Assembly (NCBI GenBank): GCA_020445315.1
Contig: JAGRGW010000071.1
Coordinates: forward strand, 1 to 42,690
From: Gammaproteobacteria bacterium
Lineage (GTDB): Bacteria > Pseudomonadota > Gammaproteobacteria > Chromatiales > Chromatiaceae
DNA: 42,690 nt
Reading direction: 5' to 3'
The notes under the pieces are model-generated. The model ran no database searches and was not told the origin of the DNA. It saw only the letters and a program-made list of their open reading frames with translations. A program made the position numbers and the translations under genes. Positions 1 through 42,690 of the stretch are shown here, piece by piece. The first letter of the stretch is position 1; the number at the start of each line of letters is the position of its first letter.

Positions 1-672
1 GCCGTGTTCGAAGACCTGATCTACCAGAACATCCGCCAGACCGGTGCCAACACGACCGAGGACACGACCTTGCCCTCCGGTCTGTACCTCGGTACCGGTG
101 TGCGCACGGTGGCCACGCAGAAGCTGCACACCCAGGGCAACATCGTGCAGACCAATAACAGTTTCGATATCGCGGTGCAGGGCAACGGCTTCTTCCAGGT
201 CACCCATCCGGACGGCTCGATCGTCTACACGCGCGACGGGTCTTTCGGTCTCGATCCGAACGGCCAGATCGTGACCCAGAACGGCTACCTGCTGGAACCG
301 GCGATCACGGTGCCGAACAACACTTTGAGCGTCACCGTCGGCTCCGACGGTACCGTGTCGGCTCTGGCCGCTGGCGACACCGCACCGACCCAGATCGGCA
401 ATCTCACGATCGCCCAGTTCATCAACCCGACCGGTCTCGAGGCGGTGGGCGACAACCTGTATCGGGAATCGCTGGCCAGCGGCGCGCCGCAGGTCGAGAC
501 ACCCGGACAGAATGGTGCCGGCACCCTGATCCAGGGTTCGCTGGAGAGCTCGAACGTCAACGTGGTCGAGGAACTGGTCAACATGATCGAGACCCAGCGC
601 GCCTACGAAATGAACAGCAAGGCGATTTCGACGACCGACGACATGCTGGCCTATGTCAGCCAGACCCTGTGA
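1..672 (+). CDS. flgG: Flagellar distal rod protein FlgG (5' truncated by window edge)
   Basis: FlgG forms the distal rod of the flagellar basal body in the periplasm. The reading frame is open from base 1, and the first codons (Ala-Val-Phe-Glu-Asp-Leu) match an internal segment of FlgG, so roughly the first 40 residues lie outside the window and the GTG at base 4 is not the start. Seen here are the [12 protein letters not shown] segment, the [15 protein letters not shown] motif and the C-terminal rod/hook signature [20 protein letters not shown] followed by the [15 protein letters not shown] helix. This C-terminal D0 signature is shared by axial proteins; the GTGV and TLPSG segments point to FlgG rather than FlgF or FlgE. 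flgH follows 24 nt downstream in the standard flg order. Confidence 0.97.
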
Positions 673-696
673 TGAGGTCACTCTGAGGCAGCAGGC

Positions 697-1419
697 ATGA
701 ACATTCAGCGCACGAATCCGTACCAATCCACGCACCCCTGGCGCCTTGCCACCGTGTTGCTGGCAACGATGGCGCTGGTGGCGTGTAACTCGGCGCCCAA
801 GAAAGACCCGGAATACGCAGCGGTTCGACCCATGGAGATCCCGACGGCGCCACAGGGGGACGGTTCCATCTACCACGCCGGCTTCGAGCGCAGCTGGTTC
901 GAAGCAGTACGGGCGCGCCGGGTGGGTGACATCCTGCTGGTCAACCTGGTCGAGGATACCGAGGCCACGCATACCAACTCGGGGACGTTGAACCGCAGCA
1001 ACACGACAGCCATCACCAACCCGACGCTGTTCGGCAGCACGCCGAAATTTGGCCTGCCGGGATTGGACGGCAGTTACAACCTGGGCCAGAGCCTGTCGTC
1101 GAGCACGGCGTTCAGCGGTGACGCCGACAACACCCAGAACAACGAGTTCACCGGCTCGATCTCGGTGACCGTGTACGAGGTGCTGCCGAACGGCTACCTG
1201 CGCGTGCGCGGCGAGAAACGTATCGGCATGACCGGGGGCAACGAGTATATCCGTGTGTCCGGAATCGTTCGGCCGGAGGATATCGACCCGGCGAACACGG
1301 TCGATTCCACCCGCGTGGCCGATGCCACGCTGGTCTACGTCGGTGACGGCCAGACGGCCAAGGCGACGCAGATGGGGTGGCTGGCGAAGTTCTTCATATC
1401 CAGTATCTGGCCCTTCTAG
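697..1419 (+). CDS. flgH: Flagellar L-ring lipoprotein FlgH
   Basis: FlgH assembles the L ring in the outer membrane around the rod. The 240-residue product begins with a positively charged, then hydrophobic, leader ending in the lipobox LVAC (Cys about residue 30), so it should be lipidated. Family marks include [20 protein letters not shown] in the first third, the [18 protein letters not shown]-like segment (here [20 protein letters not shown]), and [19 protein letters not shown] near the end. The C-terminus [13 protein letters not shown] is typical of FlgH. The length is normal. The ATG at 697 is preceded by a weak purine stretch (gaggcagcagg). It lies between flgG and flgI in one operon. 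Confidence 0.97.
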
Positions 1420-1444
1420 GTCCATTGCGAAGCAGGTGAACACC

Positions 1445-2578
1445 ATGCGAACCGACCGCTCACAACGCCTGGCCCTGACGATGCTGTCCATGCTGATGGT
1501 CTGCTTCGTGGTCATGTCCCATCCGGTCAGGGCGGAACGCATCAAGGACCTGGCCTCGATCCAGGGCGTGCGGGTCAATCAGTTGCTCGGTTACGGCCTG
1601 GTGGTCGGGCTCGACGGCAGTGGTGACAAGGCCAATTCCTCGCCGTTCACGGAGCAGAGCCTGCGTACGATGCTGACCCAACTCGGTATCGTCGTGCCGC
1701 CCGGTACGCAGTTGAATCCGAAGAATGTCGCCGCGGTTACCGTGCATACGGACCTGCCGCCTTTTTCCAAGCCGGGCCAGCAGGTGGATATCACGGTATC
1801 GTCGATCGGAGACGCCAAGAGCCTGCGCGGCGGCAGCCTGCTGATGACCCCGCTCAAGGGCATCGACGGCCAGGTCTACGCAATCGCGCAGGGCAACCTG
1901 GTCGTCGGTGGGCTGTCAGCCGAAGGCGCCGACGGTTCGAAGGTCACGATCAACATTCCGAGTTCCGGGCGGATCCCCGGCGGCGCCACGGTCGAGCGCG
2001 CGGTGCCGACGCCTTTCGGCCAGGACGCGATGCTGACACTGAATCTGAAGCAGGGCGATTTCACGACGGTGCAGCGCGTGACCGACGCGATCAACCAGGC
2101 GATCGGCCCGGGTACCGCGTTTGCAACTGATGCGACCTCGGTCAAGGTCAATGCGCCGAAGAACATCGGCCAGCGTGTCGGCTTCGTGTCGATGATCGAG
2201 AATCTCGAGGTCGAACCGGCAGCGTCGGTTGCGCGCGTCATCGTCAATTCACGTACCGGCACCGTTGTCATCAACAGTTCGGTCAAGGTTTCGCCGGCTG
2301 CCGTGTCGCACGGCAACCTGATCGTGACGATCAGCGAGAACAACGACGTGTCGCAACCGAATCCGCTGGCAGGCGGGCAGACGGTGGTTACACCGCGCTC
2401 CGATGTTTCCGTCTCGGCACCGGGCGACCGTCGAATGTTCGTGTTCAACCCGGGCGTGACCCTCGACGAGGTCGTGCGTGCGGTCAACGAGGTCGGCGCA
2501 GGTCCGAGTGACCTGGTTGCGATCCTCGAGGCACTCAAACAGGCCGGCGCCTTGAAGGCCGACCTGGTGGTTATCTAG
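1445..2578 (+). CDS. flgI: Flagellar P-ring protein FlgI
   Basis: FlgI forms the periplasmic P ring around the rod. The start is placed at the ATG at 1445, which has an AGGTG ribosome site just upstream and opens with a Sec signal peptide ending in SHPVRA. The frame is open upstream to 1253, but that part overlaps flgH and is not FlgI-like. The mature protein starts [20 protein letters not shown] and continues with [14 protein letters not shown], both strongly conserved in FlgI. The C-terminus ([20 protein letters not shown]) is also characteristic. The product is 377 residues, normal for the family. flgH ends 25 nt upstream and flgJ starts 9 nt downstream. Confidence 0.97.
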
Positions 2579-2587
2579 GACGTCGTC

Positions 2588-3511
2588 ATGCAAGTCGATA
2601 TGGCCCAGGTCTACACCGATTTTTCCGGTCTCGCGGCGCTCAAGGCGCGGGCACGGGAGGACCAGGACGCGGCCCTCGACCAGGTCTCGCGCCAGTTCGA
2701 ATCGCTGTTCCTGCAGATGATGTTGAAGAGCATGCGCGACGCCAGTCTCGGCGACGGCATGCTCGACAGCAAGCAGTCGGAGTTCTACCGGGAGATGTAC
2801 GATCAACAGATCGCGGTGCACCTGTCGGAGCAAAAGGGCATTGGCTTGGCCGAACAGTTGAAACGGCAACTCGGCGGTTCGATCGCGCCGACCCATCGCG
2901 ACCTTGCGCCCGAGGACTATCTCGGTACCCGGATATTTGCCCGCCAGGCGCCGGCCGCTGCCGCTGGTGAACCTTCCGATGCGGGGCAGGCCGCGCAGTC
3001 GGTCGTGCTGGACGGATCGCCCGAAGATTTTCTTCAGTCGCTGTGGCCCCTTGCCGAAAAGGCGGCGGCAGAGATCGACCTGCCACCGGAGGCCCTGCTG
3101 GCGCAGGCAGCGCTCGAGACGGGCTGGGGGCGGCATGTCATGCAGCACCGTGGTGGTGGCAGCAGCCACAACCTGTTCGGTATCAAGGCCGACTCACGGT
3201 GGAACGGTGACAGCGTGCGTGTGGATACGCTGGAGTACCGCGATGGGGTCGCGCTGAATACGCGTGCCAGTTTCCGTGCCTACGACTCGTTCGACGAAAG
3301 CTTTCGCGACTATGTCGACTTCGTGCGGAAAAACCCGCGCTATCGCGACGCCCTGCGCAAGACATCGGATGCACCGGCCTATTTCGAGGCGCTGCAGCAG
3401 GCAGGTTATGCCACCGATCCGGCCTATGCCGACAAGATCCGGCGCATTCTCGACAGCGACAGCATGCAGAGCGCCAGGCAGCAGATGCAGGAGGGCGAGG
3501 CGGCTATCTGA
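2588..3511 (+). CDS. flgJ: FlgJ rod-assembly chaperone / peptidoglycan hydrolase
   Basis: Two-domain FlgJ of 307 residues. Residues about 25-95 form the rod-capping domain (QFESLFLQMMLKSMRDAS, then EMYDQQIAVHLSEQKGIGLA). Residues about 150-300 form a glucosaminidase/lysozyme-like domain with the AALETGWG motif (putative catalytic Glu at 177) and NLFGIKAD. The linker (about 100-145) is low complexity. Known role: capping the growing rod and opening the peptidoglycan layer in the periplasm. This dual-domain form is typical of beta- and gammaproteobacteria, whereas many other groups have only the N-terminal part. It sits 9 nt after flgI and 25 nt before flgK. Confidence 0.96.
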   Translation: MQVDMAQVYTDFSGLAALKARAREDQDAALDQVSRQFESLFLQMMLKSMRDASLGDGMLDSKQSEFYREMYDQQIAVHLSEQKGIGLAEQLKRQLGGSIAPTHRDLAPEDYLGTRIFARQAPAAAAGEPSDAGQAAQSVVLDGSPEDFLQSLWPLAEKAAAEIDLPPEALLAQAALETGWGRHVMQHRGGGSSHNLFGIKADSRWNGDSVRVDTLEYRDGVALNTRASFRAYDSFDESFRDYVDFVRKNPRYRDALRKTSDAPAYFEALQQAGYATDPAYADKIRRILDSDSMQSARQQMQEGEAAI

Positions 3512-3536
3512 CCAGCGATAGACCGACGATTCGATC

Positions 3537-5513
3537 ATGGCGAGCATCATCAACACCGGTATCAGTGCGCTCAACGCCTTCAAGCGGCAGATGGAGACGA
3601 CCGGGCACAATATCGCCAACGTCAACACCGAGGGATACAGTCGCCAGCGTGTCCAGTTCGGTACCCGCCCGGCCGAGGCAACGCCGCAGGGTTTCATCGG
3701 CTCCGGTACCGACATCACGTCGATTCGCCGTTCCTACGACGACTACCTTGCCGGCCGCGTGCGCTCGTACACGGCATCGCACGAGGAGTACGCGATCTAC
3801 GAGCAACGTGCGAACCAGATCGACAACGTCATCGCCGATTCGTCGGCCGGTCTCGACAGCATGCTGCAGCAGTTCTTCGCCAGCGTGAACGACGTCGCCG
3901 ACGACCCGTCATCGATTCCGACCCGGTCGGTCATGATCAACCGTGCACAACAGCTGACCGATCGTTTCAACGCGCTCGACAACTGGTTCACCGATATCCG
4001 CAACCAGCTCAACCGTGATCTCGAGCGCGAGGCGAACGAGATCAACTCGCTGGCCGGTTCACTCGCCCAGGTCAATGCGCGCGTGGCCGGCCTGAACGGC
4101 AACGGCGGTGGCATCCCGAATGACATTCTCGACGAGCGTGACCGTCTCGTGGACGACCTCAGTCGCTATACCGCGGTCTCGACGGTTGAGCAGTCGGACG
4201 GCGCGATGAACGTGTTCATCGGTACCGGCCAGGCGCTCGTCGTCGGCAGTGCCTTCAGCACGCTGAGCGTCCAGCAGGGCAGCGCCGCGACCGACCGGCG
4301 TGAACTGCATATTCGCCAGGGCAGTGGTCCGACGATCGATGTCACGGCGGAGATGACGGGGGGTAGCCTCGGTGGCCTGCTGCGTTTCCGCGACGAGGTC
4401 CTCGACGAGTCGCACAACGCACTCGGTCGCGTCGCTGTCGGCGTGGCCGAGTATTTCAACGCCGAACATCGTACCGGCATGGACTTCGACGGTGATCTCG
4501 GCGGGAATTTCTTCACCGGCCTGTCTCCGGCACCGGCGGCGGCCGACAAGAACAATGCCAGCGGCAGTGCAGTCACCCTGGGGTTCGCCGACGTCAGCGC
4601 ACTGACGACGCACGAGTATCAACTGAGCTACGACGGTTCGGCCTGGTCGATGCTCGACCTCAACACCGGTGCGGCGGTCAGCCTGAGTGGGACCGGTACC
4701 GCGGGCGATCCGTTCGTCGGTGCCGGGATCAGCATCACGGTCGTCGCGGCCAGTGCCGGTGACAGCTACCGCCTGCGCCCGACACGGGCGGCCGCGGCCG
4801 ATATCGACGTGCTAGTCACCAACGAGCGTGACATCGCCGCTGCCGAGGCGGTGCTGGCATCGGCGTCGACGTCAAACACCGGAACGGGCGTCATCGGCGC
4901 CGGCGCGCAGGTAACGCGTGTCGCCAGCCCGTCCAGGCTGACGACCCCGCTGACGTTGCAGTTCAACGCGCCCGCCAACCGGTTCGATATCTACAGCGGC
5001 AGCCCGCCATCGGGGGCCGCGATCGGCAGCGTCGCCTACAACCCGGCGACCGATACCGGCACGACCCTGACGGTGCCGGGCTCGATCACCGGTCTCGGTG
5101 ATTACAGTTTCACAATGAACGGCACGCCGGCTGATACGGACCGCTTCGTCCTCAGCGACAACAGCGGTGCCAGCGGAGGCAGTGTCGGTATCGGTGACAA
5201 CCGCAATGCGCGGCGCCTGGCCAACCTGCAGGCCGCGAACCTGATGATCGGCGGGACCGCGACACTGGCCAACACCTACGGTTCGCTGGTGGCCGACGTG
5301 GGTACGAAGACGCACCAGGCCGGCAACAACGCGACGATCCAGGAACACCTGCTTGGCCAGGCCGAATCGGCCAAGGCCGAGGTGTCCGGCGTCAACCTCG
5401 ACGAGGAGGCCGCCGACCTGGTCCGCTTCCAGCAGGCCTACCAGGCCGCCGCCCAGGTCATCAACGTGGCCAACAGCCTGTTCGATTCCCTGCTCGGCGC
5501 GGTGAGGAGGTAA
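3537..5513 (+). CDS. flgK: Hook-associated protein 1 FlgK
   Basis: FlgK is the first junction protein between hook and filament. The 658-residue product has the N-terminal D0 helix with ISALNAFKRQMETTGHNIAN and NVNTEGYSRQRVQF, and the C-terminal D0 helix with GVNLDEEAADLVRFQQAYQA and VINVANSLFDSLLGAVRR. The middle (about residues 330-560) is rich in Ala, Gly, Ser and Thr and forms the variable surface domains. It makes this FlgK about 110 residues longer than the enterobacterial protein. There is no signal peptide, consistent with export through the flagellar type III apparatus. flgL starts 2 nt after the stop. Confidence 0.97.
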   Translation: MASIINTGISALNAFKRQMETTGHNIANVNTEGYSRQRVQFGTRPAEATPQGFIGSGTDITSIRRSYDDYLAGRVRSYTASHEEYAIYEQRANQIDNVIADSSAGLDSMLQQFFASVNDVADDPSSIPTRSVMINRAQQLTDRFNALDNWFTDIRNQLNRDLEREANEINSLAGSLAQVNARVAGLNGNGGGIPNDILDERDRLVDDLSRYTAVSTVEQSDGAMNVFIGTGQALVVGSAFSTLSVQQGSAATDRRELHIRQGSGPTIDVTAEMTGGSLGGLLRFRDEVLDESHNALGRVAVGVAEYFNAEHRTGMDFDGDLGGNFFTGLSPAPAAADKNNASGSAVTLGFADVSALTTHEYQLSYDGSAWSMLDLNTGAAVSLSGTGTAGDPFVGAGISITVVAASAGDSYRLRPTRAAAADIDVLVTNERDIAAAEAVLASASTSNTGTGVIGAGAQVTRVASPSRLTTPLTLQFNAPANRFDIYSGSPPSGAAIGSVAYNPATDTGTTLTVPGSITGLGDYSFTMNGTPADTDRFVLSDNSGASGGSVGIGDNRNARRLANLQAANLMIGGTATLANTYGSLVADVGTKTHQAGNNATIQEHLLGQAESAKAEVSGVNLDEEAADLVRFQQAYQAAAQVINVANSLFDSLLGAVRR

Positions 5514-5515
5514 AC

Positions 5516-6415
5516 ATGCGTATCTCGACATCACAGCTCTACCAGCAGAGTGTCGACGCGATGCTGCAGAAGCAGCGTGAGCTCAGCGAAACCGAGCTCC
5601 AGGTTGCCAGCGGCAAGCGTATCCTGACACCGTCGGACGACCCTTCCGCGTCGGTGCGCATCCTCGACCTGAAGGAGGCGGAGCAGCGTCTGGGACAGTT
5701 CCAGCGCAACGCGGATGCCGCCACCTCCCGGCTGGCGCAGGAGGAAGCGGCCATAGAGGGCATCCAGGACCTGCTCCAGCGGGTCAGGGAACTGGCGGTC
5801 CAGGGCAACAGCGATACTTACGGCACCGTCGACCGTACGGCGATTGCCAGCGAGGTCCGCGCGCTGGCGAGCAATTTTCTGCAGCTTGCCAATACCCGCG
5901 ATGCCAACGGCGAATACATCTTCGCCGGTTTCAAGAGCGATCAACCGCCGTTCGATACGGTGGGCGGTTCGTTGAACTACCACGGTGACGATGGCCAGCG
6001 CCGGGTCCAGATCGGCGAGAGTCGCGAAGTCGCTATGGGTGACTCGGGTCGCGTGTTCACTGATTTCAGCGGTGCGGCCGGTGGCGTGACCAACGTCTGG
6101 AACGTGCTGGATTCGCTGGCCGACAACCTCGAGGCCAACTCCGGCGATCAGAATGCGTTGGCCGACATCGATACGGCGATGGAAAGATTACTGAACGTCC
6201 GCGCCAACATCGGTGCACGCATGAACGCAATCGACGACCAGAAGACTGCCAACGAGGCCTTCGAGCTGGCCGTCGCCGACGTGAAATCGACCCTGGAAGA
6301 CGTCGATTACGCCGAGGCCATCAGCCGTTTCAACCAGCAGTTGACCGCACTGCAGGCCTCGCAGCAGGCATTCATTCGCGTCCAGGACCTGAGCCTGTTC
6401 AACTACCTGCGCTGA
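5516..6415 (+). CDS. flgL: Hook-associated protein 3 FlgL
   Basis: FlgL is the second hook-filament junction protein and belongs to the flagellin superfamily. The 299-residue product begins MRISTSQLYQQSVDAMLQKQ, carries the flagellin-type ASGKRILTPSDDPSASVRIL motif and the RVRELAVQGNSDTYG helix, and ends with a heptad-like helix (FNQQLTALQASQQAFIRVQD). The ribosome site GGAGGTAAAC overlaps the flgK stop, so the two genes are probably translationally coupled. It is the last gene of the flg operon here; a hairpin follows at 6430. Confidence 0.97.
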   Translation: MRISTSQLYQQSVDAMLQKQRELSETELQVASGKRILTPSDDPSASVRILDLKEAEQRLGQFQRNADAATSRLAQEEAAIEGIQDLLQRVRELAVQGNSDTYGTVDRTAIASEVRALASNFLQLANTRDANGEYIFAGFKSDQPPFDTVGGSLNYHGDDGQRRVQIGESREVAMGDSGRVFTDFSGAAGGVTNVWNVLDSLADNLEANSGDQNALADIDTAMERLLNVRANIGARMNAIDDQKTANEAFELAVADVKSTLEDVDYAEAISRFNQQLTALQASQQAFIRVQDLSLFNYLR

Positions 6416-6429
6416 GAGGCGGGGTAACC

Positions 6430-6450
6430 GGGGGGCATTGAATGCCCCCT
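6430..6450. terminator. GC-rich hairpin between convergent flgL and the OmpA-family gene
   Basis: GGGGGCATT at 6431-6439 and AATGCCCCC at 6441-6449 are perfect reverse complements around one central base; in practice this gives a 7-8 bp stem with a tight loop. It lies in the 61-nt gap between the flgL stop and the stop of the minus-strand gene, where a bidirectional terminator is expected. The following T-tract is poor (cctgttt), so intrinsic termination is plausible but not certain. Confidence 0.5.
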
Positions 6451-6476
6451 CGGTGCCTGTTTCCGAAGCGCTGCGG

Positions 6477-8279
6477 TTACAGGCGGTTGAGTTCGACGCG
6501 GCGGTTCTGTGCCTTGCCGTCGGCCGTGTCGTTGCCGGCGATCGGCTGTTCCTCGCCGAATCCCTTGGCAATCATGTTGTTCCGGTCGACGCCGTGCTCG
6601 GCCAGGTAGCTGACCACTGCCTGCGCGCGGCGCTGCGACAGGTCCTTGTTGTACGCCTCCTCGCCATCGCTGTCGGTATGTCCGGCGACCATGACCTTGA
6701 TCTGCGGGTTGGCCGACAGCGTCGCCGAGACGCCGTCGAGAATCGCCAGTGAATCCGCCGTCAGTTCGTCGGAATCCGTTTTGAAGTTGACGCCACGCAG
6801 CACGATGCGCGCCGTCTCGGCGCAACCCAGTGCATCCACCGCGGTATCGGGGGCCGTCTCCGGGCACAGGTCGGTCGTATCGGCGACGCCATCGCCGTCG
6901 CCGTCAGCCGGGCCTTCCGGCTCCGCTTCGGCGGGTGCCTGTGGCATCGGCTGCGGTGGCATCGGCGGCATCGGGTAGACCGGGCCGCCGTACTGGTAGC
7001 CATAACCACGACCGTAGCCATCGCCGTAACCGCTGCCATAGCCCCGGCCGGTCAGGTCAGCGCTGGCGCGGCCACTCATCGCGAAGCTGAAATCCACGTC
7101 ACCGGCAGCATCACCGGTGGCGTCGCCGGTCGTATTGCCCCAGCCGTCACCCCAGCCACTGCCGTAGTTGTTGTTCCAGCCGTTGCCGCCCCAGCCGCTG
7201 TCCCACGGCATCCAGCTGTTGCCCCAGCCGTTGTTACCCCAGCCGCTGTCCCAAGGCATCCAGCTGTTACCCCAGCCGTTGTTACCCCAGCCATTGCCCC
7301 ACGGCATCCAGCTGTTGCCCCAACCGTTGTTACCCCAACCGTTACCCCAGCCATTGCCCCAGGGTGTCCAGCCGTTGTTCCAGCCACGGTAAGGGCCGGG
7401 GCCCCAGCCGCCGCCATACGGGGCTCCACCCCAGGGCCCGTATGCCGGTACCGGTCGGTAGACCGGCGGAAACGGGCGCATGGCCGGTGCATCGATCGCC
7501 GGTGCAGCTTCCCCTGTCATGGTGGGTGCTGCCGGTCGCGGCGGTGCGGTGGGGCGCTCGGCAATGGCGGCATGCCGCGTGCTGATCCATTCCGGTATCG
7601 CCGGGCGAGCCGGTGGTTCCGCCCGGGCCGGTGCGGCTGGCGCAGAGGATTCGGGTTGTGCGGCAACCGGCGGACGCTGCGGCGGTTGTGGCGCCTGCGG
7701 ACGCTGCGGCCGTGTCATCGCTGCCGCCTGTCCGTCCGTCATGCCCGGCATGGCGGGCCGCTCGGGTGGTGAAGGCGGTGTGAAATCGCGTGTACCGGCG
7801 GACGCATTGCCGACCCAGTCCGGCACCGCGGGCCTTTCCATGGGTTGCGGCTGCGCCGGTGGTTGTGGTCGAGCGGGTGGTGCCGGCCGTGCTTCGGGTG
7901 CCGGTGGTGCGGACATCGTGGCGTATTGTTCCACCACCCAGGCCGGGAGCGCGGTCTGATCGACTGTCTGCTCGGGTGGTGCGAAGTCACCCGGCAGGGG
8001 CACGCCACTGGTTTCGTAGGTTGGCGGTTGCGGCGGTTGAGGCGCGGCCGGTGGTTCGAACTTGCGAGCCGACGTGCCGTCGATCGTCGTTTCCCTGATG
8101 CCCAGTTGCGCGCGGCGCTCGCTGACCCAGCTCGGTACCGGCGGTATGCCGGGGCCCGTCGGATTGACGACGGGTTGGGGCGGTGCGAACTGGACCGGGG
8201 GCGGGTTGGATTCGGCAAGCACAACGGGCAGGCCGGCGACCCCGAAAAGGGTACTCGCGATCAGTAGCGGTTTATACAT
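6477..8279 (-). CDS. OmpA-domain outer-membrane protein with Pro-rich and Trp/Gly/Asn-rich repeats
   Basis: The start is set at the ATG at 8279, which has GGAGAG about 8 nt upstream and begins a Sec signal peptide (MYKPLLIASTLFGVAGLPVV, then LAES). The frame is open upstream to 8489, but that part is Arg-rich and not signal-like. The 600-residue product has a Pro/Ala-rich region (about 20-290) with recurring P-x-W-hydrophobic segments. A Trp/Gly/Asn/Met-rich region follows (about 295-390), then a Gly/Tyr/Pro stretch, a thrombospondin type 3-like Asp-rich motif (DGDGDGVADTTDLCPETAPD) and a C-terminal OmpA peptidoglycan-binding domain (about 480-600) with GHTDSDG, NKDLSQRRAQAVVSYL and NRRVEL. 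It should tether to peptidoglycan from the outer membrane or periplasm. The repeats resemble sulfur-globule-type proteins in composition; that link is inference. Confidence 0.85.
   Translation of the reverse strand: MYKPLLIASTLFGVAGLPVVLAESNPPPVQFAPPQPVVNPTGPGIPPVPSWVSERRAQLGIRETTIDGTSARKFEPPAAPQPPQPPTYETSGVPLPGDFAPPEQTVDQTALPAWVVEQYATMSAPPAPEARPAPPARPQPPAQPQPMERPAVPDWVGNASAGTRDFTPPSPPERPAMPGMTDGQAAAMTRPQRPQAPQPPQRPPVAAQPESSAPAAPARAEPPARPAIPEWISTRHAAIAERPTAPPRPAAPTMTGEAAPAIDAPAMRPFPPVYRPVPAYGPWGGAPYGGGWGPGPYRGWNNGWTPWGNGWGNGWGNNGWGNSWMPWGNGWGNNGWGNSWMPWDSGWGNNGWGNSWMPWDSGWGGNGWNNNYGSGWGDGWGNTTGDATGDAAGDVDFSFAMSGRASADLTGRGYGSGYGDGYGRGYGYQYGGPVYPMPPMPPQPMPQAPAEAEPEGPADGDGDGVADTTDLCPETAPDTAVDALGCAETARIVLRGVNFKTDSDELTADSLAILDGVSATLSANPQIKVMVAGHTDSDGEEAYNKDLSQRRAQAVVSYLAEHGVDRNNMIAKGFGEEQPIAGNDTADGKAQNRRVELNRL
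7185..7330 (-). repeat. 48-bp tandem coding repeat in the OmpA-family gene
   Basis: Three near-identical 48-nt units are seen; the marker ggcatcc recurs at 7206, 7254 and 7302, exactly 48 apart. Each unit encodes 16 residues of the form NNGWGNSWMPW(G/D)(N/S)GWG, flanked by degenerate GWGN copies. The differences are mostly Gly-Asn versus Asp-Ser and synonymous changes, suggesting recent slippage or unequal exchange. Confidence 0.85.
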
Positions 8280-8631
8280 CGTTGGACTCTCCACGCTGAC
8301 GGCAGCGATGCGGGTGAAACTGGGTTGGCACATTCGATCCGGGGATCTGCGTCTGGTTGGGCGTCGCCGGGCGTTTGCGCGTGATACCGTGTCGGGCAGA
8401 CACCCGGCGACCGTGCGTAAATGTACATGATGAGGATATAGTGCGCGAATGGTGGCGGGCGGTTTAACACGCGGCCGTGTGCTTGCCACAGTTGCTTTAT
8501 GTGTTTACTCTGTACATACAAATTGAGCTTTCGGAATGCCTCGTTGCGCCGTGCGACAGCGAGGTTTTCGCGCCCATTAGCCCCGTCGCCCGGCCGACGG
8601 CGGCAGCCTGGTTTTACATGAAGAAAAGGCC
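8280..8631. other. 352-nt divergent intergenic region
   Basis: No gene is visible. It separates the OmpA-family gene (minus) and the CHAD gene (plus), so promoters for both should lie here. The stretch 8484-8530 is clearly AT-richer than its surroundings and is the best place for them, but I found no convincing -35/-10 pair. The heptamer TGTACAT occurs twice, at 8422-8428 and 8511-8517; its core TGTACA is palindromic and could be an operator half, or chance. Confidence 0.5.
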
Positions 8632-10209
8632 ATGAACGACCCTACTGGCGACAGCTTCCTGTTGCCGCAACGGACCGATCCGGAACGGCTGGCAAAGCTG
8701 GTTGGTGGCCCACAGCGTTGCGTGGTCGACGAATCGCTGAGTTTCGATCTGACGTTCTTCGACAGCTTCGACTGGCGATTGCACGCGGCCGGTTTGAGAT
8801 TGATGCGGCTGGTGTCTTCCGAGGGTGGCCTGCTGCGGTTGAAGCGCGAAGACGCCACCGAAGTGGTCGACCCGGTGGAGAGCGATGTCGAGCCGGCCTG
8901 GCCGGCGCAACTGCCTGGCGGCCTAATCCGTGAACAGGTTGCGGCGCTGCTGGAAATGCGTGTGCTGCTGCCGGTTGTCAGCGTGCATTGCCGCGTAACC
9001 GAACTGCGCGTGCTGAACGAAGACGCCAAGACCGTGGCGAGGCTGCAGTTCCTGGCGATGCAGTGTGATTCCGCTGCGACACAGGAACCACGCATGCTGT
9101 GGCCGCGCGTGCGGGTTTTGCCGGTGCTTGGCTACGAGAGCGAATGCCAGTGCCTCGTCGATCATTTTGCCGGCGAGATGGAGTGGCCGTACGCGCCGGC
9201 CTGCGTGTTCGACGAGTCAGTCGCGGCGATCGGCCGCGAGCCGGGCGACTACTCATCGAAGCTGACGCTCAAGCTCAAGCATCAGCAGCATGCCGTCGGC
9301 GCGCTGCGCAAGATACTGTTGACCCTGCTGGGGACGATCGAGCGTAACCTGGCAGGAACCCGGGCCAACCTCGATTCAGAGTTCCTGCACGACCTGCGGG
9401 TGGCGACCCGGCGGACGCGTTCGGCGCTGTCACAGGTCAAGCAGGTGCTGCCCGACAGTATCGTCGAAGACTACAAGCAGCGGTTCGGCTGGCTTGGCCA
9501 GGTCACCGGTCCGACCCGTGACCTGGATGTATTCCTGCTCGAGTTACCGCGCTACCGTGCCAGCCTGCCGGCGGCGATGGCGCACGATCTCGATGCTCTC
9601 GAGGCGCACCTTCTCGGCACGCACAAAACCGAGCAGGCCCGCCTGAAGCGCAAGCTGGGCAGTGCCGAGATGCGGACGCTGCTTGACGACTGGCGCGCGG
9701 TGCTGGAGGCCGACCCGCCGCCGGGTGACCCGGGCCTTTACGCCGACCTGCCGATCGAACTGGTCGCCGCACGACGTATCTGGCGCATGTACCGAAAGGT
9801 GATCAAGGCCGGCCGGGCCGTCACCACCGATGGTGCGCCGGAGGCGATGCACGAATTGCGCAAGGACTGCAAGAAACTGCGCTACCTGCTGGAGTTCTTC
9901 CGCAGCCTGTTTCCCGACAGCCACGTCAAGAAGATCGTGCGGGCACTGAAAAACCTGCTCGACATCCTCGGGGATTTCCAGGACCTGGAGGTGCAGGCAG
10001 ACGAGTTGCGTGGTTTTGCAGCCGCGTTCGCGCCCGACGATCCGGCCCGCCTGCGGACGGTGATGGCGATCGGGGCACTGGTCGCCGACCTGTTGCGTCA
10101 CCAGCAGGCAGCGCACGAGCGGTTCGCCGGTGCGTTCGCCGACTTCGATTCGGCCGGCAACCGCGCCGAGTTCAAGCGGCTTTTCAAAGCAGAGGAATCG
10201 TCAAGCTAG
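8632..10209 (+). CDS. CHAD-domain protein with CYTH-like N-terminus (polyphosphate-binding family)
   Basis: Residues about 215-515 form a CHAD domain: an alpha-helical domain with paired conserved basic motifs, here HDLRVATRRTRSAL (about 253) and MHELRKDCKKLRYLLEFF (about 406). CHAD domains are known to bind inorganic polyphosphate and to localise to polyphosphate granules. The first 200 residues (DLTFFDSFDWRLHAAGLRLM, RVTELRVLNEDAKTVARLQF) look like a degenerate CYTH fold, the usual partner of CHAD; the canonical ExExK start motif is not obvious, so triphosphatase activity is doubtful. There is no signal peptide or membrane segment. It is followed 7 nt later by a ParA-type ATPase, so the two are probably co-transcribed. 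Confidence 0.88.
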   Translation: MNDPTGDSFLLPQRTDPERLAKLVGGPQRCVVDESLSFDLTFFDSFDWRLHAAGLRLMRLVSSEGGLLRLKREDATEVVDPVESDVEPAWPAQLPGGLIREQVAALLEMRVLLPVVSVHCRVTELRVLNEDAKTVARLQFLAMQCDSAATQEPRMLWPRVRVLPVLGYESECQCLVDHFAGEMEWPYAPACVFDESVAAIGREPGDYSSKLTLKLKHQQHAVGALRKILLTLLGTIERNLAGTRANLDSEFLHDLRVATRRTRSALSQVKQVLPDSIVEDYKQRFGWLGQVTGPTRDLDVFLLELPRYRASLPAAMAHDLDALEAHLLGTHKTEQARLKRKLGSAEMRTLLDDWRAVLEADPPPGDPGLYADLPIELVAARRIWRMYRKVIKAGRAVTTDGAPEAMHELRKDCKKLRYLLEFFRSLFPDSHVKKIVRALKNLLDILGDFQDLEVQADELRGFAAAFAPDDPARLRTVMAIGALVADLLRHQQAAHERFAGAFADFDSAGNRAEFKRLFKAEESSS

Positions 10210-10216
10210 GACTTTC

Positions 10217-10990
10217 ATGAAGATTCTGGGCGTTTATAACATCAAGGGCGGCGTGGGCAAGACGGCCTCGGCCGTCAACATTGGCCATCTGGCCGCCAAG
10301 AGCGGACTGCGGACGCTGATCTGGGACCTCGATCCGCAGGCGGCGGCCACCTTCTACCTGCGCGTCAAGCCGAAGGTGAAGGGCAGCAACAAGCTGTTGC
10401 AGGGCAAGCGCGACCTGACCGACGTACTCAAGGGGTCGGATTATCCCAACCTCGACCTGCTGCCGGCCGACTTTTCCTACCGGAACATGGATCTGAAACT
10501 CGGCGAGAGCAAGAACCCCGCGGTGCGGCTGCTCAAACTGCTGCGGCCGCTGTCAGAGCGGTACGACGTCGTCGTGCTTGACTGCCCGCCGAGTATTTCG
10601 CTGGTGTCTGAGAACATCTTCCGCGCCGCCGATGCGCTGCTGTTGCCGACGATCCCGACGACGCTGTCATTGCGCACGATGAACCAGTTGCTCGATTTCA
10701 TCGAGGGTCACAAGCTGCAGACGCCGGTGTACACCTTTTATTCGATGGTGGACCGTCGCAAGAAACTGCACCTCGAGGTCATCGCGAGCCGGGGTGATCC
10801 ACGCTGCACCGTACTCGAGACGGTGATTCCCTATGCCAGCGAAGTCGAACGCATGGGGTTGGAGCGACGGCCCGTCACCGACTTCGCGCGCAGCTCACCG
10901 GCGGGCCGTGCCTACGAGGCACTGTGGAACGAGATTCGGCAGCAGGTTGGCGGCATGAAGCCACAGCGGATTGCGCAGTACCCGTTATGA
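10217..10990 (+). CDS. ParA/MinD-family ATPase paired with the CHAD gene
   Basis: A 257-residue cytoplasmic ATPase. The start is the ATG at 10217; the open frame upstream lies inside the CHAD gene and is not family-like. The N-terminus has the deviant Walker A KGGVGKT (signature Lys 10, P-loop Lys 15), then WDLDPQAAATF (A' motif) and VVVLDCPPSISLV (Walker B). These are the marks of ParA ATPases that form ATP-dependent dimers and position DNA or other cargo. No ParB-like gene or parS site is seen nearby, and the only close partner is the CHAD gene 7 nt upstream, so chromosome segregation is unlikely to be its role. Positioning of a CHAD-coated polyphosphate granule is inferred. Confidence 0.92.
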   Translation: MKILGVYNIKGGVGKTASAVNIGHLAAKSGLRTLIWDLDPQAAATFYLRVKPKVKGSNKLLQGKRDLTDVLKGSDYPNLDLLPADFSYRNMDLKLGESKNPAVRLLKLLRPLSERYDVVVLDCPPSISLVSENIFRAADALLLPTIPTTLSLRTMNQLLDFIEGHKLQTPVYTFYSMVDRRKKLHLEVIASRGDPRCTVLETVIPYASEVERMGLERRPVTDFARSSPAGRAYEALWNEIRQQVGGMKPQRIAQYPL

Positions 10991-11037
10991 GGTGGCTCGT
11001 GGCGCCGGGGTCTGCCTGAATCGATCGTTCCGCCGGA

Positions 11038-13227
11038 TCAGCCGATCTGTCGCAGCAGGGTCTCGATCTTTTCGCGCTGATCCGGGTCCTCCGCGACGGC
11101 CAGCGCCTGGTGGAGCATGTCCCGGGCACCATCCTGGTCACCGATCTCGAGGTAGGCGCGGGCGAGGTCCAGGCTCATCGTGAAGGTGTCGTCGTCCAGT
11201 TGCTCGCGCGCGAGCGGTTCGTCGAGCGACAGGTCGGCGGCCTCGCTGAGTTGGTCGACGGGTATCGTGTCTTCGAGCGGGTCCAGGTTGAGTTTCGACT
11301 GGGTGGAAGGTGCCGGCTCGCGAGCATTCTTCAGCTGATCGTCGAGCTCTGTCAGGATGCTCGGCAGGTCGTCGTCTTCGAGGGAGCCCTGGTTGTTGGT
11401 GGCAGCACGGCTGCTGCCCGCATCGAGTTCCGCCACCCAGGAGGCCAGGTCGTCATCGTCGAATGCGGGAGCGGCTTCGGGCGGCGGTGCCTGCCGTGCC
11501 GGCCGGTCTGCCGCCGCGCTTCGGTTTGAGCCCGTAGCCTTGGCCGATTCCTGTGCCCGCTCTTCGGCCAGCTGATCCATGATCGACTCGACGTCGAGTT
11601 CCGGATCCGTGTCGTCGAGCGGCGGCAGTTCGATACTTTCCTCCGCTACTGCCGCTTCGCGCGCTGCGGATGCCTGTGCGCGGTGCATATCGCTCGCCGC
11701 GGCACGCATTTGCGGCTGCGATGGCGTGGTGGGCTCGGTCGTCGCCTGGTAGGCGTCCAGCGCCTGCTCCGCCGTTGGCAACGTCGCGATGGCGTCTTCC
11801 TGTTCCGACCGGCGAAATACCAGGATCAGCGCACTCAGGCCGGCCAGGCCCAGCAGCACCCAGGCCAGCCAGGCGTACTGCTCGTGCAGCGGCTTGACGG
11901 GTACGGGCGGGGTCGCCTCGATTCGCGTGGTGATTCCATCGTTCGCGGGTTGTTCGACAGCGGCAACCTGCGGCGCGGCGATGCCGGTTTTCGCGGCTTC
12001 GTCGACGGCCTCGGGTACCGCCGGGCGAACCGGCTCGGGCGGCGCCGGCTCAGCCTCGCGGGCAGCGGCGCGGATGGCCTCCTGGGCCGAGACCTCGGAC
12101 TGCAGCGCCAGGATCTGGGCGTCTTTCAGCTCGACGAGTTTCTGCAGGCGATCGAGTTCCGACTCCATGCGTTCGAGGCGTGCCTCGATGGCATCGGTCG
12201 TGATCCGGTTGCTCTCGACCTCTTCCATCGTGACCAGGAGCTGCTCCTTGATCGCCTGGTCGCTGCCTTCGTCGATTTTTTCCTTGCCTTTCTCGCCGAC
12301 GATGCGCAACTGCACGTCGTCTTCGGTCGGCCGGGCAGCCGTCGGCGTGGTTGTCTCGGCGACGGGCGGTGTCTCGCTGCCGGCGCCATCTTCTGCCGGT
12401 CGCGTTGTCGGAGCCGGTGAGGTGACGGCGGGAGTGGCCGGTTCCACCGTGCGCGGCGATGTCGCAACCGGCGCACGCCAGCGACGGACCTGTTCGCTGA
12501 ATTCGCGCCGCGCCGTGGCCGCGTCCATCTCTTCGATGAAGCTGCGTGTCGGTATCGTCAGGCGCGCACCGGCGCGAAGCTGGTTGACGTTGCCGTCTAT
12601 GAAGGCCTGCGGGTTCGCGCGCAGAAGGGCCATCGCCATCTGCCGCGTGGTGATGCCGCTTGGCTTGAGTTTCTTGGCGATCGGCCACAGCGTCTCGCCG
12701 CGCTGAACCGGTCCGTACACCGTACCGGCGGCAGCGGCTGCCGGCGGCGGAGTCGGTCGCCTGACCGGCGTCGCCGTGCGCGTCACGCTGGCCGTCTTGA
12801 CGACCGGGGCCGGTCTGCCCGGAGGGTCGAGCAGCAGCGTGTACTGGCGAATCAACTGGCCACCGGGCCAGGCCATCAGCAGCGGGAAGTCGAGGAAGGG
12901 TTCGTTGACCGGTCGCGAGGTGGTCGCGCGCACGACCCAGTTGCCATCGTCCTGCACGATGGCGAACTCCATGCTGGCGAGCAGTCGCGTGTAGTTCACG
13001 CCGAGCCGGTCGAAGACGGCCTGGTCGGCCAGCCGCAGACGCAGTTCTTCGTGCTGCCCGGGCGCGAGGCCTATCAGCGGGATCTCGACGTCGAGTGGCT
13101 GGTTGAGGTACGACAGCACCTTGGCCTGTCCGAGCGTCACGGCCAGCGCCGGATTGCCGGAAAGCATCACGACCAGGAGCAAGACACCCGCGAACGGTGT
13201 CACCAGTGAATACAGTCTGCTTCGCAT
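11038..13227 (-). CDS. fimV: FimV/HubP-family polar hub protein
   Basis: A 729-residue inner-membrane protein. Residues 1-29 are a signal peptide (ending NPALA), about 30-137 the FimV N-terminal domain (TLGQAKVLSYLNQPLDVEIP), and about 170-227 a LysM-type peptidoglycan-binding domain (QRGETLWPIAKKLKPSG). A coiled coil with EARLERMESELDRLQKLVEL is followed by a transmembrane segment WLAWVLLGLAGLSALILVF and an acidic cytoplasmic region. The C-terminal FimV motif is LDLARAYLEIGDQDGARDML. FimV/HubP proteins mark the pole and organise type IV pili, flagella and chemoreceptors, and recruit ParA-like ATPases. It is convergent with the ParA-type gene. Confidence 0.93.
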   Translation of the reverse strand: MRSRLYSLVTPFAGVLLLVVMLSGNPALAVTLGQAKVLSYLNQPLDVEIPLIGLAPGQHEELRLRLADQAVFDRLGVNYTRLLASMEFAIVQDDGNWVVRATTSRPVNEPFLDFPLLMAWPGGQLIRQYTLLLDPPGRPAPVVKTASVTRTATPVRRPTPPPAAAAAGTVYGPVQRGETLWPIAKKLKPSGITTRQMAMALLRANPQAFIDGNVNQLRAGARLTIPTRSFIEEMDAATARREFSEQVRRWRAPVATSPRTVEPATPAVTSPAPTTRPAEDGAGSETPPVAETTTPTAARPTEDDVQLRIVGEKGKEKIDEGSDQAIKEQLLVTMEEVESNRITTDAIEARLERMESELDRLQKLVELKDAQILALQSEVSAQEAIRAAAREAEPAPPEPVRPAVPEAVDEAAKTGIAAPQVAAVEQPANDGITTRIEATPPVPVKPLHEQYAWLAWVLLGLAGLSALILVFRRSEQEDAIATLPTAEQALDAYQATTEPTTPSQPQMRAAASDMHRAQASAAREAAVAEESIELPPLDDTDPELDVESIMDQLAEERAQESAKATGSNRSAAADRPARQAPPPEAAPAFDDDDLASWVAELDAGSSRAATNNQGSLEDDDLPSILTELDDQLKNAREPAPSTQSKLNLDPLEDTIPVDQLSEAADLSLDEPLAREQLDDDTFTMSLDLARAYLEIGDQDGARDMLHQALAVAEDPDQREKIETLLRQIG

Positions 13228-14639
<1,412 letters not shown>

Positions 14640-14643
14640 CAGG

Positions 14644-15798
14644 TTGATCCCCTATGCTCGCCAGAGCATTGACCAGGCGGATATCGACGCGGTCGTAGAC
14701 GTGCTCCGTGGAGACTGGCTGACGCAGGGGCCGGCTGTTGAACGGTTCGAGCAGTCTTTGGCGGGATACTGTGGAGCGAGTGCGGCCGTCGCGGTTTCCA
14801 GTGGTACTGCGGCCCTGCATCTTGCCTGTCGAGCCCTGGATTTCGGTCCGGGTGACGTGTTGTGGACCTCGCCCATCACTTTCGTATCGTCGGCAAACTG
14901 CGCGCTTTTTTGCGGGGGTGACGTCGATTTCGTCGATATTGACGAGCGGACCCGCAACCTGTGTCCACGCGCTCTTGCAACCAAGCTCGAGGCGGCGGAA
15001 CAGTCCGGCACGCTGCCGAAGATCGTCATACCCGTGCATTTTGCCGGTCAGTCCTGCGATATGGGCGAGATCTGGCAGCTGTCGCAGAGATACGGTTTTC
15101 GGATCATCGAGGATGCCTCGCATGCCCTTGGTGGCAGTTATCGCGGGGTGCCGACAGGGAACTGTCACCACGCCGATATCACGATCTTCAGTTTCCACCC
15201 GGTGAAATCGATCACGACGGGGGAGGGTGGGGCTGTCGTCTGCCGGGATGTTGGATTGGCCGACAGGGCGAGGCGCTTGCGTTCGCACGGTATTACCCGT
15301 GACCCCGCCAGCCTGACGGGTGACTGCCACGGGGGCTGGTACTACGAACAGTTGGAGCTCGGCTTCAATTACCGGACGACGGACCTCCAGGCGGCGCTCG
15401 GCGTGAGTCAATTGAACAGGCTGGACAGCTTTGTCGCCCGGCGGCGTTCGCTGGCGCAACGTTACGACGAACTGTTGGTCGGATTGCCGCTGCAGCGACC
15501 ATGGCAGCATCCCGACACGGCATCGGCATTCCATCTCTATCCGGTGCGCTTCGATGGCGGAAGCGAGACGCGTCGAAAGGTTTTCGACCGCTTTGCTGCC
15601 GCGGGCATCCGGTCGCAGGTTCACTATATTCCGGTCCACCTGCAGCCGTTTTACCGTGAGCGCGGTTTCCGTCCGGGTGATTTCCCGGTGTCCGAGCTTT
15701 ACTACGAGGGAGCGCTCAGCCTGCCATTGTTTCCTGGCTTGTCGGAACCGGAACAAGACGAAGTCGTGCATGTGCTGAAAGAGGCCATCGATCGTTGA
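14644..15798 (+). CDS. pseC: UDP-4-amino-4,6-dideoxy-AltNAc transaminase PseC
   Basis: PLP-dependent DegT/DnrJ/EryC1 aminotransferase of 384 residues that aminates C4 of the PseB product. It begins IPYARQSIDQADIDAVVDVL and has WLTQGP, the SSGTAALHLA phosphate-binding segment (about 52-61), EDASHALGGSY (Asp157) and the PLP lysine in SFHPVKSITTGEGG (Lys188). The start is TTG at 14644; it is supported by GAGGAGG ending 9 nt upstream and by an N-terminus that aligns with PseC from its first residues. It lies directly after pseB, which separates it from general DegT enzymes. The downstream gene overlaps its stop codon. Confidence 0.95.
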   Translation: MIPYARQSIDQADIDAVVDVLRGDWLTQGPAVERFEQSLAGYCGASAAVAVSSGTAALHLACRALDFGPGDVLWTSPITFVSSANCALFCGGDVDFVDIDERTRNLCPRALATKLEAAEQSGTLPKIVIPVHFAGQSCDMGEIWQLSQRYGFRIIEDASHALGGSYRGVPTGNCHHADITIFSFHPVKSITTGEGGAVVCRDVGLADRARRLRSHGITRDPASLTGDCHGGWYYEQLELGFNYRTTDLQAALGVSQLNRLDSFVARRRSLAQRYDELLVGLPLQRPWQHPDTASAFHLYPVRFDGGSETRRKVFDRFAAAGIRSQVHYIPVHLQPFYRERGFRPGDFPVSELYYEGALSLPLFPGLSEPEQDEVVHVLKEAIDR

Positions 15799-17126
15799 AA
15801 CCTTACAGCGATGCGCTACTGGGCGAGCTTTTCGATCAACTTTTTCCTGTCTGCCGCAGTATAACCGGGCCGGGCCTGCGCCAGAGTCTCGGACTTTTCG
15901 CCGAGTGGATGCCGCTCTCGTTCGAACAGGTTCCGACCGGCACCGACATATTCGATTGGACGGTACCCAGCGAGTGGCATATTCATGGCGCGCGCCTGAC
16001 CGGTCCGGATGGACGGGTTATTGTCGATTTCGCCGACAACAACCTGCATGTCGTCAACTATGCCGAGCCTGTCGACCGGCACATGTCGCTGCAGGCGTTG
16101 CAGCCTCACCTGTATTCGTTGCCCGACCTGCCGCAGGCTGTCCCGTACGTGACCAGCTATTACCGCAGGAACTGGGGATTCTGCCTGGCGGACGATCAGC
16201 GACAGCGGTTGTCAGATGGTGACTACCACGTATGGATCGACAGCGAGTTCGTCGACGGTGGTCTCGACTTTGCGCACTGCCTGGTTCCGGGGGAGTCGGA
16301 GCAGGAGATTTTACTCAGTTCGTACCTTTGTCATCCGTCCATGGCAAACAACGAGTTGAGTGGTCCACTCGTCCTGCTGGGTTTGTATCACCGTATCCGG
16401 AGCTGGCCACGACGGCGCTACAGTTACCGGTTCCTGCTGAACCCGGAAACGATCGGCAGCCTGTGCTTTCTTTCACGACACCATGAACATCTGTCGAAGG
16501 TATTGGCTGGTGGCCTGGTACTCACGTGCCTGGGCGGACCGAGCCAGGGACTTTCGTACAAGGCAAGCCGGCAGGGAAAGGGGCTCATCGACCGCGTCGT
16601 CCAGCATGTGATGGCCCACGACGACAGCTGGTCATGTCGACCGTTCACGCCCGAGCACGGGTCGGACGAGCGGCAGTACTGCTCCCCCGGATTCAACTTG
16701 CCAGTGGGCAACATCACCCGCACGACCTATGGCAGTTACCCCGGGTATCACAACTCGTTGGACGACAAGCAGTTCATGGACATCGCACAGGTTGTGAACT
16801 CGATCGACAGGATCGAATCCCTGCTGCGCTCGGTCGAAATAGGGGGCGTGTTCGCAAACACGAAGCCGTATGGTGAACCGCACTTGTCGAAGTATGCCCT
16901 CTATCCAACGGAGAACAGCTCAAAGACCCGCTCGATGTCGGCGGATTGCCTCGAAGACGGCCGGCGTCGCCTGAACCTGGTGTTGCAGGTGCTGTCACAC
17001 TGTGACGGTACCCGGTGTCTCGTCGAGCTTGCGGATACGTTGGGTATGCCCCTGGAGCAATTGTCCCCGGTCGTGGAGACGCTCGAACACAATCGCCTGT
17101 TGTGCGCGGGTTCGGCATGTCGGTGA
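15795..17126 (+). CDS. DUF4910/DUF2172 aminopeptidase-like protein with winged-helix tail
   Basis: A 443-residue soluble protein of the DUF4910 family: an M28-like zinc aminopeptidase fold interrupted by a DUF2172 domain, with a C-terminal winged helix. Seen are the N-terminal LFPVCRSITGPGLRQSL, the metal-binding-type LCHPSMANNELSGPLVLLG (about 180), NPETIGSLCFLSRH, GSDERQYCSPG and SYPGYHNSLDD. The tail (LVELADTLGMPLEQLSPVVE) looks like a winged helix. The start is TTG at 15795, overlapping the pseC stop as TTGA; the N-terminal SITG motif requires this start because the next Met is about residue 38. Substrate and role are unknown. Members often occur in surface-sugar loci, so deacylation or amide cleavage on a sugar intermediate is possible, but this is inference. 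Confidence 0.85.
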   Translation: MKPYSDALLGELFDQLFPVCRSITGPGLRQSLGLFAEWMPLSFEQVPTGTDIFDWTVPSEWHIHGARLTGPDGRVIVDFADNNLHVVNYAEPVDRHMSLQALQPHLYSLPDLPQAVPYVTSYYRRNWGFCLADDQRQRLSDGDYHVWIDSEFVDGGLDFAHCLVPGESEQEILLSSYLCHPSMANNELSGPLVLLGLYHRIRSWPRRRYSYRFLLNPETIGSLCFLSRHHEHLSKVLAGGLVLTCLGGPSQGLSYKASRQGKGLIDRVVQHVMAHDDSWSCRPFTPEHGSDERQYCSPGFNLPVGNITRTTYGSYPGYHNSLDDKQFMDIAQVVNSIDRIESLLRSVEIGGVFANTKPYGEPHLSKYALYPTENSSKTRSMSADCLEDGRRRLNLVLQVLSHCDGTRCLVELADTLGMPLEQLSPVVETLEHNRLLCAGSACR

Positions 17127-17917
17127 TTCTTGTGACCGGTGATCATCCGCGCCACAGGTACCTGGCGAATGCCCTCGGTGGCGCCGGCCTGCTAAAGGCG
17201 CTGGTCGTCGAAGGCAGGGAGAAAATGAATCCCAAGGCCCCCGAAGGAATAACGGCCAGGTTGAGTGCCTTGTTCGATCATCATTTCGACAAGCGCCGGC
17301 TTGCCGAAGAGCGGCATTTCGGTGACGCGTCGGTAGCTTTTCCGAAGGTGCCGACGATGGTCACCGACATGGCGCATCTCAACGCCGCCGAAGTCAGGGA
17401 TTTCCTTGGCTGCCACAAGGCATCCGTGTTGCTGAGCTATGGCGTCCACATGCTGGCCGAACCGACACTGCGGGCTGCCAAGGTCGATTATCGCTGGAAC
17501 CTGCATGGCGGTCTGTCGCCGTGGTACCGCGGATGCATTACGCATTTCTGGCCGAGTTATTTGCTCGAGCCACAAATGACAGGCTGCACCATTCACGAGC
17601 TGACGGCGGAACTGGATTTTGGGCCCGTTGTTCAACAGAGCGTGGCCGACCTGGTCCCGGGAGATGGGCTGCATGATCTTTCCTGTCGTGCCGTGAAAAA
17701 GGCGATTGACCAGCTGCCCGCCCTGATAAGCGCTGCCGGAAAAAACGCTATTTCATCCGTATCGCATCGTACGACCGGTCGTTTGTGGCGCGCGGCCGAT
17801 TGGCGACCTGAGCACCTGGAAGTGATCTATTCGCTTTACCAGGACCAGATCGTGGACCGATACCTTGCCGGCGAGTTGGTGCAATCTGAACCCAGGTTGA
17901 TCGTACAGCGGTGTTGA
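17117..17917 (+). CDS. Sugar N-formyltransferase (formyl-THF dependent family)
   Basis: A 266-residue cytoplasmic formyltransferase. The start ATG at 17117 overlaps the previous gene by 10 nt; the upstream open frame lies inside that gene. The core carries WNLHGGLSPWYRG, matching the family N-x-H and LSPxxxG motif (Asn128, His130), and ELDFGPVV with Asp167. The Asn/His/Asp triad and spacing agree with 10-formyltetrahydrofolate-dependent transferases. It has no methionyl-tRNA formyltransferase C-terminal domain, so a small amino-sugar acceptor is likely. It sits between PseC, which makes the 4-amino sugar, and PseI, where PseH (N-acetyltransferase) would be expected, so it may form the 4-formamido intermediate and finally 7-N-formyl pseudaminic acid. 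Confidence 0.85.
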   Translation: MSVILVTGDHPRHRYLANALGGAGLLKALVVEGREKMNPKAPEGITARLSALFDHHFDKRRLAEERHFGDASVAFPKVPTMVTDMAHLNAAEVRDFLGCHKASVLLSYGVHMLAEPTLRAAKVDYRWNLHGGLSPWYRGCITHFWPSYLLEPQMTGCTIHELTAELDFGPVVQQSVADLVPGDGLHDLSCRAVKKAIDQLPALISAAGKNAISSVSHRTTGRLWRAADWRPEHLEVIYSLYQDQIVDRYLAGELVQSEPRLIVQRC

Positions 17918-17945
17918 ACTTCAGATATGTCAGGGGGGAAGTTCG

Positions 17946-19070
17946 ATGCGCGTGATCGAACATCGGGAAATCTACAGGGACCAACGATTTCACGCGGCCT
18001 TTCCCAGCATCGTTCGGTTTGGCGACGACAACCTGCTGCTCGCGTTCAGACGCGCGCGCGACGCCATGTGGCTGGTACCGAAAGAGAAGCGCGAGGGATA
18101 TGACATGTTCGAACGCATGGATCATATCGACAGTCGATCTCACATCACGCTGATGGAGTTGGACGGCTCGGGGTGTGTCAAACCCGGGACGACGGATTTC
18201 CTGCCATTCAACCCCGAGGCCAGTGACCAGGACCCCTCGTTGCTCGTGTTGCCGGGCGATGATGTGCTGCTGGCGTCTTTTTCCTACTACCCCTTGCCTG
18301 CCGATGTCGATGCGTTGCTGCGTGGTCGGGCCGAGACCGAGGATCAGAAAGCCGGTTGCCGCTACCTGTCCTGGGGCTGTCACACGTCGTTGCGCGGCAG
18401 GCATGCGGGAGACTGGCGCTTTCATCATCGCTTTATCGAGCCGGATGGTGGTTACGGCGCCTGGCTGGGGCATACCGACCGGCAACCGAGGCTCGGTGCC
18501 GTCAGGGGGCAGCCTGTCCGGTTGGGCAACGAACTCTTGTTACCCGTTTACTGGGGGGTCGAAGAAGGCAGCGCGCTGTTTGCGAGCGTCGACGGTGGTT
18601 CGAGCTGGCGTTTCAAGGCGCTGATCGCGCGCGATACGGCGGGTGTCGTCACGTACCAGGAGCCGGCGCTCTGTCCGGATGGTGAAGGAGGGCTCGTCTG
18701 TTTCTGTCGTACCGCAGGCGCGAATGGCAGGCTGGCGACGATACGCTCCCGCGATGGTTTGCACTGGAATACCCCGGAGTTGCACGAGCTCGTCGGTCAT
18801 CCGTTTCACCCGCTGGTGCTGGCCGACGGTCGCGTCCTGCTGAGTTATGGGTATCGTAATGAACCGTACGGTGTGCGTCTGCGCCTGCTCGAGAACGCGG
18901 CTGCGGATCCCGATGACGCCGAAGAAGTGATTGTTCGAGACGACGGCCTGTGCCGCGACATCGGCTACCCGTGGGGAGTCCAGCTGAGCGATGATCGCGT
19001 GCTGCTGGTTTATTATTGGACGAACAACGAGGGAATGCGGGGTATCGAGGCCTCGTGGCTGGAGATTTGA
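17946..19070 (+). CDS. Sialidase-like (BNR) beta-propeller protein, cytoplasmic
   Basis: A 374-residue protein of the sialidase superfamily. It has one good Asp-box, SVDGGSSW (214-221), a degenerate second one (SRDGLHW), repeated beta-blade spacing, and conserved-looking patches HAAFPSIVRF, LLAFRRARD, QDPSLLVLPGDD and TYQEPALCPD. The usual N-terminal Arg-Ile-Pro motif is not present, so true exo-sialidase activity is uncertain. There is no signal peptide, so it should act inside the cell. The start ATG at 17946 follows aggggggaag. Its place within a nonulosonate operon suggests it acts on or binds a nonulosonate or a precursor; the reaction is unknown. Confidence 0.78.
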   Translation: MRVIEHREIYRDQRFHAAFPSIVRFGDDNLLLAFRRARDAMWLVPKEKREGYDMFERMDHIDSRSHITLMELDGSGCVKPGTTDFLPFNPEASDQDPSLLVLPGDDVLLASFSYYPLPADVDALLRGRAETEDQKAGCRYLSWGCHTSLRGRHAGDWRFHHRFIEPDGGYGAWLGHTDRQPRLGAVRGQPVRLGNELLLPVYWGVEEGSALFASVDGGSSWRFKALIARDTAGVVTYQEPALCPDGEGGLVCFCRTAGANGRLATIRSRDGLHWNTPELHELVGHPFHPLVLADGRVLLSYGYRNEPYGVRLRLLENAAADPDDAEEVIVRDDGLCRDIGYPWGVQLSDDRVLLVYYWTNNEGMRGIEASWLEI

Positions 19071-20182
19071 CAGGCTCGCAAGACAGTCGATCTGGAGCGG
19101 TAACGCGGATTGCCGGCCGGCAATGTGGTCATGGCTGTCCGCCGTTGATCGTTGCCGAGTTGTCGGGGAATCACGGCGGACGGCTGCAAACCGCGCTCGA
19201 CATGATCGATGCGGCGGCCGAGGCGGGCGCGGACCTGGTCAAGATCCAGACCTACCGCCCGGACACCATCACGATTGACAGCGGCCGTCCCGAGTTTCGT
19301 ATCGCCTCCGGTTTGTGGCGTGACCGCACCCTGTACGAGCTCTACCAGGAGGCGCATACGCCCTGGGAATGGCATGCGGCGCTGTTCGAGCGAGCGCGAG
19401 AGCGAGGGGTCCCGCTGTTCAGTTCACCGTTCGACGACACGGCGGTGGACCTGCTCGAATCCCTGGATTGCCCTGCATACAAGGTTGCGTCCTTCGAACT
19501 GGTTGATATCGGTTTACTCGAGCGCGTGGCTGCCACCGGCAAGCCCGTGATCCTGTCGACCGGCATGGCGACACTCGGCGAAATCGATGCCGCCGTCGAC
19601 ACGCTGCGCCGTGGCACGTATGCGCCGCTGGTGCTGCTGCATTGCACGAGCGCCTATCCCGCCCCCGTCGATCAGGCCAACCTGGGCGCGATGGCGAGGC
19701 TGCGTGCCCGCTACGGTTGCGCGGTCGGCCTGTCGGACCATACCACCGGGCTGGCGGTGCCGGTCGCCGCCGTCGCACTCGGTGCGTGCATGATCGAAAA
19801 GCATTTCGTTCTCGATGCCAGCGACGGGTCGGTCGATGCGGCGTTCTCGCTCACGCCCCCCGTATTTCGTGACCTGGTCGATGCCTGCCGTTCCGCGAGT
19901 CTCGCCCTGGGCGATGGCGGCGACGGCCCGACTGCAGCCGAACGCTCGCACCTGTCGCATCGGCGATCACTCTACGTGGTGGTCGACGTACCCAGGGGGA
20001 CGCGGATCGGCAGGGAGCACATCCGCTCCATTCGCCCCGGCAACGGCCTGCCTCCGCGTGTGTTGCCGGATCTGCTCGGCCAGGTGGCCGTGGTCGATAT
20101 CGAGAAGGGTACACCGGCAAGCCGGGACCTGTTCCGGCCGTGGGGCGCGGATGGCACGTCGTCAGGAGAAGGCGATGACTAG
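19067..20182 (+). CDS. pseI: Pseudaminic acid synthase PseI
   Basis: Condenses 6-deoxy-AltdiNAc (or an N-acyl variant) with phosphoenolpyruvate to form pseudaminic acid. NeuB-family TIM barrel followed by a SAF (antifreeze-like) domain. Diagnostic PseI segments are AELSGNHGGRLQTAL, VKIQTYRPDTITIDS, SGLWRDRTLYELYQEAHTPW, STGMATLGEID, LHCTSAYP, VGLSDHTTG and GACMIEKHFVLD; the C-terminal SAF part has RSLYVVVDVPRGTRIG and RPGNGLPPR. The YRPDT and GLW..LYELY segments separate PseI from NeuB and LegI. The start is uncertain: TTG at 19067 overlaps the previous stop as TTGA, and GTG at 19055 is an alternative; no in-frame ATG lies between the preceding stop and the conserved core. Confidence 0.94.
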   Translation: MTGSQDSRSGAVTRIAGRQCGHGCPPLIVAELSGNHGGRLQTALDMIDAAAEAGADLVKIQTYRPDTITIDSGRPEFRIASGLWRDRTLYELYQEAHTPWEWHAALFERARERGVPLFSSPFDDTAVDLLESLDCPAYKVASFELVDIGLLERVAATGKPVILSTGMATLGEIDAAVDTLRRGTYAPLVLLHCTSAYPAPVDQANLGAMARLRARYGCAVGLSDHTTGLAVPVAAVALGACMIEKHFVLDASDGSVDAAFSLTPPVFRDLVDACRSASLALGDGGDGPTAAERSHLSHRRSLYVVVDVPRGTRIGREHIRSIRPGNGLPPRVLPDLLGQVAVVDIEKGTPASRDLFRPWGADGTSSGEGDD

Positions 20183-21854
20183 GCCGCGTGAACGTGCGGT
20201 CGCGTTCGTCGTGGCCAGGCTGTCGTCGTCGCGCCTGCCGAACAAGCAACTGCAGCGGATCGGCGGCCGGAGCATTCTCGAGTGGATCATGGATTCGCTG
20301 GCCCGTTGTACAGAGTTGGATGACGTCGTGCTGGCGACGGTGGCCGAAGCCGATAACGAGCCGTTGCGGGTTATCGCGGAAGAGCGGGGTTGGAGGCTTT
20401 TCTGGTACGAAGGCGAGGTCGACGATGTCGTCGGCAGGTTGACGACCGCCGCCGATGCTTTCGACGCCGATATCTGCCTGCTGATCAGTGCCGATTGCCC
20501 GCTGGTGCACGCGCCATCGGTTGACGAACTGGTGGCCGCACTGCGGCGCGACGCGGCGGCCGACTGCCTGGTTGTGCCTGCGCGGGAATCCGGCGATGTT
20601 TGCCTGCTCGAAGGTGTGCAGGTTGCACGTCGACGGGCCTGGCAGGCGACCGACGAATTGTCTGATCGGCCCGAGTTGCGTGAGCACCAGTTCCCGGTTC
20701 TTTACCGGTCGCCGGACCGGTTCGTGCACAGGCCGGTGACACTGGGGCAGGCCGTCTATGGTGCGCCGCACCGGCTCAGCATCGACACGCCCGCCGACCT
20801 GGAGTTCATGCGTCGCGTGCATGTCGAGCTGGAAGCGCGCGACCGCAGTTTCGCCTTGCCTGACACGGTTGCGCTCTTGCACGAGCAACCTGCACTGCGC
20901 CAGATCAACGCCCACGTGCATCAGCGCGCCCTGGTCGAGCACCCCAGGCGTGTCCTGTTCGTCGTTGACGCGGGCGGCGAATTCGGTTTCGGGCACCTGA
21001 TGCGCTGTCGCGAGATCGCAGCGCAGCTGATCGAGCGCCTCGGCTGGCCGGTGACCTTCGCCGTCGATGACCGCCAGGTGCTGGCGATGTTGCGCGAGGA
21101 AGGTAGCCGGGTGACATGGGGGGCGTTTGGCCGACCGGTACGCGATGTTCCGCCGGACGGTGTCTCGGCACTGGAGCCAGCGGGTTCGGGCCTTGCCGAC
21201 CTGGTTGTCATCGACGTGTCCGCTGCCCGGTCGATTGCCATGCCGCGTGACGAACTTCTCGGCTGGGGAGCGAAGGTCGTCTTCCTCGACCGCGAGGATG
21301 GCGTGGCTGCGCAGGCCGACATGATCGTTTACCCCGGTGTCAGTGGGCGCCGGAAAGCCGACGACAGCGCGTCGGCGCAGGTGCTGCACGGTATCGAGTA
21401 TGCCGTCGTTCGGCGCGAGGTGGCGAGGCGTCGTGATGCGGGTGTCCACAAGGATATCGACCTGTTGACCTACCTGTACGACGGGCAGCAGCGCCTGGTC
21501 GTCGAGCAGCTTGCCCGGCAGCGCGGGTGGGTTGCTGTCGGAGCTGGGGAATTCGGTGAATTCATCGACCTGTTGTCCCGCGCACGCGTGTTCGTCAGCG
21601 GTTACGGGCAGGCATTCTACGAGGCTGTCGTGCTGGGTACCGTTCCGGTTGCCTGGCCGTTGTCGGCCAACCATGCGCTGGATGCCGGGATGTTTTTCGA
21701 CGCGTTGCAACTGCCCCGCATGCTGGTCTCGACGGTGGACGAGGCCGAGACCCTGTTGACCTCGCTGCTCGATCACGACGGTATCACGCTGCCCCCGGTC
21801 GAAGACGGTACGCCCAGGATCGTGTCACGACTGCAGCACTTGTTCCCGCAATGA
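20175..21854 (+). CDS. PseF-PseG fusion: SpsF-type cytidylyltransferase + UDP-sugar hydrolase
   Basis: A 559-residue two-domain protein. Residues about 8-250 are an SpsF-type cytidylyltransferase: VVARLSSSRLPNKQLQRIGG, SADCPLV and RLSIDTPADLEFMRRVHVEL. This part should make the CMP-nonulosonate (PseF role). Residues about 258-559 resemble PseG, the GT-B-fold hydrolase that removes UDP: VLFVVDAGGEFGFGHLMRC with the GFGHxxR motif (putative catalytic His274), LADLVVIDV, and SGYGQAFYEAVVLGTVPVA near the end. The start ATG at 20175 has AGGAG 7 nt upstream and overlaps the pseI stop by 8 nt. PseG acts before PseI and PseF after it, so the fusion couples non-consecutive steps. The function of each half is family-based inference. 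Confidence 0.88.
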   Translation: MTRPRERAVAFVVARLSSSRLPNKQLQRIGGRSILEWIMDSLARCTELDDVVLATVAEADNEPLRVIAEERGWRLFWYEGEVDDVVGRLTTAADAFDADICLLISADCPLVHAPSVDELVAALRRDAAADCLVVPARESGDVCLLEGVQVARRRAWQATDELSDRPELREHQFPVLYRSPDRFVHRPVTLGQAVYGAPHRLSIDTPADLEFMRRVHVELEARDRSFALPDTVALLHEQPALRQINAHVHQRALVEHPRRVLFVVDAGGEFGFGHLMRCREIAAQLIERLGWPVTFAVDDRQVLAMLREEGSRVTWGAFGRPVRDVPPDGVSALEPAGSGLADLVVIDVSAARSIAMPRDELLGWGAKVVFLDREDGVAAQADMIVYPGVSGRRKADDSASAQVLHGIEYAVVRREVARRRDAGVHKDIDLLTYLYDGQQRLVVEQLARQRGWVAVGAGEFGEFIDLLSRARVFVSGYGQAFYEAVVLGTVPVAWPLSANHALDAGMFFDALQLPRMLVSTVDEAETLLTSLLDHDGITLPPVEDGTPRIVSRLQHLFPQ

Positions 21855-22567
21855 CTGGGGGCGAGATTTTCGGAACCTGTCGCGCCATCGTGTTCGATCT
21901 CGATGACACCTTGTACGCCCAGGTCGCGTTCAAGCGCAGTGGATTTCGTGCTGTCGCAACCCGGCTGGCCCAGGAAGGCATCGTGGATGCTCCAGTCGCC
22001 ATGGCCTCGATGGAGCGGCAGCTGGCCGCGCTTGGCCCGTCGCATCCGCGCATTCTCGATGCCGCCATGGCGGACCTGGGCTTGACCGGGATTCGCGTCG
22101 ACAGCCTGGTGTCGGTGTTTCGCGATCATCGACCCGCGATATGCCCCTATCCTGGGGTCATCGATCTGCTGACGGATCTGCACCCGGGGTTTCAACTGGG
22201 CCTGCTGACCGATGGCCTGGCTGCCGTACAGCGTGGCAAAGTCGGAGCGCTCGGCCTGGATGGCTGCTTCGATGCGATGCTGTTCAGTGACGAACTGAAT
22301 ACCTCCAAGCCCGATCCGGTTTTGTTCGAGTGGTTCGAGCGGCGGTTTGAGCTGGTTGGTGGTCAGCTGCTGTATGTCGGAGACAATCCCGCCAAGGATT
22401 TCACCGGCGCCAGGCGTCGTGGCTGGCGCACGCTGCGCGTGATGTCGGGTGAACACGCAGGCGTGATCGCGCCGGCAACGGCAAAAGACGCCGAGCTAAG
22501 CATCGACTGCGTTACCGATCTGCGCCGGTTGGTGTTGCCTCCTGCCCACCAGGCGTGGGGAGACTGA
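21851..22567 (+). CDS. HAD-superfamily hydrolase (phosphatase)
   Basis: A 238-residue haloacid-dehalogenase family protein. Motif I is VFDLDDTLYAQ (Asp16 nucleophile, Asp18), motif II is in LLTDGLAAV, motif III is the Lys of TSKPDPVLFEW, and motif IV is YVGDNPAKDFTGARRRGW. An alpha-helical cap (about 30-100) lies between motifs I and II. The gene overlaps the PseF-PseG stop as ATGA, so they are translationally coupled. It probably removes phosphate from a small sugar or organic phosphate; PseI makes an unphosphorylated 9-deoxy product, so a nonulosonate 9-phosphatase is not needed for the Pse branch. Confidence 0.9.
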   Translation: MTGGEIFGTCRAIVFDLDDTLYAQVAFKRSGFRAVATRLAQEGIVDAPVAMASMERQLAALGPSHPRILDAAMADLGLTGIRVDSLVSVFRDHRPAICPYPGVIDLLTDLHPGFQLGLLTDGLAAVQRGKVGALGLDGCFDAMLFSDELNTSKPDPVLFEWFERRFELVGGQLLYVGDNPAKDFTGARRRGWRTLRVMSGEHAGVIAPATAKDAELSIDCVTDLRRLVLPPAHQAWGD

Positions 22568-22568
22568 C

Positions 22569-23483
22569 ATGCGGCTGTTGATGCCCTCCGTCGGCCGCAA
22601 GACATACCTGGCCAGCCGGCTGCGGGAAATGCTGTCCGGGATCGACGGCGCCCTGTTCGGTAGTGACGTCGACAGGTCGGCGCCGGCACTTCGGTACGTG
22701 GATGGCACCATCGAGCTGCCGGGGTTCCTGGGGCCGGGATACTGGCATGCCGTCGATGCGGCCATCGATCGGCACGGGATAACCGCCGTCCTGCCGACAC
22801 GCGACGCCGAACTCGAGGCATGGTCGAGGCGCGCCGAGCGGGGCGAACTGCAGGCGGAGGTCCTGTTGTCTCCATCCGATACGTTGGCGGTCTGCGGGGA
22901 CAAGGCCCTGTTGTACGCGGCAGCAGCGGACTGCAATGTCCGGTGCCCTCGCTGGACGCCGGTCACTGCCCAAACCGATGAGGCCGGGCTGTTCTTCCCA
23001 TCCGTAGTGAAACCGTCCCGTGGATCCGGCTCGCGCGGCCTCTACCGGGTCCGCTCGAAGACGCAGTGGCAGGAGGTGGCACGGCGCTTGAGCGCGCCCT
23101 GCCTGCTGCAGGTGTGGCACTCGGGTATCGAGTATAGTGTCGACTGTTTCGTCGACGAGGCGGGGCGGTTGGTCGATTGGTGTGTGCGGGAGCGAATGCA
23201 GGTGGTCGATGGCGAAGCGACCGCGGGTCGTGTCGCCGATGATCCCGACCTGGTCGAGCGATGCCTTCGGTTGGCATCGCGAATGCGTTTTCGCGGCGTG
23301 ATCAACGTGCAGTTCATCGTTGACGACGACGGCGCCTGGCTGATCGATCTCAATCCGCGTTTTCCAGGCGGCATTGCGATCACCGAGGCAGCGGGGCATG
23401 CGTTTATCCGGCGAACCCTGGAGTTGCCGGGACAGCTCGCCCTGGCACGCCGGCATGTCGATGCACGACCATTGCCCGATTGA
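22569..23483 (+). CDS. ATP-grasp enzyme (carboxylate-amine ligase type)
   Basis: A 304-residue ATP-grasp protein resembling the CarB-like small ATP-grasp enzymes found in polysaccharide loci. Visible are a pre-ATP-grasp Rossmann-like N-terminus (MRLLMPSVGRKTYLASRLRE), a nucleotide-binding strand (FPSVVKPSRGSGSRGLYRV, about 140-160), CLLQVWHSGIEYSVDCFVD, and the metal/phosphate motif WLIDLNPRFPGGIAITEAAG. Such enzymes join a carboxylate to an amine through an acyl-phosphate, so it could add an amino acid or organic acid to an amino sugar. It starts 1 nt after the HAD gene and ends the tightly packed pse operon; a 52-nt gap follows. Confidence 0.88.
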   Translation: MRLLMPSVGRKTYLASRLREMLSGIDGALFGSDVDRSAPALRYVDGTIELPGFLGPGYWHAVDAAIDRHGITAVLPTRDAELEAWSRRAERGELQAEVLLSPSDTLAVCGDKALLYAAAADCNVRCPRWTPVTAQTDEAGLFFPSVVKPSRGSGSRGLYRVRSKTQWQEVARRLSAPCLLQVWHSGIEYSVDCFVDEAGRLVDWCVRERMQVVDGEATAGRVADDPDLVERCLRLASRMRFRGVINVQFIVDDDGAWLIDLNPRFPGGIAITEAAGHAFIRRTLELPGQLALARRHVDARPLPD

Positions 23484-23535
23484 CATCGCTGCGTCCTGAA
23501 ACGCACGGTAACCACGGAGTAAGATACGGCGTTAT

Positions 23536-24501
23536 ATGCGCAATTATTCGACAACCAAGCGCGTGTTGGTAACTGGCGGCGCGGGATTCCTGGGTTCGCA
23601 CCTCTGCGACCGGTTGATCGCCGACGGCTGCGACGTGCTCTGCCTGGACAATCTCTACACCGGCGCCAAGCAGAACATCGAGCATCTGCTCGGTCATCCC
23701 CGCTTTGAATTCATGCGGCACGATGTGACGTTCCCGCTCTATGTCGAGGTCGACGAGATCTACAATCTTGCCTGTCCCGCCTCGCCAATTCACTACCAGT
23801 ATGACCCGGTCCAGACGACCAAGACCAGCGTGCACGGTGCGATCAACATGCTGGGGCTGGCCAAGCGCACCAGGGCGAGGATCTTCCAGGCATCGACCAG
23901 CGAGGTGTACGGTGATCCCGAGGTGCATCCACAACAGGAGTCCTACTGGGGACGGGTCAACCCGATCGGTGAAAGGGCCTGTTACGACGAAGGTAAACGC
24001 TGCGCCGAAACCCTGTTTTTCGATTATCACCGCCAGCACGGGTTGGAGATCAAGGTGGCCCGCATCTTCAATACCTACGGGCCGCGGATGCATCCGAACG
24101 ACGGTCGCGTCGTCAGCAACTTCATCATGCAGGCGCTCAGGAACAAGCCGATCACGCTGTACGGCGAGGGCAGCCAGACCCGATCCTTCTGTTACGTCGA
24201 CGACATGGTCGACGGGATCATGCGCCTGATGTCGGCCCCGGCGGAATTTGCCGGCCCGGTGAACCTGGGCAATCCCATCGAGTTCACGGTACGCCAGTTG
24301 GCGGAGCAGATCGTCGACCTGGTCGGTTCGTCGTCGAGCCTGGAGTGTCACGACCTTCCCAGTGACGATCCGCGCCAGCGGAAACCCGACATCTCGCTGG
24401 CACAGGAGCGCCTGGGCTGGCATCCAAAGGTTCAGCTTTCTGACGGGTTGCCGAAAACGATAGCCTATTTCGACGACCTGATTCGGTCCGGTTCCGCCTG
24501 A
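23536..24501 (+). CDS. UDP-glucuronate decarboxylase (UDP-xylose synthase) family
   Basis: A 321-residue extended short-chain dehydrogenase/reductase. The NAD-binding motif is [13 protein letters not shown] (about 12-24). The signature [20 protein letters not shown] (about 77-96) is diagnostic of UDP-glucuronic acid decarboxylases, which make UDP-xylose through a 4-keto intermediate. The active-site residues are in [11 protein letters not shown] (Ser120, Glu123) and the YDEGK motif (Tyr150, Lys154), with [20 protein letters not shown] and [10 protein letters not shown] further on. Length is normal. No UDP-glucose dehydrogenase is in the window, so the UDP-glucuronate substrate must come from elsewhere. 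It could feed a pentose to the glycan. Confidence 0.93.
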
Positions 24502-24550
24502 TGAACGTCTTGGTCAGTTCGATGCGTTCGGGTGCCGTGAAATCGTTTTA

Positions 24551-24569
24551 CCGGGGTGGTGTCCCCCGG
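24551..24569. other. Small GC hairpin upstream of the radical SAM gene
   Basis: CCGGGG at 24551-24556 and CCCCGG at 24564-24569 form a perfect 6-bp stem with a 7-nt loop. No T-tract follows on either strand. It overlaps the GTG codons at 24556 and 24559 that could start the radical SAM frame, so it may be an attenuator or may argue for a later start. It could also be chance in GC-rich DNA. Confidence 0.35.
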
Positions 24570-26295
24570 GTTCGACAGGCAGGGTGACCGGCCGTCTGCC
24601 GTTTTCGATCTTTCCAAGTTTTACGCTACGAGACCCAGTTTGATGACAGAGAATGCCTGCCGCGTGATCGAGAAGGACGGTTACTTCCTGACCAATCACA
24701 GGGTGCTTTGTCGGCGCGGCGTGATGTGGCTCGGCCAGACATGCAACCTGCGCTGCAATTTTTGTTATTTCCTCGACCGGATCAACGACAAGGCCCACCC
24801 GGAACACGCCTTCATGTCGCTCGAAAAGGCCAAGGAGATGTGCAGGACCATGGTCGAGGTCTATGGCAACAACTCCGTCGACATCCAGGGTGGGGAGCCT
24901 ACGATCTACCGGCATATCTACGACCTGCTGGCCTATTGCCGCGACATCGGGTTGAAGCCCACCTTGATTACCAATGCCATCGTCCTGGACAGCATGGAGC
25001 GCTGTAAGAAGCTGGTCGACGCGGGGCTGTTCGATCTGCTCGTCAGCGTCCAGGGAATCGGTGATGTGTACGACAAGGTCGTCGGCGTGCCGAACGGATC
25101 GAAGCGACAGTTGACCGCGATCGACAATCTGCAGCAGGCGGGAATTCCGTTCCGGATCAATACCGTCCTTTACCCGGAGGTGCTGCATCAACTGGCCGAC
25201 GTCGGCAAGCTGGCAATCGCCAAGGGGGCGAGGGCGGTGAACTTCATCGCTTTCAACCCGTTCATCGATCAAAGTCTCGGCGACAAGCGTTCAGAGGCGA
25301 ACGTGCCCAAGTACAGCCGGATCGTCGAATCACTGCTGCCGGTAATCGATCGCCTGTCGGAGGCAGAGATCGAGGTCAACGTGCGCTACCTGCCGTTCTG
25401 CCTGTTCCCCGAGCCGTACCGAAAGCATGTGCAGAACTTCCAGCAGATCATCTACGACCTGCATGAATGGGAGAGTGCGTCGGAGATCTGGAGCGGCGCA
25501 GGTCCCCAGCGGATGGCCGAATCGGAGTTGGAGCCGCCCACGGATTTCTACCATCGGATCCAGAACCTGCGGTGCACGAACGAGTTTGCACACGCGCCTT
25601 CCACCCGTTTCGATGCCAACCTCGACCGTGTCATGAAGCAGCTTGCGCATTTGGCGAAGAAGCATCACGCGGATGATCGGATGACGATCGGTTTGTTTGG
25701 CAATGCGAAGATCGGTGAGCGCGTCATCGGCGAGGTGCTGGCCAGCGAGGCGTTGAGCGCCACTTTCGAGGTTTACGGTTTCATCTCGACGGATTCGTTC
25801 AGGACGGCCGACGAGTTGCACGGGTTTCCCTGGCATTCCGATAGCGATCTCGCAAAAGACAGGCCTGACGTCGTCGTCAACTGTTCCGACACGTTTCGTA
25901 ACGATATCGATCGAATCGTAACCGGAGCGGCGCCGGACACGAGGCTTCTGCATTTTTTTGCAGATGCCGATTCGCCGTCCGATTTTGAACCGGTTTTTTA
26001 TGTCGACGAGCTGGGAGAGGTCGAAGGTTTCACGCAAATGGAGTACGCCTACAAGGAATACCGCGTACTGATGCCCAAGTTCATGCATCCCTACAGCAAG
26101 TCAGCGCAATGCGCGGAATGCTCCGTCAACGGGATTTGCGATGGTTTTCATGCAGACTACGCCCGCTTCCACGGGTTTGACGAAATCCGCGTGATCGACG
26201 AAGGCCGGCGCATTTTCGACCCGCGCCATTACATGTCTGGCCAGATGAAGGTTGTCGAGGACGAGGAGCGCGACTGGGCATTGCCGGTCGTGTAA
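24556..26295 (+). CDS. Radical SAM enzyme with Rossmann-like insert and C-terminal Cys cluster
   Basis: A radical S-adenosylmethionine protein of up to 579 residues. The iron-sulfur motif is CNLRCNFC (Cys63, 67, 70; CX3CX2C) after GVMWLGQT, followed by DIQGGEPTIYRHIYDLLAYC with the GGEPT SAM motif. A TIM-barrel part reaches about 330. Residues about 375-500 look like a separate nucleotide- or sugar-binding Rossmann-like domain (MTIGLFGNAKIGERVIGEVL). The end has a SPASM-like cluster, CAECSVNGICDGFHADY. The start is uncertain: GTG 24556 or 24559 keeps DLSKFYATRPSL, which reads as part of the domain; ATG 24643 is the alternative, and neither has a good ribosome site. Substrate unknown; a sugar or sugar nucleotide is likely from context. 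Confidence 0.88.
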   Translation: MVSPGFDRQGDRPSAVFDLSKFYATRPSLMTENACRVIEKDGYFLTNHRVLCRRGVMWLGQTCNLRCNFCYFLDRINDKAHPEHAFMSLEKAKEMCRTMVEVYGNNSVDIQGGEPTIYRHIYDLLAYCRDIGLKPTLITNAIVLDSMERCKKLVDAGLFDLLVSVQGIGDVYDKVVGVPNGSKRQLTAIDNLQQAGIPFRINTVLYPEVLHQLADVGKLAIAKGARAVNFIAFNPFIDQSLGDKRSEANVPKYSRIVESLLPVIDRLSEAEIEVNVRYLPFCLFPEPYRKHVQNFQQIIYDLHEWESASEIWSGAGPQRMAESELEPPTDFYHRIQNLRCTNEFAHAPSTRFDANLDRVMKQLAHLAKKHHADDRMTIGLFGNAKIGERVIGEVLASEALSATFEVYGFISTDSFRTADELHGFPWHSDSDLAKDRPDVVVNCSDTFRNDIDRIVTGAAPDTRLLHFFADADSPSDFEPVFYVDELGEVEGFTQMEYAYKEYRVLMPKFMHPYSKSAQCAECSVNGICDGFHADYARFHGFDEIRVIDEGRRIFDPRHYMSGQMKVVEDEERDWALPVV

Positions 26296-26315
26296 GGCGC
26301 CAGGTCCTGATTGGC

Positions 26316-27584
26316 CTACCAGTCCTTGATGATGGATGCGACGTTGTCGCGCTCGGCCTTTTCGGCGTGCCGGTTGAGCGGCACGTTGTGGTAGAGCGAC
26401 TGCCAGAAATGGTGCTTGACCGTCTCGTCGACCGGGGCGGGTTGCAGCGGGTGCGGTCGCTTGAACCAGAAGCCGTCGAACCAGCTGTCGTCCATGACGA
26501 CGAACAGGTCGCGCAGCGCGCTCCAGCTGTCTTCGATTGTTCCCTGCACCGGCCAGCCGATTCGCTGCAGGAACCGGGTGGCGAAATGGCATTCCGGCAA
26601 CAGCCCGTCCGTACCAATTCGTGACAACGGCGTTTCACCCCAGGAACTGTCACTGCTGGTGATGCTGCGGCTGTCGGACGGGGTTTCCCAGTAGCGAATC
26701 ACGTCGTCGATGTGGCCCAGCATCAGGATGTCGGCATAGTGATACATGATGTACTTCTTGGTGTAGGTCTCGGGAATGAACAGTCGTCCTCTCATGCCGA
26801 ATGACCTGGCGACCCGGTCGTCGTAAGTGGCCGCGACCCTCGGGTAGAGATCGAACAGTTCGGCATTGCCGATCACCGCGTCTGACCGCAACTTCAGCAC
26901 AACCTCGACGCCAAGTGACTTCGCATGTTCGAGGCCAGCCAGCGTCGACACCAGCTGGTAGTTGCGATTCCAGCCACCACCAAATGACGGTGGCGCGGTT
27001 TGCAGCACTGCGTCGCAATGCGGCCGAATCAAATCAAGCAGGTCCGCAGCCGTGTCGACCCATGTCGAGAGAACGATCGTCGCCGTGGGATACAGGATGC
27101 GCAGCTGCGCGAGAACCTTGGGCGTAGAGGCTTCGAGTACCGGTCCCTGGACGACGATGCCGGCGCGTTTTCCGATCGCGGGAACCCGGGTGGCCGATTC
27201 CGGGGTGCGGGTCAGCGCATCGAACCGGCTGTCGAAGCGTTCGACGACGGCGAGGCTGTCGGGGGCCAGGCTGACATCTTCTGCGTTGACCACGAGATAC
27301 GGACCATGCGACTCCAGTTGCCGCTTGATGTCGGTCGCAAAGGCCGAGTAAATGATGACGACGACATCATCCGGCGATTCGGCCAGCAGGGTGCCGGGGT
27401 CCATCACCGGGATTCCGTGACGGGAGTCTCCCCAGCGCTCCGGGTCGTTGTCGACCAGGTACTCCAGGCGGATATGCATGCGTGTGAAATACCGTTCGAA
27501 AGTACTGCCCGTTCCCCAGCCGACCAGTTTGCGGCCACCGCGTAGCGTGGATTCGAGCAGGATTTCCAGCGCGCGTACGGTCAT
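26316..27584 (-). CDS. WavE-family glycan protein with N-terminal Rossmann-like domain (copy 1)
   Basis: A 422-residue protein. Residues about 10-110 form a small Rossmann-like domain: KLVGWGTGSTFERYFTRMHI, LEYLVDNDPERWG, and VVVIIYSAFATDIKRQL. Residues about 135-410 match the WavE family, linked to lipopolysaccharide core or surface-glycan synthesis: GIVVQGPVLEASTPKVLAQL, ATIVLSTW, NRNYQLVSTLAGLEHAK, VVLKLRSDAVI and KYIMYHYADILMLGHIDDV. WavE proteins are putative glycosyltransferases with a GT-A-like LKLRSD motif. It is the only minus-strand gene between 13647 and 34293, convergent with the radical SAM gene (20 nt apart). A second copy lies at 31763. Confidence 0.87.
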   Translation of the reverse strand: MTVRALEILLESTLRGGRKLVGWGTGSTFERYFTRMHIRLEYLVDNDPERWGDSRHGIPVMDPGTLLAESPDDVVVIIYSAFATDIKRQLESHGPYLVVNAEDVSLAPDSLAVVERFDSRFDALTRTPESATRVPAIGKRAGIVVQGPVLEASTPKVLAQLRILYPTATIVLSTWVDTAADLLDLIRPHCDAVLQTAPPSFGGGWNRNYQLVSTLAGLEHAKSLGVEVVLKLRSDAVIGNAELFDLYPRVAATYDDRVARSFGMRGRLFIPETYTKKYIMYHYADILMLGHIDDVIRYWETPSDSRSITSSDSSWGETPLSRIGTDGLLPECHFATRFLQRIGWPVQGTIEDSWSALRDLFVVMDDSWFDGFWFKRPHPLQPAPVDETVKHHFWQSLYHNVPLNRHAEKAERDNVASIIKDW

Positions 27585-27636
27585 GCGCTATTGGACCCTC
27601 CGAAGGGTGAGCCACAGGAAGTGCGATCGACGCGGG

Positions 27637-27664
27637 TTGGTAGACAACTAAAAACAGTCATAAT
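27637..27664 (+). promoter_or_regulatory. Candidate sigma-70 promoter for the 27778 methyltransferase gene
   Basis: TTGGTA at 27637-27642 and CATAAT at 27659-27664 are separated by 16 nt, matching 4/6 and 5/6 of the -35 and -10 consensus. It lies in the AT-rich 193-nt gap between divergent genes and would leave a leader of about 105 nt. A second -10-like element, TAAAAT at 27703-27708, has no good -35 partner. Confidence 0.35.
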
Positions 27665-27777
27665 CTCTGGTTCATCTTCAGGTAAACAGTCGGTATTCCA
27701 GTTAAAATGAGGTCGATACGATGGTACCGCACTGAGTCCGGCGTTTGTTGTTCCGTTCATTGCTGAGAGACTGATTT

Positions 27778-28629
27778 ATGGCCTTAGGCCCAAGCGATTA
27801 CAAAAAGATGCAAAAGCGATTTTATAGTCGTGCGGCGGATTCGGAGCAGTCAGCGCGACGAGTCGTACACCCTGACTACGAGATGGCTAGACGTCAGGCT
27901 GGATCATCGCTTATGTATATGCTCAACGATTATGCACTTCGGACCCAGAGTGCTCTGGTAGGCGCCGACCTTACTTCGATGTTGGCGGCCGCAGTCGCCT
28001 TGCCTGAAGGACTGAGGTTACTGGATTTCGGCTGCGGCGTTGGTCGTTTGATGGAGGCGCTGGTGGCGTCCGGGTTTTCTGTGGATGGCACCGATGTCAG
28101 CGAGGAGATGCTCGCCTTCGCGCGTGCTAATCCGAAGTTGTCCAAGTGCAGTTTTTACTTGAGTGGTGGGGGTGACTGTGGAGACTCGCCACGGGGCCAC
28201 TACGATATTGTTTACTCGCAGCTTTGTATTCAGCACATTGCCTCTAGGCAGATAAGGAAAGAGATTTTTTCGAGTGTGCACGATGCCTTGAAACCCGGAG
28301 GTATGTTTAGCTTCCAACTGCATTTTTACCCGGGATTGGATAGTAAAGAGGTGCCATTGCCTCATGTTTCCTGGGATTCCGACAAGTTTGATGCTCTGGG
28401 GACTAACAGTGAAGAGGATGTTTGGTTTACGGCAGACGCACTGCCATCATTGATGGCAGACCTGTCGGGTCTGTTTCAAGATGTGCGAATTCAAATTGTG
28501 GATTTTCCGGCCAATGCCGAACTGCATACCGAAGCTTATGGCGTAAGGTTCAGTCATGCGATAATCAGCGGCAGCAAGGGCTTTTCTCTTGCGCAGCGGG
28601 TCTACGCGGAAATGCGGGAAGACTCATAG
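27778..28629 (+). CDS. SAM-dependent class I methyltransferase, stand-alone
   Basis: A 283-residue cytoplasmic methyltransferase. The SAM-binding motif I is LLDFGCGVGRLMEAL (Asp83 to Gly88), followed by VDGTDVSEEMLAFA and YDIVYSQLCIQHIASRQIRK (motif IV region), then ALKPGGMFSFQLHF. The segment YDIVYSxxCIQHI...ALxPGGMFxFQ is closely similar to the methyltransferase domain at the C-terminus of the TPR protein at 38476-41169, so the two are paralogues. Codon use is richer in A and T than in neighbouring genes (more tta, agg, tct and gat codons), which hints at separate acquisition. It is probably a glycan O- or N-methyltransferase; the acceptor is unknown. Confidence 0.88.
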   Translation: MALGPSDYKKMQKRFYSRAADSEQSARRVVHPDYEMARRQAGSSLMYMLNDYALRTQSALVGADLTSMLAAAVALPEGLRLLDFGCGVGRLMEALVASGFSVDGTDVSEEMLAFARANPKLSKCSFYLSGGGDCGDSPRGHYDIVYSQLCIQHIASRQIRKEIFSSVHDALKPGGMFSFQLHFYPGLDSKEVPLPHVSWDSDKFDALGTNSEEDVWFTADALPSLMADLSGLFQDVRIQIVDFPANAELHTEAYGVRFSHAIISGSKGFSLAQRVYAEMREDS

Positions 28630-28706
28630 GCGACCTTCACTAAACGCATTGTTCCTTCTGGCCCGGTTCCGCCAGGGTCGGGTGACTGCATGGAATCGTC
28701 TTTAGT

Positions 28707-29333
28707 ATGAAAATACTTGCACATCGAGGTGATTGGTCTGTTCGGGGTGAGCACAACTCCCGCGTGGCATTTGAAAGGGCTTTCGACGGCGGTTTCGGTG
28801 TCGAAACCGACGTACGTGATTACTGTGGCGAACTCGTTATCAGTCACGATGTACCGCAGGCAGGTGCCATGCCGTTTCGCGAGTTCCTGTCGATCTACAG
28901 GCGCTACCCGTCGGCCGGAACGCTGGCCGTGAACATCAAGGCCGATGGCCTGCAGTCACGTGTCAAGGCTGAGCTGGCCGAGCATTCGGTGACCGATTAC
29001 TTCGTCTTCGATATGTCTGTACCCGATACCCTGGGCTATGTCCGTGACGGTATACGGTTCTTTACCCGTGTCAGCGAGCTTGAAAAGACACCGGCGCTCT
29101 ATGAAGACGCTGCCGGCGTGTGGCTGGACATGTTTTTTTCCGAGTGGGCGGATGTGCAGGCAATGTCCGCGTTCCTCCAGGACGGAAAGGACCTGTGTAT
29201 CGTCAGTCCCGAACTTCACGGGCGTGACTACCATGCTTTCTGGCAGATGTTGAAGGTATCGGGCATCGACGAAAAGGCGGGCTGCATGATCTGCACCGAT
29301 GAGCCCGGCAAAGCGGCACGGTACTTCGGATGA
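28707..29333 (+). CDS. Glycerophosphodiester phosphodiesterase-like protein (short)
   Basis: A 208-residue protein of the GDPD/PI-PLC-type TIM-barrel superfamily. The catalytic pattern is present: LAHRGDW (His6, Arg7), GVETDVR (Glu33, Asp35) and VISHD (His47, Asp48), consistent with metal-dependent phosphodiester cleavage. It lacks a signal peptide and is shorter than typical GDPD enzymes (about 240 or more), with the barrel compressed after residue 60. It overlaps the next HAD gene as ATGA, so it is co-translated with a phosphatase and nucleotidyltransferases. The role may be in building or recycling a phosphodiester-linked glycan substituent; this is inference. Confidence 0.85.
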   Translation: MKILAHRGDWSVRGEHNSRVAFERAFDGGFGVETDVRDYCGELVISHDVPQAGAMPFREFLSIYRRYPSAGTLAVNIKADGLQSRVKAELAEHSVTDYFVFDMSVPDTLGYVRDGIRFFTRVSELEKTPALYEDAAGVWLDMFFSEWADVQAMSAFLQDGKDLCIVSPELHGRDYHAFWQMLKVSGIDEKAGCMICTDEPGKAARYFG

Positions 29334-29959
29334 GTGCAGCTATCTCGGCCATCGTGTTCGACATGGACGGTGTCCTGGTTGACGCGAAAGAATGGCACTA
29401 CGAGGCGTTGAATCGTGCGCTGAAGCTGTTTGGATTCGAAATCAGTCGTTATGACCACCTGGTCACGTACGACGGACTGCCAACGCGGACGAAGCTGGAG
29501 ATGCTGTCGCTCGAGCGTGGCCTGCCACTGCAGTTGCACGAGTTCATCAACGAGTTGAAGCAGCAATACACGATGGAACTCGTGCATGCGCGTTGCAAAC
29601 CGTTGTTTGCCCACGAGTACGCATTGAGCCGGTTGAAGGCGGAGGGTTACCTGCTTGGGCTGGCATCCAACTCGGTGCGTGATTCGGTCGAGACGATGAT
29701 GCGCAAGACCGGCCTGGTCGATTATTTCGACGCGATGTTGTCGAACCAGGATGTCACCGAGCCCAAGCCTGCGCCAAACATCTACCTGGAAGCTGCCCGC
29801 CGCCTGGGGGTGGCCCCGGAAGCCTGCCTCGTGGTCGAGGACAACCCCATCGGTATCAAGGCAGCCGAGGCGGCCGGCGCGAAGCTCATGGTGGTGGAGA
29901 CCGTACACGACGTGACCTACGCGAACATCGAACGCCATATCCGGCGATGCGGGGAATGA
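29330..29959 (+). CDS. HAD-superfamily hydrolase, beta-phosphoglucomutase-like
   Basis: A 209-residue HAD protein of the phosphatase/phosphomutase subgroup with a helical cap. Motif I is VFDMDGVLVDAKEWH (Asp11, Asp13), motif II is in LGLASNSVRDSVE, motif III is TEPKPAPNIYLEAARRLG, and motif IV is CLVVEDNPIGIKAAEAAGA. The VLVDAKEWHYEALN start resembles beta-phosphoglucomutase and sugar-phosphatase enzymes. The start overlaps the GDPD-like stop as ATGA. A nucleotidyltransferase follows 4 nt later, so the pair may process a sugar phosphate before nucleotide activation. Confidence 0.9.
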   Translation: MSAAISAIVFDMDGVLVDAKEWHYEALNRALKLFGFEISRYDHLVTYDGLPTRTKLEMLSLERGLPLQLHEFINELKQQYTMELVHARCKPLFAHEYALSRLKAEGYLLGLASNSVRDSVETMMRKTGLVDYFDAMLSNQDVTEPKPAPNIYLEAARRLGVAPEACLVVEDNPIGIKAAEAAGAKLMVVETVHDVTYANIERHIRRCGE

Positions 29960-29963
29960 CTGT

Positions 29964-30713
29964 TTGAACGTTCTGTTTCTCATGGCCGGCCAGAGCCGCC
30001 TGTTCGATGAAGCCGGGTTCAGGTATCCGAAGAACCTCGTCGAGATTGCCGGCAGTCCCCTCGTCGAACGCTTCGTGGACAGCGTGGCGACAATTTTTCC
30101 GCGCAGCGACGCGCGGGTCTTCCTGATCAATGAAGACGAAGACCGTCGTTATCACACCGGTTCGGTCATCAGTCTGCTGGATCCGGCTGCGACCGTGATC
30201 AAGTCGAAGGGCACGACCGCGGGGGCTGCATGTACGGCCCTGCTGGCCAGTGAATGGATAACCAACGACCAGCCCTTGCTGATCATGAACGGCGACATCC
30301 TGCTACTTTGCGGCTTGTCCGAGGCCATCGAGTCGTTCCAGGCCCGAGACCTGGATGGCGGTGTCATGGTCTTTGATGGCGTCCACCCCCGGTGGTCGTA
30401 CGTCCGCGTAGACGGGGACGACAGGGTCGTGGAGGCTGCGGAGAAGCGACCGATCAGCCGGTTGGCGACGACCGGTGTCTACTATTTCCGGCAGGGTATC
30501 GATTTCGTCGAGTCGGCCAAGGCGATGATTCGCAAGGATGCCTCTGTCGATGGCAGTTTCTATGTCTGTCCCTGCTACAACGAAATGGTGCTCGCCGGGA
30601 AGAACATCGGCGTCTTCAGGGTCGAGCGCGATTGCTACCATTCGCTCGCGACTCCCCAGGGCGTGGAAGACTACGAACGTTTTCTCCTCAGTCAGCAACG
30701 CAAGGCACAGTGA
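29964..30713 (+). CDS. Nucleotidyltransferase-like protein, degenerate NTP-binding motif (copy 1)
   Basis: A 249-residue GT-A-fold nucleotidyltransferase, apparently starting at TTG 29964 (the N-terminal strand NVLFLMAG begins at once). The usual GxGxRF...KPL signature is altered to AGQSRLF (8-14) and PKNLVEIAG (22-30), so activity may be reduced or specificity changed. Further conserved parts are KGTTAGAACTALLAS, LLIMNGDILL (metal-binding Asp), WSYVRVDGDDRVVEAAEKRP and TGVYYFRQGIDFV. It is a paralogue of the gene at 31042, matching it along most of its length. It could activate a sugar phosphate or phosphoalcohol, or be a non-catalytic partner. Confidence 0.85.
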   Translation: MNVLFLMAGQSRLFDEAGFRYPKNLVEIAGSPLVERFVDSVATIFPRSDARVFLINEDEDRRYHTGSVISLLDPAATVIKSKGTTAGAACTALLASEWITNDQPLLIMNGDILLLCGLSEAIESFQARDLDGGVMVFDGVHPRWSYVRVDGDDRVVEAAEKRPISRLATTGVYYFRQGIDFVESAKAMIRKDASVDGSFYVCPCYNEMVLAGKNIGVFRVERDCYHSLATPQGVEDYERFLLSQQRKAQ

Positions 30714-31042
30714 TGGAAGTGGATCGCATCGAGGGTTTCATCGGTGGCTGGGTGGTCGGTGATTTCGACCCGAGCAAGCTGCGAATGGACGGAGCCGAGT
30801 TTTCGGTCAAGTACTACAAGGCGGGTGCATCGGAGGACTGGCATGTGCACAAGGTGGCGACCGAGATCACCGTGATCGTCTACGGTTCGGTCAGGATGAA
30901 CGGTCGCGTCCTCCGGGAGGGCGACGTGGTCACGCTGAGGCCCGGGCAGGGGACCGATTTCCACTGCCTGACGGATACGGCGACCGCGGTGTTCAAGGCC
31001 CCGAGCGTCATCGGCGACAAGTACACGCGGGACCAGGCCTGA
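30713..31042 (+). CDS. Small cupin-domain protein
   Basis: A 109-residue single-domain cupin. The start ATG at 30713 overlaps the previous stop by one base (TGATG), and the next gene overlaps it in the same way, so three genes are tightly coupled. The metal-site residues are visible in WHVHKVATEITVIVYGSV (His44, His46, Glu51) and DFHCLT (His84), the classic three-His one-Glu set, with GDVVTLRPGQ between the strands. It could be a sugar isomerase/epimerase or a regulatory binding protein for the adjacent nucleotidyltransferases. Substrate unknown. Confidence 0.87.
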   Translation: MEVDRIEGFIGGWVVGDFDPSKLRMDGAEFSVKYYKAGASEDWHVHKVATEITVIVYGSVRMNGRVLREGDVVTLRPGQGTDFHCLTDTATAVFKAPSVIGDKYTRDQA

Positions 31043-31800
31043 TGCTGAACATCGTCGTTCCGATGGCCGGTCGTGGCAGTCGCTTCCAGGTGGCGGGTTA
31101 CGGCGATCCAAAGCCACTGCTGCCGGTTCATGGTGTGCCGATGATCGAGTTGGTCATCCGCAATCTCCGTCCCGTGAAGCGACAGCACCGGTTTGTCTTT
31201 CTTGTGTTGCAGGAGCACCTCGACCTGTTTGGCCTGGCGGACAGGTTGACAGATTGGGCGCCGGGCTGCGTCGTTGTTCCGGTCGACCGTGTGACCGAAG
31301 GTGCTGCCTGTACCGTGTTGCTGGCACGGCAGTGGATCGACAACGACGACGGGCTGATGATCGCCAACTGTGACCAGTGGATCGACTTCGATATCGACCA
31401 GTACCTGGATGCGCAGGCCGGCCTGGATGGCCTGATCATGACGATGCAGGCGAGCGGCACCAAGTGGTCCTACGTGAGCGTGGACGACGCCGGATTGGTC
31501 GACGCCGTTGCCGAGAAGCAGCCGATATCGGACCAAGCGACCGTCGGTATCTACAATTTTTCCCGCGGCAGGGACTTCGTGAGCGCGGCAGACGCGATGA
31601 TCGCCGCCAGGCAGATGGTCAATGGCGAGTACTACGTCGCCCCGGTTTACCAGCCTTTCGTCGAGCGCGGTGGCAGGGTCGGCGTGTTCAGCATCGGTGC
31701 CGTCGATGCGGGCATGTACGGTCTTGGCACGCCAGAAGACCTGGAGCGTTTTCTGCTGATGGATGTCTCGCGCCGTGCCGTCGACCCCGAACGCAGGTAA
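31042..31800 (+). CDS. Sugar-phosphate nucleotidyltransferase (copy 2)
   Basis: A 252-residue nucleotidyltransferase of the glucose-1-phosphate thymidylyltransferase/LicC superfamily with an intact active-site signature: PMAGRGSRF (7-15) and PKPLLPVHG (23-31), then RVTEGAACTVLLARQ and MIANCDQWIDFD. The remainder (GTKWSYVSVDD, VAEKQPISDQATVGIYNF, YGLGTPEDLERFL) parallels the degenerate copy at 29964. It probably makes an NDP-activated sugar or alcohol in the cytoplasm. It starts by TGATG overlap with the cupin gene and overlaps the following WavE gene by 38 nt. Confidence 0.9.
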   Translation: MLNIVVPMAGRGSRFQVAGYGDPKPLLPVHGVPMIELVIRNLRPVKRQHRFVFLVLQEHLDLFGLADRLTDWAPGCVVVPVDRVTEGAACTVLLARQWIDNDDGLMIANCDQWIDFDIDQYLDAQAGLDGLIMTMQASGTKWSYVSVDDAGLVDAVAEKQPISDQATVGIYNFSRGRDFVSAADAMIAARQMVNGEYYVAPVYQPFVERGGRVGVFSIGAVDAGMYGLGTPEDLERFLLMDVSRRAVDPERR

Positions 31801-33019
31801 GCGCCTGCTCGAACTCGTTGCGTCCGGTGTCGACCTTGTCGGCTGGGGAACGGGGGGCGTGTTCGAGCTGCTCCACGCATATCTTCCGTTGCCGCTCAAA
31901 TACCTTGTCGACAACCGCAGTATCGGTTTCGAAGGGGCAGGGCTGCCATTCGACGTGTTTTCGCCGGACAGGTTGCTTGGTGAAGATCCTGCGAGCACCT
32001 GCGTTGTCGTCTACTCGACGTTCTGGCGCGACATCGAACAGCAGGTCAAGGCCATGGGGCCGTTCCGTTGCGTGTCTGCCACACAGTTGTATGCGGATGA
32101 CGTCAGCGTGGGCCGCATCGAAACGCTGCTCGGGACCACGCCGTTGCCGCGTGAGCGATACCCGGTACGCGCGGAGTCAGGCATCCTGGTCCAGGGACCG
32201 ATCGAGGCCGGGTACACGGCACAGGTGCTGGCCAGCTACGGCCAGCGCTTTCCGCAGGCGCACCTGGTGCTAAGCACTTGGGATGACACTGCTCCGGCCC
32301 TTGTTCGTGAAGTCGAGACCCTGGTCGACGAGATCGTGTTGTCGCCATTGCCCTCTGTTCGGGGTGTGCAGAATCGCAACTGCCAGTTGGTGTCGATGCA
32401 GCGCGGTCTGGACGCCTGTGAACGATCGGGGCTGCGATCGATCATGAAGGTGCGGACCGATATCGCGGTGTTGAACCACGAGCTGTTCGATATTTTCAAG
32501 AATGCGGTTCTGGCCGCAGGGGATGGTGCTGCCCGAAACAGGATCATGATCCCGCAGTCGTTCACGCGAAAGTACATTCCCTACCACCCGTCGGATCTCG
32601 TTCAAATCGGCAGCCTCGAAGCGCTGCAGCGTTTCTGGCGACAGGAGCCTGACCCGCGTGATTTCGACATGGTCGACGTGATGCGGCAGTCGACGCTCGA
32701 CCTGCTGGGTAGAGAGCGGGTCTGCGCAGAGTCCTACTTCGGTGTGGGCCATCGGCGCAACCTGGCCGAAGCGTGCGACGGCACGCTCGCCGATGCCTGG
32801 CGTTACCTGCGCGATCGCTTCGTCGTCATGGATAATGACACTTTCGGTCTTGTCTGGATGAAGCATCCCGCGTTGCTGCAGAATCTCCCGCTCGAACAAC
32901 AGCGGCAGACGGTCGATCATGCCTTCTGGCGCCTGCTTCAGGATGCAGATATCGACCAGTTGGTGCGGCTCAGCCCGATCCGGATAGATCGGGGCACGTG
33001 GTATCATCACGCGCCCTGA
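31763..33019 (+). CDS. WavE-family glycan protein with N-terminal Rossmann-like domain (copy 2)
   Basis: A 418-residue paralogue of the protein at 26316-27584. The N-terminal Rossmann-like domain is DLVGWGTGGVFELLHAYLP, LKYLVDNRSIG and CVVVYSTFWRDIEQQVKAMG (about 24-102). The WavE region has GILVQGPIEAGYTAQVLA, AHLVLSTWDDTAPALV, QNRNCQLVSMQRGLDACE, SIMKVRTDIAV and KYIPYHPSDLVQIGSLEAL. The Lys-x-Arg-x-Asp motif resembles a GT-A metal-binding motif. The start ATG at 31763 overlaps the preceding nucleotidyltransferase by 38 nt, implying coupled translation and related function. Probable role: transfer of the activated residue to the glycan; not proven. Confidence 0.87.
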   Translation: MSRAVPSTPNAGKRLLELVASGVDLVGWGTGGVFELLHAYLPLPLKYLVDNRSIGFEGAGLPFDVFSPDRLLGEDPASTCVVVYSTFWRDIEQQVKAMGPFRCVSATQLYADDVSVGRIETLLGTTPLPRERYPVRAESGILVQGPIEAGYTAQVLASYGQRFPQAHLVLSTWDDTAPALVREVETLVDEIVLSPLPSVRGVQNRNCQLVSMQRGLDACERSGLRSIMKVRTDIAVLNHELFDIFKNAVLAAGDGAARNRIMIPQSFTRKYIPYHPSDLVQIGSLEALQRFWRQEPDPRDFDMVDVMRQSTLDLLGRERVCAESYFGVGHRRNLAEACDGTLADAWRYLRDRFVVMDNDTFGLVWMKHPALLQNLPLEQQRQTVDHAFWRLLQDADIDQLVRLSPIRIDRGTWYHHAP

Positions 33020-33042
33020 TTTCAGCCTGCGTGGCGTAAAGC

Positions 33043-34293
33043 ATGACCATCCCGGAAGCAAAGCGTGTCCTCTATTTCGCTGAAAACGCGATCAGTTCCG
33101 TTCAGGGTGGCGGCATCGTCGTTTACAACGTGTTGAAAGGTCTGCCGGCGGAGAACCTGCTGGGCTTTTTCCAGTACCGCAACATCACGCCGGCGCCGGA
33201 ATACCGCGAACGCTTCCATTTCATTGGACCGGAACGCATCCCCGGATGGATGCAGAGAGTCCGGCGCAGGAATCGTTTTCTTGATGCTACGGTCCTGTCG
33301 CTCACCTACGATCATGTCGCTGCGACAGATCTGGCCTTCGTCGAACGGGTCGTCAGCGATGCGTCCTTCAAGCCGGAAGTGGTCTATTTTTCCGGCCTTT
33401 CCCTGCGTTTCATGCGCCTCGCGGTCCTGGCTGCCGAGCGTTACGACGTACCGATGGTCCTGCTGCACATGGACGACTGGATGGAAGCGGAGCGGCACCG
33501 GTTCGGCAGGTGGGGTGACCGTGCTTACCGGCGGATCGTGTTCAACATGACCCGGGCGGCCGCGCGCTCACTCGCGTCTACGACCAATTCGCCATCGCTG
33601 GCGAACAAGGTCACTGAGCTGACGGGTCACGAGCACAAGCCGGCCAACAACTGCTGCGAGGACCTGCTCGAACTCGATCCGGACAGTACGGCATCGTGGC
33701 CGGAAGTCCCGGTGATCACCTACGCGGGGGCGTTGAACTGGCATCTTCAGGGTGAGACGCTGGTGATGCTCGCCTCGGCAATTGCCGAGTTGAATGCCGA
33801 AGGGACACGCGTCGAACTGCACATCTATGCACCGTGGGAGTTTGCACCGATCGCGAACGCGAACGAGATCCCGGGAGCGGTGTTCTACAAGGGGCAGGTC
33901 AGCAAGGAGCAACTGGTCGACGTGTACCGGAATTCGACCTTCCTGGTGTCGTCCACGACCTTCCGCCGCGATAACCTGCACCTGTTCCGCCACTCGCTGT
34001 CGACGAAGTTGTCCGAGTACCTGAGCGTCGGCAAACCGGTGCTGTCTATCGGCCATCCCGATTGGCATCTGCACGAGTACGTGCAGGAACACACGTGCGG
34101 TTTTTCGATCTACACCGACGAGAACTACAAGCGCGCCATCGTCAAGCAGCAGATCATCGAGATGCTCGAAACCCCGCAAGCCGAGCTGGAGGAGATCGGT
34201 CGGCGAAATCGCGTGCTCTGGGAGCGCGCTCACGATGTCCGGAAGATGTCGACCGAAACCCGCAGGGCATTGAATCTACCGGTAGAAACCTAA
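33043..34293 (+). CDS. GT4-type glycosyltransferase
   Basis: A 416-residue GT-B-fold glycosyltransferase. The N-terminal half has a Gly-rich donor loop-type segment (VQGGGIVVYNVLKGL, about 20-34) and VVYFSGLSLRFMRLAVLAAE. The C-terminal half has VITYAGALNWHLQGETL, VELHIYAPWEF, GAVFYKGQVSKEQLVDVYRN and STKLSEYLSVGKPVLSIGHP, the last containing the family-typical Glu of an E-x7-E region in relaxed form. No signal peptide or membrane span is seen. It lies 23 nt after the WavE gene and is the last plus-strand gene of the cluster. Donor and acceptor are unknown; UDP-xylose from the 23536 enzyme is one possible donor. Confidence 0.87.
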   Translation: MTIPEAKRVLYFAENAISSVQGGGIVVYNVLKGLPAENLLGFFQYRNITPAPEYRERFHFIGPERIPGWMQRVRRRNRFLDATVLSLTYDHVAATDLAFVERVVSDASFKPEVVYFSGLSLRFMRLAVLAAERYDVPMVLLHMDDWMEAERHRFGRWGDRAYRRIVFNMTRAAARSLASTTNSPSLANKVTELTGHEHKPANNCCEDLLELDPDSTASWPEVPVITYAGALNWHLQGETLVMLASAIAELNAEGTRVELHIYAPWEFAPIANANEIPGAVFYKGQVSKEQLVDVYRNSTFLVSSTTFRRDNLHLFRHSLSTKLSEYLSVGKPVLSIGHPDWHLHEYVQEHTCGFSIYTDENYKRAIVKQQIIEMLETPQAELEEIGRRNRVLWERAHDVRKMSTETRRALNLPVET

Positions 34294-34347
34294 GCGGCCA
34301 AAGCCATTGCCACGATCGGGATCCGGTTTTGCCGATCCGCCGGCAAC

Positions 34348-36903
34348 TCAGTTGCCGTTGACGTGTCCCGCCGCCATGACCTGCCACTCCTGTGGCATCG
34401 ACGACCAGATCGTGGCCTGGGTGATCTGGTCCGCACTCTGCGTGCCGTTCATGAACCAGGCGAGTAGTTGTCCGCTGGTCTGGTGGCGCCACAGCAGGTC
34501 GTCCTTGCCGTCGGCGTTGTAGTCGCCGACGGCGGTCGTCTGCCATTCACCGGGCATGCTGCTCCAGAGAACGCCCTGGGTGATGGCATCGGCCCGGGTT
34601 ACGCCATCCATGAGCCAGACGATCAACTGTCCGGTTTGGGTATGCCGCCAGAGGATGTCGCTTTTGCCGTCGCCGTTGAAATCGCCCAGCCTGTCGATCG
34701 ACCAGGTGGCCGGCATCGAATCCCAGATGGATCCCTGTGTCAGCTGGTCGGCCTTTTGCAGGCCGTTCAGACACCAGACGAATACCATGCCGGTATCGAT
34801 GTTCTGCCACAGGATGTCGTCTTTCCCATCGCCGTCGAAATCCGCCACACCCTTGATCTGCCAGCTGGAAGGCATGGCATCCCATATCGAGCCCTGGTTC
34901 AGTTGGTCGGCCGTTTGCACACCGTCAAGGCACCAAACGAAAATCATGCCGGTGCTACTGTTCTGCCAAAGGATGTCGTCCTTGCCGTCGCCATCGAAAT
35001 CGCCGACGCCCTTGATGACCCACTCCGACGGCATCGAGCTCCAGATCGCACCCTGCGTCAGCTGGTCTGCCGGGGCGAGGTCATTCAGCAACCAGACAAA
35101 GACCATGCCACTGGTGGCGTTCTGCCACAGCAGGTCGTCCTTGCCGTCACCGTTGAAGTCACCCATACCTTTCAGGTTCCATTCCGACGGCATTGAGCCC
35201 CAGATCGATCCCTGTACCAGGCTATCTGCCTGCGTCGTGCCATCCATCAGCCACGTCAGTACCTGGCCCGTGTTGACGTTCCGCCAGATCAGGTCAGATT
35301 TCTGGTCCGACGACACGGAGTCGGCGATGGTGATATTGGTGTTGACGATATTCGCGGTCACCGTGGAGGTCGACTGACCCACGCTGACATTATTCACCGT
35401 TACGGTCTGCGCGATCATGTCGTAGGTATCGTTGCCGGGCACGATGATGCTGTAGTAGCCGTTGCTGTCGGTCGTGTCGGAGAAAGAACTTCCGTTCGAC
35501 TGTGCCTGCGCCCGCACCAGGACACCGGATCGCGGCGCGCCGAGTTGATCCACGACGCGGCCACTGACGAGTTCCCCGTTCTGGCTGGGAAAGATGTTGT
35601 AGATAAGTTCGGGGGTCGTGTTGTAGCTGCCGATGCTCGGCAGGTTGTACCAGGCGTCCGAGTTCCCGCCCCATCCCATGTTGACGTGGTGATACAGCGT
35701 GGCACCGTCATAACCGTATCCGTCGGCGACCACGGCGTGTCCGGCATTGGTCCCGGTGTTGACGATACCGAGGATCACCGGATAGCCGCCGATCATGTTC
35801 GAGTTCAGGATCTTCTCGTATTCCGAACTGTGGTCGCCGGCTCCGTAAAAATAGGTGCGCTGCGCGTTCGCGTACTGGAAGACATCCGTCAATGCGGGCG
35901 CAACACTCGACATGTAGGCGCCGGAGCCGCTGGGGGAGTACTGCATGCTCACCGCCACGCCGGCGTCGTGCATCAGCGAACCGATCATGTTCCAGGCGTA
36001 GGCGTTGTAGGCCTGGCTCGTTGGTTGCAGGATCATCGCGGCCCAGTCATAGGCACCACCGGAGCCGTTTCCGCCGCGCGTGGTACCCGTGGACGGGCTG
36101 CCGTTGACGTAAATGGTTTTCTGGACCTGCCCGATGCCACTGGTCGGGAACGAATAGTGGCGCAGCACCTGCGAAATGGCGGTTGCCACGCAACCCGAAT
36201 AGTAATTGTTGGGCGTGTAGGTGTTGTACAGGTTGTACAGGCCGAAACTGCTGTCGTAAGACGTAAGCTGGTTCCACCTCGCCTGAAGGAACGGTTCGAC
36301 AACGACATCGGAGATCGACGAGGCGTCGAAGAGTTGCTCGCTGCTCTCGGCCAGTGTTTCTTCAGCCGGCGCGTTCCGCTTGCGCAACCCGCGTTGCCGC
36401 TTGTCGACGGCACGCGAGACATACTTGTTCCATCGTTCGCGGGACTTGCCTTTCCGCTGGGAAAGCTTCTTCTTGAGCGTGGCCGTTTGGTACTGGTGGA
36501 AGAGCTGGTCGTGCGACTGCCGCTTGCGCTCTTTCATGTCCTCGCGAATCAGGGTTGTGAGCGGGTTGTCCGTATTGTCGACGTATTGCCCGTCGGCGCT
36601 GAAAGCGATGATCGGCTCGATCTCGTCGTCGGGGGACAACAGGATGAAACCTTCGGGCGCCAGGTTGACGACGAAGTAGAGCGGATCGCCGGATTCGTCC
36701 ACGTGGCCGTCGACGCTGGTGATGTTGCGGGTGAACTGCTCGCCGAGACGTGCGTTGCGTTCGTCCAGCCATCCCTCGGCGACATCGAGCGCCAGCTGTT
36801 CGTCGGTTAGCACCGCCAGGCAGGCGGTGGGAATGGCAAGAAGTAACCACAACGACGCTGCTACGAGAATTTTCCGGGTGAATCGGGCCGCTTTGTCGTT
36901 CAT
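34348..36903 (-). CDS. Secreted C10 (streptopain-family) cysteine protease with VCBS/FG-GAP-like repeats
   Basis: An 851-residue exported protein. Residues 1-30 are a signal peptide (KILVAASLWLLLAIPTACLA). Residues about 31-190 resemble a Spi/SpeB-type propeptide (LYFVVNLAPEGFILLSPDDE) with a basic linker rich in Lys and Arg. The protease domain (about 200-430) has YYSGCVATAISQVLRHY (catalytic Cys238), NAGHAVVADGYG (His389) and MGWGGNSDAWY (Trp411), matching streptopain. A carboxypeptidase-regulatory-like Ig-type domain (about 435-510; SGRVVDQLGAPRSGVLVRA) is followed by six 53-residue repeats (about 528-845), five with Ca-binding-type GDFNGDGKDDLLW or variants. It is encoded opposite to the glycosyltransferases and unrelated to sugar synthesis; targets are unknown. 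Confidence 0.9.
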   Translation of the reverse strand: MNDKAARFTRKILVAASLWLLLAIPTACLAVLTDEQLALDVAEGWLDERNARLGEQFTRNITSVDGHVDESGDPLYFVVNLAPEGFILLSPDDEIEPIIAFSADGQYVDNTDNPLTTLIREDMKERKRQSHDQLFHQYQTATLKKKLSQRKGKSRERWNKYVSRAVDKRQRGLRKRNAPAEETLAESSEQLFDASSISDVVVEPFLQARWNQLTSYDSSFGLYNLYNTYTPNNYYSGCVATAISQVLRHYSFPTSGIGQVQKTIYVNGSPSTGTTRGGNGSGGAYDWAAMILQPTSQAYNAYAWNMIGSLMHDAGVAVSMQYSPSGSGAYMSSVAPALTDVFQYANAQRTYFYGAGDHSSEYEKILNSNMIGGYPVILGIVNTGTNAGHAVVADGYGYDGATLYHHVNMGWGGNSDAWYNLPSIGSYNTTPELIYNIFPSQNGELVSGRVVDQLGAPRSGVLVRAQAQSNGSSFSDTTDSNGYYSIIVPGNDTYDMIAQTVTVNNVSVGQSTSTVTANIVNTNITIADSVSSDQKSDLIWRNVNTGQVLTWLMDGTTQADSLVQGSIWGSMPSEWNLKGMGDFNGDGKDDLLWQNATSGMVFVWLLNDLAPADQLTQGAIWSSMPSEWVIKGVGDFDGDGKDDILWQNSSTGMIFVWCLDGVQTADQLNQGSIWDAMPSSWQIKGVADFDGDGKDDILWQNIDTGMVFVWCLNGLQKADQLTQGSIWDSMPATWSIDRLGDFNGDGKSDILWRHTQTGQLIVWLMDGVTRADAITQGVLWSSMPGEWQTTAVGDYNADGKDDLLWRHQTSGQLLAWFMNGTQSADQITQATIWSSMPQEWQVMAAGHVNGN
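34351..35325 (-). repeat. Six tandem 159-bp coding repeats (VCBS/FG-GAP type) in the protease gene
   Basis: Each 53-residue unit runs from G-D-F-(N/D)-G-D-G-K-D-D through ILWQN..TG to a conserved W-S/D-S/A-M-P-S-x-W segment. Units start near residues 528, 581, 634, 687, 740 and 793, and the last seven residues (AGHVNGN) are the beginning of a truncated seventh. The constant period and close similarity indicate expansion by tandem duplication. Confidence 0.85.
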
Positions 36904-37197
36904 CGCTGTTTTCGTTCAATCTGATTTCAGTTTGGACGAGTGGCAGGGTGAATCATGTTCCTGCTACCGACTCCCGTCCCGCCAACGTCATTGCTTTTGC
37001 CATACAGCCACATCAGTAATTTAATGCCGGCTTGTATTCGACTTTCCTGTTACACGGTAGCGGCACAGCCCAGCGACTTCGTAATCGCCAGATTCTCAGG
37101 TTTTCAGTGAATCAGAGGCGTGCGAAGCCGCCGCCGTACGAGGTGCGACGGATGTTGGAGGGAGTAGGGTGCCAGCCGGGTGCAGATGGTTGTCGAT
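36904..37197. other. 294-nt intergenic region upstream of the protease gene
   Basis: No gene is supported. It lies between two minus-strand genes: the start of the protease gene and the stop of the 37198 methyltransferase. It is AT-richer than its surroundings, particularly at 36990-37060, and should hold the protease promoter and perhaps a terminator for the upstream operon; I could not identify either with confidence. Confidence 0.4.
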
Positions 37198-38421
37198 TCA
37201 GTACCGGCCGTAGAGCGTGGCGATCTCCAGCGTCGGCGAAGCCGACTGTCGGAGTTGTTCAGAAATCGCTCTTTCGGAATGGCGTGAAGAAACCAGTATC
37301 ACATCGAGGTCCCAGTCATTCAGCGTCTGCGGCGACGTCACGGGAATGTCGCGGTAACGCAGGTGCCACTTGGCTCGATCGTTGTCGAGCAGCACGCGTG
37401 GCTGCATAACGGACAACTCACTGTTCTCGAACAGCCAGTGCGTATGTTCGCCGGCACCGAACAGGCCGAGTCGGAACGGCTGGGTCCGGTATCGTCGAAC
37501 CAGTTGGGCGATGGTCGCGAGTGCCTGTTCGCGCTCTGACGTGGAATAGCGTGACAGTGTTTCGGTGAGTTGCCCGTGCTGTTCGCACAATGCGTGATTC
37601 TCCGCCCGGGCGGCGTCCAGTTCAGCCTCGAGTGTGGCGTACTTCGTCTTCTGCCGGGCCAGCTCGGTTTGTGCATCGTTCAGCTGGCTCCTGAGCGTAG
37701 CCAGACGGGCCTGGGTTGCCTGCGCGGTCGCAGATTCCGGGTTGTCTGCATCGGCGGCTTTTCTGGCGAACCACATCTTGCGGAAATACAGTCCGTTGTC
37801 GTCGTGCAGTTTGCCGGATCGGTCCAGCTGCCAGTCGTAGCAGTGAAACGCTGATGTGAGGCGGGATGAAGAGATGTCGGTAAAGGTCAGCCCGCTGTCG
37901 GCCATGGCAGCCTCGACGGAGCAGGGACTCAGGATGCGTGCCTTGTCGGTCAGTGACTGGTCGTAGCCGCTCTCGTTAACGGTGACGGCGTACGGCCCGT
38001 CGAAGTTACAGACCAGTGATTCGAGAATCAATACGGAATCGTCGTGCATCAGGCGGGCGACGTTGGCGATGTGCCGTTCCGGCTGTTCGAGGTGGTAGAG
38101 CAGGCCGAGGTCGAGCACGTAATCGTAGGTTCCGAGGTTGTCGAAGTCGCTGTCCAGGTCCTGCAGGCGCGTCAGCATGTGGATATTGCCGGCCTGGCTG
38201 ACGCGGGCGTTGATGGCATCGAGGTGTTGCTTGCGCCCATCGACGCATACGACGTTGGCACCCAGGCGGGAGAAGTGCTCGCCAAAGAAGGCATTGCCGC
38301 ACCCAAGCTCGATGACGTTCTTACCCGCTATCGATTCCGGCGGCAGCTGGTGCATGATGACCATCAGCCTGCGCATCTGCCATGGCGCGTAGTGTCCTTC
38401 GAACTGGGCCTGATCAGTCAT
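37198..38421 (-). CDS. Class I methyltransferase with coiled coil and C-terminal Rossmann-like domain
   Basis: A 407-residue protein in three parts. Residues about 30-160 are a SAM-dependent methyltransferase: NVIELGCGNAFFGEHFSRLG (Glu38 to Asn43), VVCVDGRKQHLDAI and YDYVLDLGLLYHLEQPERHI. Residues about 225-300 form a coiled coil (LRSQLNDAQTELARQKTKYA). Residues about 310-407 are a small Rossmann-like domain: FRLGLFGAGEHTHWLFENSE, PRVLLDNDRAKW, DVILVSSRHSERAISEQL. That last domain resembles the N-terminal domain of the two WavE proteins. The start ATG at 38421 is preferred; ATG at 38460 is in frame but overlaps the next gene. Probably methylates a glycan residue. Confidence 0.83.
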   Translation of the reverse strand: MTDQAQFEGHYAPWQMRRLMVIMHQLPPESIAGKNVIELGCGNAFFGEHFSRLGANVVCVDGRKQHLDAINARVSQAGNIHMLTRLQDLDSDFDNLGTYDYVLDLGLLYHLEQPERHIANVARLMHDDSVLILESLVCNFDGPYAVTVNESGYDQSLTDKARILSPCSVEAAMADSGLTFTDISSSRLTSAFHCYDWQLDRSGKLHDDNGLYFRKMWFARKAADADNPESATAQATQARLATLRSQLNDAQTELARQKTKYATLEAELDAARAENHALCEQHGQLTETLSRYSTSEREQALATIAQLVRRYRTQPFRLGLFGAGEHTHWLFENSELSVMQPRVLLDNDRAKWHLRYRDIPVTSPQTLNDWDLDVILVSSRHSERAISEQLRQSASPTLEIATLYGRY

Positions 38422-38475
38422 GTTTTCAACCCGTTGTCCCGATTGCCCGGCCGGTAACATTGCACGCCGACGTCA

Positions 38476-41169
38476 TCACCCGGATGTCGCCGGCGTATCG
38501 GACATCGCGCGCCTCCAGCGAGCGGTGTCGGCGAGAAGACCATTGTTGAACAGGCGCGTGCGGAAACTGAGCTGGTCGTGGGCAAGTGCGACCGGGTCGA
38601 TGTTGTTGCCGGCATGCTCGATCGATACCTCATCCTGCGCCGTTTTCCAGGCCTGTACGAATATCCAGGCAGCATGCGTGTCGCCGGGTCCGGTCGGCGT
38701 CAGTGAGTAGGAAAACTTCCTGAAGCCGATTCGCGCGAGATCGCCGACCAGGTCGTAAGGATGCAATACCATGGTGTCGAAAAAGCCGTTGGTGGCATCG
38801 GCACCGGTGCGGTTCTCGTAGTAGTCGATCTCCGCCCTGTGGCCGATGCCGTAACCCATCTGGAACGTAAACAGCCCACCCGGTGCCAGGACCCGGTAGA
38901 TGTCATCGAAGATCTGCTGTCGTATCGCGTGCACGCAGATATGCTGGAGGCAGATCACTGAGTACACGAGGTCGTAGTTGTTCTCGGCAACGCCGGGGAT
39001 CGAACTGCCGTCGGTCAGGATCAGTCGCGGTGAAAAGGGCAGGGAGCGGCAGTTGGCTTCCGCGACGCGCAGCACGTCTTCGTTGATGTCGACGCCGTCG
39101 ATTTGGCGAAAACGCGGGGCCATGCGCTCGATCATTCGGCCGGGGCCACAGCCGTAGTCGAGTGCCGCCAGGTTGCCCGTGTCCAGGCCGGCCGGCAGTA
39201 ACAGGGGTTCGTAGGGAAAGCCGGCGTGGTCGGCGTAGCTGCCCACGATGAGTTCGTCCGTGTTGCTTGTCTTGTACCGGTTGTCGGCACCATACGCTGA
39301 ACGATTCGCCAGCGACGCGTAGTGCGCGCGCTGCATTGCCAGGTAGGTCGACTGCTCGGCTTCTTCCTGCCGAGTGTCTTGGTCGGATGGCCGTGTGGCC
39401 TGGAAGGCGCGCAGGCACTTGCGCACTGTCTCACCCGCCTCCGCAAGGCGGCCGAGTGCCAGGTCCCGTTCCAGGTACTCGACGGCACTCGCGTAGTCCT
39501 TGTGCTGTAGCTTGACGTCTGCCAGTCGCGCAAAGCCGTCCCGGAGGGCGGTGTCCTCCGCGTAGGCCTCGCTGACGAGTCGTTCGGCTTCCGTGTCGAA
39601 ATCGCACTGGGCGTAGATGACGGCAGCGTGAGTCTTCCATTCGGGCATCAGGCGGTTTGCCTCGACATCGCGCCTCGCCAGCTCCAGGGCGCCTCGCCAG
39701 TCCTGTTTGTCCGCCTTCACCCAGGCCAGCCAGGCAAAGCTGTTCTGCGGGTTCGGGTCGCCGGCGTAAGCGGTTTCGATCAATTCGACCGCGGTATCGA
39801 AATCGCCGTGCTGGCCGAGGATCTGCGCCAACACGCCGAACGACCCCAGGCTGAGTCGTCCGGCCTCGTAGTCCGCCTGCGCCAACGTCAGTGCCAGCGG
39901 CCAGTCCCGGGCGTCGATGGCGATCAAGGCGAGTCGCAGGTAGCCGTCGCGCAGTGCCGGGTCTTCGCTGTACGCCTGTTCGACCAGTGACATGGCTGTA
40001 TCGGCTTCACCGTTGTGCAGGCAGAGTTCGGCCACGAACAGCTTGTGATCCGGTGTCAGCCGCGCGGCATCCAGGTCCCGCCGCGCATAGGCCAGTGCAC
40101 GTTGCCATTGTTGCGACTCGGCCAGGATGGAGCCAAGCCATGCGAACGCATTCTGGGGGGCCGGGCTTTCCGCGTAGGCCTGGTCGATCAGGTCGGCCGC
40201 ACGGTCGAATTCGCCCAGTCGGCCGTAGAGATTCGCGAGTACCCCCTTGCCGCTCGAACTGAGGCGACCATGGAAGTCGTCACGCTTGGCCAACTCGAAC
40301 GCCAGCACCCATTGCTGTTCCGTCATGGCGTGCTGCGCAATGCGGACAAAGGCGTCACGCAGGCCAGAATCATCGGCGTAAGCCCTTTCCACCAGCGCAA
40401 TGGCCTCTTCCGTTCGGCCCGCCCGCATCGCCAGTTCGGCGATATCGATTCGGCGCGGTGGCGTGATTCGGTCGGTTGCCAGGTCCTTTTCCGCCGACGA
40501 TAACGCGCCGGCGATGTCGCCGATGCGCAGGCGTGCGTCGCTGATTCGGCAATAGCCGTCGCGTAAGGTGATGTCCAGTTCGTAGGCCCGGCCCATCAGT
40601 GCCTCTGCGTCGGCGATCTCGCCACTTTCGGCGATACAGATGGCCAGCATGAAGGTCGTATCGGATGTGCCTGTGCCGCGATCCTCGTCGATGCGCAGCA
40701 GGCATTCAGCCTCTTTCAGTCGTCCCGACGCGAGACACTTGGACCCATGGTAGGCGCTGATGCCGGCCGTGTTTTCGTGGTCCCCTACCAGGCCGTCCAG
40801 CTGCTCTTGCAGGCGCGTAAACAGGGAGGGCTGCTCGAGCAGTGGATCGAGCGCGGCCAGCTTCGACAGGAGCTCCGTGTTCATCAGTGACTGGTCGCGC
40901 GATTCGTGCCCGAGTACAACCGGCAGTTCGTACTCGATGATGTCGGCGAGCGTAACGACGTCGCCGCGCTGCTTGGCCGACAGCATCTGGCCGACCAGTG
41001 GGGCGATTCGTCGCTGCATCGCTGGGTCGGCATTGCGCAGGCTGGCGTCGAGCCAGCCGATCAGGCGGTCGAGTGACTCGTTGGCCCTGCCGGTCTCGCC
41101 ACGCCGTAATCCCAGTACGCACTGGTAGAAGGGTTCGAGCGCCAGGCTGTTGGCCAACGGGTCCGTCAT
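38476..41169 (-). CDS. TPR-repeat protein fused to a SAM-dependent methyltransferase
   Basis: An 897-residue protein. The start ATG at 41169 overlaps the upstream Maf-type gene as ATGA; the frame is open to 41637 but only inside that gene. From about 150 to 600 there are many degenerate TPR-like helical repeats with a recurring A-Y-(A/S)-x-(D/S)-(P/T)-x-(L/P)-(R/Q)-(D/N) segment, for example AYSEDPALRDGYLRLALIAI. The C-terminal methyltransferase (about 650-790) has ALDYGCGPGRMIERM, DGVDINEDVLRVAEANC, YDLVYSVICLQHICVHAIRQ and VLAPGGLFTFQM. The TPR part probably docks a protein partner such as flagellin or the Maf transferase, and the enzyme part is a paralogue of the gene at 27778. Confidence 0.88.
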   Translation of the reverse strand: MTDPLANSLALEPFYQCVLGLRRGETGRANESLDRLIGWLDASLRNADPAMQRRIAPLVGQMLSAKQRGDVVTLADIIEYELPVVLGHESRDQSLMNTELLSKLAALDPLLEQPSLFTRLQEQLDGLVGDHENTAGISAYHGSKCLASGRLKEAECLLRIDEDRGTGTSDTTFMLAICIAESGEIADAEALMGRAYELDITLRDGYCRISDARLRIGDIAGALSSAEKDLATDRITPPRRIDIAELAMRAGRTEEAIALVERAYADDSGLRDAFVRIAQHAMTEQQWVLAFELAKRDDFHGRLSSSGKGVLANLYGRLGEFDRAADLIDQAYAESPAPQNAFAWLGSILAESQQWQRALAYARRDLDAARLTPDHKLFVAELCLHNGEADTAMSLVEQAYSEDPALRDGYLRLALIAIDARDWPLALTLAQADYEAGRLSLGSFGVLAQILGQHGDFDTAVELIETAYAGDPNPQNSFAWLAWVKADKQDWRGALELARRDVEANRLMPEWKTHAAVIYAQCDFDTEAERLVSEAYAEDTALRDGFARLADVKLQHKDYASAVEYLERDLALGRLAEAGETVRKCLRAFQATRPSDQDTRQEEAEQSTYLAMQRAHYASLANRSAYGADNRYKTSNTDELIVGSYADHAGFPYEPLLLPAGLDTGNLAALDYGCGPGRMIERMAPRFRQIDGVDINEDVLRVAEANCRSLPFSPRLILTDGSSIPGVAENNYDLVYSVICLQHICVHAIRQQIFDDIYRVLAPGGLFTFQMGYGIGHRAEIDYYENRTGADATNGFFDTMVLHPYDLVGDLARIGFRKFSYSLTPTGPGDTHAAWIFVQAWKTAQDEVSIEHAGNNIDPVALAHDQLSFRTRLFNNGLLADTARWRRAMSDTPATSG

Positions 41170-42461
41170 TCGATTTGATCCGCGTAGACAGCGCCCTCGA
41201 TGCGTGCGCCATCGCGGCTCATGTTGACGAACGTCACATCGCGGTGATCGCGAATGTAGCGTTCCAGTCCCATGCGGTAGCCCTGGAAGCTGCTGAGGCT
41301 GCCGATCGTCTGGCCGTGCCCGTTCATCGTTGTCGTCCCGGCCTTGGCACCCGCCTCGTAGAAGGCCAGCGGCGCATCGGCATTGGCGTGAATCTGCCTG
41401 TCGGGGAAGCCGAAATCGGTGCCGAACAACATGACCCGCGCTGCGCCCAGTCTTACGGCCAGGTCGACCGCGGGATGGGTGACGGACCCGGCCACGTACA
41501 GCTGTCCTTTCGGGTATTCGCTGCGTATGGCGTCGTAGACAGGTTCTTCGGTGTACATGGTCTTGCGTTGTCCCGGCCACAGGCGCAGCGCGGCGGGGTC
41601 GACGATCGGCGTGTAGACGAGGACCCCTTCGCTGCAATGTGCGAGGTTGCCGCGGAAATACTCGATGATCGTTTCCGGGTTGTCGTCCAGGCTGAGCACG
41701 ATGTCAGGCACCAGCCCCTGGCGCAGTAAAGGTGTCAGTGCGCCATCCACGGCGACGAGTATGCCTTCGTCACGGTGCCCGACGATCCAGGGTGCTGTCT
41801 TCCAGAGCGTGGGCCCGGCGGCACAGACGAACGCCGTTGTTCGGGGGCGACTGCCGAATAGTTCCGCGACATCACCGTCAGAGGCCACGAGTTCCCGGTT
41901 GGCGTCGATGTGCCGCTCGCGCAACTGGGCGCGCTTTTGCAGGCGTTCGGATTCGAACGGGCGCAGCAGTTCGTGCTCCAGGCGTTCTTGCAGCCGCCCG
42001 AGATCGCCGGTGATCAGTGACAGGCAGGGTGGGACAGCCGCGAACGGCCTGTTGACCCGTTCCTGCCCACTGGGATCGTGCAGTTGAACGCGCGGATCAG
42101 ACAGCCAGTCCCTGTGATCGACGACCTGCAGCAGCACGTTCAGCACGCCCAGGTCGAGGGGCACGACGTGCAGTCGTTCGAGGTGAGATCGGCCGAGCAG
42201 TTCGCGCATCAGGTCGCCGCTGCCGACGCCGTAGGCCCACGCGTGCGTGCTTGCCTGCGGAACCATCGAGGCCTGGGTGCGTGCCTCGGCCTCGGCATCG
42301 TAAGCGCTCCAGAGTCGACGCCCATCGATCGCCAGTGTCGGCTGGTTTTCACTGCCCTCCCAGTGCATTTCCCGCTTGGGTTGGGTGGCGAGCACCTTCC
42401 TGGCCAGTTCCGGCCAGCGATCGGCGAGGAGATCGAAGTTCTGCTGCGCGATGTCGCTCAT
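41166..42461 (-). CDS. Motility-associated Maf/DUF115 flagellin glycosyltransferase
   Basis: A 431-residue Maf-type protein (DUF115, the MptE-like 6-hydroxymethylpterin pyrophosphokinase fold), a family that transfers nonulosonic acids such as pseudaminic or legionaminic acid to flagellin in the cytoplasm. The DUF115 core (about 207-350) has [49 protein letters not shown] and [18 protein letters not shown]. The N-terminus begins [19 protein letters not shown], typical for Maf. It is 158 nt downstream of the flagellin stop and is followed by the TPR-methyltransferase with ATGA overlap. It is shorter than many Maf proteins (600 or more residues), lacking most of the C-terminal extension. The pyrophosphokinase label that databases may give is not expected to reflect function here. 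Confidence 0.9.
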
Positions 42462-42566
42462 GGGAACGTATCAGTGACCGAAAACCGTTTCCCGGTCAAG
42501 CGTTGATCGACATGGTTCCGGCAACGGAAGCCGTGAACCATGCATCGCCGTAACAACACTACCGCT

Positions 42567-42607
42567 GCCAGGCGTGCCTGCCAATCGTGGGTGCGGCTAC
42601 GCCTGGC
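42567..42607 (-). terminator. Possible terminator hairpin after flagellin
   Basis: GCCAGGCGT at 42567-42575 and ACGCCTGGC at 42599-42607 are perfect 9-bp inverted repeats with a 23-nt loop. It begins 13 nt past the flagellin stop on the minus strand. No U-tract follows the stem, so it may slow or end transcription of the abundant flagellin message, or only protect its 3' end. Confidence 0.4.
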
Positions 42608-42619
42608 TTACGCGTCACG

Positions 42620-42690
42620 CTAGCCGAGCAACTGCAATACGTTCTGCGGTAGCGCGTTGGCCTGCGCCAGCATTGCGGTACCGGCCTGCT
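42620..42690 (-). CDS. Flagellin C-terminus (5' part outside window)
   Basis: Reading the minus strand into the window gives QAGTAMLAQANALPQNVLQL then LG and a TAG stop at 42620-42622. This is the strongly conserved D0 C-terminal end of bacterial flagellins (I-x-x-Q-A-x-x-A-M-L-A-Q-A-N-x-x-P-x-x-V-L-x-L-L). Only 22 full codons are visible, so which flagellin paralogue it is cannot be told. It is the likely acceptor of the nonulosonate glycan transferred by the adjacent Maf-type protein. Confidence 0.93.
   Translation of the reverse strand, partial: QAGTAMLAQANALPQNVLQLLG

Follow-up and report, generated by a model that had tools for sequence, protein, structure and literature searches.

A conserved gene pair for a CHAD protein and a ParA-type ATPase as a likely positioning system for polyphosphate granules

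A gene for a CHAD-domain protein and a gene for a ParA-type ATPase form a conserved pair that likely encodes a two-part positioning system for polyphosphate (polyP) granules. The analysis establishes the two genes, the conservation of their pairing and overlap, their link to polyP (ppk1 neighbours and polyP-binding residues) and the dependence of a motif in the pseudo-TTM domain of the CHAD protein on the presence of ParA. The positioning itself is proposed by analogy, without localisation, interaction or mutant data. The pair lies in a stretch of 42,690 nt from a Gammaproteobacteria bacterium of the Chromatiaceae (GCA_020445315.1, contig JAGRGW010000071.1, positions 1 to 42,690), referred to as the window. 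The genome is a metagenome assembly, 80% complete, in which three PPK2 are present and no PPK1 was found.

The two genes are located on the same strand, with a gap of exactly 7 nt:

8632–10209, forward strand: CHAD gene, ATG at 8632 to TAG at 10209, 525 aa, proposed granule-bound adaptor
10208–10211, forward strand: AGGA, resembling a ribosome site in sequence, overlapping the CHAD stop codon and 5 nt before the parA start
10217–10990, forward strand: ParA-type ATPase gene, ATG at 10217 to TGA at 10990, 257 aa, proposed positioning ATPase

A longer ORF (10130–10990) is merely an upstream GTG extension of the parA ORF. The pair is flanked by two minus-strand genes, an OmpA-family gene upstream and a FimV/HubP gene downstream. 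No ParB-like gene was found beside the pair (neighbours checked: CHAD, FimV and OmpA), which leaves the partner criterion for a ParABS system unmet, and no carboxysome or McdB-like gene adjoins it, as an McdAB system would require. The initial annotation, made from the sequence alone, had described a CHAD gene and a ParA-type ATPase gene 7 nt apart, with no ParB visible; the former is upheld by the ORFs and Pfam matches, the latter for the genes adjoining the pair.

The FimV/HubP gene (11038–13227, minus strand) encodes a polar landmark and is convergent with parA. The order FlgL, OmpA, CHAD, ParA, FimV, PseB is retained in a complete genome of the same genus (L107). The OmpA-family gene (6477–8264, minus strand) has repeats rich in Trp, Gly and Asn, with a match to the Sulphur globule protein family (PF17228, E 2.4e-9).

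The adjacency of the two genes extends far beyond chance. Across many phyla a CHAD gene immediately precedes parA, as it does in 85 of the 131 loci examined; the pairing is seen in Gammaproteobacteria, Alphaproteobacteria, Chlorobiota, Acidobacteriota, Actinomycetota, Desulfobacterota, Calditrichota, Planctomycetota, Lentisphaerota and further groups. Where the distance was measured (95 pairs), its median is -4 nt, an ATGA-type overlap suggestive of translational coupling. Within the family of the window, 96 of 210 genomes contain a ParA orthologue, which directly follows CHAD in all but five of them (G003, G447, G481, G512 and G566; from a reading of the coordinates). In an even draw of Gammaproteobacteria the ParA clade is present in 57 of 369 genomes, and a scan of species genomes found members also in Bacteroidota and Zetaproteobacteria, besides Chlorobiota, Acidobacteriota, Actinomycetota, Desulfobacterota, Calditrichota, Planctomycetota, Lentisphaerota and Alphaproteobacteria.

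The CHAD protein matches Pfam CHAD (PF05235) over residues 228-460 (E 4.6e-59; 200.6 bits against a gathering score of 25.6), and an AlphaFold2 model (pLDDT 95.5, pTM 0.92) reveals two domains:

8635–9249, forward strand: N-terminal pseudo-TTM (CYTH-fold) domain, residues 2-206, without ExExK, proposed ParA-facing part
9250–10197, forward strand: CHAD domain, the polyP-binding module, residues 207-522, matching structures 6qv7 and 6qva
9388–9411, forward strand: H253, R256 and R260, the same residues under the same numbers as in the polyP cavity of C. tepidum CHAD (alignment; mutagenesis in PMC6537752)
9517–9519, forward strand: R296, polyP cavity residue (alignment with C. tepidum CHAD)
9880–9885, forward strand: R417-Y418, equivalent to R418/Y419 of the C. 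tepidum polyP cavity

Residues 207-522 of the model superimpose on the CHAD protein from C. tepidum (6qv7; Z 36.9, rmsd 1.9 over 315 residues) and on its polyP complex (6qva; Z 36.0). The C. tepidum protein has been crystallized with polyP, binds polyP in vitro, and its cavity residues have been mutated (PMC6537752). The window protein has all six of these mutated residues, four with the same residue number, so that both the helical-bundle fold and the basic polyP cavity residues expected of a CHAD domain are found. That the protein coats granules as an adaptor is inferred, in the absence of localisation data. Residues 2-207 match TTM/CYTH structures (Z 11-14, VIA-align) and have the tunnel fold of that group. 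The catalytic ExExK, however, is absent from its expected place, both here and in 171 of the 172 long-form relatives, which makes the N-terminal domain a pseudo-TTM. Some divergent ParA loci (L134, L136, L138) pair with CHAD-only partners that lack this domain, and an absolute need of the pseudo-TTM for pairing with ParA is thereby rejected.

The strongest evidence for a partnership comes from two short motifs in the pseudo-TTM domain that decay when ParA is missing:

9028–9030, forward strand: K133 codon, K in 57/57 ParA-bearing rows and changed in 21/25 ParA-less rows
9130–9135, forward strand: G167-Y168 codons, GY or GF in 57/57 ParA-bearing rows against 0/25 ParA-less rows

In the family of the window, 92 rows were scored, 57 ParA-bearing and 35 ParA-less. 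The ParA-less relatives retain the CHAD gene, and the N-terminal domain is gone in 10 of the 35 rows. Other positions are not affected: D44, F46, D47, W48, R110 and L112 are kept at 100% in ParA-less rows, and 31 columns of the CHAD domain are kept at 99% on average. The motif was picked on six ParA-less genomes and then tested on 19 new ones, in which K133 was lost in 16 and GY in all 19; neither was lost in any of 27 new ParA-bearing rows. A tree built solely from CHAD columns yields five independent contrasts, and every one of them goes in the predicted direction (sign test p 0.0625, the minimum possible with five contrasts). The Fisher values ignore relatedness, and are not independent evidence. 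In the six genomes with ParA and CHAD both present and unlinked (five Methylococcales, one Acidobacteria), the motif is kept throughout, which indicates that it follows the presence of ParA rather than gene order. Functional coupling of CHAD and ParA through the pseudo-TTM domain is the likely explanation of the correlated decay, although there are no interaction data.

The gene neighbourhoods connect the pair to polyP metabolism. A ppk1 gene is found within 5 kb of ParA in 17 of 131 loci, against approximately 0.55 expected under random placement, an expectation that ignores the relatedness of the loci. In one genome (G216) ppk1 replaces CHAD directly before parA, and a Calditrichota locus has the order ppk2-CHAD-parA-ppk1. 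A genome encoding a CHAD domain 100% identical to the crystallized C. tepidum protein, and from this identity inferred to be C. tepidum itself, has ppk1, a 273-aa ORF, CHAD and parA consecutively on one strand, with 2 nt between CHAD and parA. The CHAD protein crystallized with polyP thus belongs to the same ParA-paired family. PPK1 is encoded in 51 of the 57 ParA-bearing genomes of the gammaproteobacterial draw, versus 166 of the 312 without ParA. This co-occurrence is weakened as decisive evidence by several near-complete, pair-bearing relatives in the family of the window that lack PPK1 yet carry PPK2.

Two further arrangements were seen in these neighbourhoods. On Paracoccus megaplasmids (L303, 4299–7651; L304, 3288–6653) a small hypothetical gene, CHAD, the ParA-type ATPase, CYTH and NUDIX stand in a row. 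In the C. tepidum-type locus, the 273-aa ORF that separates ppk1 from CHAD (L334, 9031–9852, minus strand) is conserved and has no assigned function; it also precedes CHAD in close relatives of that locus.

The ATPase matches AAA_31 (E 1e-34) and contains the ParA/MinD signature:

10244–10264, forward strand: deviant Walker A motif KGGVGKT, residues 10-16, signature lysine K10

Residues K10, G11, G12, G14, K15 and T16 are invariant among 26 aligned family members, as the Walker A criterion for ParA/MinD proteins demands. None of the curated NCBI ParA subfamilies (RepA, SopA, MinD, BcsQ, partition ATPase) reaches its cut-off, the best scores being 78.7 against a cut-off of 348.45 and 73.6 against 180. 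The protein belongs to a mostly chromosomal clade of its own that stands clearly apart from other ParA/Soj proteins: among matches in relatives, full-length members of the clade have E-values no higher than 2.5e-56, and other ParA proteins none below 4.9e-29. The genome of the window itself also encodes a Soj-type ParA, outside this clade. Only nine plasmid records with members at 41% identity or above were among the best matches; the two that were inspected are from Paracoccus and also carry CHAD. The match of the window ParA to McdA (6noo) is distant (E 4.5e-16).

Some members of the ParA clade, in Bacteroidota, in Zetaproteobacteria and in an NtrC-linked group, have no CHAD partner. A recognisable long CHAD was not found in the Bacteroidota and Zetaproteobacteria genomes searched, nor a long CHAD in two genomes checked (G417, G214) for the NtrC-linked branch. 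The notion that all members of the clade serve polyP is unsupported for these reasons, and the function may be broader than polyP in some lineages. The contexts themselves are varied. Bacteroidota (Ferruginibacter, Sediminibacterium and others; L195, L209, L220, L224, L236) have the ParA clade without a long CHAD that could be recognised in the genomes checked, one weak match (L320) aside, and an esterase gene follows ParA in the loci inspected. In Methylococcales (L172, 8001–11311; L183, 8001–10288; L188) ParA adjoins a glycogen phosphorylase or an MgtE magnesium transporter gene, and a long CHAD gene is located elsewhere in the same genomes; other storage cargos are conceivable there. A diverged branch of ParA (L152, L155, L157) follows a gene for an NtrC-like response regulator.

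We hypothesize that the CHAD domain would grip polyP on the granule and that the fused pseudo-TTM domain would provide the partner face that recognises ParA. ATP-bound ParA would associate with the nucleoid, and the granule-bound partner would set it free. Granules would then follow gradients of ParA, which would space them or distribute them when the cell divides, in the manner of carboxysome positioning by McdAB. Direct contact, stimulation of the ATPase, binding to the nucleoid and movement of granules are all inferred steps. Basic partner residues act on ParA-type ATPases, as described for K7 of McdB (PMC12204374), and the invariant lysine K133 fits this pattern. We also entertain a bolder reading, which could as readily fail as hold: an ATP-driven ParA ratchet for polyP granules shared across phyla, with a catalytically dead TTM domain, converted into a module that partners ParA and joined to a polyP-binding CHAD domain, as the adaptor, and with some lineages exchanging the adaptor for PPK1 or putting the ATPase to use on other storage cargos, for example glycogen.

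The initial annotation had cast the CHAD protein as cargo adaptor and the ATPase as positioner. This is supported overall, while the act of positioning remains an inference. The link of the CHAD protein to polyP is supported by the cavity residues, the ppk1 neighbours and the C. tepidum binder, without binding or granule data for the window protein, and the joint action of the two proteins by the correlated loss of the N-terminal motif in the absence of ParA. It had named a lack of conserved adjacency as a result that would refute it; this was tested, and adjacency is conserved across phyla. Only the CHAD domain had been recognised, and the fused pseudo-TTM went unseen.

The main rival reading is that ParA is a regulatory ATPase of polyP metabolism, which binds CHAD or PPK and exerts ATP-responsive control over the growth of granules or the turnover of polyP. 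A ParA that regulates polyP enzymes and leaves the granules unmoved would agree with most of the data. The neighbours are polyP enzymes (ppk1, ppk2, CYTH, NUDIX), the partner gene in G216 is ppk1 itself, and the pseudo-TTM shares the fold of triphosphate enzymes. However, ParA/MinD proteins of known function mostly place cargo (PMC10241942), the deviant Walker motifs of the ATPase cycle are intact, and ExExK is gone from the pseudo-TTM domain; we consider this reading unlikely. Even less probable is that the pair ties granules to the pole, with the ATPase acting there and not along the nucleoid. The convergence of parA with the FimV/HubP polar landmark, in a synteny held in the complete same-genus genome, speaks for it, as does the polar location of polyP granules in some species (PMC13052382), but FimV is a neighbour within the genus only and other genes take its place elsewhere. 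That ParA merely serves the ordinary partition of chromosomes or plasmids, and stands beside CHAD by accident, agrees with its generic annotation and with the name given to it in two Acidithiobacillus papers (PMC6416229, PMC10892726), but is all but ruled out by the separation of the clade from Soj-type ParA, the lack of an adjoining parB, the rarity on plasmids (with CHAD on both Paracoccus plasmids inspected) and the recurrent pairing with CHAD and ppk1 and linked motif loss, which it leaves unexplained; plasmid partition in particular was rejected on clade separation, plasmid rarity and CHAD pairing.

If the positioning reading is correct, storage granules become a further cargo of ParA-type ATPases, a function is found for orphan ParA proteins of many phyla, and CHAD proteins gain a role beyond binding. 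A 2025 review leaves open whether ATP is spent on the localisation of polyP granules, and lists AlgP as the sole positioning factor (PMC13052382). A conserved ParA partner beside a polyP-binding gene makes this energy question directly testable in hosts that can be cultured and are non-pathogenic; a structure of CHAD with polyP already exists, and K133 and G167-Y168 are singled out as targets for mutation. The literature searched, which left subscription papers and preprints largely uncovered, yielded no paper that connects CHAD and ParA with granule positioning; a study of multiple ParA/MinD proteins mentions neither CHAD nor polyphosphate (PMC10241942). The folD-ppk-parA-CHAD cluster of Acidithiobacillus has already been drawn (PMC6416229, 2019; PMC10892726, 2024). 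The initial annotation, which had called for a literature check on a known ParA in granule positioning, was unaware of it. In these papers parA is labelled a chromosome or plasmid partition gene, and the breadth of the pairing, the motif coupling and granule positioning are not put forward in the relevant sections.

The proposed system shares features with several known ones. With ParABS it has in common the ParA family and the deviant Walker motif; in contrast, the adjoining partner here is a polyP-binding protein, and there is no ParB gene beside the pair. AlgP of Pseudomonas aeruginosa sets the spacing of polyP granules through the nucleoid (PMC9239181), but is a single histone-H1-like DNA-binding protein for which no ATPase is known. 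Characterized CHAD proteins and phosins (C. tepidum CHAD, PptA, YgiF) share the CHAD fold and the polyP cavity residues. The work on them, however, concerns polyP binding and association with granules, and no ATPase partner is proposed in the literature sections consulted; YgiF, moreover, was crystallized with tripolyphosphate in its TTM domain, whereas the window protein lacks ExExK. In McdA-McdB, as here, a ParA-type ATPase and a cargo-bound partner are encoded with the genes of the cargo, and basic residues of the partner matter. The cargo here would be polyP instead, the ParA proteins are only distantly related, and the partner is a folded pseudo-TTM-CHAD protein in place of the disordered McdB.
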